Source: Antedon mediterranea
Lineage: Eukaryota > Echinodermata > Crinoidea > Comatulida > Antedonidae
Length of the DNA: 64,000 nucleotides
Assembly: GCF_964355755.1 (NCBI RefSeq)
Contig: NC_092675.1
Location: forward strand, 21,280,912-21,344,911
Reading direction: 5' to 3'
Shown: positions 1-64,000 of the stretch, one piece after another
How positions within the stretch are numbered: the first letter of the stretch is position 1
How the letters are laid out: each line of letters opens with the position of its first letter
Notes under the pieces: model-generated
Database searches by the model: none
What the model was told of the DNA's origin: nothing
Seen by the model: the letters and a program-made list of their open reading frames with translations, nothing else
Translations under genes and position numbers: made by a program

Positions 1-1222
1 ATTTAAATTAACTTTAGATCGTTTGTAGGATTTTGAATAATTAATGGAAACATCTAAAAAAGACGTGGAATAATTGGAAAAATAATTAGCCTAGATGAGT
101 TCCAATTGTCTGTCGAAGTTGCCTTTCAGCCAAGCTATAGTACTAGGCCTAGATCTAGCCTAGGCTAGGCCCAGAGCTGCTATAGTCTAGAGGCCTTAGT
201 ATTAGGCTAGGCCTAGCCTATAGGCGTTTTAGCCTTGCTAGGCCTAGGATTGTTTGGTCGTTTGTTGACATAATTAACACTAAAGTAGTAGGTGTGTTTC
301 TAAAATACATATAAATATAACATTTAATATAAAATTAAAAAAACAAATGTTACTTAATAAATGTGAATCAAATGTAGGCTAGGGCTACCTTTTATTTAAA
401 TAAATGATTTAAAACAAATAATAGGTGTCTGGATTACGAATCGGTGGATCCTAAAACAAATGTGTTTCTCAACACAAACAGATATGTAAAACAAAGGCTA
501 AAGCCGTATGAATGATTTGATTCCACAATTATCTGGACTACGGTGGCCCTACCAAATAAAGCATACAGATAACATAAAGATACAAAAAAATGTGTACAAT
601 TAAATAAAGAATCGTAAACGTAAGACAGAACATATGAAAATTAGAAACTAAATAAAAAGGATGAAAAAATGTACAAAACAATATAAGGTCTATAGCAAAT
701 TATTAAAATTCAATTTAAAAAAGAAATTGTATGCCAGAGAAGTATTATTGGCTGGTGTTAGTAAAAAAATTGGTTATTACAATGTGAGATTTAAGACGTA
801 CAATAAGCAAATTGACAGAAGGTGTTTCTTGAGTAAAACCATGGAATATTTTTTAAAAAATCACTAGTTTATTGTTTAAAGTTGTTAATATTCGCATATG
901 TTCTTGTGTATATAATTGGCTAATGTCATTTTTCGATAGTCTGTTCTCTTTGTGGTGAATCGCTTTTTGAGGCTACATTAGAATGGTGGTATCTTGAGTG
1001 AATTACGGATCTATAAATTAATTTATAGATCCACGAGTAAATCTATACGAAAGTTGTGAGGCAGAGTATAGTTTAAAATATAAAAGATATAACATATTAA
1101 ACACTACTTATCAATTCCAAACCACCATAAAAATAGTTTAGTAATTTAAGTTATAAGAATTCTTCATTGAAAAAATGAAAGACTATAGTGTTAGGTCATT
1201 AGTTCAATTGAGTATTAATGTA
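1..1222. other. intergenic, AT-rich, TAGGCCTA cluster
   Basis: I see no convincing gene here. Positions about 130-250 are dense in the palindromic octamer TAGGCCTA and its fragments (AGGCCTAG, CTAGGCC), as also seen at 24.1-24.4 kb and 26.6-27.0 kb. The open frame at 661-867 is Lys/Asn-rich, of random AT-rich composition, and has no recognisable domain. Confidence 0.6.
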
Positions 1223-4044
1223 TTATTCAAAATCATATACCAGGCCTGTTCCGTGAAGATTCTCTCTGATCACAGCATCAAACTGCTCATTTTGAGCAAC
1301 AGTAAATGGTTCTTCCAGTCACCAATTTGACCTATATTAAAACAATTTGCAAACATTAAAACCCAAATGAGGCCGGCAATAACTAACTTGTCATTTTGCC
1401 TGAGCAGCGAATGATGATGATGATGATCTTCTGATCATAACAAAGAATAATAATAATGTTTTTTTCTAAAAGAATACAAATTGTGTAAAGTATCTTAAAA
1501 CAAATTGCATGAAAAGCACTAAAATTTAAAAATTTCTACTAATCTTTAGTGTGGTGAAAGAACCTACAGTCACTTACCTTTTCGGATCAATGGAACTTTT
1601 CCCATTGCTTTTGTTATAAACACGCCTCCTTGTACCCTTTTCTCAAAATTTTCATATGATTTCTTCATATTTTTTACTTCAGAGTGATGAACTACTTGGT
1701 CAAGTTCTTCATCCGTTAGAGTGCGCTCTAGATGATCGGCAAATTTAATGATTGATTCTTTTGGGTCCTAAAAGTAATATTTAGAACATTATTGAACACA
1801 ATGCTGATGCTTTAAGCAACTCAATTAACGTAGTCACTTTCAATACTCTACAAAAACCATACGGCCATTTACAAAATGTTCTGTTATATCTAGAACATTA
1901 CATACAGTAGGAAAAATGTAATAAGCCTGTGTCACGTGTGCCAATTCCAGTTTTTGCACTGATGGCACAACCTTTATTATCCAATATAAACTATATATAA
2001 ATGTGTTTTTATAGACCTACTTACCGGAACATAAACTACAATTTAAAAACTACCTATACATGTAAAAATATGTATAGGCATACAATAATGTCAATATACA
2101 TTGTCAAAATAATTTAAATTGTTCAATAACAAACACAAAATCACTATAAAAGAAGATTTGTAATAATCCATATTTCGTGTGCCTTACGTTAAGGTGCATT
2201 TTTTTAGATTGATTGATCGGTTAATTTTGATATAGAAAAAACATATCGTTATTTTACACCTGCACACCTACAAAAACATATCCCTATTTTTGGAAGTATA
2301 GACCGGCCATTAATGTTTTTCTAGAATGCCCACAATTGGGTATTTCATTGATTGAGTATTTGTTTTTTCTATGGGAAAAGGCCTTGCATTAATTTTGATC
2401 AAATAAACATAAAATATACCATTTCTATAAATAAGGAAAAAGGAAAATCAATACAAATTATTTGATTACCTGGAAATGATCATTACGGTACATTCTTTAA
2501 CTAGGGAGTTCATTTGGCCTAATCTCAGAATACCTTTTTCATATCTTCATACTTCATAAACAAAAAGTTTGAATCATGTCGATGTTTCCAGAAATCAAGA
2601 ACATTTGTGAAAAATCCTCCCATTACCACTATAAAATAAAAGTGAACAGTCAGTGCAGAAGATGTTACAACACACCTGTGTATATTTACGGTTTGGTTAC
2701 TTTTGTATATCATATGTCGTTCAATTTCATTTATACTGCACGGAAAAAATGTTATGTTAAAAATTATATGTTATTGTTGTTCTATTAAATTGTTCTATTG
2801 CATGAACACGTGGAAGCTGGAGATATATGATCATGTAAAAACGTACATTTTGAATAGAATAACTGAAGCATTCGTATAAAGCTCTGTTTACACTATCAAA
2901 CTAGACAAAATAGTGTGATGTGCTCAAATATGGTGGTGGTATGTTCAAATATGGTAGTGATATGACATCATCATGTCCATATAGGCACATCACATTTTAA
3001 GTATTGCTTGCATTACAATATACAGAATAAAGTATACTTACTGTCTTCTTGTTTTATCCAGTTATCAATATATCCATTCCAACTTCTCTTCTCAATTACA
3101 CCAAGTCCTAAGGCGAAGTGATACATAGATACTCCACAATCCTTAGCATTTCTCGTCACACAGATCTATCAAATCAAATGCCTGATGCAGATCTAAAAGC
3201 TAAAACATAATATACAATATAATACGTTTAATAGTACTTAACAATAAACTAAAATGCCAGAAAATGAACATAAAACAATTTAATACATTTTAAATGTCTT
3301 TCAATTAGCAATTGAAGGAATAAGGGGGCTCAACAGAGCGATAACCATAATTACGGTTGCAGACGAGATGGATGGAAGCAAGTAGAGACTTGAACTAAAT
3401 CATCACAGATAATACACGGATGAATTAAAGCCAGCGAAGGATTATGCAAGAATTACAAGTGCAATGAATATGTGTTTCTTGATCGGACAGAAAAAAACCC
3501 ACTAGATTGACAGTTGCATTTCAATCTTGTTACCTTAGGTTTCTTGGTAAACACCTGAGGAGAAAGTAGGGATTTGGGAAGGTGGGTGAGAATAACTCTA
3601 CGAGTTGTAATTGCTTCCAACTTTTTGTAAAAAAGGGACCGAAGATTATGTCAGTTTTGTCCTTTAAGTATGATATTTCCAGAGGTGATTCTATACAGGT
3701 ACGATCTATTTTATCTGGATCACCACCAGTCAGAATTAGATGGCTAATTTCAGATGTCCAGCGAGTACTTAGGAAAAAGAGAAAAAAAACACCAAATACT
3801 GTATGTCTGTCTTGGGATACAGCTTCACGTACTTCTGGTCCCTAGACAACTTAGACATGGCACATTTTAAACAGAAAACTTGGGTCGGTCTTCTGATTTT
3901 GTTACTATACTTAAATATATCATCAGGCCTAACTTCAAACGTTGCCATTGTATCCAAGTTTCCAGGAGGAGTATATAGCATGTCAAACTTACTTCCTTTG
4001 TAGTGATAGTACCCTTTATGTACTAGATCTGCCGTCATTTCAAT
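1223..4044 (-). pseudogene. cytosolic sulfotransferase (SULT family), probably broken
   Basis: Cytosolic sulfotransferases move sulfate from PAPS to hydroxyl or amine acceptors. Exons by splice signals and phase: 4044-3911 (ATG at 4038; N-terminus ending near TFEVRPDDIF), about 3834-3807 (YPKT, the PAPS 5'-phosphosulfate loop), 3767-3534 (RWTSEISHLILTGGDP, later VILTHLPKSLL), 3165-3042 (TRNAKDCGVSMYHF, 3'-phosphate-binding strand), 2628-2534 (FWKHRHDSNFLFMKYEDMKK), 1767-1578 (DPKESIIKFADHLE), 1331-1223 (GQIGDWKNH, later ENLHGTGLVYDFE then stop). Motif order and total length (about 295 codons) fit the family. Lesions: one base is missing near 1304 inside the PAPS-binding GDWKNHFT motif; a second one-base shift lies near 3622-3634 in a T/A homopolymer; the P-loop exon has no usable donor before 3767. 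The other genes here are intact over thousands of coding bases, so pseudogene is favoured over sequencing error. Family 0.9; broken state about 0.65. Confidence 0.7.
2878..2998. repeat. MITE-like repeat, family GCTCTGTnTACACTATCAAA
   Basis: It starts AAAGCTCTGTTTACACTATC and continues with GTGATGTGCTCAAATATGG and TGACATCATCATGTCCATAT. The same sequence recurs at 11697, 12968 and 47231, and full copies end in the inverted terminal sequence. This copy lies in an intron of the sulfotransferase and lacks a clear right end. Confidence 0.7.
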
Positions 4045-4530
4045 CTGTAAAAAGCAGAAAACTGCTGTAAAAACTATTGGTGTATTTTTTAGAGTAAAAA
4101 ATATCATCTATTCTAAGGCTTTTAGTATTCTGGAATAGGCCTTGACATGACAGTTGCGTGAAAATTTGTCGGCGGTGTCCGTGACTCAATACCGACATCG
4201 GTTACGGTTACATCATATATTTTAACCTTAATTAAAAGTGGATCTTCAGTTTGTAACAGGTAGCTTAGGTCGACTACTACTAGTACATTTTTTAACCTAA
4301 AGATACGTCTAGTGATCGAGCATGAGTTGCAGTTCCTAACTAGTTGCAACCCGGAAATCGCAAAGTGAACTAACTTTACCGCCGACGGTTAAAACTCTAC
4401 CGATGACCTCAGAAATATTGTTTTAAAACCTTTGATAATAATATTCATAAGACAGAAATATGGAAGAATATCGTAGGCCTGCTAAAATGTTTTAGAATAA
4501 CCTATTGCGGTACACATTGAACAGCTGATA

Positions 4531-5255
4531 TTCAATTCAATTCAATTCAAAATTCTTTAATCATCCCACACGGGGCAATTCAAATAAAAAGGACTGGATT
4601 AAAATGATCTTACAAAATATACAAAATATCACAATACACAGTACAAAAAAAAAACAAGAGTCAAGGATCAAGAATTTAAGAGTCGAATAGCCACTGGCAA
4701 AAACGAATTCCTTTTACGGTTTGTTCTACATGCCGGGCATCGAAAGCGACGCCCATGAGGCATGAGCTCGAAATCACTGAACAAGGCATGGTTAATATTT
4801 TTTAGAATAGCTCTACTTTTTTCTAGAGTTTGCATGTCACAGAAAGAAGATAAGCTACGAAGTTGACAACCTATTAATTTAGAACTTAAGTTAACAATTC
4901 TGTGTAGTTAGTTTTTCTCTTTGACCCTAAGACTAAAAAACCAGCATATAAAGAAAAAATTTAAAACGTTCTCAATAAAGGAATTTAATATAAAAACCCT
5001 AAGAATTACTTTATCGACATTAAAATGGTTCAGCTTCCTTAACAGATAAAGTCTCTGGTGTCCTTTCTTTACTATTGCCTCTGTATTTAATTCCCAGCCG
5101 AGATTGTCCTCAAATAGGCCTATAGTACCTAGGTATTTAAAGGAATGGACAATTTCGACTGGTTCGTCATTTATAATGGATACCCAAGGGTTGCGTCCTT
5201 TCTCCTTCCTAAAATCTACAATCATCTCCTTGGTTTTGGTCACATTGAGTTCCAA
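4531..5255 (-). mobile_element. 5'-truncated non-LTR retrotransposon (CR1/L2-like) remnant
   Basis: The minus-strand frame 5255-4908 reads like the end of a LINE reverse transcriptase: LNVTKTKEMIVDFRKEKGR, VEIVHSFKYLGTIG, and LVNTEAIVKKGHQRLYLLRKL-type spacing (here ELNTEAIVKKGHQRLYLLRK). That is the typical region after the catalytic palm in CR1/L2-clade elements. The frame then degenerates. The 3' end at 4531-4550 is a short (AATTG)n tail, the expected end of a target-primed insertion. The truncation at 5255 and loss of the C-terminus make it dead. Confidence 0.8.
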
Positions 5256-7390
5256 GTAGGATAGATAGAGTAAGTAACCGACACCGACGGAGTTGGTGAC
5301 ATGCGTTTTACATTGTATCTACCTATTCCAGAAGAATTAAGCATAATTTATATAATGCCCTTACGTAAATTTATATATAGATTATAGATACTGCCTGCAT
5401 AGCTTACGCCAAACTGGTTTCTGGGGAAAATAAATATTCCCAGTCACTTTTTATGTCGTAAATAATAAAAAATAAACATAGTTAGTCAAGATATTGGTAC
5501 TAAAATCTAGCTTTCACAGACTAGATGACATACTTACCGGGTGTCACGAAACTTAAGATCACGAAAGCTAAATCAAACTGCTGTAGCAAAGACAGCTTAT
5601 ACCACCACTATTATTATTATTAACAATTCAATTTATTGTGTTTGTATAAAACACATCTATTGTTATGCAAATTAGTGTGAAATTTAGGGTCTCTATTCAA
5701 ATAGAAATGTTAGATTAATCTCGCTTGTCTTGGGTCAACTCGCTTGCGTTTTGTCTCGACGTCCTTGCGTTGCGTTCTAGTTGGAACAAAAGCTAGCTAT
5801 AGATTAGATTTGATTTTTTTAAAGAATGCTGAACATTCGCACTTATGTAGTTTACAATTTTCGCACCCAAATGGTCTTTTAACTTTCCGTAAAAATTCTG
5901 GCAATGCTACTTTGGCCATTGGAACAATTTTATTTGGACAGAAATGATAGTGTAGTTCTGTTGAAGGCCTAAAACCAGTAACTGTGGCTTATGTTAAACA
6001 TGGGAAATATTGTTAGGGAAAACATGAATACTACATTAAGAAAAATCTTTTAGCATTTAAGGAGAATGCCTAACAAGTTTTAACCTACTGTAGACACAGC
6101 ACTTTATTTTTCATCAAAATCATCATACAAAGCTCATAGTTCAACTATGGAGTTATAAGCTCTAGGGTTGAAAAAAAAAATTCTACTGTGGCCTACTATG
6201 TTATTAACCCAGTACAGAAACACTGACATCAATATACACATAAAATACCACTTATTTTTGACCTAAAATTACATTACACAATGAAATTCTATAAAAAGCA
6301 TTGGATATCAGGTTATGTACCAGAAATAGGGCCCTATCCGGGCTTTTATCAACTTTCTTAAGTCAAAAAGCTTAAGCAAAAAAAAAACTAACTTTTATCA
6401 AACTTGTTATTGCAATGGGTTTTGTAAAGAGACTAAAGCACTCTAAAGAACCTAGTACATCTTTCGAGACGAGTAGGGGTTACACACTGTCGTGCTTGAA
6501 GTAGGCCTTCTAGTACTGTGGCCTTTTAGTTCCATGATAATCAATTATGTTGAATATTATGGGCGTAAATAATAATAGTTTGTTTTTTTTATTAGCAAGT
6601 GATTGTGATTCTAATCAAATCAATACATGTACATGTTGAAATTTGACGGACTTAACTAAACAAAAATGTAGGATAATAATTAAAAACAAGGAATGACATG
6701 AAATAAAATACAAAAATATTTACATATGCGAAAAATTAATTTCGATTTTTAAAGTTTTAATTATATTCAAAATATTATTAATTACCAATGCTTTTTTCAT
6801 GTGAAACATCACAGTCACATTATTTATATTTAGATCATTTTTTGTAAACTTTAAGGATAACAAAAATTAACAATGTAAGGAAACAGAGAGGGAATTTTAG
6901 TGCAATTTATTTACAATAGGCCTATACTGTAAGGATATATAAATTAAGTGTATTTATTACTCTCACTACATTTTCTATTTTAATAATTATCTATAACGGA
7001 CTCTGTTAGTTATCCTTTCTGATACAGACTTTTATTTTGATTTCCATTAAATCAGATTCCTTTTTCTTAATTTTATACCATTTTTGGCACATAATCCAGT
7101 AGAAAAAATATTAATTTTAGTAATTTAGATTCATATATTTACAGAATAATAAACGTTGGATTCAATCCGTCTATCATTCATTGTAAAGTTTTAACCGATT
7201 CTTTTATTACAACAACATTCACAAAAACCCCGGATGAAAATAACCAAAAAAAATCAAACTATTAAATTAATAAGTAAAATGGTGACATAAAAATTCCATC
7301 ACACGTATTAAAGACCTAGACATTTTTTAAGTCAAACACAATCCACCTAATCTAGATTCGCCTGTAAATTGGTAAAAAGATAAATATGGC
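5256..7390. other. intergenic, repeat fragments
   Basis: No gene is recognised. 5539-5572 is a solo end of the GGGTGTCACGAAAC repeat seen complete at 52531-53606. 5720-5800 resembles the end of a small element with TTGCGTTGCGTCT and GGAACAAAAGCT, related to sequences at 35889 and 38880-38995. The rest is AT-rich without domain-bearing frames; the frame 5744-5947 is not supported by any family. Confidence 0.5.
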
Positions 7391-7396
7391 GTTTCG

Positions 7397-7460
7397 TTAT
7401 ATATATACAGTATATATACAGTATATATACAGTATATATACAGTATATATACAGTATATT
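7397..7460. repeat. short tandem repeat, unit ATATATACAGT
   Basis: About five and a half copies of an 11-12 bp unit (ATATATACAGT) in perfect or near-perfect register. Simple-sequence repeat. Confidence 0.9.
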
Positions 7461-7817
7461 GAAACACACCTACAAACCAATGCAGCAAGAATTGAATTTT
7501 AACTGCGTTTGTTTTAATTCAAAGATTATTATATTTACATAAAATCCAAATATAAAATACAATCAATCAATCATAGAGTAAGAGTACAAATTATCTCAAC
7601 TACTGTAACTTTTTACATTACAAATGCTCGGACAACAATTAAAAACAAAATTCTATATGCAAATACAGTATGTCGTAATTTATAAGAAACAACTGTTTAC
7701 AAAAGCATGTTTATTTTCGAAAACAAATCGGCATCTACATTTATGAAAAGAATTAAGAAAAAGAAAAATGTATGAATAGTGTACTACAGTAGCACACGTC
7801 CTTTAGGACACCCCAGA

Positions 7818-8153
7818 GTAAACCTCTATTCAGGGGACACTTTCTTGTCAAACGAATAAGCAGCAATAGGCCTATATGTTTAACACTATACGAACTCCTA
7901 TTCAGGAGACACTTTCTTGTCAAACGAATAAGCAGCAATATATGTTTAACACTATACGAACTCCTATTCAGGAGACACTTTCTCGTGAAACGAATGAGCA
8001 GCAATATATGTTTAACACTATACGAACTCCTATTCAGGGGACACTTTCTTGTCAAACGAATAAGCAGCAATATATGTTTAACACTATACGAACTCCTATT
8101 CAGGGGACACTTTCTTGTCAAACGAATGAGCAGCAATATATGTTTAACACTAG
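7818..8153. repeat. 66-bp satellite, five copies
   Basis: The unit contains CTATTCAGGAGACACTTTCT, GTCAAACGAATAAGCAGCAA and TATATGTTTAACACTATACG. Five copies are nearly identical; the first also carries AGGCC. Because 66 is divisible by three, frames stay open through the array on both strands (for example MFNTIRTPIQ repeated on plus, SVKHILLLIRLTRKC on minus). These frames are an arithmetic consequence of the unit length, not evidence of protein. Confidence 0.9.
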
Positions 8154-8338
8154 GGGACCAGCGAGCTCTCATATGAGAGCTTTAAAGTGCTGGAGAACAG
8201 AGTGGTGTATGTAAATGGTCCCCCTGCTTCTTCTTTTTTGTTTTGATTATCTTTGGATATTTTATGGATCATTTTTTTTGTGTAAAGAGCTTAGAAATAT
8301 TGTATTAGGCGCTATATAAGACTACCATTATTATTATT
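8154..8338 (+). mobile_element. SINE/LINE-like element with GCGCTATATAA tail
   Basis: 8270-8338 reads TGTGTAAAGAGCTTAGAAAT then GTATTAGGCGCTATATAAG and ends in (ATT)n. This is the well-known 3' tail shared by L2/CR1-clade LINEs and V-SINE-type SINEs. It is preceded by an 18-bp palindrome AGCTCTCATATGAGAGCT (about 8164-8181) and flanked by AGGGGACCA and TGGTCCCC. The 5' extent is uncertain. Confidence 0.6.
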
Positions 8339-9391
8339 AAATCCTATTCAGGGGATATAATAAAGGGTAAAATGTGTTTGGTAGTCACAAAAGTGGAGAT
8401 CTACTGTACTACCTAAAACTGAAAAAACATAATAGAATTTTATATACAGAAAAATAAAAGAAGAGGAAGAGGATACTCTATGGTAAGACAGAAACAAAGA
8501 AGAGGTTGCTGAACAAGCAATTGCCAATACTTAGTAAATTTCAATAAAAAAAAGGATAATGATATGATCTATCAAATATATACAGTATATCAATCAATCA
8601 AATACCAGCATTAATTTATTGAAATGATTTGCTAAAATACCACATTTATCTGTTAAAATACTTGAAACATGTTGTCATCATAGACCATAATCAGTTTCAG
8701 TAATCAATACATCTTTATAAGTTTCAGTAATCAATACATCTTTATAAGTTTCAGACAAGTGTATTTCTTGATAAAAGTGTAAACAGGTGCATGTACAGAT
8801 AGTTATGCTACATCATTTAAAGATTTAAAATTACCAAGTTTGAGCCTGAAATTCTCTCTGAAACTGTACAAACATTTATGGATATCACAATTAATGTATA
8901 GTTAGAAATGCCAAACCTTGACAATGCCAACAATGAAGACCATTGCATCATTGTCATTATTAATTAAAATATTCATCATAGAGATACTATTAAATTAATA
9001 GAGAGTAAACAAACAAACAGCGACATGATGCAAACAGGGCAACGACTCTTTAAAATGGCTACTATATTCCGTATCGCAAATATTTTACTAAAATATAAAA
9101 ATAATTTTAAAACATTTTTTTTTTACTTTAACAACATGTTGTTTAATTAACAACATAAATCACACATCATACCTATATCATTATATTTATAAAATCAAAT
9201 CTATTGGTAATGGCAATAAAAAGAATAATTTATTATCAAATTTGTTGTATACGAAGCCCATACGCTTAACACTGTGAAACGCAGACGTAGTTGTGCGTGA
9301 CTTAAAACTGTTGTGTCAATGTGTCTGTATGGTGGAACACTGTTTTAGTGTGTTAACTCTTTTGGTTTTATTTTATCTCTATGATTTTCAT
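8339..9391 (-). other. probable 3' UTR / intergenic sequence downstream of NF-kappaB
   Basis: No coding signal is visible. The sequence directly after the NF-kappaB stop codon (9394-9392) is AT-rich with several possible polyadenylation hexamers on the minus strand, so the true 3' end cannot be chosen. Confidence 0.4.
8688..8756. repeat. 27-bp direct duplication
   Basis: The unit starting GTTTCAGTAATCAATACATC and ending TTTATAA occurs twice in perfect tandem and begins a third time. Confidence 0.85.
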
Positions 9392-12300
9392 TTAATTGCT
9401 ATCAATGGTTGTGCGTCTCAAACTCTCCAATAATTCTTCAGAAATTCCGGAATCTTTAAGTGAATCTAGATAGTCTTTCGACAAAGGTTTAAGTTGCGAG
9501 GCTGAGTAGGTCAATGACCTTTCATGAATGATATCCACAGCATCAGTCCTACCCATCATGCTCAGTGTATTTTTCAATTCTTCAAGTGTTCCATCAATTT
9601 TCTTTGAAAAAGAAGTTTATAAACATAAAATTGAATAAACATGTCAAGATATTGTATAATGACATGCCTGAATAAAATTCTAAAAACTCTCTAGATAGAA
9701 AATGGCACTTAAAGAAAATGGAGGTTCATTCGAAAAATTCGAACCTCTACTTACTACAGGCTTATTATGCTACTACTGTATGCTTACAAACATCATGCAC
9801 CCAGATGCTTTCAATATATTGCGTTATTACCTCAAAATGATACAGTAAATCCAGTGTTGGGCTGTTAGCCTTCCTGAGATAATTGACAATATCACCCAGT
9901 TCAACTCTTTTAGCTACCTCAACCCAGGAATCATTTTGATCGAGCAGTCGGGCTAGCTTGTCCAGGGTGATTGGATCACAAAATGATGTTGTGCCTAAAA
10001 TCAGAAAATAAGTACAGGAAAAAAAAAAATAAAAAAATTAGAGGGTGGTTTAAAGATTATTAGCAGCTTTCGAGAGCGAGTGAGTGGTCGAGCGGTTAAG
10101 ACACGGGGCCCTCTGGGAGAACAGTCTTAGACTGAAGAGGCTACCCAGTATAAATAATAAATAAAAACCATGTATTAGTTCTATTGGTGTGCCTATCATT
10201 ATAATTTTGTTTTTAAACTTTTAATTAGCAGTCTAATACCATTACCATTTTGCATTACACATAGTACTCTAAAATCCAGATCCAATTATAATCTCTAGTA
10301 ATCTCTAGACAACATCAAACTTCATTAATATTTTAGAAAATGTGTATAGAAGAAAATGTCTTACTTGAATCAATCTTGAATGAGTCACATGTGCCAGTGA
10401 ACTCTGACCCCAGCATGAACTCTGACATTATATCTGTGGTGGATGGACCTTTGATAAAAGGCTCACCGTTTAAAAGTTGTCTCATCTATAAAAAGAAATA
10501 TTAGTGTGGTGTAGTTTTACAATGTTATAAAAAAAATATATAATTTGACTGAAAATACGATTATTGCAAAAAACAATCCTAAATACAAAAATACCAAATT
10601 GTACAAAAATTCAATTGAGCCACAGTGATAATCATTATCATTAAAATTGGTTTTGAAATATATGACACAAGGAAAATGAAAAGAATAAATAATCACACAT
10701 TACATTTCTATTGTAATCAATAATATGGATTTAATTCTATACCTCTTCTGTTGACGCCAAATCCAATGATGTCTTCCCACATACCCCATCATCACTTATG
10801 TCCATATTTGGATCTTCGTCATTTTCATCATCTGATGAATCTGAACTGTCAATGTACGTGTCGTAATTCTCCTTCAGGGGGTCTGCGTGAGAGGCTAGAA
10901 GCAGTGCAGCCACAGCAACGAGGTTTCTCCCGGTTGCAAGATGTAATGCAGTGTTCCCATTGAACGTTGCTTCATGAACGTTTGCATTAGTGTCGAGAAG
11001 GAGGTATCCCAAAATTCCAAAGTCCTGTTTCTCTACTGCAAAATGTAATGCTGTGTATCCACTGGTACCATCCTAAAAATGTACACAAGAAAATGTTATT
11101 ATTGTTGAGTTAAGTGGTTGTGAAATTAAGCCAGGGGCATCGCGAATCATAGCCAAAAAATCAGCACAGTTTTAAGCCTCTCCCCAACCATAGTTCTGGT
11201 TGGTTTTACATAAGGGCTTAAAATTTGAGCTCCATTGTACGCACTTTAAACCCACTAAATATGCGCGTTGAGATGGTTGTCACTGTAGAAAGTGCATACG
11301 AATCCAGTATCAAACTAAACATACTCTATCATTAAATCTTTTTTAAACTGTAATCTCTTGGAATGTCTGTAGTGAGCTATGAATATGTATTCTGTATGAA
11401 ATAAACTGCATACAATTCCAAATACAGATTTTGGGAACCTAAGAGGATGTACATATACATAATACCATGCAAATATCCTCGCAACCAACATACTACTAGC
11501 TACAGACAGTATACTTACTTGTATGTCAATATTACACTGAGCACGACAGAGAGCTTTCACAGACTTAAGATCTCCATTCCGACAGGCGATGTGTATAGGA
11601 GCAAATCCTGAACACAAAAGCAAAGAATTTTTAACAACGTAATACTGTACTGTATCTAGTGTTAAAACATTTGAAGAAAAGATGAGAACACTACCCTAAA
11701 GCTCTGTCTACACTATCAAAAAAATGTGATGTGCCCATATATGGACATGATGATGTCATATCACTACTAGTACTATATTTGGGCATATCACTTCCATTAT
11801 TTACCTCCGCCAAGGAGGTATATGTAATCGATCGCGTGGGTTTGTTTGTCTGTCTGTTTGTTTGTTAGCAGGATTACTCAAAAAGTAATTACAAGATCTT
11901 TACCAAAATGAATATACGGATAGATATGTGTTCAAGGACCATTCCATTAAATTTTGGGACCATTTGGGACCATGGTCCCAATTCTGGACCACTTTTTTAG
12001 TATACTATTCAGACCTGCTAGTGTTAAAAGATAGGACAGAATTTTCCAAAAGCCGGCGAGCAGTCTTAAAGTAACAAATAAACTAAAATTGCATTTTCTC
12101 GAGAACTACTTGTCCAAAAAACTTCATTTTTGTACAAGAGGCAAGAGTTATAACTTGTGATTTGTAAATTTAAAACATAATTCGATTTAATGTGCACGTT
12201 TTTTGATGCGAGTAGTTTAAAAAACCTATTTCTTTTCAAATTCACTCGTTTGATTTTCGCGTTGCTGTTCTATTGTTAGTCAACTGAAGCTATTGTTAAT

Positions 12301-15300
12301 TGAAAGGCTTGTTACATAGCCATTACACCAAACTCGCATACACATGCTTGTAGTGAAATTAGCCTAAATCACAAACAGCATCAAGACACACACAAATATA
12401 TATATATATTTCTTTTTGACCGGAGAAATCTTATGTAGGAGAATTTCACAGTAGGCGAAGGTATGCACTCCCGGAGTGTCTTTCTAGTTTTGGTGTGTCA
12501 CACTTTTTTTGTCAAACTAGTTTAATAGTGTAGACAGAGGGTCGATGAATACCAATTATTTAATTAAGTAAGTATCAAGCTATTTTGTTTTGCCAATTTT
12601 AACAACCAGGCCATCTGGGACTATATTTGTTCATATACAGTTAGTACTATAGTGCTATAAAACAAAGAAAACAAATATACTACTAATAAGACTAACCCTT
12701 ATGGTTGAGCATATTAACATCTGCCTGTAACGTAGCAGAAGATATTGAGTTTTGAAGAAGAGCATTGACTGAAGCGATGTTACCATACTGAATGGAAAGA
12801 TGCAGTGGTGTGTTGCCATGTTGGTCTGCTATGTTAGGGTCAGCTCCATTGCTCATCAATAGTTCCACTGTGTTTGGTTTGTTTGTGATAACAGCCAAGT
12901 GTAAAGGTGTCTGAAAATAAAATATAACATAAAATATAGTATGCATTACCAGCTAACATTACCTTTTAAAGCTCTGTCTACAGTATCAAACTTTATGTGA
13001 CAAAAAAATGTGATGTACTCATATATGGACATGATGATATCATATCACTATCATATCTAGGCATACCACTACCATGCACATTCAACAGCTAGTAACTTGC
13101 CAATTACAGGAGGGATATTAAAACTGTACCATGCTTTAATATTGAGAAACATTTGTCAAATCATGGAGTATAAACTCTAGCTCTACTTTAGGTAAGGATT
13201 GAATTCAGTGGCCAGGAAAGCATGTCAAACACCAAGTCAATACTAAATACCACAATTGGCAATACATTTCTGTTATTAAAGAATATCACCAACAGTTATT
13301 TCGAACAACCATTTTAGAAAATTAACTTTAGTATGTAGAAAATAGATTGTATGTAGATTTGTAACTGCTTGCTAAAGATTTTATATACTGACCTGTTGGA
13401 GATCATTAGGCATGTCAATGATATCCTGGTTTGGCAACTGCACAATTATAGCTAAAATAGCCTTGGTTACCTCATATTCTTGATGAATGATTGACATGTG
13501 TAGACACCTACAATAAAGCAGTTTGTTAAATTAAAAAATACAATGACAATCCCCTACTCTTCAGTTCTCTATATACATATGCATTTTTGCAATTTCAATA
13601 TACATACGTATCACCAAAGTCATCTTGAACAGCCAGAAGATGGCGTTGTACTGCCAAAATCATCTTGACATCGCCTGTGATGGCGTAGTCGTACAGAGCT
13701 CTTGAGGTATTCTCAGCCAGTAACAAAAGGTTGTCAGTATAGTCTGTTAAAAATATTGTATTTTTTATTATTATTTAACATTTATTTTGAATTTGATTTA
13801 TAAGGCATTAGAGTCAAGTTGCCCAGTGGATAGGGTATGGCAAACCATGGATATGTATTCATTATTACTATAAATATCCAAACAAACTAACCAGTTTGAA
13901 CTGCACAATGACTGTATGGTTTCACCAATCTTTCCGATGCTGATATTACCATCTTGGAGCTAATAGGTATTGGCTCATGTTCTAGAAGACAAGAATAACA
14001 AATGGCATTAATAACATTATGCAAATTAGTATGTTAATGAGGCATTTTAAATGATTTTACTATAGTGTGAAAACACAATAACAAAGTATAGTATTACCTG
14101 GAGGGGAAGAATCTGTTTCAAGATCACTATCCCCACTGTCTGATGTGTCCATGTTACTAGGTTTATTTAGGCCTCTTGAGACAAGCTTAGTAACTTCACC
14201 ATTAGATGGCTTAGGCCCTCTGTGAATAAGCTTTATGTCTGGATCATCAGGGCTAGCAGCACGGGCAATGAAGTTTGGAAACTGCATTGCATTTTGAGGC
14301 TGGTTTTGTGGTTGTCGCTGTCGATGTTGTTGTTGCCGCTGCTGTTGTTGCTGCTGTTGTTGCTGCTGCTGCGGTAAGACAGGTTGCATGTTAAATCCAG
14401 GTAGTGTTGGGGTTGCGATTATTCTGCCTTGTTGTTGCATCTGAGTTGTAGGAATTGTAGGTAAGTTGTGCTGATACATATTTTCAGATTGGTTGAATGG
14501 AGATGGTTGTCTTTCTTGCATGGCAACACCTAGAGGAAAAAAATTACCAAATTACATTTTTTAGATTAATGTATGTTGTATATCATAGGAAAAATATATA
14601 ATTGTTTAAAACGTTGACATGAGAGGTTGTCTTTATTATTCTTTAGCGTACCGTTAATCTGAACATCCATTGGACTATTAGCAGCCTCGTACACCATGTG
14701 CCGTACATTACCCGAATGTCCAAACTGAAAATCTATATTAGGCAAAGAGATTAATAATATTAGATAAGAAAAGATATAAATTTTATAGGTTTATTATTTA
14801 ATATCATTTCACGTTTACAACTGAGGTAAACATGAAATTTGAGTATGTTCATGTTTTATGTTGTTTTCATATTTAGATCATAAGTTTACACATTTTTTAC
14901 AGTATAAGAGCTTCATATCTAAAGTGATTTTAAACCAATCTGAAATATATATATATATATTTTTATGAAAAATCTCTTTAATCAAGTTAATTGTTTAATT
15001 TGGAATGTTTCTGAATTCTATTATTATTATTCAATATGACCATCATATATGTTAATAAACTTAATATTACAAAACATACTGGATGAAACTATCGATTATG
15101 CTAAAGTTAAAATAAAAAAAACCACTTACTTAATCCACCACCTCCACCTCCAAGTCCGTCACTTCCCCCTCCTCCTCCGCCTGCGCCCCCACCTCCTTGA
15201 AATCTCTGACCCATTGGCCCAAAGTGCTGCGTGAAATGTGGCAATATCTTCTGTCTTTTTTTATTGATTTCGTCTTTATCTGATAAAAGCAAAATCATTG

Positions 15301-18300
15301 TTATTTTTTTGTTTCTCAGCAGTTCTTGTCAGAACTTCATACATGACTTGTGTGTACCTCAAACTTATATGATTGATTACGTCTTTATCTGATAAAAGCA
15401 ACATCATTATTATTTCTTTTTTGTTTTTTTGTTTCTCAGCAGTTCTTGTCAGAACTTCATACATGACTTGTGTGCACCTCAAACTTATATCATCATATTG
15501 ATTTTTGCCGAATTTGTACTTTTTTTTGTATATTTAAAAAAAAAAAAATATTATAGTACATAGTATATTTACCATTGAAGTTCTACCATTTTTGGTTACT
15601 GAAGGCAAAAAATACATTTCCACCTTTAGTAACAAACACTATGCTATGTGAAAACAATGTATAGCTGTTATTTACTATAGATACAGCACCCTCTATGCTA
15701 AACAGAAGATTTCGAGTTTGAATCTCAATTGAGTGTGCTTTTTCTCATTCTCACAGATTTTCTTATCTTAAACATTTATAAGTTACAGTTACACTTACTT
15801 AATGGTCTTAGAGAGTAACGAAATGGGTTTGGTTCGCTCATTTCTTGCTATACTATTAGTGCACGAACAAAATATGCCCTAATTTTGTGTTCAAGGAATG
15901 TACTGTAGCTTATACCAAAGTTATTTGAGTAAAGTAATACACTTACCAAATGGTCTTGGAAAGTAACAAAACGGTTTTGGTTCGCTCTTTTCTTTAGTTG
16001 ACCTGCGCATAAGCTGAATATGAACATGCACAGGTTTCAATATATCTCCATTTTTGTATTTTGGTGTCTTGAACACAATGGCATACTGTAGTAGTATAAA
16101 AAGCATTTGAAATACTATTTTTAATTATATAAAATTTATGTCTACTTTTTCAAGAATTACACTATTCAATTATTATTTTTCTCTCATAATTTATAATAGC
16201 AGTTATAATATTTATTTGGCAACAAGTTAAATTAGTAAATATTATATTCAATATGAGTCTACAATAGAAAACTGGTTTTGCAACATCATTAACACATAAT
16301 AGAAACCCAATCAAAAGTACAATCACACTACAGGCATTATAACACACATTATGGGGTAAACCCCTGTGAAACAAAACAACTTGCATTATCAATCATAATA
16401 AGAGGGAGAGCGAGAGAGATTAAGTTTGTCCATTAAAACAATTGTATACGCATCCACACGCAAAGTATCAAAATGACCGGAATTGTACTGGAAAGTTTTT
16501 AACTTCCTCCTGAAGGGGTTGGTGATATGGGGAGGGAAACTGCCCTGGAACAGGTATTTACACTTGCAATATATGTATATAAAAATGTTAACTGTAATAG
16601 TTTTAGATAAAAAGTTTATTGAGATGGGTTTTTCAAACTCTGAAATGTAAACATGTTGCCTGTTTTCATTTGGGAAGTTCCATTATTCATTCTGGGTAAA
16701 ATAGGATATGATGAATATTGATCTTAACATTTAAGTATGATATCTCATCATATTGTCTACCTGTCTGTGGACATCTGTTGGTCCAAAATCAGCAAAGCCT
16801 TCCCAGCTTTGAGTATTTTCATCAGTTGATGTCTCAAAGAAACGGACTTGAATATCATCCTTTTGTACCTTGTCACAGAGCATGTACACTTCGTCCCCGC
16901 CTTCTGCCGACCCAGATGTACGGTCCATGCGACAAATCTTTAATGTCGTTGCATTAGGTGCTTCTGTTATAATACAATAATGAAATGAAACAGATTTTAC
17001 AACAAATTAAGAATTTAATATGTATAAAAGTTTTTATTACATATCAACGAAACTGGTTTAAAATTCGAGCTGTGCTAAAATTAAACTATTATTTAGGTGG
17101 ACCACCTTGGATTGATGATTAAATGGATAATGCTATTTTACTTACTGCTGTCATAAATAGGCACTGAAATTACTGGCGGAAGAGGTTGTGTGAAGTGGCC
17201 ATTGTTATCTGGCAAAAAAGCCTGGAAACACAACCGGACAGATGCCAAGTCCATGTCTTTAGCAAGATCTTTTGCCCGCTGCTCTGCAACAGAGTCCGTC
17301 AACTGGTCACTGCTCTGTCCCCAGAGGTTCTTGGATGTCTCCTGATAGTCAAACATTCGTTTCTTTAGGATAGGAATAACATTCTTCTTTGTTATGTGTA
17401 GTATTCCAAGGTTTGGAAAGCTGAAAAGGTAAAAATAATTAAAATGAACAATTAGCTTATCAGCCATTCAATGTTATATGATAATTAATGTATTCATGCT
17501 GGGTTAAGTGTGGGGTTACCAAGATCAGATTAGGACTTCTTTCAATTCAGTTTCTCTTTATAAACATCTGTGTACTTACCTTGCAGTCATGTCAGTAGGC
17601 CCAACTTGTACAGAGCAGATGCCATTGGTGCAATGCTTGCCTACCAGACTATGGGCATGAGGCCTAGGCATTTCCTCGTTAGTGACAAGAGAGACAACAA
17701 TCCTTGCTACACCTTTGTAGTTAACAATCTAGATGTATAAACAAAATGGGAAAAAAATGTTTATGATTTATATCAATGTTGTTATATTTATACAGCACTT
17801 TTTAATCTGCAAATTGTCCCAAAGCCAAATTATTTTGTTGATCATATTTAATGAATGCCCAATAATGCATAGTTTGCTTTGTACATACAGCTCGAAAATT
17901 TTTGTAACGTTTCAGGTGGTCTGACAGGTGTGGTTTATGAAGGAAGGAAGAACTTGTTTATTAATAGGAAAAGACTATAACAATTAATTTTAGGCTGTGT
18001 AGTTTTAAGCCTACTTCATTTAAAAGTTAAGAAATCACAAATGATTTTAAATTTAAAATGTGTTTTACAGTACTATATAGTACTTTAGTAGTATTTGGGA
18101 GTGGAGTTTTTTTTTTTGGTTACAGAGAAAACATAATAAGGTCCAGGACTTGAATTCAGTTGCTGTAGTTATTTATCAAGAAAACTTAACTGAGATTTGT
18201 TTCATTAACTACTAATTATTTCACTTAAGTCAATATGGATTTCCATTAAGTGGTATTAACCTAAATAGAAAAAAATTTAATTTTTATGTATAATGGTAAA

Positions 18301-18926
18301 TATAGATACAGGAGCATATACTAATCTTACTTACTGCAAGTTAGATATTTCACTTTTGCCAATAAATTTATATGAAGGATTTCACTTAAGTGTTTATCAC
18401 CTAAAATAGGATCGTAGGTGAGAATCTATCATACAGTACACAGTATAATTAAAACCTACCTCAGTTGATGGATATGTTTTTTTTCCTCTTTCACTACTGA
18501 TTCCAGGAATTCCACCATGGGATTTTCCTTCACACTCATATCTGAACCGAAAGCCGTACTAAGGTTTAAAAAGAAATATTTAAAGCACTAATAATGATTT
18601 GGTATTAAGATATTAAAAGGTAAGGCATCACTGTACTGTATTACTGAAGCTATAGTATTATAAATTCTATCAGGTCTTGTCTTTTTATTAGGAGTGTGTT
18701 TGGTGAGTGATCGCACTCGCTAACCTCAAAAGAAAAGGCCTGTTCTATAATTGCTATTAATAAGGAAAGCATACAGTATAGAACTATAAATATGGTATAA
18801 TATAATAATTAGTATACTGTAATATCTCACCTGTTTTGGTTGCTCAATGATTCTAAGTTGAGGGGCGTTCATGTCCATATGGACATTAAGGCTAGGGTCA
18901 TAGCCAGGGTCAAATGGTACAGCCAT
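9392..18926 (-). CDS. NFKB1-like: NF-kappaB p105/p100-type transcription factor (Rel domain, GRR, ankyrins, death domain), complete
   Basis: Class I NF-kappaB precursor, 1030 aa from 18 phase-consistent exons: 18926-18831, 18558-18460, 17728-17580, 17420-17146, 16963-16761, 16085-15947, 15279-15130, 14732-14652, 14529-14098, 13981-13892, 13743-13608, 13507-13393, 12910-12697, 11607-11519, 11072-10743, 10485-10365, 9994-9831, 9601-9392. Rel homology domain about residues 24-320, with DNA-contact loop [17 protein letters not shown], then [19 protein letters not shown] and QVRFFE. NLS KKRQK at 327-331. Glycine-rich region about 345-370, which in the family directs partial proteasomal processing to p50/p52. 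A linker has an 11-Gln run (451-461) and [12 protein letters not shown] (528-539). Ankyrin repeats about 579-866 ([32 protein letters not shown]). Death domain about 908-988. DSGISEE at 1011-1017 resembles a beta-TrCP degron. No frameshift. Start chosen as the first in-frame ATG after the acceptor at 18949. Expected cytoplasmic precursor, with nuclear p50-like product. Confidence 0.95.
10077..10150 (+). mobile_element. tRNA(Ser/Leu)-derived SINE-like fragment in NF-kappaB intron
   Basis: It contains a good Pol III A box, TGGTCGAGCGG, inside GTGGTCGAGCGGTTAAGACA, the D-arm pattern of type II tRNAs. The T arm is degenerate, and an A/T-rich tail (ATAAATAATAAATAAAAACC) follows. It is related to the better-preserved minus-strand copy at 28065-27983. 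Confidence 0.55.
11697..12542. mobile_element. MITE-family copy with a second repeat nested inside
   Basis: The left end AAAGCTCTGTCTACACTATC (11697 on) and the right end TTAATAGTGTAGACAGAGG (about 12520-12540) are inverted repeats of one element. The body is interrupted at about 11801-12490 by another repeat. That insert begins ACCTCCGCCAAGGAGGTATA, continues with GTTTGTTTGTCTGTCTGTTT and AGCAGGATTACTCAAAAAGT, and ends GGCGAAGGTATGCACTCCCG. The insert resembles a repeat common in marine invertebrate genomes. The whole lies in an NF-kappaB intron. Confidence 0.65.
12968..13075. repeat. MITE-like repeat, GCTCTGTCTACA family
   Basis: It begins TAAAGCTCTGTCTACAGTAT, with GTGATGTACTCATATATGG and GGACATGATGATATCATATC internally, matching copies at 2878, 11697 and 47231. 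The right terminus is missing. Confidence 0.65.
15263..15490. repeat. tandem duplication including an NF-kappaB splice acceptor
   Basis: Two copies, of about 108 and 119 bp, share CGTCTTTATCTGATAAAAGC, GTTTCTCAGCAGTTCTTGTC and ACTTCATACATGACTTGTGT. The copy nearer exon 7 (acceptor at 15281-15280) is the functional one. The second copy (about 15372-15490) repeats the acceptor and about 15 bases of exon start within the upstream intron. Confidence 0.9.
15689..15770 (+). repeat. degenerate tRNA-derived copy related to the 62-63.6 kb tRNA array
   Basis: It retains a B-box-like TTCGAGTTTGAATCTCAATT and then CTTTTTCTCATTCTCACAGA, which also directly follows each tRNA-like gene at 62073-63598. The match therefore runs through the Pol III terminator T-run into the 3' flank. 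The 5' half is decayed. Confidence 0.7.
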
Positions 18927-18948
18927 CTTTTGAATGATTTACTTTAGT
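18927..18948 (-). other. NF-kappaB 5' UTR part of first coding exon
   Basis: A clear acceptor (TCTGTCTTTCAG, ending at 18949) lies 22 bases upstream of the start ATG, so the coding exon begins with a short untranslated stretch and noncoding exons lie further upstream. Confidence 0.7.
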
Positions 18949-18949
18949 C

Positions 18950-21900
18950 TGAAAGACAGAATAATTATACAAAATAAATACCCAGCTGTAAAGTTGAATA
19001 TCTTGATGTTTCCATGCCGGTATTCTACTCTGCAGAAATGAAGACAATGCAGAGATAAAAGCAAATATTATAATATATTCAAAATTTACTTTGAATTATA
19101 AAAACATCTTCTGTCAAATCACACCATGCAAAATAGGTAATAAAAAGTATATTTGCAAATAACAGTGTATAAACAATTAAAACTGAAATGAAACAGCTCT
19201 TTGTTTCCTTGGTAAACAAAGTGATGAGTTTATATTATTAACTTTGATCTCACCTGGCCTTTATGACCAAATTAGGAATTTATTTGTCTTCTACTGTATA
19301 TATCTTGCGGGTATTAAAAGTATACTTTCAGGGGCAGATCTAGGATTCTGTTAAATGGGGGAACGCAAACATATAATGTAAATAGTCGGTTAAAAAATAA
19401 TATTTCATTTTTAGTTGTCAAAATTGGGGACGGCGGGAGCTTGTGCCCCTGTGCCACTTTAATAATAGCCAATTGAATGAAAATTCTTTATTTATAAACA
19501 CACATTTTTAATTCCAACTGATGTACTTTACACACACACACCCAAACAGTAAATTGCTTTTAAATAATGTTAATTTTTAAACACATATTATTCTGTATTA
19601 AACAAGGAAGTAAGCAATACTTTTTTAAATTCTGAATATTGGGCGATAGTTCAGGAGGTAAATGAAAGAAGCTACCTGGAGTGATCTCTGTTACTTGAAT
19701 GAATCGTAATTAATGGTGGGGCATAAAGCTACCTGTATCAGTCACACAGGAAAATAGCTGTAGATTTAAATCCATTGTGGTCTAAGTATGTATTCTCTTA
19801 AACCCCGCTGTTAGGAGGCAGGGTCTTTTCTTTTCTTTTGGGGAACCTTCTTTATTCCCCTAGTGAATTGTATGCGATACTATAATAGTATCTCAATGGT
19901 ATTGTTATAACTAAAATGGCAATTTTTAATGAAACATGTATTTAAAGTAGACCATATCTTTGGAATGGTGGAACATGAAAGTGTCACACATTCAGGTCAA
20001 TCAAAGTAAGATCAAACACATGCAAAGTTTGCGCAGCCAAATAAAATTTGGTTAGATTTTTCATCGAACAAAAAAAAAGATTTATAATAATTAATAATTT
20101 TCAGTACATTAGAATTTAATTGAAGGAGAAGTTAATAATAAAGTTAAATTAACAGAAGTCAATTACAGTACATATTGTAACCCTCAATTGTACAGTAATA
20201 GTGGTGGTACGTTCCCACTTAAGGGCGTGGTTGCGGAATAGTCCATTATGGTCCAGAAGTGTTATAGGAACTTTTACTTTTCGTATCTAAGCACTCCCAT
20301 TGAGAGCACAGGCTATTGTCGGTTTATCCAGGTAAGCTACAGAGGCACGATATAGACACACTATCTATGTTTTGTAAAATCAAGGAGGAATGATTCACTC
20401 TTCCCTGGTAAATTAGTATGTTTTGTTACATATTTTCTACAAAAAAAATATAAATTACATATACACATGTAGCTGTATTCATATCAAGTTTTTTTTATTT
20501 TTGACAACAAATCATTATTGTATAATACAATATAAAAACTTGCATCTATAATTATAGTAAAAAACCTTTTAAAAGAAAAATCACAATACTAATAGTAGCA
20601 CAGTACCTAATCACTGAGATTGGTTTCACAAAAGCATTTCCTTTGAACATTGTTTATCTTTCAATGAACTGACTATAAGGGAAAATTTAGGGACTTTCCC
20701 TAAACAGCATCCACCATATAAGGCAGCACAGATTGCACTTGTTACTAACTGTACTGTTGTTACTACTTAATTGCAATATCCTGTAGAAATGTAAACAAAG
20801 TTTTTGATTCTGTTTTGTTGCTTTCATAAATTAGAACTACTATGATATGTTATGATTTTTTATTTACTTTTCTGTTTATTTAATACTGTTTTGCATAGCA
20901 CTACTGTAGCAGACACATTAATGAACATTACTGTAGGCTAGTAAATATTGTCCTACTACAGTATGTACTGTATTAAGAGACTAGAATTGGATTTACTGTA
21001 CATGTATTAGGATAAATACACTATATTTTATACTTCTTATTGTTTCAATAAAAACAATTTACTTAATTATGAAAAAAAAGATCTGTCCATAAAATACAGT
21101 CTAGTTATTAACCATAACTATTGTGGAACAAATTAAACCAGATGATAAACTAAACACTTGTTTATCTTTCAAAGAAAGTAGTATTTGTGAACAAAATTTC
21201 CCTAGAATCGATTTGATCAAATAATGATTTACTTGATTACCACAATATGATCATAGAATATTTATATCAAAATTGCAGAACTGTAATCTTCAAGGTTTAC
21301 AAAACTCATATTGCAAAATTTGCTATGGCAACAGCGTAGTTAGTTTGTTTAAATATTATTAATATGTTTAATATTTCAATTGAAAGAAAGATCGCCATTT
21401 GTTGGTTTCAAAAGAATATTTCTGAGAACAAGATAGTTCTGTACTAAAAAATAAGTACCAATTGTAGTTATTAAAATATAGTTATCTTAAATCTAGCTTT
21501 CAATTGCAAATTTAATATTTGCCGACAAGTAAATTAGTTGCTTCTTAGAAAACTTAAAAAGTGATTTTAGTTTACTGTGGCTAGAAGTCATGAACAGTAA
21601 TTAATACATGCAAAAAGATAGATTAAAACAAAGGTACAGTAATTACAGTGTTTAAATCTTTTTTTCACTTCAACAGCGTTTTTGATTTGTGCAGTATTAG
21701 CATAGTTTTTTCAATTATTCATTTAAGTACAATATGTTTCATTCAATTATTTTGCAAATTTTGTCTGGTGAATTTTTCGCCAACTTTAACACTTTGTATT
21801 TATTTTCCTACAGTAACTGTACATCCTTAATTTGTTATCATCTTTTTCCTAAACAACTTCATTTGCCTAGCTGCTGTGTAAGTAAACATGCCTCTTCTTT

Positions 21901-23188
21901 GTGTCATTGGGCAAGTAGCTTTTAATTTACTCTCATTTCGGATAAACATTAAGAATACTGGTGTTTCTGTATGATTATTAATGATTGGTCAGACTCACCT
22001 CCTCGAGGCAAAGCTACTGTACTCCACAGTGGTAATACAATCATCATTATTAGTATGTTTACTGTGGCTGTTGTAAAGTGCCTGTTCAGAATTCCAGTAA
22101 ATTGAGACAAAATAATTGATAAAACTGTATAATGCCTTTAAATTACAGATACTGTACAGTTTATGACGGAATTATTCAGTATCTATAGTAAACATTTTGA
22201 AATTGAAATTGCTGGATTAATACCTTAAATATCCTGGCAACTAAGGAAATAATAAGACTGTTCCTTGAGACCTCTTCCTTAAGATTATATTTTATATTAT
22301 TTCCTGATTCTAGAGTTTATAACTAAATAGCTGAATCAAAATATACAGTTTAATGAATGTTTTCCATTCATAGAAAAATTAGCAGAAACTTTTTAACAAA
22401 TTTAATTTTAATGTATTTGAAAACAAACAAATTGTTTATATTAGAACTTTGCTATTTATTTGTGCAGTATTCTTTGTTGAAAAATAAAATACAATTCATC
22501 ACTTATACCATGGAGCTATCTAATTGTATAGCTCTATGCTTATACTGTAAGAATTACTTTAGCTTCATACTTTGGATGAGTAACATAAGCTTAACATTTT
22601 ATATAATTAATTAAAACGAGTAATGCATCTTTACCTTTCTATTCTGGTACTGTATAAATACTGTTATTAAAAGACTATACAATTGTAGGCCTAATAGTAA
22701 TATCAATAGAGTATTATTTAGCGTTTAGCATACTGTGATGAGATTAACTAAATATTTATATTTAAAAAAAAAAAAAAATCTTATGCACTTTAAATCCTAG
22801 TATTAAAGTAAATTCTAGAGTGTCTTAATATTAGTAAAAAGATAAATATTTTTGAACATTATGGGGTTTCAAACGTATACTACTTGAGCTTGGATGAGCT
22901 TCAGACAAAAATCGAAATAAAAAAAAAATAAATAAAAAAAGACAATTGAATACACTTCTTGGGGAAAATCTAATTCTACAGTAACTGTACAGTAATAAAA
23001 ATACATTTATCTGAGGATACTGTAACAGTAACAGTACTAGTTTTTATACTTTGATATTGATAAATAAATATTTACAGTAGAAGCTATCTTGTAAACTATG
23101 ATATTCAAACAGATACTGTACACCCCGGTTAATAATAAATACAGACAGACAGTATGGCTACTGTACCTTGGAAGTAAAACTTTCTTAC
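18950..23188 (-). other. long 5' intron of NF-kappaB, no gene seen
   Basis: About 4.2 kb of AT-rich sequence between probable noncoding exons. 19328-19465 begins GGGGCAGATCTAGGATTCTG and ends with GCTTGTGCCCCTGTGCCAC, a dispersed repeat related to 32978-33120. 22821-22975 is a short version of the repeat at 34280-35225. Frames such as 21648-21830 and 22357-22614 are Phe/Ile/Asn-rich chance openings. Confidence 0.5.
22821..22975. repeat. short derivative of the TTAATATTAGTAAAAAG repeat
   Basis: The left part (GTCTTAATATTAGTAAAAAG, ACGTATACTACTTGA) matches 34293-34360. The right part (TCAGACAAAAATCG, then A-rich, then CTTGGGG) matches 35152-35216. The middle 0.8 kb of the longer copy is absent. 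Confidence 0.6.
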
Positions 23189-23260
23189 CTGTTGAATGAG
23201 GTAATCTTTCTTGAATTACTTTAGCAAATGAGGTAGTTGGATGGTTCCTAACAATACCGA
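23189..23260 (-). other. possible noncoding 5' exon of NF-kappaB
   Basis: A strong donor on the minus strand (TTCAACAG then GTAAGAAAG, exon end 23189) follows sequence without long AT runs. A possible acceptor, ATTGATTCAG, lies near 23261. It could be an internal or alternative first noncoding exon. No ATG within it would change the protein start. Confidence 0.4.
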
Positions 23261-24365
23261 AGCTGAATCAATGAAACATTGCGTGCTTGTAGTTTACAAT
23301 TAAAATGCTATAATAAAGTGAAAATCAATACCGCGGTTTCTGTTTTAAATACTGAACTATAAATAGAACTCGGGATTTTACAATAGTCTTCCACTTTTCA
23401 TTTGTGACATCATGATGGATATACATTATAAATGTATGGTCTTGATTACTTTCATTGGCTAGCTTAGTAATCACATGACATGCATTAAATCACATCAATT
23501 GCCCATCTGAGGTCATTAGGTCTAAGGTCCTGTTTTTGCTGCGAACAAATAACCTGAATAAATTAACCAAAATTTCTTTGCCGCAGAAACAGGACAAATA
23601 TTAATTGGGTAGATGACAGCTTGAAAATAATGGTTAAAAACACCAAATTTAGACGCCATTTAACCTGTTATCGCTGTGCAACTTTTAGCTACAACGTAAA
23701 ATAAAACGGTTATTTGATTGACAGCTGTAGTCTCAAACAACCACAAATTTAAATAAGAAATAGAAATGCGATCAACTTAAAAATTATATTTCTTAAATAA
23801 ATGATTTATTCGGCGATATGCAACAGAAACAGGCCCCACTTTGGTATCAATATTTAATATATAAACACATCCACAAAGTTTAACTTTATGTTACAGTAAT
23901 TGAGTGATAGTTGACTATAATTCTATGCAAGGAAATCATTGCGCAAATTGTCCAAGTTGCGCATAATATGTTTAGAATAGTAAACTGTAATAATACTATA
24001 ATAGGCCCTATACTATCAGTACGCTATATATATATATATATGCAGCACAATTCTTATCTGATAACCCTCAGAATTTAATTTGAATTGCAAAGAACTAGGC
24101 CTAGCCTATGCAAGCATCATGCTTGCTAGAGCTACTAGAGAGGCCTACTGTATATTGCGAAAAATATTTTGGCACTAATAGACTTAATTATAAACCTATA
24201 TAATGTGAAATAGGGCAATAGTTTCCGTGTTTGTGGGTTATTTGACCCAATCACACATTCCACATCCCGCGGTGAAAACTATCTGCGGAGTGGACAAACG
24301 AGATTGATTGAATTTGAGGTACTAGGCTAGGCCTACTAGCCAGCTAGCCTAGCTTTAAAACCTAC

Positions 24366-24420
24366 CTCGTCAGCTTCGGGCTGCATGATCACAGAACAAA
24401 GGCACTACATTACACATTTA
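24366..24420 (-). other. possible first noncoding exon of NF-kappaB
   Basis: A minus-strand donor GACGAG followed by GTAGGTTT (exon end 24366) lies just downstream of the GC-rich promoter-like region. The exon contains an ATG (MQPEADE) that would be out of frame with the main start, so it would act as a short upstream frame. The 5' limit is not visible. Confidence 0.4.
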
Positions 24421-24559
24421 TTCCGATAATAAACTTACCTACTACCTTATACATTAATACAAGTCATTTAAATGATTTAGGCCTAGATGCTTTTAAACTA
24501 TTAATTTCACAGTATAATAATTATCCACTCTATAAATCCACTGAGCACGTACTACAGAT

Positions 24560-24710
24560 TGAAAACTATGGCGTCGATCGGCGATCGGTGATGATGTTTG
24601 TTCTATTTTTAAAGGGAGGGAAAAACCCAGATCCTGTTTTTAAGCGGCGCCGCCGCCGAAGATTGAATTTGCGTTGGAAGTGACGTAAGTAAAAATATTA
24701 CGTAATGGCT
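24560..24710 (-). promoter_or_regulatory. promoter-like GC/CpG island with CRE/ATF-like sites
   Basis: This is the only GC-rich patch nearby (GGCGCCGCCGCCGAAG, CGATCGGCGATCGG) in otherwise AT-rich DNA. It has CRE/ATF-like TGACGTAA (about 24681) and palindromic ATTACGTAAT (about 24697). Its position just upstream of the candidate first NF-kappaB exon makes it the likely promoter. It may act on both sides, but the divergent gene starts 3 kb away. Confidence 0.45.
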
Positions 24711-24719
24711 GCGTATGAT

Positions 24720-27660
24720 TTGCATAAACCAAAAAAGTACGATAATAATAGTATTATAAATTGAAGGCAATCGTATTATTTATTAAATCATAGCCAATTG
24801 CGTTGAAGGAGGCCATAATATGCAAGGAAGTGACCATCCCATCGTCAAGGCAGCTGAAGAGTGTTGATAATATAGGCCTACCTATAATTATATAATTAAT
24901 TTATGTTTTCATTCTTCCCCGATTTAAGTAATAATCATAATATTAGTTAAATATGTCAATGCACCATTTATTACCTTATATATTTAGATAATGTTTTTAC
25001 TCATAATTGGTACCGAACTAGCGAAACGTCGGTAATATTCACTGGAGTGACTCTCACATGATTTTTCTCATTTTCTGCCATCAGGTACGGTACTAATTCA
25101 TATTAAAAGAAACTACTGCTGATCGGTTGCATTATTTAGAAGCCTCACCACTGCAACCTTGGTTAATAGCGTAGGATACCAAAATGTTTTTTTTAAAACA
25201 ATATTAAACAGAACAATTTCAGTTGTTGTGGTTAATGTCCGATCCCCTGAGTAGGATTATCTATATTCAGGGGACACCATTATTAAGGGACATTTTTTGG
25301 GTCCCGAAGTGGCCCCTTAATATGGGTTCTACTGTATTATGTATATATTGCAATTGCTAGATTTTAGGATTTGGTTTACAACCTTTTAAGTCAATTCAAC
25401 ATTATGTGATACATGGGACTTCAAGACTGAATAATGCTACAAACAATTTAATGAGATAATTTTTCACCCTGCTGCTCTAGCCCGCTACGTCACAGGAGAT
25501 GATGACTCATCAATTATAAGCTGAAAGCAATTAGCAGCAGTTATAGTACAGAGGCTGACGCTGACGTTTTTGCTAATTTGTAAACTCAACTATAATTTAT
25601 AGATCCCAGCTGCTGGACCCAAACAACTGTGGAAAAAGAGAGTCTATGAGGGCTCACTTAAACGGTTTTGGATTCTCGCCCTTTGATTGGTTGAATCTAC
25701 AGACTGGAAAGAATTTTCTCATTTAAAGCAAAGAATATTATATCACTCTTTGCTTGAAGTCACGTTTTCTCTAGAGGGTATTCGGTTGCATGCCTTGAGG
25801 TCATACACACACACACACATTAAAGTTCAAAATTGACCATTTTTAAATGGGCATGTGATTCATAATTAAAGAACTATCTTTGATTTGTATGTATTTTTGG
25901 GATTAAAGGACATCTTTTTAATAATTAATCATAAGTATATCTGAAGAAAGAACAATCAATAATTTTTTTAAATATCGAGCAGCGTTTTTAGTAAGAAAAA
26001 TTCTTGTTTATTCCTCCCTGTTCCTATCGTCGAAAGCAATTAGACCCTATAGGCCTACAATACAAATTAACCAGATGCAAATACGGTATATCTCATAATC
26101 ATTATAAACAAGCACGAATGTGCGATACTCTGGGTACAGCAAAAGAAGCTGTAATGACGTCATAAGACGGGATGACGTCACATACACATCAAAATCAGCT
26201 ACCAAATATAGCTATATGGTACCATCTTCGAGACGTGATATGGCTGCATCCTGTTTGAAATTTAAAAATCCGGCTCTAACGCTTTGAGGACATGTCCCTG
26301 GAGTATATTCATGCCAAATCCCAGCTCAATATCACAACGAATAAGGGATCGAGGAGTAGTACTTTATAAATCGCACTTTTTACTCAATAGTGTCCAGATG
26401 GAGGAAATGGAAGAGGAGAAGATGAGAGAGTACTAGATTCGGGTACCCCGAGTAAAAATAATAATTTACAGTACATCGAGAATCTTCAGTAACGTTTCTT
26501 TCGCCTCCTACTCGACTCCCCTGTTAAGAAAATGGAATATTCCCAAGCGCATTTCATTGTTGAGGGCGGTAGTCGGTAATCTGAAAAAAACCAAAAAAAA
26601 GAAGGCTGGAGCCTAGGCCTAGGTTTAAACAAATTAATTCGGGTAGGTAGGTAGGTCTCTAGCCCTAGGCCTAGTATAATATAAGTAAGTATTAGGCCTA
26701 CTAGACATAAATACGATAGCCAGGTATAGTACGCCTATAGCTAGCCCACCGTGTTTGTATTACATACAACGAGGGTCTCTCTAGTCTTAGTTAGTAGGCC
26801 TCACTCACACAGGCCTTACCTAACCTATAGCCTAGGCCTAGTACTAGTAGGCCTAGGCCTAGTAGGCCCCTAGGCATAGGCCTAGTCTACTAGAGTTTAG
26901 GCCAGAGTAGTACTACTAGCATACCTAGGCCCTAGGCCTAAATAGTAGGCAAATTAGTATAACATAGTCATAGGCCTACTAGTACTACTATACTAAAGGC
27001 TAAGCTAATAATAGACTTCTAAACTAGAATTTAATATTGTTCTCCGAAAAAATAACTTTTTAAAAAAAAAGTCACATAATTTTAATTACCTATATAACTA
27101 TGAAAATTATTATTTTATTATACTTATTATTATAGTAATAAGTATTTAGTATTATAGTATGTACTACAGTATAGTGTTTTATAAAAAATAAATATCAAAT
27201 TTTTAATAATAAATATTAAAACTACAAAATGGCAAATGGCATATTCATATTTTATTCATCTTTATTTTTCATGTATTGGGGTTCATATGAAATGTGCATA
27301 TAGTGTGCAATCATCAGAACCCATTTGACTTTTTTTACTTGGGAAACTTGAATTATACAGCAGCTAAGCAATAAAATAAAATTAAAGGATTTTGTATGTT
27401 GTACATCATTTAAACAGTTTGCCTACCACCAGCAACTATGATGTCATGCTATTAAGACCGTTTTTGGAAGCAGAATATAGAAAATTATAAGGCTCATAGC
27501 GGAAGGTTAAAACAGGCACGACAAAGATTTTAAATAATATAATAATCATATGTGTTGTGCCTGGAATTGAGGAAGTGGGTGGTAAGAATGTTTATCTGCC
27601 AATTTCTCATGCATTACCATAACATTTTACATTTATCGTTGACGTTGATGTTTGTTTCTA
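24720..27660. other. intergenic region between divergent NF-kappaB and EF-hand/death-domain genes
   Basis: No coding exon is recognised. 25230-25335 is a dispersed repeat (ATTCAGGGGACACCATTATT, later GGGTTCTACTGTATTA), related to 31320-31480 and 41085-41275. 26127-26453 is another repeat (listed separately). 26610-26990 is saturated with TAGGCCTA-type motifs. A noncoding first exon of the plus-strand gene should lie here, because its coding exon begins at an acceptor (TTTACTCTAG, ending at 27670). Confidence 0.5.
26127..26453. mobile_element. MITE-like dispersed repeat with two TGACGTCA sites (copy 1)
   Basis: It shares long stretches with 54462-54770: ACCATCTTCGAGACGTGATA, TTTGAGGACATGTCCCTG, AGGAGTAGTACTTTATAAAT, CTCAATAGTGTCCAGATGGA. 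The ends ACTCTGGGTAC and GTACCCCGAGT are inverted relative to each other. Two palindromic CREB/ATF sites (TGACGTCA, about 26156 and 26173) lie near the left end. Confidence 0.7.
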
Positions 27661-27693
27661 TTTACTCTAGGATTTTTGTATAATGATTACAAA

Positions 27694-30600
27694 ATGGGTT
27701 TGAATGCATCAACAATACCTGGAGATAATGGAGGAATCATCTCTGAATTAACTTCACCTTTAAAAGATGACTGGATAATTCAGCATGCTGACGCTTGCGG
27801 ACGTGAGTATACAAATAATTAATGTTTATTAGTTGATTGGAGCTTGAATTTTTCATGAGTTCTAGATTGACTTAGTGGCTGTGCCAACTAGTACTATTTG
27901 TTTGAAAGATGTACTAAGTTCTTTAAGTGCATTGGACCTATGGTTAATAGAAGACTCGTTCTACCACCAGAACCCAGAACCATGGTGTGTGAGAGCCTCG
28001 AACCCTTCCTAATATTATGGCTATGGATTATAGTTCAACTGTCTTAACACTCGGCTACTCACACACCCAGAATAATTTATGTATTGATTGATGATTCATG
28101 TATTTTTCTTAGTGACAACAATAGAAGTAAAACAGTTGTGGAAACGATTTAATGAGCTTGGTTGTAATCAGGAAGGCATATTGTATGCAGGTTCCTTACC
28201 TAATGATTCTCCGACCTCTGACCCATTTGTGAGCAAGGTAATTTTTAAACCAGAGTTTGTATTCTCTTACTAAAGCTTCATTCGCACTGGATTTAATTTG
28301 GTCAAATTAAGTTACCAGCTATAATTGACCAAGAAACCCTGCAGTAGAGGCTACAATTCCTTCAGAATACCAACAGTTAATTTTGAATAATGAACTTAAT
28401 TTTTACAGATTTTTAAGCAGTTTCCAAAATCAGACGATGAAGCTATAACATTTCAAACCTTCTGTGCAGCAACTAGATGGTTATCAGATGAATCCATAGA
28501 TGGAAAGATAAGAGGTGAAAATATCTTAATTTTAAATTTCAGATTAAAGATTCCAAACATTCCCTACAATTTGTGACGTTTTATAAAAATAATGCATATA
28601 TATTATTTTAAAACATTAAACCAGGTTATTCCATGTCTTAAATGTACGTTTCATGGTAAATTATGATAAAAAGAGAGAAACTACGCACTACAGTACCTAT
28701 GTAGCTCGCGGTGAATGTCCTCTCATGGACGGTGTTTAGGCTTAGCTTAGCTATGCTTAGTTTTGTAGGTAAACAGCTGGTAACGTACGCTAGCTATAGG
28801 CCTAGCCTGACGTTGTATAGTTGCTGCATTAATTGTCTTTCTGTTTTTGCCAGAATCTGTTGATAAAAATTGGGGGAAACGCGGTATTTTCGCTAAAAAA
28901 AAAGTTAGGAGGCTTCCATTTGTTTTTGGCCTCACGATCGATCCAAAAGTGGGTGAATTACGGAAGAAACACAAAAATATCAATCTGCGAGCAAATGCAT
29001 GTTGGTATTAATAGAGGACCGCATAAATTATTAGAATCAACTCATTTTTCACATTTTAACCGCTTAAAGACGAAAAAAAAAATCTCAATAGGACCATATA
29101 GTATTTATTTTTACATTAAATGTAGTTTGTGACCTTAAATTAGATCTAAAAAACGTAGGGAATGAAACTTTAAGCAATACGATTTCGATAGACACCTAAA
29201 AACTTGGGCATTAGAGAGGTAGTCTGATTTGCAACAACCCAGAACTTACGAGCTACCATTAGGATCCGTCCAGATTATGAGGTATCAAGTGAAAAAACAT
29301 ACCCCTATCCTTGTTTTGCATGCACATATTAACACAAGCAGTTCCTATGCCCTAACGTAAGTTCATCGCAAATCGATTGCTCCCTAATCTTGATTTCACT
29401 GCCTGAAAGCATAGAATTCAACTACTTGTACAGTAGCAGATACTTAACAAAGAAATAATTAGTTTTATTTTCTGATTTTATTGTGATTAGAGAAACATTT
29501 GTCATGTCACTATTAATGACATTATCGTTGGAAACTAAAAATTAACACATATTTTTGAATCATTTTAGCTGTGTTTGCCGTTTTAAACGATGGAAGACCA
29601 CTCAATGAAGATGTTTTGATTGAAATTCTCTCTCAAGTTTATTTGGAAGACAGTCAGGTACTAATTAATATTGTCTTTGTATTCCTCATGTTTTACTAAT
29701 TTATTATTTCAACAATATTTTATGAGGGTGGTGAATTTGACAAGAAAATAACATGAAAAAAGTATACAAAAATGTATAAAAAAAATTAATTAAAATAGAT
29801 ATAATTTATATATATATAATGAATTAAATATAATAAGGAATATTAAATACTAGAAATCTAAAGAGAAATAGAAAAGATAATAAATTGAACATGAAAGGGA
29901 AAAGGCAGGAATGGATATTGCATTAATCGTATTCTTTCTCTTTTTTTGATGAATAAATGACAATGTACAATATACTTTACAATAGTGCCAGAGGGAATCC
30001 CATAGTCCAATAATCATTACAATTTTACTGTATACTCTTAGGAGTCAATAAGAAGAGCAGCAGTTGTATTGCTGAAACAGATTGATAAGGATGGAAATGG
30101 CGCCATCACAGAAGATCAGTTTTCTTCCTGGGTCACGACCCTTCCTCATGACACTCTGGAGGCCATTCTTAAGTTTGAAATTAGTCAGCAGAATGACAAG
30201 GATGGTATTTCAACTTCTACCACACCTGTTAAGGTATGTAAAGGACATTTCGAAGAACTAATGAATATGAAATTGATGGTATACTAACACTACCTTACCA
30301 GATTTTTGCTAACTTATCAATGGCCAATTTTGATACAATAAATCTATGATTTGAAATTTGTTTTTTAAAGAGCCAATCAGTTCCTAGCATTCATTTTGTG
30401 TCAAATGACATAAAATAAGCTTCTTGGTGCAAACATCACAGGAGCTTAACTGGCAATTTCTATGCTTGTTGGGGAGACAATGGTGTATATAAAACAAGTT
30501 TTCTGATCAAATGATGTCAGTAATTTTGGTTTAGGCAACCTCGGCAATATAAAGCTAGGCATTAGTAAACGGTGACCGTATGGGCAGTATCCTTCATTTC

Positions 30601-31629
30601 AAAGTTTTGAAGCCTTCCCACCCAGCCTAACCAGTCTACAACCTTCCATTTTGAACCAATTGATTATGTCTTGTCTTTTAGACACCGCATTCTACAAAGG
30701 TCTTGAGGCCAACATCTCTTGGAGGACCAGTAGTTACAGAAGATCAGTTGATGGCAGTGGCTAAGCAAATGTATGATAAAGACTGGCTCTTGCTTGCAAA
30801 TAAGCTAGGCTTCACTCTGATGGAAGTCAAGGATATTAAAGAGAACTACACAACCAAAAGACAACAGGTATGTTTCTTTTTCTGCATTATCATCTGCATC
30901 CTTCAGATACAACATTCTGGCCGTTTCCGCAGCCAAAAATTAACCAATTAAAAGTAACCGATAATTAACCAATTCCACAAAATTAACCAATACAATAATT
31001 ATCTCATTCAAATCGGATAATTTATCGGATAAATGCAATATTTTTTAACCTTTGACCTGAAGGACAAATTGTTGCGTTGTGATTGGGCATCTGGTTGTTT
31101 GGCAATGACTGATCATGCACACTCTTTAATTTTTTTTCATTGGTCATATGTACATAATTGAACTTTGAAAAGACTGAGAAAGTGATTGACTTCCTACCAT
31201 GGTGCACTATGGCTGTGGTACATCATTTAATAAATTGGTTCTTTCTTAACACTTAACTTTGCTTCATTTGGATAAAATGCTATCATATGTCTTTCTTTTT
31301 TATTCAGTATATATGTACTATAAAACATCTTTGGGACACTCCCATTAGGGGGACACTGTTAAATTGCGAATTGAAGGAGGAGGAGGAGGAGTGTTAACAC
31401 TATAACCAAACCAACCCCTTTTCAGGGGACAATTTGTTGGGTCTTGAAGGTGTCCTTTAATAGAGGTTCTATTGTATTTTCTTAGTTGATGAAATATTTG
31501 ATTTTGCATTTGTAGGTTGAAGAACTTCTGAAAGAATGGAAAAAGGAAAATGGTATTACAGCAACAGTTAATGTAATAAAGCGAGCATTGGTTGAAGCAA
31601 ACTTTGAAGCAGTCGCTGAAAAGCTGTGA
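27694..31629 (+). CDS. EF-hand (calcineurin-B-like) protein with C-terminal death domain, complete
   Basis: 306 aa from seven phase-consistent exons: 27694-27802, 28113-28237, 28409-28514, 29569-29657, 30042-30233, 30682-30867, 31516-31629. The N-terminus MGLNAST fits an N-myristoylation signal (Gly2, Ser6). Residues about 37-205 look like a calcineurin-B/recoverin-type EF-hand fold: KQLWKRFNELGCNQEG, FKQFPKSDDEAITFQTFCAA, and one near-canonical loop DKDGNGAITEDQ (158-169; Gln rather than Glu at the last position). The other loops look degenerate. Residues about 226-306 are a death domain (MYDKDWLLLANKLGFTLMEV, VEELLKEWKKENG, ending AVAEKL). I infer a calcium-sensing or membrane-tethered death-domain adaptor. 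I know no vertebrate protein with this order. An upstream ATG at 27683 gives a six-codon frame overlapping the start. Exon model 0.9; function 0.4. Confidence 0.88.
27983..28065 (-). mobile_element. tRNA-derived SINE-like copy, tRNA body nearly whole
   Basis: On the minus strand the acceptor 5' strand TGTGTGA (28065-28059) pairs with TCACACA (27992-27986), followed by CCA. Between them are an A-box-like GTAGCCGAGTGTTAAGACA and a B box GGTTCGAGGCTC. The anticodon stem does not pair well, so this is not a working tRNA. It sits in the first intron of the EF-hand/death-domain gene and is related to 10077-10150. Confidence 0.6.
28640..29400. other. intron sequence, probable unidentified insertion
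   Basis: This part of the third intron is less AT-biased than its flanks and opens overlapping frames (28747-28983 minus, 28833-29132 plus) with no recognisable domain. It may be an old repeat; I cannot name the family. Confidence 0.3.
31320..31480. repeat. dispersed repeat (GGGGACA / GAGGTTCTATTGTA type)
   Basis: It contains GGGACACTCCCATTAGGGGG, CTTTTCAGGGGACAATTTGT and TTTAATAGAGGTTCTATTGT. Related sequence occurs at 25230-25335 and 41085-41275. It lies in the last intron of the EF-hand/death-domain gene. Confidence 0.6.
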
Positions 31630-33470
31630 AAATGAGGTTAAAGATATCAAAATGTCTGTGTTCTTTCCAGATAGTATTTAACATTGTTCTTGTTAGTGGT
31701 ATTGTTGGTGTAGATATTGAATTATCAAATAGTTGTTATTAGTATAAGGCCACCCTTGTTTATACACCCACCCCTAAATATCTATTGTATAAGTCTGTTC
31801 CACTAAAGACCCTCCCACAAGAATTGTGGAAAGGTCCTTAGTACAGTATTAATTTTAAAAGAATTATATAAAGTTAATGGTGCTATATTTTATATATATT
31901 TTATTATCTGCAAATATTAGGTCACATTTTATGTATACATAGGTATTTAATTTTTTTGCTGATACACTTCCTACCAAAAATATGTGTTTAAATTGATATT
32001 TTATTATTGAAAATAAAGGTTTTTTATTCCGCATATTTATCTGAGTGTATATTTTAAAACATAGTTTTTATTTTAACAAAATTATATGTTTTTAATACTA
32101 TTTTAGTTTAAAATAATTTTAAACTTTAGTTTTACACATTCCATATTTATTTGAGATATATTTTTATTATCAAATTATCTATAACCTTGATCTACATTAT
32201 ATTATAATTTATTATAATATTTAGTTCTATGCAAATCTGTATATTTATTGTAAAATGTGCAATTTCCTATGAAACCCAATGTGCCTTTTGTAATTTTCAA
32301 GATTATTGTTCCTGAAGTTTTACCTACCAAAAATGTACCACATATTCAGACTTGTTTGTATGTACAGTAGTACAGTATTTTGTAATATTTCCTATTGGTA
32401 TTCTGTTCTTTCCTGTTCTTTCTTTGTTGACAAAAAATTAAAAACCATTACTCTGATACTACTGTACTACAATGTATTATACAGTTTATCATACTAGATT
32501 TAAATTAATTATTCAGAATTCATATTGTGTTTATTGCATTTCACTATTATTGCTATTAATTAATACTATACTGTATTCTTCCGGCGTATACTATGAATAG
32601 GTGGATTACTAATCTATTTGGCGTATGGTATTTTTAAATAATAATGATCATTTAGTTTATGCTGGTGTAGCCTACTAGTAGGCATGGATTAATTAGTAAT
32701 ACAAATAGGCCTACTGAAATTAAATGATTCTGTTAGAATGTTGAATATCATTATACTAGGGCCACGTTTTGTCTTTCCATATTCAAGCAATATTAATCAC
32801 GCACACCTTTCGTGTTAATCTTGGAATGTGTTATATTTATTGAAGTGTTTTCATCATTGTGGTGTGCAATAAATGAAACCAACATAATTTGATGTGTATT
32901 TTATTGATTGCTTGTAATTGTTATTTGTAATTGTTATTTTATTGATTGCTTATATAAGAAGTTTTTTTGTACACAGGTGCAGATCCAGAGCAGGGGTGGG
33001 GGGAATTGAGTGCTAGGGGTGCGGGGAATTGAGTGCTAGGGGTGCCCCTTCCCCTCCTCTTCTGATACAGCCAAGAAGAACTAATGATTAATATATTTTA
33101 AAAATCTGCCCCTGGTGCATGTCTGTTAATTAATGCCTAATCCTAGGTGTGCACGTAATTTAATGTACTCATTGAGTACAGTAAAAATTAACCAATTTAA
33201 TAGTATCTGATTTTTATCTATACAAATTAAATTGTTATTTTATATAACTTGATTTTCGGAGTAGATCATAATATGATATGCACTCATTACACAAATATTT
33301 GAACATTGTGTGTACCGTTTTAAAATACCTAATTTACATATCAAGGTTATTTCTTGATACGGATCAGTGATCATGTGCATTGATCCATATAATCATGAGA
33401 CAGAAAAACACAGTACTACTCTGCTCTCTCTGATGACAGTCTAGTGGGGCTTGAAATAAACAATGAAATA
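31630..33470. other. 3' UTR of EF-hand/death-domain gene and intergenic sequence
   Basis: A polyadenylation hexamer AATAAA at 32012-32017 followed by a T-rich stretch is a reasonable end for the upstream gene; a second lies near 32870. 32978-33120 is a repeat flanked by CAGATCCAGAG and ATCTGCCCCTGG, with a short internal duplication (GGGGAATTGAGTGCTAGGGG). No other gene is seen. Confidence 0.5.
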
Positions 33471-36400
33471 ATGATGAATTTACGAACAATATGTACAGTT
33501 TTCCTCCTATTCAACGCAGGTTTGTATAATATTTAATAAAAGCTTCATATAAACATAAGCAATCTTTATTGTGTATTTGTATTTTAAAAATTATAATTTA
33601 ATCTCGTTCGTTCCCTCCATGATGCTAGCCTACCTAGCCTAGGCCCTTTGACTAGTTTGCTACAATATTATATAGTACCTACTGACATCCAGATTGGTGT
33701 TACAGAAAAAGGGGACGTTTCGCCCCAGATGAACCTATTAAAACAGTAGATTCACACAGTTAAGTTCAATTTATGGCTCGTAGCTGCATCTTATAGGTTT
33801 CGAAATACAACAAAAGGTCTTTTTTAAATTTTTTTAAATTTTATAAACTTAAATTTTATATTTGTTTGATTCTCATGAAGTAATTGTTATTAATTACTGT
33901 GATAATAATTCTATGATAAGAAACCATGACTGCATAAACAAATGAATGGACGGTTGGCATACCAAAAGCCTCAACACTAGAATATTGACGGTGACAAGAA
34001 TAAACGTTGAATTACTGTGACACACACAGTTGACTGTTACGAATACATCAGCAATAATAGTGTATTTATTTTTTTTTGTATTTAGCATTGGCTAATAAAA
34101 AGGATGTCTTTGGAATCCATTCTATTACCTTTGATACAGCTGATCTGCAAGTAATCTCCAGTGTGGACAGCAATTTACAAGTATGGGGACAAACGCATGA
34201 GTGCCATAATGTAAGAATTTAATTACGTAACAAGATAGTCAAAATCCCCATATTCCACTTGTGATGCTAGTCTGGGTTCCAGACGGAGTTTTGTCTTAAT
34301 ATTAGTAAAAAGATAAATATTTTGGCACATATGGCGTTTCATACGTATACTACTTGATTTTGGATACTCCGTCTGGGGAAACACGCACAAGTCACGTGGT
34401 TTGACACCAAGAATTCTTGGTGCATACGATTATCCGGTTGACTAGTTTCAGCTGCATGCGATTGGCTACTCACTCGTACACCGTTTTAATATTCATATTT
34501 CAGAATTTCAAAGACTCACAACAACTAAGATGATGCGCATGCGCTATGTTACGTTTAGACAATGTGTACTTGGGTACATTTATGAAGTTTCTGAAGTCTA
34601 GAAATTATTTTATATGCCTAGTAGTCTGGTAAACATTTGATGGGATTTTTCCCAAGAACATGAAAACTCGTCTTGATATGATAGGCTAGCTTCTCCACAA
34701 ATCAAACATTGAATGGATCATTTATTACGCGGAGATAATTTGATTTAATTTCCACCCAGACCCTGTCCTGTTCTGTGTGGTGGTGTAGCCCTGTTGTGTG
34801 CCGGTGGTGGTATGTAGGCCTACTTTATTGGCGTTTTATTTGGCAGGTCATACGTGCGAGTTGAGTAGGACCTACAAAAGAGGCCTAGGCCAAGGACTAA
34901 ACAATTAATAAACAAAACAACTTGGCATTACGATTTTATATTTCAACAGTCTCGATCGTACATTCAGCACTGTACGTAGGCCTACTCGATCTCTTTCATT
35001 TTGAAACAAAATGATCATTGGTTGATTCGAAATCCATATTTACATACCGCCCGCCCCATATAGCCAAATACGGTATGATAACCTACGTCATTCTTATCGG
35101 ATGTTTGCGGTCTGCAAATCGATTTCTATACGTGTTTCACAAGTCTGTATTTTCAGACAAAAATCGCGGTCGAAATAAAAACAAATAAATAGAAAAAAAG
35201 ATAATACAGACTTGGGGCAAGTCTATTGTGATGCCTGCATCATCATAAACCATAAGCCTAATAATACCGTAACTAAAGTAACATAAATACAGGTGCCACA
35301 GTACAGAATATTATGATACTGTACATATATTATGCCAGTTGGAGTTAAGCTGGGTGATTGCTACTAATTTTTGTTTATGTTTAAATTAAAGTGCGAGTTG
35401 ATCATGCTAAAAGAGATTCACAAGTCTTCTCATGTACAACTTAAGATGGACACCAGGTATAGGACCAAGCTAGTGGTGGTGCCAGATCACGCTTACCATC
35501 TTAATACAACGAATGACTGCAGGTACAGTATTGTTTGTTTGTTTGTTTGTGTGTCTGTAAAGAAATATTTCAAGTAAGTCTGATGTTACTGTTGGCTTTG
35601 GTATAAGGCCATGCCTTGGTGGTTACAAGCTCATCCCTGACTTTGGCCCAAATTGATGCAAGTTTACTGGTCTTTGTAAATGGTAATTTTCCAAACAATA
35701 ATAAATGATAATAGTATAAGTAAAACAAGTTCATAGATTTAATCTTTTTTTGCTTAGATGTAGGCATATTTATATACTGTACTGAAGAAAAACATTTTAA
35801 TTTCCCTATGCAGTTAATGCATTAAAAAATTATGATTTGTCCAGATTTCTTCATGGTTGATATTAAAGATTACAATGTCTTTGTTTGCTAAAGCTTGGTT
35901 CCTGTTAAGACAACTCAAGGACATGCAACCCAAATAATTGTAACCAATCACAAGTGAAGGATAACCTGATCAATCACTTGTAATTGGTCAAATTACTTGC
36001 CTTGGGAGCATGTCCTTGTGTTTAGACCCAGTAAAATTAGATAACTTTAAAAACAAAGGGTTTTAGTATTTTGTATTTCCTGGAGCAAAATTTAATTTGT
36101 TTGAAATAACCTTCCTTATATACTGTACTGTAATTGAAAAACCCTTTTATTTTAGTTTAAAAGTTTGTACAATGTACAGTGCTGTATTTGAAATCATACC
36201 CGTAATTGATTGATTGATTTCCTGTTGAATCTTGTGCTATTTCATCCCTTTGTTTGAGTACAATACTTACCAGTAAAATGCTTAAACAAATATAGTCAAT
36301 ATCAAATTTCCCCTTATTTGATATTATTACCAATACTGTATTAATAGAAAAAAATGTCATTGCCATTTGATGTCTCGGATATTTACAAAGCAGGGGATGG

Positions 36401-39400
36401 AATTATAATGCTTTCTTTAATTTATCGACACTATTTACTGTAGATAGATACTTTCAATTTAAATATACCTTAAAGTGTTGAACAAGGAGAGAAATGAGCT
36501 ATGAAAACAATACAACTACTATCAATGTAATTGATTTTACTGATAAATCAAAGCAAGCCCATCCAACATTGTATCTCCACTTTATAGAGTCTATAATGGG
36601 TTATTTTGGTTCATGTGTTATGACTGATTTCTTACCATAATCCCCTTCCCCCTTTCACAAATTATACTGTATTTCAAGAAATTCATTATTAATGCAACAA
36701 TTACAAATGATAAAATATGTAACAATAATAGCATTCCAGCTTTTAATAAGAAAACATTTAAAGAAAACACAATTACAAACATTAAAAGATTCACAGACAC
36801 ATTGTGATTTAATGAACTATGACACTATTTCAGGCCCAATAAGAACTTTTAGCTATCAGCACTGTAGATGACAAGAACTTTTCCGTTTTAAAATTTTGTT
36901 AAGCAAGTCAAACATTTATTTTATCCTCAAAAGCTTTTATCTTTTTTTGGTCTCTCTCTAAAGTTATGTCAATAATTCTTCAATATAAGAAAATTATTTT
37001 ATCTCAACTTTACTTTTGTTTTCATTCGTTTGCAGATTTGATACTCATTTTACAGAGAACAGTAACTACAGTTTATTTGTAAATGTTAATGACATGAACA
37101 ACAGTCAACCAATCAAGTGTCATCTGATAGACCCAAAAGATATTGATTTATCTTATGTTCGTAAGTTAAACAAATAGTAATCTATTTATAAATACATGTT
37201 CTTTCCTCTGGACTTTCCAGATGAAATACAGTCATACTAATTATAAAATCTCGAAACAAACATTTAAACAAACATTTCGAATAAAAAGGTGCCTAGAATT
37301 GAGAGAGTTGATTTATTTACCTTTACACTGTGTCAGCAAAAATGCACAGTTGAACATTTAAATTGTGTAACCCGAGTCATACTATACCATAAACCTTCTA
37401 ATAGTAACCCACACTCTAATAGTAACCCACACTCTAATAGTAACCCACACTCTAATAGTAACCCCCCCTTCTAATAGTAACCCCCCCTTCTAATAGTAAC
37501 CCACACTCTAATAGTAACCCCCCTTCTAATAGTAAGTAAGAATAATCACCCAGGGTTACAATTAGAAGATTTACTGTACTTTAGAAAGCATAATGTAGAA
37601 TTATAGGCCAGTGTAGCATTAGGGACCTACTGTATAGTCCATGGTAGCACTAACAGCATACAAATTTGTCTTGGTTACTAAACCACAGGAGTGAAACAAA
37701 CTGGGTAAACCAGAGATAAACCGGTGTTCACAGTATAAACATATTGCGTACATCTTCCCGGTTTGTTGTTGTAAATTATAAAAAATACTGATGGCATTTT
37801 GTTTCGCATATTATATGAAATAAAAAGTTTGATTTAATTTATTAGTTTTATTTAAAAAAATCTTATTCATGCGTAGTAATAGTTTTTTTGTTGCCATTAA
37901 AATATATTCGTGGTAAGTATAATAAACGAATACTAGAGCGTTGTTATTCAGACTTATGTTGATGCTTTTTTTTTTATAGCTATTTTAGTTGCAATTGGAA
38001 TTTATGTTGTGTTAGCAATTCTTTGTCTGCTTAGCAATGCCGGAATAAGGTATGTTTATACAGTGATAAGCCTTAATGCAGATCCTGGGGTATAGATAGT
38101 CCCCCTCCACCACTCCCAACATTGATGGTCCCCACCGTCATCCAATTTTGACAGCAACACCCCAAATAGAAGTACCAATAGCAACTTTCAAAGACTGGTA
38201 CATCATACTTTCATTAAAATTTGACTGTGTGTGAAGACAGAAGAGACAGATGTTGTGTCTACTTTCAAAACAGATCTGCATCATTGAATCTGATGAGAAG
38301 AGTGATTGTAAATGATGAGGCTGATTAAGGACCATGTCAAATTTATTCTACTGCAGTATACTGCAGTAATGTACTACATTTTGTTAAACCACTGGTTTAT
38401 GAAATAATTTAACAAGCATTTTTTTGGATAATCATACAAACTGTTTATTGCAGGAAATTCCTAATACACTACTACATTGTAATACATTTTCTGTTACACA
38501 ATACATTTATTTTGTATTAGCATTACTGCAGTAACTGCATGATAATCATTTTTACATGGTCCTTAAAGAATGTCAGTGTTTATTGTGATGAAGACTAATT
38601 AATAAGAATTAGGTTGCAACTTAACCTTTTTGTCATTATTAAGACATTATCAAAATCTTTTATATTTTCTGAAAGGAGACAATTGATCTACAAGATATGC
38701 TGTTGCCTTGGTACCAGTAGATTAGTTAATAATGTATGTATTCTATATTTTTATTACTTATTTCAACAATCACATACTGTACCTTACTGATACTAATGTT
38801 CCAATTGTTTATTTGGGTTCGAAGTCTATGTTTCCCATGGTTTTAAACTCTCTGCACAGATACAGTTAAAGATTGGAAGCGCACGTCAAGTAATTTGACC
38901 AATCACAATGCGATAAACTGTCATTTGGCATTGGTCAACCCACTTGTGTTATGTCTACATCTTTGCGTTGCGTCTAAATGGGAACTAAGCTTAATTCGCT
39001 TAACAAAACAATTTGAAGTTTGGTTTAGCATTTGTTTATAGACATGATTATTTAATAATTTATGGTAATGTACTATCTATAAAGATTTCAAATGCATTGC
39101 CTTGTACCTGTACTGATATAATAATAATAATTCAAAATTTATTAATATGATTATGCTTTAAAGTTCCCTGTCTTAGAACACCTGGGCACTTATTCTAATT
39201 AAACATGTTCACTTTCTGATATTGTTAATAGGATCTTGGTGCCCCTGATGGTTCATTGAATGAACATTCAAACTCCATAAACCCAGAAGCTATGGCACAG
39301 CAACAAAGATCAAAACGCCTCAAATCTTTGGACACTTTCCGAGGGTAAGTAAGACTTGTTATGGCAAGAAGAGAATTTGAACATTCTCATTCATTCAAGT

Positions 39401-42400
39401 AGTATTCATTTAGAAAGATATCAATCTAATCCACTGGACTTGTTTAGTAAAAATACTAAAGGACATTTTTTCTTGGGTTAGGTTTGATAAAATAATAAAA
39501 TTTAACTTTATATAGTTATACAAATGTGCTTTACTGTTGATGACAATTGAAACAGCAATATAAATATAACTGAAAAAAAAAAACTATTGTACTGCAGTTA
39601 CTGAAGTGTGTCAACTGCAGATATTGTAAAGTCTTTCTCAAATCATTCTTGACTGAGACTTGAATAGTTTTGAATACAGCATTATATTTTACCTAGGCGG
39701 AAATGCACATACAGTATTCAGAATAACCAAACTATATATTATCATGAAATCATCTAAACCATGCCAATGCCATTTTTGTAACAAACTTATTAATAAATAT
39801 TTACAATAATATAATTTGCACAAATAATAATATAAATATAATGTATATTTATAATAATGTAATATTATTTTGCATGTATTGTTTTTAGGATTTCTATTAT
39901 AGTAATGATATTTGTTAACTACAGAGGAGGGGAATATTATTATTTTCAACACTCTCGTTGGAACGGTTAGTAAATTAATTGATTTACTAATTAATTATTT
40001 ATTCGGTCTATTTCAGTATATACATAACAAACAAAAATGAAATTTGGTTATCATCTACACGACTACTACTTCCTGTCATTGTTCACTCTTAGTGTGACCT
40101 AGTTTATCTATTAACGTTAAGCTTCGTATGGCAAAGTGGAAAACTAATTGTATTTGTTGCTGTATTAATTTATTTTGTGAACATTTATTTTGGTACTAAA
40201 TAAATAATTATTAGGTTTCAGATATACTGTAATCTTTGTAATCTAAAACCAAATAAAAAATAATAGTTTCACATCTTCTTCCTCATCAAATTGTTCAAAT
40301 TATAGTTAAAATATCATGTATAGTAAACCTAGCTTGTATTAAAAGTTCACAATCAAATCCGAATCCTACTGTAATACCATATTCATATTTGTATGAAAAC
40401 TATTGTTTTTTTAATGAAAAATAGAATTTGCCTTTACTGGGTGTTGGTAAAATTTCATTTTTATTTATATTTTGTTATATTTTAGGTTTAACTGTTGCTG
40501 ATCTAGTATTTCCATGGTAAGTACAAACATGATAACATGACATCATACTTTCTAAACCATGTTTTCTAAACATTTTTTAGAATTTTAGGTCAGATAACTG
40601 ATGGTCACTTTTGATCAATCAGAGGCCTGGCATACTGCATGTATCTTCTATATAATAATCATCAACTTTTAGTGTGACTTTTGTATTTTGATATGGTGTA
40701 TCAAAATGCTATATTAACAATTAAAACATGATTTGATATTTAGTAATGAATTAAATAAATGTTTTGTACTATTATTAATATTCTTATTTTAGGTTCATCT
40801 TTATCATGGGCACGTCTGTTGCACTATCCCAAAATGTTTTGAAGCTGAAAGGTGTGTCTCCGAAACGTTTGTTCCTGAAAATAGTTCGCCGAGCGGTTAT
40901 CCTTTTTGCTCTTGGAATCTTCATGAATTCTGGAGGTAAAATTAAACCTAATATGCAGTAATTTTACATGACAACAACCAACTTTAGGTGTTATGTTTAG
41001 CTCCATTGATTCAGACATTTCATGTAAAACTTTCTTCTCCTTACTGGAAATCTTTCTCCAACTTTCAACTATTATTCATATACAGTAGAGGCCCTATTCA
41101 GAGGACACCTCTATTTCTATTCAACGTCCCAAGGGAATTGCTTGTCTCTGAATGGAGCAAGGGAAAACACACATTTTTACACTAGAGTCAGTCCCAATTC
41201 AGGGGAAACCACCACCATTAAGGGACAATTTGTTGAGTCCCAATACTTTCTATAATTAAAATTGTACAGGCCCATCAACTTTCTTTTCTGATTTTGCAGG
41301 GTTTTCTCGTCTGCTTTCCCTTTATCTGAAGGGCCTAGATGCATTTTTAATACTAGGTACATTATACCAAATTTATCTTAATCATTTCATTTAAATTCTC
41401 TCTTCAATGTGTGCAGTCAACTATTGTGATCATCTGATTCAAAAAGTCTGGATACAAATTATTATTTTATAAATAAAGGTTCAATTATATTCTTTTATAT
41501 TTCAATCAGCCAATATTACTACTAATACTATGTTTAAGTAATGTTCTGTTATATATCTGTAATATTGCTCTTTTTTCAGGTAGAAATGATTTGAGTGTTT
41601 TAAGAATTCCAGGTGTATTGCAGAGATTTAGTATCTGCTACTTTGTTGTCGCTACATTGGAGTTAGTATTTGGTAGAAAACCTCAAGGACAGTATGAAAG
41701 TCTCACGGTTAGTAACTTAATAAAGGCAAATTTACAAAGACAAGTGGTAACGGTAATAAAATATAGAATCTATGTTGTTCCTTATGACCATTTACACAAT
41801 GCGCGGAGCGGACTGGCGGGTTCCGCTGAGGATAGAAACAGATTCTACGTGAGACAAGCTATGCGGTTTTCCGCTTACTGTTGCCGCTTGTCAGTGTAAA
41901 TTGTCTACTGCTACTTGTAGTAGTCTTCCATTTTTATACCCCAGCTACTGTTTTACCATTAGCACTACATTATCTAAGAATATAGATCATCTTTCAGGTG
42001 GTTTGTTTTTAGTACTGTATTTGTTATACTGTCCTCTATTGTTAGCCACACTTTCAGTAATGTATCTATTTTTCTTATCTTTATTTTGTGTTTTTTAGCA
42101 TGTGAATAGGAAACACACCCATGCTCATGAGTAAACCCATGCTAATGAGGCTAACCCATGGTTCCTACTAGTGATGCAATGCAACTGACGCAACATAACA
42201 AAATACCTTTCCAATAAATGTGTTTGCCCCCCCGCCTGCGTAAAATCAAACCTGCTTGTTGCGCGTCAACAATAGCATGCCGTAGACTTTGACTTCGTGC
42301 TGTACTATGTTTTTCTGCGTGAAATCAATCCCAGTTTTTGCGTTAGCATGCCGCATACTTTTGAGTATGTACTGTACTATGTTTTCCAGTGTTTTTTTGC

Positions 42401-45400
42401 CTTGCGTTGTTGCGTGAAATCAAACTGATTTGATTTCCCGTGACTATGTTTGCAGCACTGTTGGTTGCATTATTGGTTTCCACTTGTGATTATGCAATAC
42501 AGCACCTTGCGTCGATATGCAGCTGTATTATGTTGCATTCCAGTGGGAACCACGCTTTAGGCAGACATACTGCTATTGGCTGTTATTCCTGCATTATTAT
42601 CTATTTTTGGTCTTCTTCTTAATGTTTCATATTTGTGCTTTACCAGAAAGTCATACTCATACTCTGCTGATTTCTATATGCACATTTTAATTGATTATTA
42701 ATTGTCTTTCGTAGCCTCGTTGGTACACGCCATTACGTGATGTGATTGATTATTGGATTGAATGGCTTGTAATAATTGTTCTGCTGGTGGTTTATTTCTG
42801 CCTCACTTTCCTTTTACCAGTTCCAGGCTGTCCAACGTAAGTAACCAAATTGTTAAAGATGTATTGTCCCCCTGAAAAAATATTTTTGTAAAACATTTTT
42901 TGTTGAATATACCATTTTCTTGTCACATGATAGTGACACTTTGGTCAAAAATTAGATTGGAAAAAAAAGGCCATATACATGGCTGCAGTCATGTGCGCAA
43001 ATTTGAGTTAGTGTTAACCGACCGACCAACATAGATAATAAAAATTTACCTGAAAAAACTGTAATCACACGACTAAAAATTTACCTTACCTTATTTAAAG
43101 CAATAATAGTCAAATTGGCTGCCAGTCAATTGGTTGATTTATCTAATTCCTACGTTGAAGAAACATTGTAGAGTAGCTACTAATTTACATCCTTCGTAGT
43201 TCATCTTATTTGCAAACAAAATTAAATTCATATTGAAACATAATTTCTTAGTAAAGAAATAATAAAATTGAAATGAAATGACAATACAATTATTGAAGGT
43301 CAATATATAAAGCAATATGTTTTATCTTCCACACATACTATGTTTTTTTAATTACTATCAAATTTGTTACTATAATTGTTATTTTTATGTATTTTTAATA
43401 TATGTGTGGAGAATATTTGTTGAATTAACGAATCCATGATTAATATAATTTTATGATATATTTATGTTATTGAATTACTTTTTGCTCTTTTCAAGTGGGT
43501 ACATAGGACCAGGAGGTTCACTTCAGCAATTAGCCAATGAGACGGTTGACAACTGCACAGGAGGTGCAGCCAGGTATATTGATGAGAAGTTGTTTTCCCT
43601 CCACCATATCTACCAGCATCCAACGTGTATGGTAAGCTTTGCCACAGTTTGGTTGCACATTTTACTATTGGGGTTGGGATAGGAGGACCCCTTTTAAATA
43701 TTTGTTTTTTTCTTTGGTGTGGGATAGGGGTTGAGAGGGATTGTCCCCCTCACATATATACCTAAACATTTGTGGGAACAAATATATTGGAAGCAGCAGC
43801 TTCTTGTGAATGCCTGGTATATCCCAAGACCATTTAACAGAACAATGCCGTAATGTATGATTTTTCTGGGAGGGATAGGGGTGTGGAGGGATAGGGGTGT
43901 AGAGGGATGCCCCCCCCCCCCTCACATATACACCTACAAATTTGTGGAAAAAATATATTGGAAGCAACAGCCTCTTGTGAATTCCTGGTATATCTCATGA
44001 CCATTTAAACTGAACAATGACGTAATGTATGATTTTTCTGGGAGGGATAGCGGTGGAGAGAGATTGTCCCCGCCACATATACACTTTTTGTGGATGCCTG
44101 GTATCTCATTAAACTGAACGATGCCGTAATGTTTGATTCTTACCTCTAGGTCAAACGTCTGCTTAAATTACATTCTAAATAATAAAATAAAAACAAAAGT
44201 TTATGATTATTATTCTTTTATTTAATTCATTGATAATATAACATAATAATTATATGACAATGTAAATTTATTTTTTCTCAATGAAAAAAGTTTGTTATCT
44301 ACCTTCACAATTGAGTAGTGTTAGTAAAAAGATGATTGTTTTCTATTTAGGTAATATATAAAACGGGAGCTTTTGATCCGGAGGGTGTGTTGGGATCAAT
44401 TCCATCAATATTTCTCACGTTCCTTGGCTTACAGGTAAGTCTCAGAATAATGCGATACATATGTATAATTATTTGAATAAACATCTTTTATATTGCTTGC
44501 ATTAACATTTATATTATTCAAATTGTTCTCTAAGAGCAATAATATCATGACAATGGAATTGGAAAAAAATATTATTTTGGTATAAATTTATTTCTAATTA
44601 CTTCATAACAATATAAAATAATATTCATCTACAGTACTTTATTTTACTTACATATTTTACATAATCTACTGTTTTTTTCATCTTCTACCTCTAATGGTTT
44701 TACTTTTAGTTACTACACTAACTGTATTTTTTGGTAATCACATGCACTGTGTTAATTGCATTGAATATGCCATATATTTACGGAACAAACTAAAATCAAA
44801 CATTATTGCAGTAAAAAGAAATACTGTATAGTTACTGCAGTAGAATAATTTGACATGATACCTGATTGAAATGCACTCAGTCTTAGTTTATTACATATTG
44901 TTAATATCAACAGTCACATTGTATGGTTTTATATTGATTTAACAATTTTTTTTTATTTCAGGCTGGAAAGATTTTCTTAATATATCCAGGATATAAAAGC
45001 AGAATTAAAAGGTTCTTTGTGTGGGCACTGATAACGGTAATAAAAGATATACATAGATTAGCAGTGTGTTTTAAGGGCTTAATTGGTGTTATATATCAAA
45101 TGTTTTAGACATAACATATAGCCAAAGGCTATAAAGCAATATACATTTTGTTTTATATAAACCATAGTAAATAAATTCTTTTGAATACAGTAACGTGTTT
45201 GTCATTAATTCAATTTCAATGTACAATTTATAGAATGTTTATATTATATGGTATTTTAAAAGGCTTGTTATATCATTTACTGAATGTTGTATCAAGTTTA
45301 ACTTATGTTTAATTATGTGTATGTTTCCTTATTTCAGGGTGCAATTGCAACAATCCTTTGTAAGGGAACAAAAAATGATGGATGGATTCCAGTAAATAAG

Positions 45401-46784
45401 AACTTATGGTAAGAAAAATAAAATATTATGAAATGCAATGTGTTTTGTTTTTGAAAAAAAAGTATGTTGGCAAAAAAATATGAGTTGGTTTTTTTGTGTG
45501 TGTAATTGGGCATTCAATTTACAGTACGAGTAAATTTTCTATAGTGTACCAATCTGTTTTACCAGTAGTAGTTTAGCAAGATTACATAATCATTTATAAT
45601 GTAATTAAACACAACAAAACAATTTTTCAATATAAAATTTAATTATACAGCAATTATGGTGTACTGTATATTTGATTATGTTATTTAGTGTCAAAGTGTT
45701 TTAATGGTTCAGTATCCTTTAACAGCCATCATCTAGTCGCAGGCCTTGCATTCTTAAATATTTCTCTGTGGAAGCTAACTTTCCACCAAGAAAAAAATAT
45801 AATGCACTAGACATATTATAGTATGCTAGACTAGTACTAAATCTAGGCGTGCACACTACTAATATTTATTTTTCTTTAAAGGTCTATTTCATTTGTGCTT
45901 GCATTGTCAAGTATGGCATTTATCCTTCTCATTGCTTGTTACTATACTATTGATGTGGTCAGGATTTGGTCGGGTGCTCCCTTTTTCTATCCAGGTAATT
46001 AACAAAATCTGTTATTGGTCAGATGTTTGCTTTACTCTGACATAATATGTAGTTTATTCTATATGTAGTACTGTATTAGACAGGAACCCACAACCTTCAG
46101 ATCATCATTAGGAAAACTATATGTATGAAATGTATCTAGATTTATATAACTAATCCCAGGGCCTTAGCCACCAGTACAGTTGGTAAGGTTTCTGCCTTAC
46201 CACTTTTTCACAGAGGCCTTTAAAAACCCAGTGGCCTGCACAGAGATTGTTTTTTTCTCACGAAAACCACACTGAATCCTCAAATGTAACTGCATTATTT
46301 TAAATTGTTGAATATCGTAATTGTGGTACAATCATTCAGGCAATCCTTGCATACGAAGCAGATAAGAATAGGTTCCCGCATTGGAGTAGTTGGTTTAACT
46401 TCAAACAGAGTATCTGATGGCTGCAGCTATATTGAGTGGTCCCTCTCCTGAGCTGTTGGAGTTCAATGTCTATTTCTTATACAGATAATAATATGTCTAT
46501 GAGGAAATAATATATGTCTCAGTCTGACAAGTAGCGCATGGATTTTGAAGCAAGAATTGTATTAAATGAATAACGTTTTGTTAATATCTCTTTGTTTAAA
46601 TACAGGTATGAACTCCATTTTCCTGTACATCGGCCATGAAGTTTTCCAAGATTACTTCCCATTTTCTTGGGTTCCGTATGTGGGAAATCATACCGAATAT
46701 CTTGCCATAAGTCTGATTGGGACCAGTCTATGGGCACTGATTGCTTTCTACCTTTACAAGGTGAAATTCTTTTTAAAGATCTGA
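33471..46784 (+). CDS. HGSNAT: heparan-alpha-glucosaminide N-acetyltransferase, complete
   Basis: Lysosomal membrane enzyme that uses cytosolic acetyl-CoA to acetylate terminal glucosamine of heparan sulfate. 628 aa (human about 660) from 19 phase-consistent exons: 33471-33519, 34086-34210, 35392-35522, 37036-37160, 37980-38049, 38676-38733, 39232-39344, 39889-39965, 40486-40516, 40793-40935, 41300-41356, 41580-41707, 42715-42836, 43496-43631, 44351-44434, 44962-45036, 45338-45408, 45882-45994, 46606-46784. Signal peptide at residues 1-16, a luminal domain to about 145, then multiple membrane helices. Family signatures: RLKSLDTFRG; NYRGGEYYYFQHSRWNG with His244 where the family's acetyl-accepting His is expected; GLTVADLVFPWF; LRIPGVLQRF; CTGGAARYIDEK then HIYQHPTC; DPEGVLGSIPS; GMNSIFLYIGHE. 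ATGATG at 33471 was chosen because the preceding ATG stops after two codons. No lesions seen. Confidence 0.97.
34280..35225. mobile_element. dispersed repeat in HGSNAT intron 2 (long version)
   Basis: The left part matches 22821 onward (TTAATATTAGTAAAAAG) and the right part near 35152-35216 matches the right end of that short copy. CCAGACGGAGT (34280-34290) and ACTCCGTCTGG (34365-34375) form an inverted repeat near the left end. No transposase is recognised inside. Confidence 0.5.
35889..36012. mobile_element. small inverted-repeat element in HGSNAT intron 3
   Basis: It begins AAGCTTGGTTCCTGTTAAGA with CAAGGACATGC and ends GCATGTCCTTGTGTTTAGAC, giving imperfect terminal inverted repeats. Internally, CCAATCACAAGTG and CACTTGTAATTGG are also inverted. 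The structure is MITE-like, related to 5720-5800 and 38870-38995. Confidence 0.6.
37395..37545. repeat. tandem repeat, unit TCTAATAGTAACCCACAC
   Basis: About seven copies of a 17-18 bp unit CTAATAGTAACCCACACT, including variants with a C7 run (CCCCCCCTT). It lies in HGSNAT intron 4. Confidence 0.9.
41085..41275. repeat. dispersed repeat (GGGGACA type), HGSNAT intron 10
   Basis: AGAGGCCCTATTCAGAGGAC and CAATTCAGGGGAAACCACCA followed by TTAAGGGACAATTTGTTGAG match the pattern at 25230-25335 and 31320-31480. Confidence 0.6.
41790..41900. mobile_element. small element with TTTACAC terminal inverted repeats
   Basis: TTTACACAATGCGCGG at the left and CCGCTTGTCAGTGTAAA at the right are inverted (TTTACAC...GCGG). 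The 111-bp element is much more GC-rich than the surrounding HGSNAT intron 12. Confidence 0.55.
42155..42558. mobile_element. MITE-like element, HGSNAT intron 12
   Basis: The left end CATGGTTCCTACTAGTGATG, with GCAATGCAA, is inverted relative to the right end TTGCATTCCAGTGGGAACCA. The interior repeats GCGTGAAATCAA and GCATGCCG motifs. No coding capacity. Confidence 0.6.
42855..43150. mobile_element. MITE-like repeat, AAAGATGTATTGTCC family (copy 1)
   Basis: It starts AAAGATGTATTGTCCCCCTG, then ACCTGAAAAAACTGTAAT and CAAATTGGCTGCCAGTCAAT, matching 56098-56422. The right terminal repeat is not clear in this copy, which lies in HGSNAT intron 13. Confidence 0.65.
43700..44150. repeat. three-copy tandem repeat, about 180-bp unit, HGSNAT intron 14
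   Basis: Three diverged copies share GATTGTCCCC or GATGCCCC, CTCACATATA, TATATTGGAAGCA, TCTTGTGAATGCCTGGTATA and AACAATGCCGTAATGTATGA. The third is shortened. The open frame 43967-43665 on the minus strand follows the repeat and is not a gene. Confidence 0.85.
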
Positions 46785-47230
46785 AGACTTTTGCTCAGTC
46801 ATGCATCAAATATGTAAATATTTTAATTTACTTCAATTCACTGTACTCAATACAATGCCATTATAATAACCAGGATGTGGGTTTTATTTGCGGTGTTGTT
46901 TTTAAAAAGTTAGAATATTCTATGTCTTAACTGTTTAGCCAATTGCTCACTCTATGAAATCTCATAGGATAGGAGATATGGGGGTGGGGTAAGATTTGAT
47001 ATTGTATTATGAAGATTATTTTGAAGAAAGTAAAATGTTACTAAATGAACAATGTTAAAAATTATTTTTTGTACATAACTAACATATGGGCATATACTCT
47101 AATAGTATTCATTAGCATAATTAAATAAAATGCCTTGTTTTATTGTTATCATTATTTATATTGTATTGGGTAAAAGCTACATTCAGATCCAAGCACCAGC
47201 AGGTTGATTCATCTTTCATAAACCAGTATA
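46785..47230 (+). other. HGSNAT 3' UTR
   Basis: The stretch after the stop codon is AT-rich. AATAAA at 47123-47128 followed by TGCCTTGTTTTATTG is a plausible polyadenylation site. Confidence 0.5.
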
Positions 47231-47382
47231 AAGCTCTGTTTACACTTTCAAACTTTATGTGACAGAAAATGTGATGTGCTCGCATATGGACACAATGATC
47301 TCATATCTCTACCATTTTTGGGCATACCACTACCATATATGGGCACATCACACTGTTTTTGTCAAGCTAGTTTGATAGTGTA
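47231..47382. mobile_element. complete MITE of the GCTCTGTnTACACT family
   Basis: The left end AAAGCTCTGTTTACACTTTC and the right end AGCTAGTTTGATAGTGTAG are inverted. It is about 150 bp, with inner GTGATGTGCTCGCATATGG and its inverse CATATATGGGCACATCAC, so it could fold into a long hairpin. This is the most compact copy of the family in the window. Confidence 0.8.
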
Positions 47383-49547
47383 GTGCATATTAATTTACTT
47401 ATTTATAGTTAAATGTATGTATTTTGAAAAAAATTAAAATTATAAACAAATTATATTTTACATGCTAGTTAAAGTCATGTATAATGAAATATTTTAAAGA
47501 AAACTGTTAATTATTAAAAATTCTATCAAGAAAGTTGGTTTCATTCAATTCATCGTTTTATAAAATAAATATTTTTAAACTATAATAATTAAGCCATGAA
47601 CTATTTTTGTTTAATTTTGTATTTTAATTAATTTATACATTTTACATATTTTATTAATAACAATTATTAATCTAAAATGTTTGTAATATTATCATTTATT
47701 TGTATATATTGTTATTATTATAATTATTATGCCTATATACATAATGAGTCAATTATGAATATCATAATACTAAATTGTACGAGACTGATAATAAAAACAA
47801 ACTCTGTGAAGCAAGCCATTACGACACTAATGTGAACTTTATTTATGTATCTGTATCAATACTATTTACAATATGTATACTTTTATCAAGGGTGTTGACA
47901 ATAAATTGACCAATAAAAATGAATCAAATAAAAACAATGAACTAATCAAAATACTAGTGATAAGTTATGTCAGAATAGCCTACGAAAAACAAGACTCATT
48001 TTGTTAATTAACATTCATATAGAGTAAATTATAAATATCAGTTTCATAAAATATTTTTTTTTGTTTATTTTAATTCAAATATTGATTTTAATTAATATAG
48101 TAATGTAGTATTAACTTTATAGTAATATTTTAGTTATAATTTTGTTCAAGTATCGGGTTGCTATTATTGTAATCATATATTTTAATTTAAATTATGGACA
48201 GATCCATTAGGCATTATGTATAAATAAATCTACTTATATATCAAATACCGTTTTGTACAATGTTTGTAAAACATTGACCAATTTTGTTTACTTTCCATCA
48301 TTTTTTTCCTGAATCATTACATTTTCATTGATGAAAAACATTGATATTGACAACCAATTCGATTTAAACATCTCATTTGGACACTATCACATAAAATTTT
48401 CGATCATCGGTGAAAAAAATGTTGTACTGTAAATTCTGTAATGGAATAGTCCAAGCAGGTGCAGTTATTGATATGGTAATTACGTGTGATTTGAATATGA
48501 GGAGTATTTCGTGTATTCCACTTGGAAATAGACAGACATGGATGATACCGGCGTGAGAGGATTGTTGATTTTACACATGTACTGTTTAGTAGTAGAGGTA
48601 AAAACAAACTATATATTTTGTATTTATTATGTAGGCCTCAAGTTTAGGATGAAAGAAAGGTAAATGATGGCTTTCGGGACAAATTGAGCTAAAAAATTGG
48701 ACATTGACCAGCTCTGGCAATACTTAGATGGCCGTAAATAATTAAAAAATTAATGAATACATGTGTACAGTATCGCTGTCGTCCATACCGGCCACCTGTC
48801 TAGCGTAAAATCGCGTATATTGCGCGTAAACGGCGTAATTGTTGCGTACTTGTTTCCCAGGCAGCCCTATAGTAATCAGTAAACATACATGGAGGATGCC
48901 TATGTTTTCCATCGCTTCCAGGACATCGACGTCGTGACAGACAGGATAGCATTGAAGTAGTATTGTCACTAGTTATTGTTTATTTTTTTAACATTTGGCA
49001 AAGTAAGTTGAACTTTTATTTATGTGGTATTCAGAGAAAATTAATTTTTTATTTTAAAAATATTTATTTCCTGCGCTTCAGAATATTAGACTGGAATTTA
49101 GACTGAAGATTAGACTTAATATTGAAGTTGCATATGCCACAGTGCAATGGCCGGGTATGACTTAACAAAACACATAGTTGCACTGAGGACAAAGAGAAGG
49201 GAAATATATTTCTTTTTATTTACTTATTGTTCTTTTTAAAATCCTGTATTACTTTTGTTGATGTTATTTTGTACATAATTTAGTTTAAGTTTCCTTGTAA
49301 ATAGGCCTATTATCAAATCTTGTTTTCTTCTTTCACGTTATTGTACTTAGTCTGAACGCACCTTCATCCAAGAAGTGTGCCACTTTTTCAAAAGTGTAGC
49401 TTCCAAATAAATTATTATTATTTATTGTATTGTAACGTATACATTCTATTTAGTTTTGCAAAAGTTTAACTATGAATGAAAAACCCACACTTTCTATAAA
49501 GTTGTTTTTGATCGAATATAGAAAACTATAAAGGGGTCATTAAGTAA
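47383..49547. other. intergenic, very AT-rich
   Basis: No gene is recognised between the HGSNAT and lectin 3' ends, which converge here. Frames at 48404-48607 and 48742-48969 (minus) show no domain and no splice context. Confidence 0.5.
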
Positions 49548-52500
49548 CTAAACTATTTCGAACAAACCACAATTGGTTGCATTGTCATCGTACGGTGCAT
49601 TGGATCCATAATCAGTAATCGCAAAACAAAAATGTGTGTCGACTTTTTGTTGTATTTGGAAGGACGTGCAACCGGGTGTTGAAATACAGAATTTAAAACA
49701 ACGTAGGTTGCTTCTGGGGGCACAGCGAACACCGACAGCGAGTGTATTCAAGGCGTGTGACGTCAAACACTTCCTTTTCCCTGTTGGTGCAAACACAATT
49801 CTTGCACTGTACGGTCCTGTAATAAAAATTTTTTAAATTGTGTCATTTTTTAGTTAGAAATAGTAAGATGCTCATATTGGTTTATATTTCAATATATCGA
49901 TACCAATATATTTATTATTTGATTTGGTAAATCGATTATATAGAAATAATATTGATTACTTTAAATGGATTGTGAATTCTGCGTTACCTTCGTTGGTCAT
50001 TTGGGCTACCGTAGTCAAAATAGGTGTGGTCGGGATTACTGTTGTTGATTCTATAAAAATAAACAAATATTAGTAAGTTGTTGCCATTTAAAATGTGCTT
50101 TTTAACGACTAGATTGATCGATTGATTGACTGATACAGGTTATTGTAAGTAAGATCATTGATTGATGGTTATATCTATTGGTTGATGGATTGATTCATTG
50201 ACTGATACAGGTTATTGTAAGTGAGATTATTGATTAATGATTATATCTATTGGTTGATTGATTGATTCATTGATTGATACAGGTTATTGTAAGTAAGATT
50301 ATTGATTGATGATTATATCTATTGGTTGATTGATTGATTCATTGACTGATACAGGTTATTGTAAGTAAGATTATTGATTTATTATTATATCTATTGGTTG
50401 ATTTATTGACTGATTGACTAATACAGGTTATTGTAAGTAAGACTATTGATTGATGATTATATCTATTGGTTGGTTGATTGATTGATACAGGTTATTGTAA
50501 ATAAGATTATTGATTGATGCTTATATCTATTGGTTGGTTGATTCAGGTTATTGTAAGTAAGATTATTGATTGATGATTATATCTATTGGGTGATTGATTG
50601 ATTGACTGATACAGATTATTTTAAGTAAGATTATTGATTGATGATTATATATATTGGTTGGTTGATTGATTGATTGATTAACACAGGTTATTGTAAGTAG
50701 GATTATTGATTGATGATTATATATATTGGTTGGTTGATTGATTGATTGATTGACACAGGTTATTGTAAGTAAGATTATTGATTGATGATTATATATATTG
50801 GTTGGTTGATTGATTGATTGACACAGGTTATTGTAAGTAAGATTATTGATTGATGATTATATCTATTGGTTTGTTGATTGATTGATTGATACAGGTTATT
50901 GTAAGTAAGATTATTGATTGATAATTATATTTATTTGGTGATTGATTGATTGACTAATACAGGTTATTGTAAGTAAGATTATTGATTGATGATTATATCT
51001 ATTGGTTTGTTGATTGATTGATACAGGTTATTGTAAATAAGATTATTTATTGATGATTATATATATTGGTTGATTTATTGATACAGGTTATTGTAAGTAA
51101 GATTATTGATTGATGATTATATATATTGGTTGATTGATTAATTGACTGGTGGTCAATTGGCCTGATATATTTACATTTTGATTGTACATGAATTACCTTC
51201 GGTAGTTTGGTCAACCGTCGTCATCATAGTGGTCGAGATTTGTGTCGTTGATTCTATAAAAGTAAACGCAGTTACTTATTAGATTTAACTAACTCATTGA
51301 TTGATTGATTCATTGATTTACGAATATACATAGGCATACCTTTCGTCGTTTGATCTAACGTTGTCACAAAAGGAGTGGTTAGAGGAGCTGTCGTTGGTTC
51401 TATAGAAGATTCAATTCAAGTCAAAAAAACATTTATTTACGTCTAAAGACAAAAAGTAACAAAAATAATAATGACAAGAGAAAATTTAGAACCCAAAAGA
51501 TGAGAATCTTGTTGTCTTTACAATTAAATATAGATATTATGAAAAAACTAATAAAAATAAATTACATATATTAATTAAAAAGAAACATTAAAGACGAACT
51601 ATAACATAATTTATCTATTATTAACAATGGTTTTGATAAATTCCATTAATGTGATTTATATAGCTTCTTACAGTGTGATGTAAAACAAAATATACACAGC
51701 TTAACATTGAAGTCGGAATAAAGTATTTGGTTAAAAGGACAAAGCCTTCAGTTTTCAAAGAAACACTTCTAACTAACTTTATTAAAAAATCCAGTCCAAA
51801 AAATGGTATGTATACCTTCGGTTGTTTGTATCAACGTGGTTGATTCTTCTGTTGAGAATGTCAGGCCTATAATTAGATTGAAAGCTAACATCAACTAAAA
51901 TATTTATTAACGACAATTTGTATACGTTTCGACAAAAGGGTCATTTAAGAGTGTGTGACTATTTCCAAAACTTGAATGGGAGTACTTCATATCTTCTCCT
52001 ACATCTCATATAAGATGGACAAACACAATTGCTTACCCTATTAAGAAAATATTAAGAGAGACTTGAAGACCAATAATTATTTAAAAACAAGATGAAAATT
52101 TGTCTTCATACGGTGTAATGCGCGGTAGTGATTCTCAGTGCACATTATGATAATTATTTTTCCAGTCATCGACAAATCCGTCTCATTTGTATCAAACGTG
52201 GTGTACCAAAGAAGGTTAGGTTAAGATACCAGGCGTGACATGTGAACACATTAGATTTTGTATCACGATTATCATCATTATCAGTGTTATTATTATCATT
52301 GTTATTATTATTATATAATAGATCGTGCATATCGTGTATTAAAGTCAAACCTTTTTCACAAACATAGGCTCCAGCTGAAGTGGCACAATTTATATTACTC
52401 CAACGTCCATCACTACAGAAAAAGACTACACAGTAGAGTGCACCAGACGGGTCACCTGGTATCCACCCTAAAGGAATAACAATTTATAATAGCAATAATA

Positions 52501-55500
52501 AACATTAATATATATAATTAGAACCATTGTATGGGTGTCATGAAACATAAGATCATGAAAGCTAAGACCCCTAAAACCTAAGATCACAAAAGCTAAGACC
52601 CCCTAAGACCTAAGATCACAAAAATTAAGACCCAAAACCTAAGATTACAAATTCTAATTGTTTGATATATTTACTCCGTTGTGTTGGTTTCAAGGGGTAT
52701 TTCCCTTTCGCACCTGCATTATATTTTTACTTCAAAATAATTCTACTAACTTTATTCTGAATACCACACCTTAGAATTAGGCCTCATGAGTACTTTTATA
52801 AAAGAGATTCACATAAAAAGTAATAAATAAATATATATAAGTATTGTTTATAGATAAAAATTACAGACGTGTTTCTTTCGCATACTCAACTTTAAATATT
52901 TTAATTTTATGGAGCGCCAAAGGAGCAACAATAATAGAGGGCGTCTACATGAATGCATTTATTGGTGAAATGCACCTTTAATTTGTTCAATATATTTTGT
53001 CACTTTGTCAATAAAAATACTGTAATATGTTACTGCTGATACTTCTCTATTTTCAAAGAATATTAATCGATCTTAAAATCAGCATCACTACTTACCCTAG
53101 GCCTAGTCATAAGGGCGACCTATAGGGGATAGGAATAATTTGTCGATTTTATTTTTAAAGTTAACGAAACCGTGTAAATTATCAACAGTAACATTTTATT
53201 TGTATTGACAGTGACAAAATATATTGAATTAAACATGATTTTCACAAAAAAATTAGTTAAATAGATGGATTCCAGATACCTTGTAGCTCTATTAATGTTG
53301 TTTTTTTTTGCGTTCCATAGAAACAAAATATTGAAAATAGAGTAGGCCTATGCGAAATTCGCATGAAAAAAACGTCCGTAAAATCATCAATTTATTTAAA
53401 GAATGTATTGTTATTTTATTGATTTTTTTTTTATCTAATTATAAGGTGTGGTATTATTCAGGATAAAGTTAGTTAACAAATTTAGAGTTAAAATACATGG
53501 CAGGTGCGAGAGAGAATTATTGGTAATCTTAGGTCTTAGGTTTCATGATCTTAGGTCTTAGGAGGTCTTAACTTTCGTGATCTTATAGGTTTCGTGACAC
53601 CCCCATGGTAATCACTAAAGTTGTTTATTAAGTGATTAATATATTTTATAGTTTTACGAGTTATTAGTGGTCGGCACGCTGGTTTTAAACCAAATAGCTA
53701 TTTGAAGTTAAAAGAGCATTATTGCACAATACCATGTGTGAAGAGTTACTCTTCCCATCAATACTTACTTTCATAAACGTTTCCTTCACCACTCTCCCAT
53801 TTCCAAGTTCCTTCCACAGTGATGTCATTAAGGCCAATCCAAAATCCATAGCAACCTGGTAAGATAGTTTGCAGAAACGTATTTTCCCCTGCAGATGTTA
53901 TGGTTACAAGGTTGGCACCATGCGATTGACAGCTTGATTTTGCACTGGACCAAGTGCCACTTGCCAAAACATGTTTGTAACAGCTTCCAGCATAAGGAAC
54001 CCAAGGACTCGTACATCCACTTCCTGAAAAAAATAGGATTTGTAAAGGGTTTCGACAGACATTCCCATCCACCCGTCTCTCTTCTCCCAACTTGAACTAA
54101 TGTGATCAGCCATGCTTAAAATAACTTTTATTGACGTGTTCAGATCTCGGCCAACTGTCGTACGTAGTATTGTCTATCTCAATATCATAGTTTTTTGTTT
54201 TTGATTTGATATTGATTGAATTTATACTTCCAGTACGTGTCGGTATAAAGCATATTAATTAGCGCATTTGTTAACTTGTATACTGTAATGATAAACGTGG
54301 AGCGTAAACATGTTTACTTGCTGTGTAAATGATGATGATTATTATATTCGATATTTTTAATAAACTGAACTTGCAAAGACAATTTGGATCAATATCTTCC
54401 AAGGCTGACTAGACAACCAAGCTGGTAGGAATAACGTATGTTTAAACATCAATTATAACAAGCAGCTGTAATGACGTCAAAAGACCGAATGTAATGTCAC
54501 ATACACATCAATTACCTCGCTACCAAATACGGCTATACGGTACCATCTTCGAGACGTGATATGGCTGCGCGCATCCGGTTTGAAATTAAAAAATCCGGCT
54601 CTATAGCTTTGAGGACATGTCCCTGTAGTATATTTATGCTAAATCTCAGTACTACAACGAATAAAGGAGGAGTAGTACTTTATAAATCGTACTTTTTGCT
54701 CAATAGTGTCCAGATGGAGGAGGAGGAGAAGATGAGTGAGTCCTAGACTCGGGTACCCGAGTAATAAAAACGTTACAAGGAGTAATTAGCTTCTTCTATT
54801 TCAAACCAAAGTGTTTTATTGTTAGTCGATAAGCCTTGATCATTATTACTTTTATATGATTACGAAGGCCTAATGGTTGTGAAGTGCAATTCAACACTTT
54901 CCTGATGTTCAACGTTCAGTCTGTTTAAATCAGTGTATTGTAACTGCACGAAATTATAATATCCCAGCCATTTAATGTTTATAAGAGCGGAATCAAAAGA
55001 ATAGATTAATAAGTTGAAATATTGGACGTCAATTCATGTTTAACTCATTTTTCGTATGTAAACTTGTATACAGTAAATTTATTCGCCTCTCTCTTAATGC
55101 ATGATTCGCGCGAAGGCTACGCCCATGAAAAAAAATAAGGCGCGCGAGTCTATAAATATATGTAGAATCGAAGCTTCTTACAAATGAAAATAAATTATTT
55201 TGTTTTTTGGGGGTTATAGTTACGGGTAAATAACGGGCCCACAAACCCACCTTAACATACCAGAGTTTAATAGGATTTCTTTTTTAATAGATACGTTGAA
55301 CTTAAGAATAACGTATTTATTCCAATATTTGTATTGGGTCATCAAAAAGAAATTACTATTAAATAAAATTCATACAGAGTTGGTTGAGAAAGCTTTTATT
55401 ACAAAATAACAGCCTTAATACACGTTTCTCATGGCTACCGCTTACGTATTTTAGGCCTAAGCATATCTTAGTATTTTATTTTATCGATAGGTAGTTTACA

Positions 55501-55853
55501 GTCGCTCTCTTTCCGACACCGGTGTCCGATAAACTCATCATTTAGAAATGTTTAGCATACAGTAACGAATATGCAGCTAAAACAAATCGATAGTTAAATG
55601 TATTACTGTATAGGTTTACATCAAAGCCATTAAATGGTATACAATAATTACTGTTTAAGATGGCGGAGTAGCAAAAATAGTATTTATACAGTCCATCATT
55701 GGAATAAAAAAACAATCATTATTTTATTAGTTTGTAAACTGTGAGTCAATTATATTAGTAAAAATTAAAAAACTTACCTAACGTAAAATTGCCATGGAAA
55801 GAAATTAAAATGACTACGATTATTAATCGCTCAAACTTTGTTCTATCATGCAT
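49548..55853 (-). CDS. secreted C-type lectin with Thr-rich stalk and PAN/apple-like C-terminus (copy B), complete
   Basis: 315 aa from eight exons, all joined in phase 1: 55853-55778, 54023-53769, 52467-52351, 51866-51816, 51399-51340, 51253-51197, 50050-49988, 49816-49548. Residues 1-25 are a signal peptide (LIIVVILISF core). Residues 26-149 form a long-form C-type lectin domain: GCTSPWVPYAGSCYK, FWIGLNDITVEGTWKW, WIPGDPSG, FFCSDGRWSN, YVCEK. The canonical EPN/QPD triad is replaced by DPS and the WND by WSN, so calcium-dependent sugar binding is uncertain. Residues 150-226 are a Thr/Pro-rich, probably O-glycosylated stalk, one 17-21-aa segment per mini-exon (ESTT...QTTE pattern). Residues 227-315 are Cys-rich (seven Cys) with CFKFCISTPGCTSFQIQ, resembling PAN/apple domains. 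Role inferred as humoral recognition or adhesion. A paralogue lies upstream at 61297-57294. Confidence 0.9.
50104..51150. repeat. minisatellite in lectin B intron, about 15 copies of a 60-70 bp unit
   Basis: The unit combines (TTGA)n, GATACAGGTTATTGTAAGTA, AGATTATTGATTGATGATTA and TATCTATTGGTTG. Unit length varies because of the internal (TTGA)n run. It fills the intron between stalk exons 51253-51197 and 50050-49988. Confidence 0.95.
52531..53606. mobile_element. DNA-transposon-like element with GGGTGTCAYGAAAC inverted ends
   Basis: The left end ATGGGTGTCATGAAACATAA then GATCATGAAAGCTAAGACC, and the right end CTTTCGTGATCTTATAGGTT then TCGTGACACCCCCAT, are inverted. Inside each end the motif CTAAGATCACAAAA, CTAAGACC is repeated. 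A fragment of the same terminus is at 5539-5572. No transposase was recognised, so it is non-autonomous. It lies in the intron splitting the lectin domain of copy B. Confidence 0.7.
54462..54770. mobile_element. MITE-like dispersed repeat with TGACGTCA site (copy 2)
   Basis: It is closely similar to 26127-26453 over most of its length (ACCATCTTCGAGACGTGATA, TTTGAGGACATGTCCCTG, CTCAATAGTGTCCAGATGGA). The right end ACTCGGGTACCCGAGT is a perfect palindrome. It keeps one of the two CRE-like sites seen in copy 1. It lies in lectin B intron 1. Confidence 0.7.
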
Positions 55854-57293
55854 GGCAGTATTTGCTGTAGATGATTACACCAGCTTTTCCAGTTATCCTT
55901 CTAACAACTAATTATGATTAAAACATTTAATGTTGGTAAGAGCATTTAAACGCAAAGGAGCATGGGACTGTTTATCTAAACATAAAAAAACACATTAAAT
56001 CATCATTTTGAAGTAGATACGTCTTCTCTTTGGCCGTACTTTCCATCCAAATCGATATTCTTGGTAAAACCGTAATATTATAAATAACATATGTTTTAAA
56101 GATATATTGTCCCCCTGAAAATTGAATTGAATATGTCATTTTAATGTAACATATTAAATATTTATCCACTTTTACAAAAAATTAGATCGAAAAAAAAATG
56201 TATTTACCTGAAAAAACTGTAATTTAAAGCAAAAAATTGTCAAATTGGCTACCAGCCAATGTGTTTTTGGTTGAATTTAATCATTTATTTTGTCATTTTA
56301 TAAGTGAAAACGTGATTTTTTATTCTACAGAAGTGATTAACTTTATTGAAACTACAAAATAACATATTCAAAGTCTGATTTAATTAATCTTCATTTTTCA
56401 TGTTTTTGGACAATACATCTTTAATTGTTCGTCCGTTAGACCCGCAAGCATTGGCGTTACGAATTATTGCGATCCCAGGGGGATATTAGGAACGCAAACG
56501 AGTGTGTTTTTTACTTTGATAGGCAACCACATTTATTCATCAATCATTAAAAAATTGCATCATTAACATATTATCAATACTTCACATAATTCTTCTTCGT
56601 GCTTTTGTAATTTTAACTAACATATAGAAAATAATAATATTACTTTTCTTATGGCTCGACATTAGCGAATTGTAGTTAGCTCATTTCTTACGTCACACCT
56701 TATTCATGTTTACTTTGTGACGTTTCATGAGGGGTCCCCTACTTATGTACGAAAAGAAATATTGCGCCCCGGCCCATTTCACCTAATAAAATATCGATTT
56801 GTTCTTTTTATATTTTTAAATAGTTAAAAAGAACCTAATTTTAAAATTGATTTGTTTATGTCTATTTCATATTATATTCCCTTTTCCATGTTAGATTCAA
56901 CTTGTATGTATATAACAATCAAAGTAAATTTGTGAAAATGAACGAAATCTAATTATCACAATACAGTATCTTAAAAAATGCCAATCTTAATTTATTACAA
57001 GATACATTTCCAGTATACAACATTTCAAGGTATATCAATTCTGTTTAAAACTATAATACAGTCTGCATGACACGATGATGATGAGGCGGGGGTGGTTGGC
57101 CGTCAAACTTTAAAACTTAATTGGTCTCCTCTCTGCACTTTATTTGTGCAGACAGGAGACGTATTCACATATAAACATATTTTTGTTCTAATTAGGCCTA
57201 TACGTGTTATAAGAAAGAAGAAGAAAAGAATGTTAAAAGAACACTTTAAAAAGACAATTGCACTCTATATTTAATTTTAAAATGCAAAACAAA
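55854..57293. other. spacer between the tandem lectin genes
   Basis: This contains the promoter side of copy B and the region downstream of copy A, with no coding exon. 56098-56422 is a MITE-like repeat (listed separately). The remaining sequence is AT-rich and shows no clear TATA or other element that I could assign. Confidence 0.5.
56098..56422. mobile_element. MITE-like repeat, AAAGATGTATTGTCC family (copy 2)
   Basis: The left end AAAGATATATTGTCCCCCTG and the right end TTTTGGACAATACATCTTT are inverted. The interior ACCTGAAAAAACTGTAAT and CAAATTGGCTACCAGCCAAT match 42855-43150. Part of the right end also resembles 27216-27285. Confidence 0.75.
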
Positions 57294-60200
57294 TTAAACT
57301 ATTTCAAACAAACTGCAATTGTTTACATTGATTGTATACGGTGCATGTCCATGATCCTCGAGGGCAAAACAAGAGTTCGTACCCAGCTGTCGTTGTATCT
57401 GGAATGACGCACAACCGGGTGTCGAAATACAGAATTTAAAACAACGTAGAACACTTTGAGTGGAATGATGAGCACGTACAGTCAGTGTGCGCAGGGCGCC
57501 TTCCGTCAGACATTTTCTTGCCTTTGTCGTCGATACAAACACCAATCTTGCAGTGTATGGACTAACTAAATCTAAAATACATCAAGATATTAATTATAAC
57601 AATCTTATTCACAATTTCTTGACTACTGACGATCGAAGCATGTTGATCGGAACGTCAAGAAAGCTCACAGTTATTTTCAGAATTACGTAGTGTACCGCAA
57701 ACTTTATCAAAATACCAACAATAGTATTCTGAATGAGATTATTTTGTTTGTATGAATGAAAACAAGAAACAAAAAAAGCCGCTCGACTTTTTGACAGTTT
57801 TAATGATGGTTCTTTCTTCATTAAATGATGCTTTTTTTATAATTTATTTCGACAAAGGTATACTCACTAATCAAACATACACATCATTCGTCAAAAAATA
57901 TACCATAGAGGAAGGATTGTTTTGACCATTATTTAATGATAAATTGATGGTATTATACCCGTCTTATTTTGACAGCCAAAATGAAAACATTTTTTATTGA
58001 ACAGGTCGTAAATATTACTGTTTGCATACTTCTAATATACTCTCTTTTTCAAGATGTACTCTGCGGTTTGCGCATGTCCAGTCCGAGTTTACAAATTCCC
58101 ATTTTTCAAACCATCTTCAAACTATAAGCTTCTGCGAGAAAATATTTTCCTAAAGTTTCCGTCTTCTTGAATATAATTGCCTAAAGGCACATTATTTTCA
58201 ATTATCAACTTTTAACATGTAAAATGTTTTGCTACAAACCTTCTGTTGCTTGAGGTGTGGTCGGGAGTAGTGTTGTTAAATCTATAAATAGATAAGATAA
58301 AAGTATTTAATAAGTTGTCATCGTTTAATTTTCTGACAAAAGAAACAATGTTACCAGTACATACCTTCTGTTGTTTGACATAACGTCGTTACAGCAGGTG
58401 TGGTTGGAGGCAGTGTAGTTGATTCTAAAAATCAAATAAGTAAGTAGGTAAGTAAGTGTTACAATAAGTTGTATGTACAGAAGTAATCTATATATAAATT
58501 TACGTAAGGGCAAAATTCGGTAAATCGCGCCTTACTTCTAGAATTTTTACTCGATGGTATATAAAGTTGGTTCGCACTTTCGGTACTGATTTTAACCACC
58601 TGATGTAACCCTGTTTACTAATTAAATTAAGTTAGATAATTAGTTATTGACGATTAAAACGAATTTAGGTTCAACGATTTGCCCCAAATAGGGGTGTTTT
58701 CCGATCGTGGTATACACTGTCTAATGGATGTCCATCTTGAAAAATACCCGCCACAAAAATGCGAAGAGGCTTCGCATTTTCCTATCTCCTCCTACGATAA
58801 TTGTTTTTAATAGCTGAAAACCGGTTGAACAGTTCGAGTACAGCATCATAATGTTGAAGACAGGCCGATTTTCTTTAAAAAATACTATTTTGATACATTT
58901 AATATACGTTTTTACAAATGCATTGATTTGTGATGAATGGAACATTCCAAATTATTTGGTTTAACCATAGAGGTATAGATTTAGATTTATGGGCCCCCTT
59001 GGAGAATAAACATAAATAGTATTGCAATGCTGTACAATACTGTTAAGGTATTAACAACTTTTGATGGCAATTTGAATCGCAAATTTCTTACTGTGAGTGT
59101 TGGTACTGTTAGATGTATAGTAATATAAAAATATATACAAATAAACTTTATTACTGTGAGTGTGGGTAGGCCCTACTGTTAGATTATAAACATATAATAT
59201 ACAAATAAATAAACGTTATTACTGACAGTTGCTTCTCAACGTTTGTATTAATTAATAATTTAAAAATATATAAACGTCGTAGTGGTGTATCGTTACATGT
59301 ACTTTACTATTTCAATCGACTATGACAGTGAGAGTTTTAACAAAGTACCGTATTAAATCGTAAATGTTTTACTGTATTTAGTGGTATATTATTTATAGGC
59401 CTATAAAACATTAAAAACAATATTTCGTTCCTGAGTGGATAAGAATATATTTTAAAATGTTTCCTCTTTGTACCTATCTTCTTCCCCCATCCCTCAACCC
59501 TTAATGTTACATACAAAACACAAATTGGGTTTGTTTAAATGAGTCCAAATAAAAAAAATTGACTCATTTTGTTTCTCTCTCGGAAGTAATTCCCAGGGTG
59601 CTAATTTTGGTTGACTACATAAATCATTGTGTATATTTATTCGTTTCTGTAAACGACAATATGTATTATAGTCCTGCGGTACGTACATTTGAAATCTCCA
59701 TTTTTTTCTCGCTGGAAATACTGTGTATTCGAGAACCATCTGTGGGCACGACCTAGATGGTACGCGAGCGAAGCGAGCGTGCCATCTAGTACATTTAATT
59801 TTCGGCCTACTTTATCGATAAATTACTTCATTGTATGGTCGATTGTTACAGGTACAGTACATTACATACCTTCTGTTGTTTGACCTAGCGTTGTTACAGC
59901 AGTTGTAGTGTGGGAAAGTGTCGTTGATTCTATAAATCAAATAAGTAAGTAGGTAAGTAAGTGTTACAATAAGTTGTATGTACAGAAGTAATAAATTTAA
60001 TTTTCGGCCTACTTTATCGATAAATTACTTCATTGTATGGTCGATTGTTACAGGTACAGTACATTACATACCTTCTGTTGTTTGACCTAGCGTTGTTACA
60101 GCAGTTGTAGTGGGGGAAAGTGTCGTTGATTCTATAAATCAAATAAGTAAGTAGGTAAGTAAGTGTTACAATAAGTTGTATGTACAGAAGTAATAGGCCT

Positions 60201-61297
60201 ACATTTAATTTTCGGCCTACTTTATCGATAAATTACTTCATTGTATGGTCGATTGTTACAGGTACAGTACATTACATACCTTCTGTTGTTTGACCTAGCG
60301 TTGTTACAGCAGTTGTAGTGGGGGAAAGTGTCGTTGATTCTATAAATCAAATAAGTAAGTAGGTAAGTAAGTGTTACAATAAGTTGTATGTACAGAAGTA
60401 ATACATTTAATTTTCGGCCTACTTTATCGATAAATTACTTCATTGTATGGTCGATTGTTACAGGTACAGTACATTACATACCTTCTGTTGTTTGACCTAG
60501 CGTTGTTACAGCAGTTGTAGTGGGGGAAAGTGTCGTTGATTCTATAAATCAAATAAGTAAGTAGGTAAGTAAAGTGTTACAATAAGTTGTATGTACAGAA
60601 GTAATACATTTAATTTTCGGACTACTTTATCGATAAATTACTTCATTGTATAGTCGATTGTTACAGGTACAGTACATTACATACCTTCTGTTGTTTGACC
60701 TAGCGTCGTTACAGCAGGTGTGGTGGGGAGTAATGTCGTCGATTCAGAATCTATCAAATGAAGGTATGTATTAAATAATTTGTCATGTAATTATAACACA
60801 ATGTGAACTACGTAATTATTTAATACCGTTTAAAAACTTTAGACATTTAACAATAAAATAAGTATACCTTCGGTAGTGTGTCTCAAAGTGGTGGATTCTT
60901 CTTCTGTTGTTAGAGGAGGTCCAACTATTAATTTAGAATAAAGATCATAAATTCCTATTGAAATTTTGAACTGAGGATAACTCATAATTAGCTTAATTTG
61001 TTTTGTACAAATAAAATTAAGCTGCAGATGTTGCAATATAATTTAATTGAAATAGGGCCCTATAAATAATAAACAATATAGTTAATAATATATAGTTTAG
61101 TACATTTTATAGTGACATAATCATTTCCTATTGTTTAGATTAAATAGTTTATGTTTACAACATGGGTCTCTCAGTGTACAAACCTATTTCACAAAGGTAG
61201 TCTAGATTATTGTTACATCCGTAAGTACTCCAAGCTCCATCACTACAGTAAAATGTTACACAATCAGCTGGACCAGACGGCTCTCCTGGTATCCAGT
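57294..61297 (-). CDS. C-type lectin with Thr-rich stalk and PAN/apple-like C-terminus (copy A), 5' part outside window
   Basis: Tandem paralogue of the 55853-49548 gene. Exons in the window, all phase 1: 61297-61184 (C-terminal half of a lectin domain: WIPGEPSGPADCVTFYCSDG, YLCE), 60924-60868, 60750-60685, 60541-60482, 60339-60280, 60131-60072, 59929-59870, 58424-58365, 58281-58240 (stalk mini-exons), 57571-57294 (PAN/apple-like end, CFKFCISTPGCASFQIQ, six Cys, stop TAA). The lectin motif is EPS, not EPN, and WST replaces WND. The stalk has eight mini-exons against four in copy B; four of them (59929-60482) are nearly identical 60-bp exons encoding ESTTLSPTTTAVTTLGQTTE. The signal peptide and first lectin exon must lie above 61300, so the tRNA-like array at 61.8-63.6 kb sits in an intron of this gene unless the gene is truncated. 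Confidence 0.85.
58491..59791. other. 1.3-kb block interrupting the stalk-exon array
   Basis: Intron sequence after exon 58424 (CAAATAAGTAAGTAGGTAAG and on to about 58490) is the same as in the 200-bp units starting at 59792, so this block looks inserted into, or left out of, the repeat series. At 59753-59789 the sequence CTAGATGGTACGC ... GCGTGCCATCTAG forms a strong hairpin next to the array border. No coding domain is seen. Confidence 0.5.
59792..60760. repeat. tandem array of about 200-bp units, each with one lectin stalk exon
   Basis: Five units start near 59792, 59993, 60201, 60403 and 60606 (spacing 201-208 bp). Each has ATTTAATTTTCGGCCTACTT, TCGATAAATTACTTCATTGT, a donor, a 60-bp exon (66 in the fifth), an acceptor and AAATAAGTAAGTAGGTAAGT. 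The first four are nearly identical; the fifth is diverged and may be the founder type. Confidence 0.95.
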
Positions 61298-61658
61298 CTA
61301 AAATTAAATAACAGTGATAGTTAACAATATTACAATGGCATTAATAATACCAATAAGAATAATGATTTAAAATTATAATCATTATTTACCTTGATTTACC
61401 TTGACCTTTAGACTATAAACCTGTTAAGGTTTGTGAGTCCCTCTTTGATCATCTTGGTTATATGGCTCAAACTTTAGGCTGTGGGGTTTTCAGTGTGTTT
61501 CAAGATGGGTTTTAAAATTATTGATAGAGGATGCATTTACTATATTGTTGAATTGTTGATGATGAATCGTCATCACCGGGGAATCAGCATTTTAGTATAG
61601 GCCGACATGTTGAGAATCGTGGGTCTAAACATGATCGCTATTATTATCGATTAATATA

Positions 61659-61720
<62 letters not shown>
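61298..61720. other. intron sequence and (TA)n tract
   Basis: Presumed intron of lectin copy A. 61660-61720 is an almost pure (TA)n tract next to the left arm of the inverted repeat. No exon is seen. Confidence 0.5.
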
Positions 61721-61722
<2 letters not shown>

Positions 61723-61824
61723 CAATGGTGTTGCGTAGCACTGTGTAAATTATATATAAATCATACTGTAAATTATAGAAACAGTGCTCATATTCGGAAC
61801 ATGATCTTATAATCGCGTCGAGCA
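61721..61824 (+). repeat. left arm of 104-bp inverted repeat
   Basis: It runs from ATCAATGGTGTTGCGTAGCA to TAATCGCGTCGAGCA and is matched, reverse-complemented with about two differences, by 63828-63931. Both arms are bordered externally by (TA)n. Confidence 0.92.
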
Positions 61825-62072
61825 TATATATATATATATTTCAGTATATCACCGGGCGGTTTAGAATTAATGTTCTTTGCCTACTGTGTTTATATATATA
61901 AAAGTATCTCTTCGGAGATCCCGCCTCGTGAATATAAATACTGTAAGATGAGGGTGTATCAATTTGATCTCTGTTGCGCATGTGTACAACTGAGGACTAG
62001 TGCTGTTCCGCCGTACCACGCCGAGAATGTTAAAGAGTCGCTATCCAATCGAGTTCGAACAATACCATGAAA

Positions 62073-62144
62073 GCCCCAGTGGTCTAATGGTTAGGACATC
62101 TGCATATCAAGCAGACGGTCCGAGTTCGAGTCTCGGTTGGGGCG
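62073..62144 (+). tRNA. tRNA-like gene, anticodon AUC (would read Asp GAU), array copy 1
   Basis: Cloverleaf by hand: acceptor GCCCCAG pairs with TTGGGGC, discriminator G73; D stem GTCT/GGAC; anticodon stem TCTGC/GCAGA with loop ATATCAA (U33 kept, anticodon AUC); T stem CCGAG/CTCGG with loop TTCGAGT. A box TGGTCTAATGG fits consensus. T5 terminator follows two bases after the gene. The D arm GGTCTAATGGTTAGGA resembles tRNA-Glu more than tRNA-Asp. AUC is not a normal eukaryotic Asp anticodon (GUC is used), so this may be a tRNA-derived repeat, not a decoding tRNA. Confidence 0.8.
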
Positions 62145-62436
62145 ACTTTTTCTCATTCTCACAGATTTCCTCATCTTTATCGTTTCAAATTAATAAATTA
62201 AATTTCAGTATATCACCGGGCGGTTTAGAATTAATGTTCTTTGCCTACTGTGTTTATATATATAAAAGTATCTCTTCGGAGATCCCGCCTCGTGAATAAA
62301 AATACTGTAAGATGAGGGTGTATCAATTTGATCTCTGTTGCGCGTGTGTACAACTGAGGACTAGTGCTGTTCCGCCGTACCACGCCGAGAATGTTAAAGA
62401 GTCGCTATCCAATCGAGTTCGAACAATACCATGAAA

Positions 62437-62508
62437 GCCCCAGTGGTCTAATGGTTAGGACATCTGCATATCAAGCAGACGGTCCGAGTTCGAGTCTCGG
62501 TTGGGGCG
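62437..62508 (+). tRNA. tRNA-like gene, anticodon AUC, array copy 2
   Basis: Identical in the 72-bp gene to copy 1, including G1, the AUC loop and the T5 terminator. Confidence 0.8.
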
Positions 62509-62799
62509 ACTTTTTCTCATTCTCACAGATTTCCTCATCTTTATCGTTTCAAATTAATTAATTAAATTTCAGTATATCACCGGGCGGTTTAGAATTAATG
62601 TTCTTTGCCTACTGTGTTTATATATATAAAAGTATCTCTTCGGAGATCCCGCCTCGTGAATAAAAATACTGTAAGATGAGGGTGTATCAATTTGATCTCT
62701 GTTGCGCGTGTGTACAACTGAGTACTAGTGCTGTTCCGCCGTACCACGCCGAGAATGTTAAAGAGTCGCTAGCCAATCGAGTTCGAACAATACCATGAA

Positions 62800-62871
62800 A
62801 CCCCAGTGGTCTAATGGTTAGGACATCTGCATATCAAGCAGACGGTCCGAGTTCGAGTCTCGGTTGGGGCG
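62800..62871 (+). tRNA. tRNA-like gene, anticodon AUC, array copy 3 (G1 lost)
   Basis: As copy 1, but the leading G is missing, so the first acceptor pair would be A1:C72. The unit is one base shorter. The rest of the cloverleaf and the terminator are intact. Confidence 0.7.
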
Positions 62872-63163
62872 ACTTTTTCTCATTCTCACAGATTTCCTCA
62901 TCTTTATCGTTTCAAATTAATAAATTAAATTTCAGTATATCACCGGGCGGTTTAGAATTAATGTTCTTTGCCTACTGTGTTTATATATATAAAAGTATCT
63001 CTTCGGAGATCCCGCCTCGTGAATAAAAATACTGTAAGATGAGGGTGTATCAATTTGATCTCTGTTGCGCGTGTGTACAACTGAGGACTAGTGCTGTTCC
63101 GCCGTACCACGCCGAGAATGTTAAAGAGTCGCTATCCAATCGAGTTCGAACAATACCATGAAA

Positions 63164-63235
63164 GCCCCAGTGGTCTAATGGTTAGGACATCTGCATATCA
63201 AGCAGACGGTCCGAGTTCGAGTCTCGGTTGGGGCG
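63164..63235 (+). tRNA. tRNA-like gene, anticodon AUC, array copy 4
   Basis: Same 72-bp sequence as copies 1 and 2, with G1:C72 and T5 terminator. Confidence 0.8.
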
Positions 63236-63526
63236 ACTTTTTCTCATTCTCACAGATTTCCTCATCTTTATCGTTTCAAATTAATTAATTAAATTTCAGT
63301 ATATCACCGGGCGGTTTAGAATTAATGTTCTTTGCCTACTGTGTTTATATATATAAAAGTATCTCTTCGGAGATCCCGCCTCGTGAATAAAAATACTGTA
63401 AGATGAGGGTGTATCAATTTGATCTCTGTTGCGCGTGTGTACAACTGAGTACTAGTGCTGTTCCGCCGTACCACGCCGAGAATGTTAAAGAGTCGCTATC
63501 AAATCGAGTTCGAACAATACCATGAA

Positions 63527-63598
63527 ACCCCAGTGGTCTAATGGTTAGGACATCTGCATATCAAGCAGGCGGTCCGAGTTCGAGTCTCGGTTGGGGCG
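63527..63598 (+). tRNA. tRNA-like gene, anticodon AUC, array copy 5 (G1 lost, stem change)
   Basis: G1 is missing as in copy 3, and the anticodon stem 3' strand reads GCAGG, turning the outer pair into T:G. Terminator intact. Confidence 0.65.
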
Positions 63599-63639
63599 AC
63601 TTTTTCTCATTCTCACAGATTTCCTCATGTTTATCGTTT

Positions 63640-63679
<40 letters not shown>

Positions 63680-63736
63680 CATACTGTAAATTATAGAAAC
63701 AGTGCTCATATTCGGAACAGTGCTCATATTCGGAAC

Positions 63737-63784
63737 TCGCCCTGTAAGCGAGAGGTTGCAGGTTCGAATCCAGCCAGAGACATT
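63737..63784 (+). tRNA. tRNA fragment (3' two-thirds, Thr-UGU-like)
   Basis: Anticodon stem CTCGC/GCGAG with loop CCTGTAA (anticodon would be UGU, but U33 is C), then a B box GGTTCGAATCC, an acceptor-like CAGAGAC and a T6 run. There is no D arm upstream on this strand. A D-arm-like TAGCTCATTGGCGAAAG lies on the opposite strand at about 63827-63811. The gene is not complete. Confidence 0.45.
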
Positions 63785-63827
63785 TTTTCATACAACTAAA
63801 AAATACGGAACTTTCGCCAATGAGCTA

Positions 63828-63929
63828 TGCTCGACGCGATTATGAGATCATGTTCCGAATATGAGCACTGTTTCTATAATTTACAGTATGATTTATATAT
63901 AATTTACACAGTGCTACGCAACATCATTG

Positions 63930-63931
<2 letters not shown>
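63828..63931 (-). repeat. right arm of 104-bp inverted repeat
   Basis: Reverse complement of 61721-61824. Part of the same sequence (AAATCATACTGTAAATTATA ... GCTCATATTCGGAAC) also occurs in direct orientation at about 63676-63736. Confidence 0.92.

Positions 63932-64000
<69 letters not shown>
63932..64000. repeat. (TA)n tract to window end
   Basis: Almost pure TA dinucleotide repeat running off the window. Confidence 0.95.

Follow-up and report, generated by a model that had tools for sequence, protein, structure and literature searches.

Metazoan (non-LTR) retrozymes were described by Cervera and de la Pena (2020, PMC7229834) as small, dispersed tandem repeats with units of 150-450 bp. They lack coding capacity, occur as single or few units up to multimers, are found together with Penelope-like elements (PLEs), which that study rates as strong candidates for mobilising them, and are defined by a type I hammerhead; in the consulted passages tRNA figures only as tRNA ligase or tRNA processing. 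Among PLEs themselves, only one system with a purified full-length protein was found in the literature, that of the anole element PAc (PMC11167929). On AT-rich DNA the anole protein cuts both strands and extends each of them, and its reverse transcription starts at two internal RNA sites, the interval between which is the 30-40 bp PLE tail (PMC11167929).

The window, by which the whole 64,000-nucleotide stretch is meant (C6:21280912-21344911 of a 354 Mb genome with 11 large scaffolds), contains an array of 364-bp units, here called family A, adjoined on both sides by a dispersed 367-bp unit, family B, that looks unrelated to family A and also carries a tRNA. With units of 364 and 367 bp both families fall within the size range of the dispersed tandem retrozymes, with which they share small tandem units running from single or few copies to multimers, the absence of coding capacity and the co-occurrence with PLEs. 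Unlike the retrozymes as described in the consulted passages of PMC7229834, they carry a full tRNA gene with a terminator in every unit, and no type I hammerhead was found in them. Helenus elements, which are TRIMs with a tRNA-like sequence in their LTRs, resemble families A and B in placing a tRNA-derived promoter on a non-SINE retroelement, but they use LTR machinery with a primer-binding site, and no LTR architecture was seen in A or B (PMC10886601). The W-elements of Schistosoma are likewise satellite-like and proposed to be mobile; the paper on them discusses hammerheads, and a text search of it found no mention of tRNA (PMC8490949). The array in the window is probably a copy of a non-autonomous tandem retroelement family with one tRNA gene per unit, inserted into (TA)n by PLE-type reverse transcription.

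One array was detected at window positions 61838-63642 (TRF; period 364, 5.0 copies, 98% matches). ARAGORN called five tRNAs in it, all with the anticodon atc, and the Rfam model RF00005 scored the tRNAs of units 1-5 at 60.7, 60.7, 54.5, 60.7 and 51.7 bits. The best host tRNA array scores 67-75 bits, so the family A tRNA is good and not top-scoring. The anticodon loop reads ATATCAA, position 73 is G, and TTTTT begins two bases past the tRNA. The earlier note had listed five units of 364 bp that each contain a well-folded tRNA of 72 nt with the anticodon AUC and G73, followed by a T5 run, and all of these features were confirmed. The array and its surroundings comprise the following features.

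61654..61719, no strand: (TA)n left of the nested insertions (TRF)
61839..62202, plus strand: family A unit 1 (TRF array; 99.2% match to unit 2)
62203..62566, plus strand: family A unit 2, the reference unit (TRF; unit mapping)
62567..62929, plus strand: family A unit 3, 363 bp long, with A at tRNA position 1 (TRF; unit mapping)
62930..63293, plus strand: family A unit 4 (TRF; unit mapping)
63294..63642, plus strand: family A unit 5, which stops at unit position 350 (unit mapping)
61889..61900, plus strand: internal TTTATATATATA of unit 1, unit position ~51-62, where most family A insertions end
62023..62060, minus strand: diverged inverted repeat of 62124-62160, which covers the 3' half of the tRNA with T-run and flank (local alignment)
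62073..62144, plus strand: tRNA module of unit 1, anticodon AUC (ARAGORN; RF00005 60.7 bits)
62147..62151, plus strand: T5 run of unit 1, Pol III terminator-like (consensus scan)
62437..62508, plus strand: tRNA module of unit 2 (ARAGORN; RF00005 60.7 bits)
62800..62871, plus strand: tRNA module of unit 3 (ARAGORN; RF00005 54.5 bits)
63164..63235, plus strand: tRNA module of unit 4 (ARAGORN; RF00005 60.7 bits)
63527..63598, plus strand: tRNA module of unit 5 (ARAGORN; RF00005 51.7 bits)
63642..63676, no strand: (TA)n between the family A array and the right family B insertion (TRF)
63932..64000, no strand: (TA)n right of the insertions, continuing beyond the window end (TRF; unit mapping)

Two unit types alternate along the array with a period of 2. 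In units 3 and 5 tRNA position 1 is A instead of G, and the first acceptor pair is lost. The earlier note had overlooked both details. The array spans unit position 1 to 350 and does not end at the usual family A site; both of its ends lie in (TA)n. Three other tandem arrays were found in the window by TRF, at 50112-51148, 59790-60745 and 7826-8152, with units of ~72/144, 202 and 66 bp. Judged by translation, the insertions appear to lie within an intron of a minus-strand C-type-lectin-like gene. The flanks at window positions 61174-61300 (minus strand) and at L021 ~2000-2500 translate to ...DWIPGEPSGPADCVTFYCSDGAWSTYGCNNNLDYLCEIG and ...CPSTWLAFEGSCYKQFTGSPQTWHNAKYNCGTHGATLVSITSQDENEF.

The distribution of family A was assessed by unit searches, which give lower bounds for copy number. 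Arrays of 1-8 units are present on all 11 large scaffolds, and the best-scoring copies are mostly 95-99% identical. A genome-wide copy count was run with a 24-mer of the family A tail (~unit position 20-44), which had 512 + 490 = 1,002 exact matches, whereas its reversed control had 0. Thus, the earlier expectation of a retroelement was right in direction, but the array is not the single locus of anomalous tRNA genes that had been proposed: it is one insertion of a dispersed family, nested in (TA)n, among at least hundreds.

Units of families A and B were mapped over ~60 loci, a sample consisting mostly of high-scoring copies and of scaffold C1. The 3' ends of family A are strongly concentrated, 51/77 lying in a single 8-nt window at unit position 57-64, where the 99.9% quantile of the null is 10. 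Among arrays chosen only by unit similarity and not by the tail, 21/31 end at 57-65. TTTATATATATA occupies unit position 51-62, and the genome past it is usually (TA)n. The 5' starts are scattered over the unit; their best window holds 11/79, a mild clustering that may come from the choice of tail-bearing loci. The 3' ends usually run into (TA)n, whereas the 5' side is often without TA. Family A has one main 3' end, and many copies have no second end. A fixed 3' end combined with a free 5' end is the pattern of target-primed reverse transcription, and with (TA)n as the target any target-site duplication would be hidden. Remains of the 3' half of an A-like tRNA, together with its T-run and flank, were also observed (L046:1212-1259 and L077-L081:1496-1548). 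They are 81% identical to family A 286-331 and sit in a different, very homogeneous repeat, copies of which often form inverted pairs 6-12 kb apart.

Family B was investigated for the same properties, and its two insertions in the window are the following.

61712..61826, minus strand: family B insertion, B 95-1, then 365-348; 3' end on the left, in (TA)n
63669..63941, plus strand: two-ended family B insertion carrying the 3' part of the B tRNA

The second of these consists of B 56-6 in inverted orientation (63669-63719) and B 257-367 plus 1-95 in forward orientation (63735-63941). Genome-wide, the family B tail yielded 266 matches with at most 1 mismatch. The 3' ends of family B fall at position 56 (8 ends) or position 95 (7 ends), together 15/19 ends, and the two sites are 39 nt apart; both read GATTTA, followed by (TA)n. 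Five of the seven two-ended copies pair one 56 end with one 95 end on opposite strands, and their inner inverted junctions differ from copy to copy. Such variable junctions fit priming from both strands and not a DNA transposon with fixed TIRs. A DNA transposon or MITE, with TIRs flanking internal tandem tRNA repeats, had to be considered on account of a 107-bp inverted repeat (61720-61826 / 63826-63932) whose arms around the array are 98% complementary. The arms, however, are made of two separate family B insertions, inner junctions vary, and many family A copies lack a second end, so that a constant interior between two fixed inverted ends is not observed. Variable junctions and truncations largely refute the TIR transposon, which we regard as extremely improbable.

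A candidate source of the enzyme is resident in the genome. GIY-YIG searches recovered PLE ORFs with RVT_1 and GIY-YIG, and two PLE copies (L046 and L047) share 98.9% identity across 1.6 kb. Another PLE, at L051/L075 (in L075, which is C3:507000-513500, at ~1500-2100 on the minus strand), has a GIY-YIG reading frame and a hammerhead-like core, CTGATGA...GCCCGAAA, repeated at 334 bp, with one of the two copies varying at the core. It ends in GGATTTATATATA before (TA)n; the end TTTGCCTTTGGATTTATATA runs into (TA)n in many copies, and its tail has 892 matches with at most 2 mismatches. The family B 56 end agrees with this PLE end at 16/24 positions, a likeness equalled by 4 of 5,000 shuffles; for the 95 end the same shuffle test was not significant. 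The family A tail showed no likeness to the PLE tail beyond chance (610 and 1,821 of 5,000 shuffles), and the link of family A to a particular PLE is therefore circumstantial. Assignment to a PLE is thus fairly well supported for family B and is made by analogy for family A.

No hammerhead was detected in families A and B by Rfam up to E=10, nor was a CTGANGA...GAAA core found in them by motif search. The motif search is the stronger test, since Rfam misses the minimal hammerhead-like core of the L075 PLE; a genome-wide RF00163 search gave no match and is uninformative. Like anole PAc, families A and B show tandem or partial tandem copies, AT-rich targets and a probable internal start of reverse transcription, and the 39 nt between the family B ends correspond to the 30-40 bp tail that arises from the two PAc start sites, with extension from both strands (PMC11167929). 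Two 3' ends 30-40 nt apart are thus present in family B, and (TA)n flanks and inverted two-ended copies are present in the genome, a geometry from which two-strand extension may be deduced. In contrast to PAc, a unit of only 0.36 kb contains no RT or endonuclease ORF, and the start site resembles the (TA)n target, whereas the PAc start site is not homologous to its target (PMC11167929). With 364 and 367 bp the units are too short for an ORF with RT and GIY-YIG, and neither family would be an autonomous PLE.

These findings suggest a route in which a Penelope-like enzyme, with GIY-YIG endonuclease and RT, would cut (TA)n DNA and reverse transcribe a multi-unit RNA. Copying would begin at the internal TTTATATATA of the RNA, giving the fixed 3' end, and would halt anywhere, giving scattered 5' ends. 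The inverted copies with two ends, which are common, would arise when both strands of the target act as primers. A different tRNA would take the same route in family B.

A route with no RNA step was also weighed, in which extrachromosomal DNA circles arise from tandem tRNA arrays and are reinserted at (TA)n by microhomology. The host keeps its real tRNA genes in tandem arrays, which makes units of a tRNA plus spacer normal in this genome, and the window array has (TA)n at both ends. Host Lys, Asp, Glu and Cys tRNA genes form large arrays with units of ~140-430 bp (C8:23582228-23673161, C11:19514213-19524113, C6:19428918-19439196, C10:14319536-14350480, L073 and L074); the units measure ~175 bp for Lys, ~165 bp for Asp and ~180 and 425 bp for Glu, and in the C10 array Glu alternates with an 88-nt tRNA on the opposite strand. 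Yet TTTATATATA was not found in the sampled host tRNA arrays, the two ends of the insertions are unequal, with a fixed 3' end and scattered 5' ends that are often without TA, and the 39-nt two-site pattern of family B would need a separate explanation. Reinsertion of DNA circles is accordingly considered quite unlikely.

Identity is higher among units of the same array than between arrays (98.2% vs 96.5% in family A, 99.7% vs 98.9% in family B). A single template for each array, which may be a circle like those of retrozymes (PMC7229834), would account for this, as would later homogenisation. A higher-order pattern of period 3 was seen from unit lengths in L025, and together with the period 2 of the window array it would favour multi-unit templates in some cases. 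A viroid-like rod was rejected: the whole unit folds well (z -6.5, -5.2) and the spacer alone is unremarkable (z -1.7, -1.8).

The position of the terminator bears on the role of the tRNA. In the family A consensus the only run of four or more T is the T5 run after the tRNA (consensus scan), which is kept in an identical 14-nt context in 65/82 units. Family B has a T6 run after the tRNA in 15/20 units, and it is absent from the L039 B array. With a T5 run directly after the tRNA, its promoter is not expected to yield a full-unit RNA, unlike the head of a SINE, and the template for reverse transcription must be supplied by a different promoter or by read-through. The families could nevertheless be ordinary tRNA-SINEs, with the tRNA as Pol III head and the arrays produced by repeated insertions or local duplications. 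Like tRNA-derived SINEs, they are non-autonomous repeats with a Pol III module that resembles a tRNA and includes A- and B-box-like sequence, and the copies are dispersed and truncated at one end. On the other hand, the terminators would stop Pol III short of the element body, so that, judged from the sequence, a transcript running from head through body is not predicted. Furthermore, the tRNA lies mid-unit when the unit is delimited by its fixed end, the units are in tandem, an internal (TA)n junction replaces the LINE-type tail at the 3' end, and inverted two-ended copies are common. An ordinary tRNA-SINE is thus unlikely, and the idea of a SINE founder locus in the earlier note did not survive, given the T5 run and the existence of many other insertions.

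The unusual anticodon leads to the question whether the tRNA works in the cell. Misreading of GAA by a tRNA whose A34 acts as inosine is conceivable in principle. A working repurposed tRNA family, used for unusual decoding or as a source of fragments, retrotransposed and kept by selection, would agree with the presence of U33 and G73, with the 76/82 full family A units in which ARAGORN finds a tRNA with ATC, and with loop positions 33-36, which show no changes in 75 units. At such low divergence, though, zero changes at four sites are expected. The mean minor-allele frequency is 0.033 in the tRNA vs 0.032 in the upstream spacer of family A, and 0.005 vs 0.004 in family B; no extra conservation of individual tRNAs over the spacer was seen in units of either family. 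Broken pairs number 0.43 per family A unit vs 0.58 under random placement, and subfamily changes at tRNA positions 24, 27 and 43 weaken pairs. The family B tRNA, whose body presumably resembles tRNA-Pro, has the loop CCTGTAA with an unrelated anticodon, UGU, and with C33 could hardly enter translation. In the host genome a GUC pattern matches ~75 tRNA-Asp-like sequences, most of them in the C11 tandem array of 165-bp units; because this ordinary set exists, AUC is not the cell's solution for Asp. Neither a GUC anticodon nor selection on the tRNA, as expected of a functional tRNA-Asp, was found in family A. The earlier note had called the body Glu-like in the D arm; compared along its full length with host Glu genes, the tRNA reaches no more than about 69-73%. 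Derivation of family A from a host Asp or Glu tRNA was considered and rejected, the best identity to sampled host genes being 73%. A working tRNA family is therefore held to be very unlikely. In a dispersed mobile family the odd anticodon is most likely cargo of the element and not a new decoding tRNA; relaxed constraint on it is the simplest reading, and it would be tolerated if the tRNA works for the element rather than in protein synthesis.

Upstream of the tRNA, the 3' half of the tRNA with T-run and flank recurs in both families as a diverged copy in inverted orientation. In family A its local alignment score is 39, with a maximum of 30 in 500 shuffles; in family B the score of 36 is just above the shuffle maximum of 34, and the same alignment in host tRNA arrays scores 22-26. 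This design, shared by two families, is their most unusual feature. From its sequence the inverted copy can pair into a long stem that encloses the tRNA, and we would guess that this RNA stem may compete with the cloverleaf. A tentative and rather improbable extension is a retrozyme-like class in which the tRNA, and not a hammerhead, processes the multimer. By cleaving at every tRNA, host RNase P and RNase Z would then supply the PLE enzyme with spacer RNA of unit length or with circles, and the inverted copy would act as a switch from a cloverleaf open to cleavage to a long hairpin protected from it, and back.

Taken together, the best reading of families A and B is that they are like metazoan retrozymes and probably PLE-driven, differing in that they carry a complete tRNA gene with its terminator and that no hammerhead was recognised in them. 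If so, PLE machinery would mobilise more than hammerhead retrozymes, and complete terminated tRNA genes would travel as tandem arrays, reaching at least hundreds of copies. In animal genomes such elements would also inflate tRNA gene counts and lead to predicted tRNAs with improbable anticodons. With its two-site ends and two-ended inserts, family B would provide a natural record bearing on PLE insertion.
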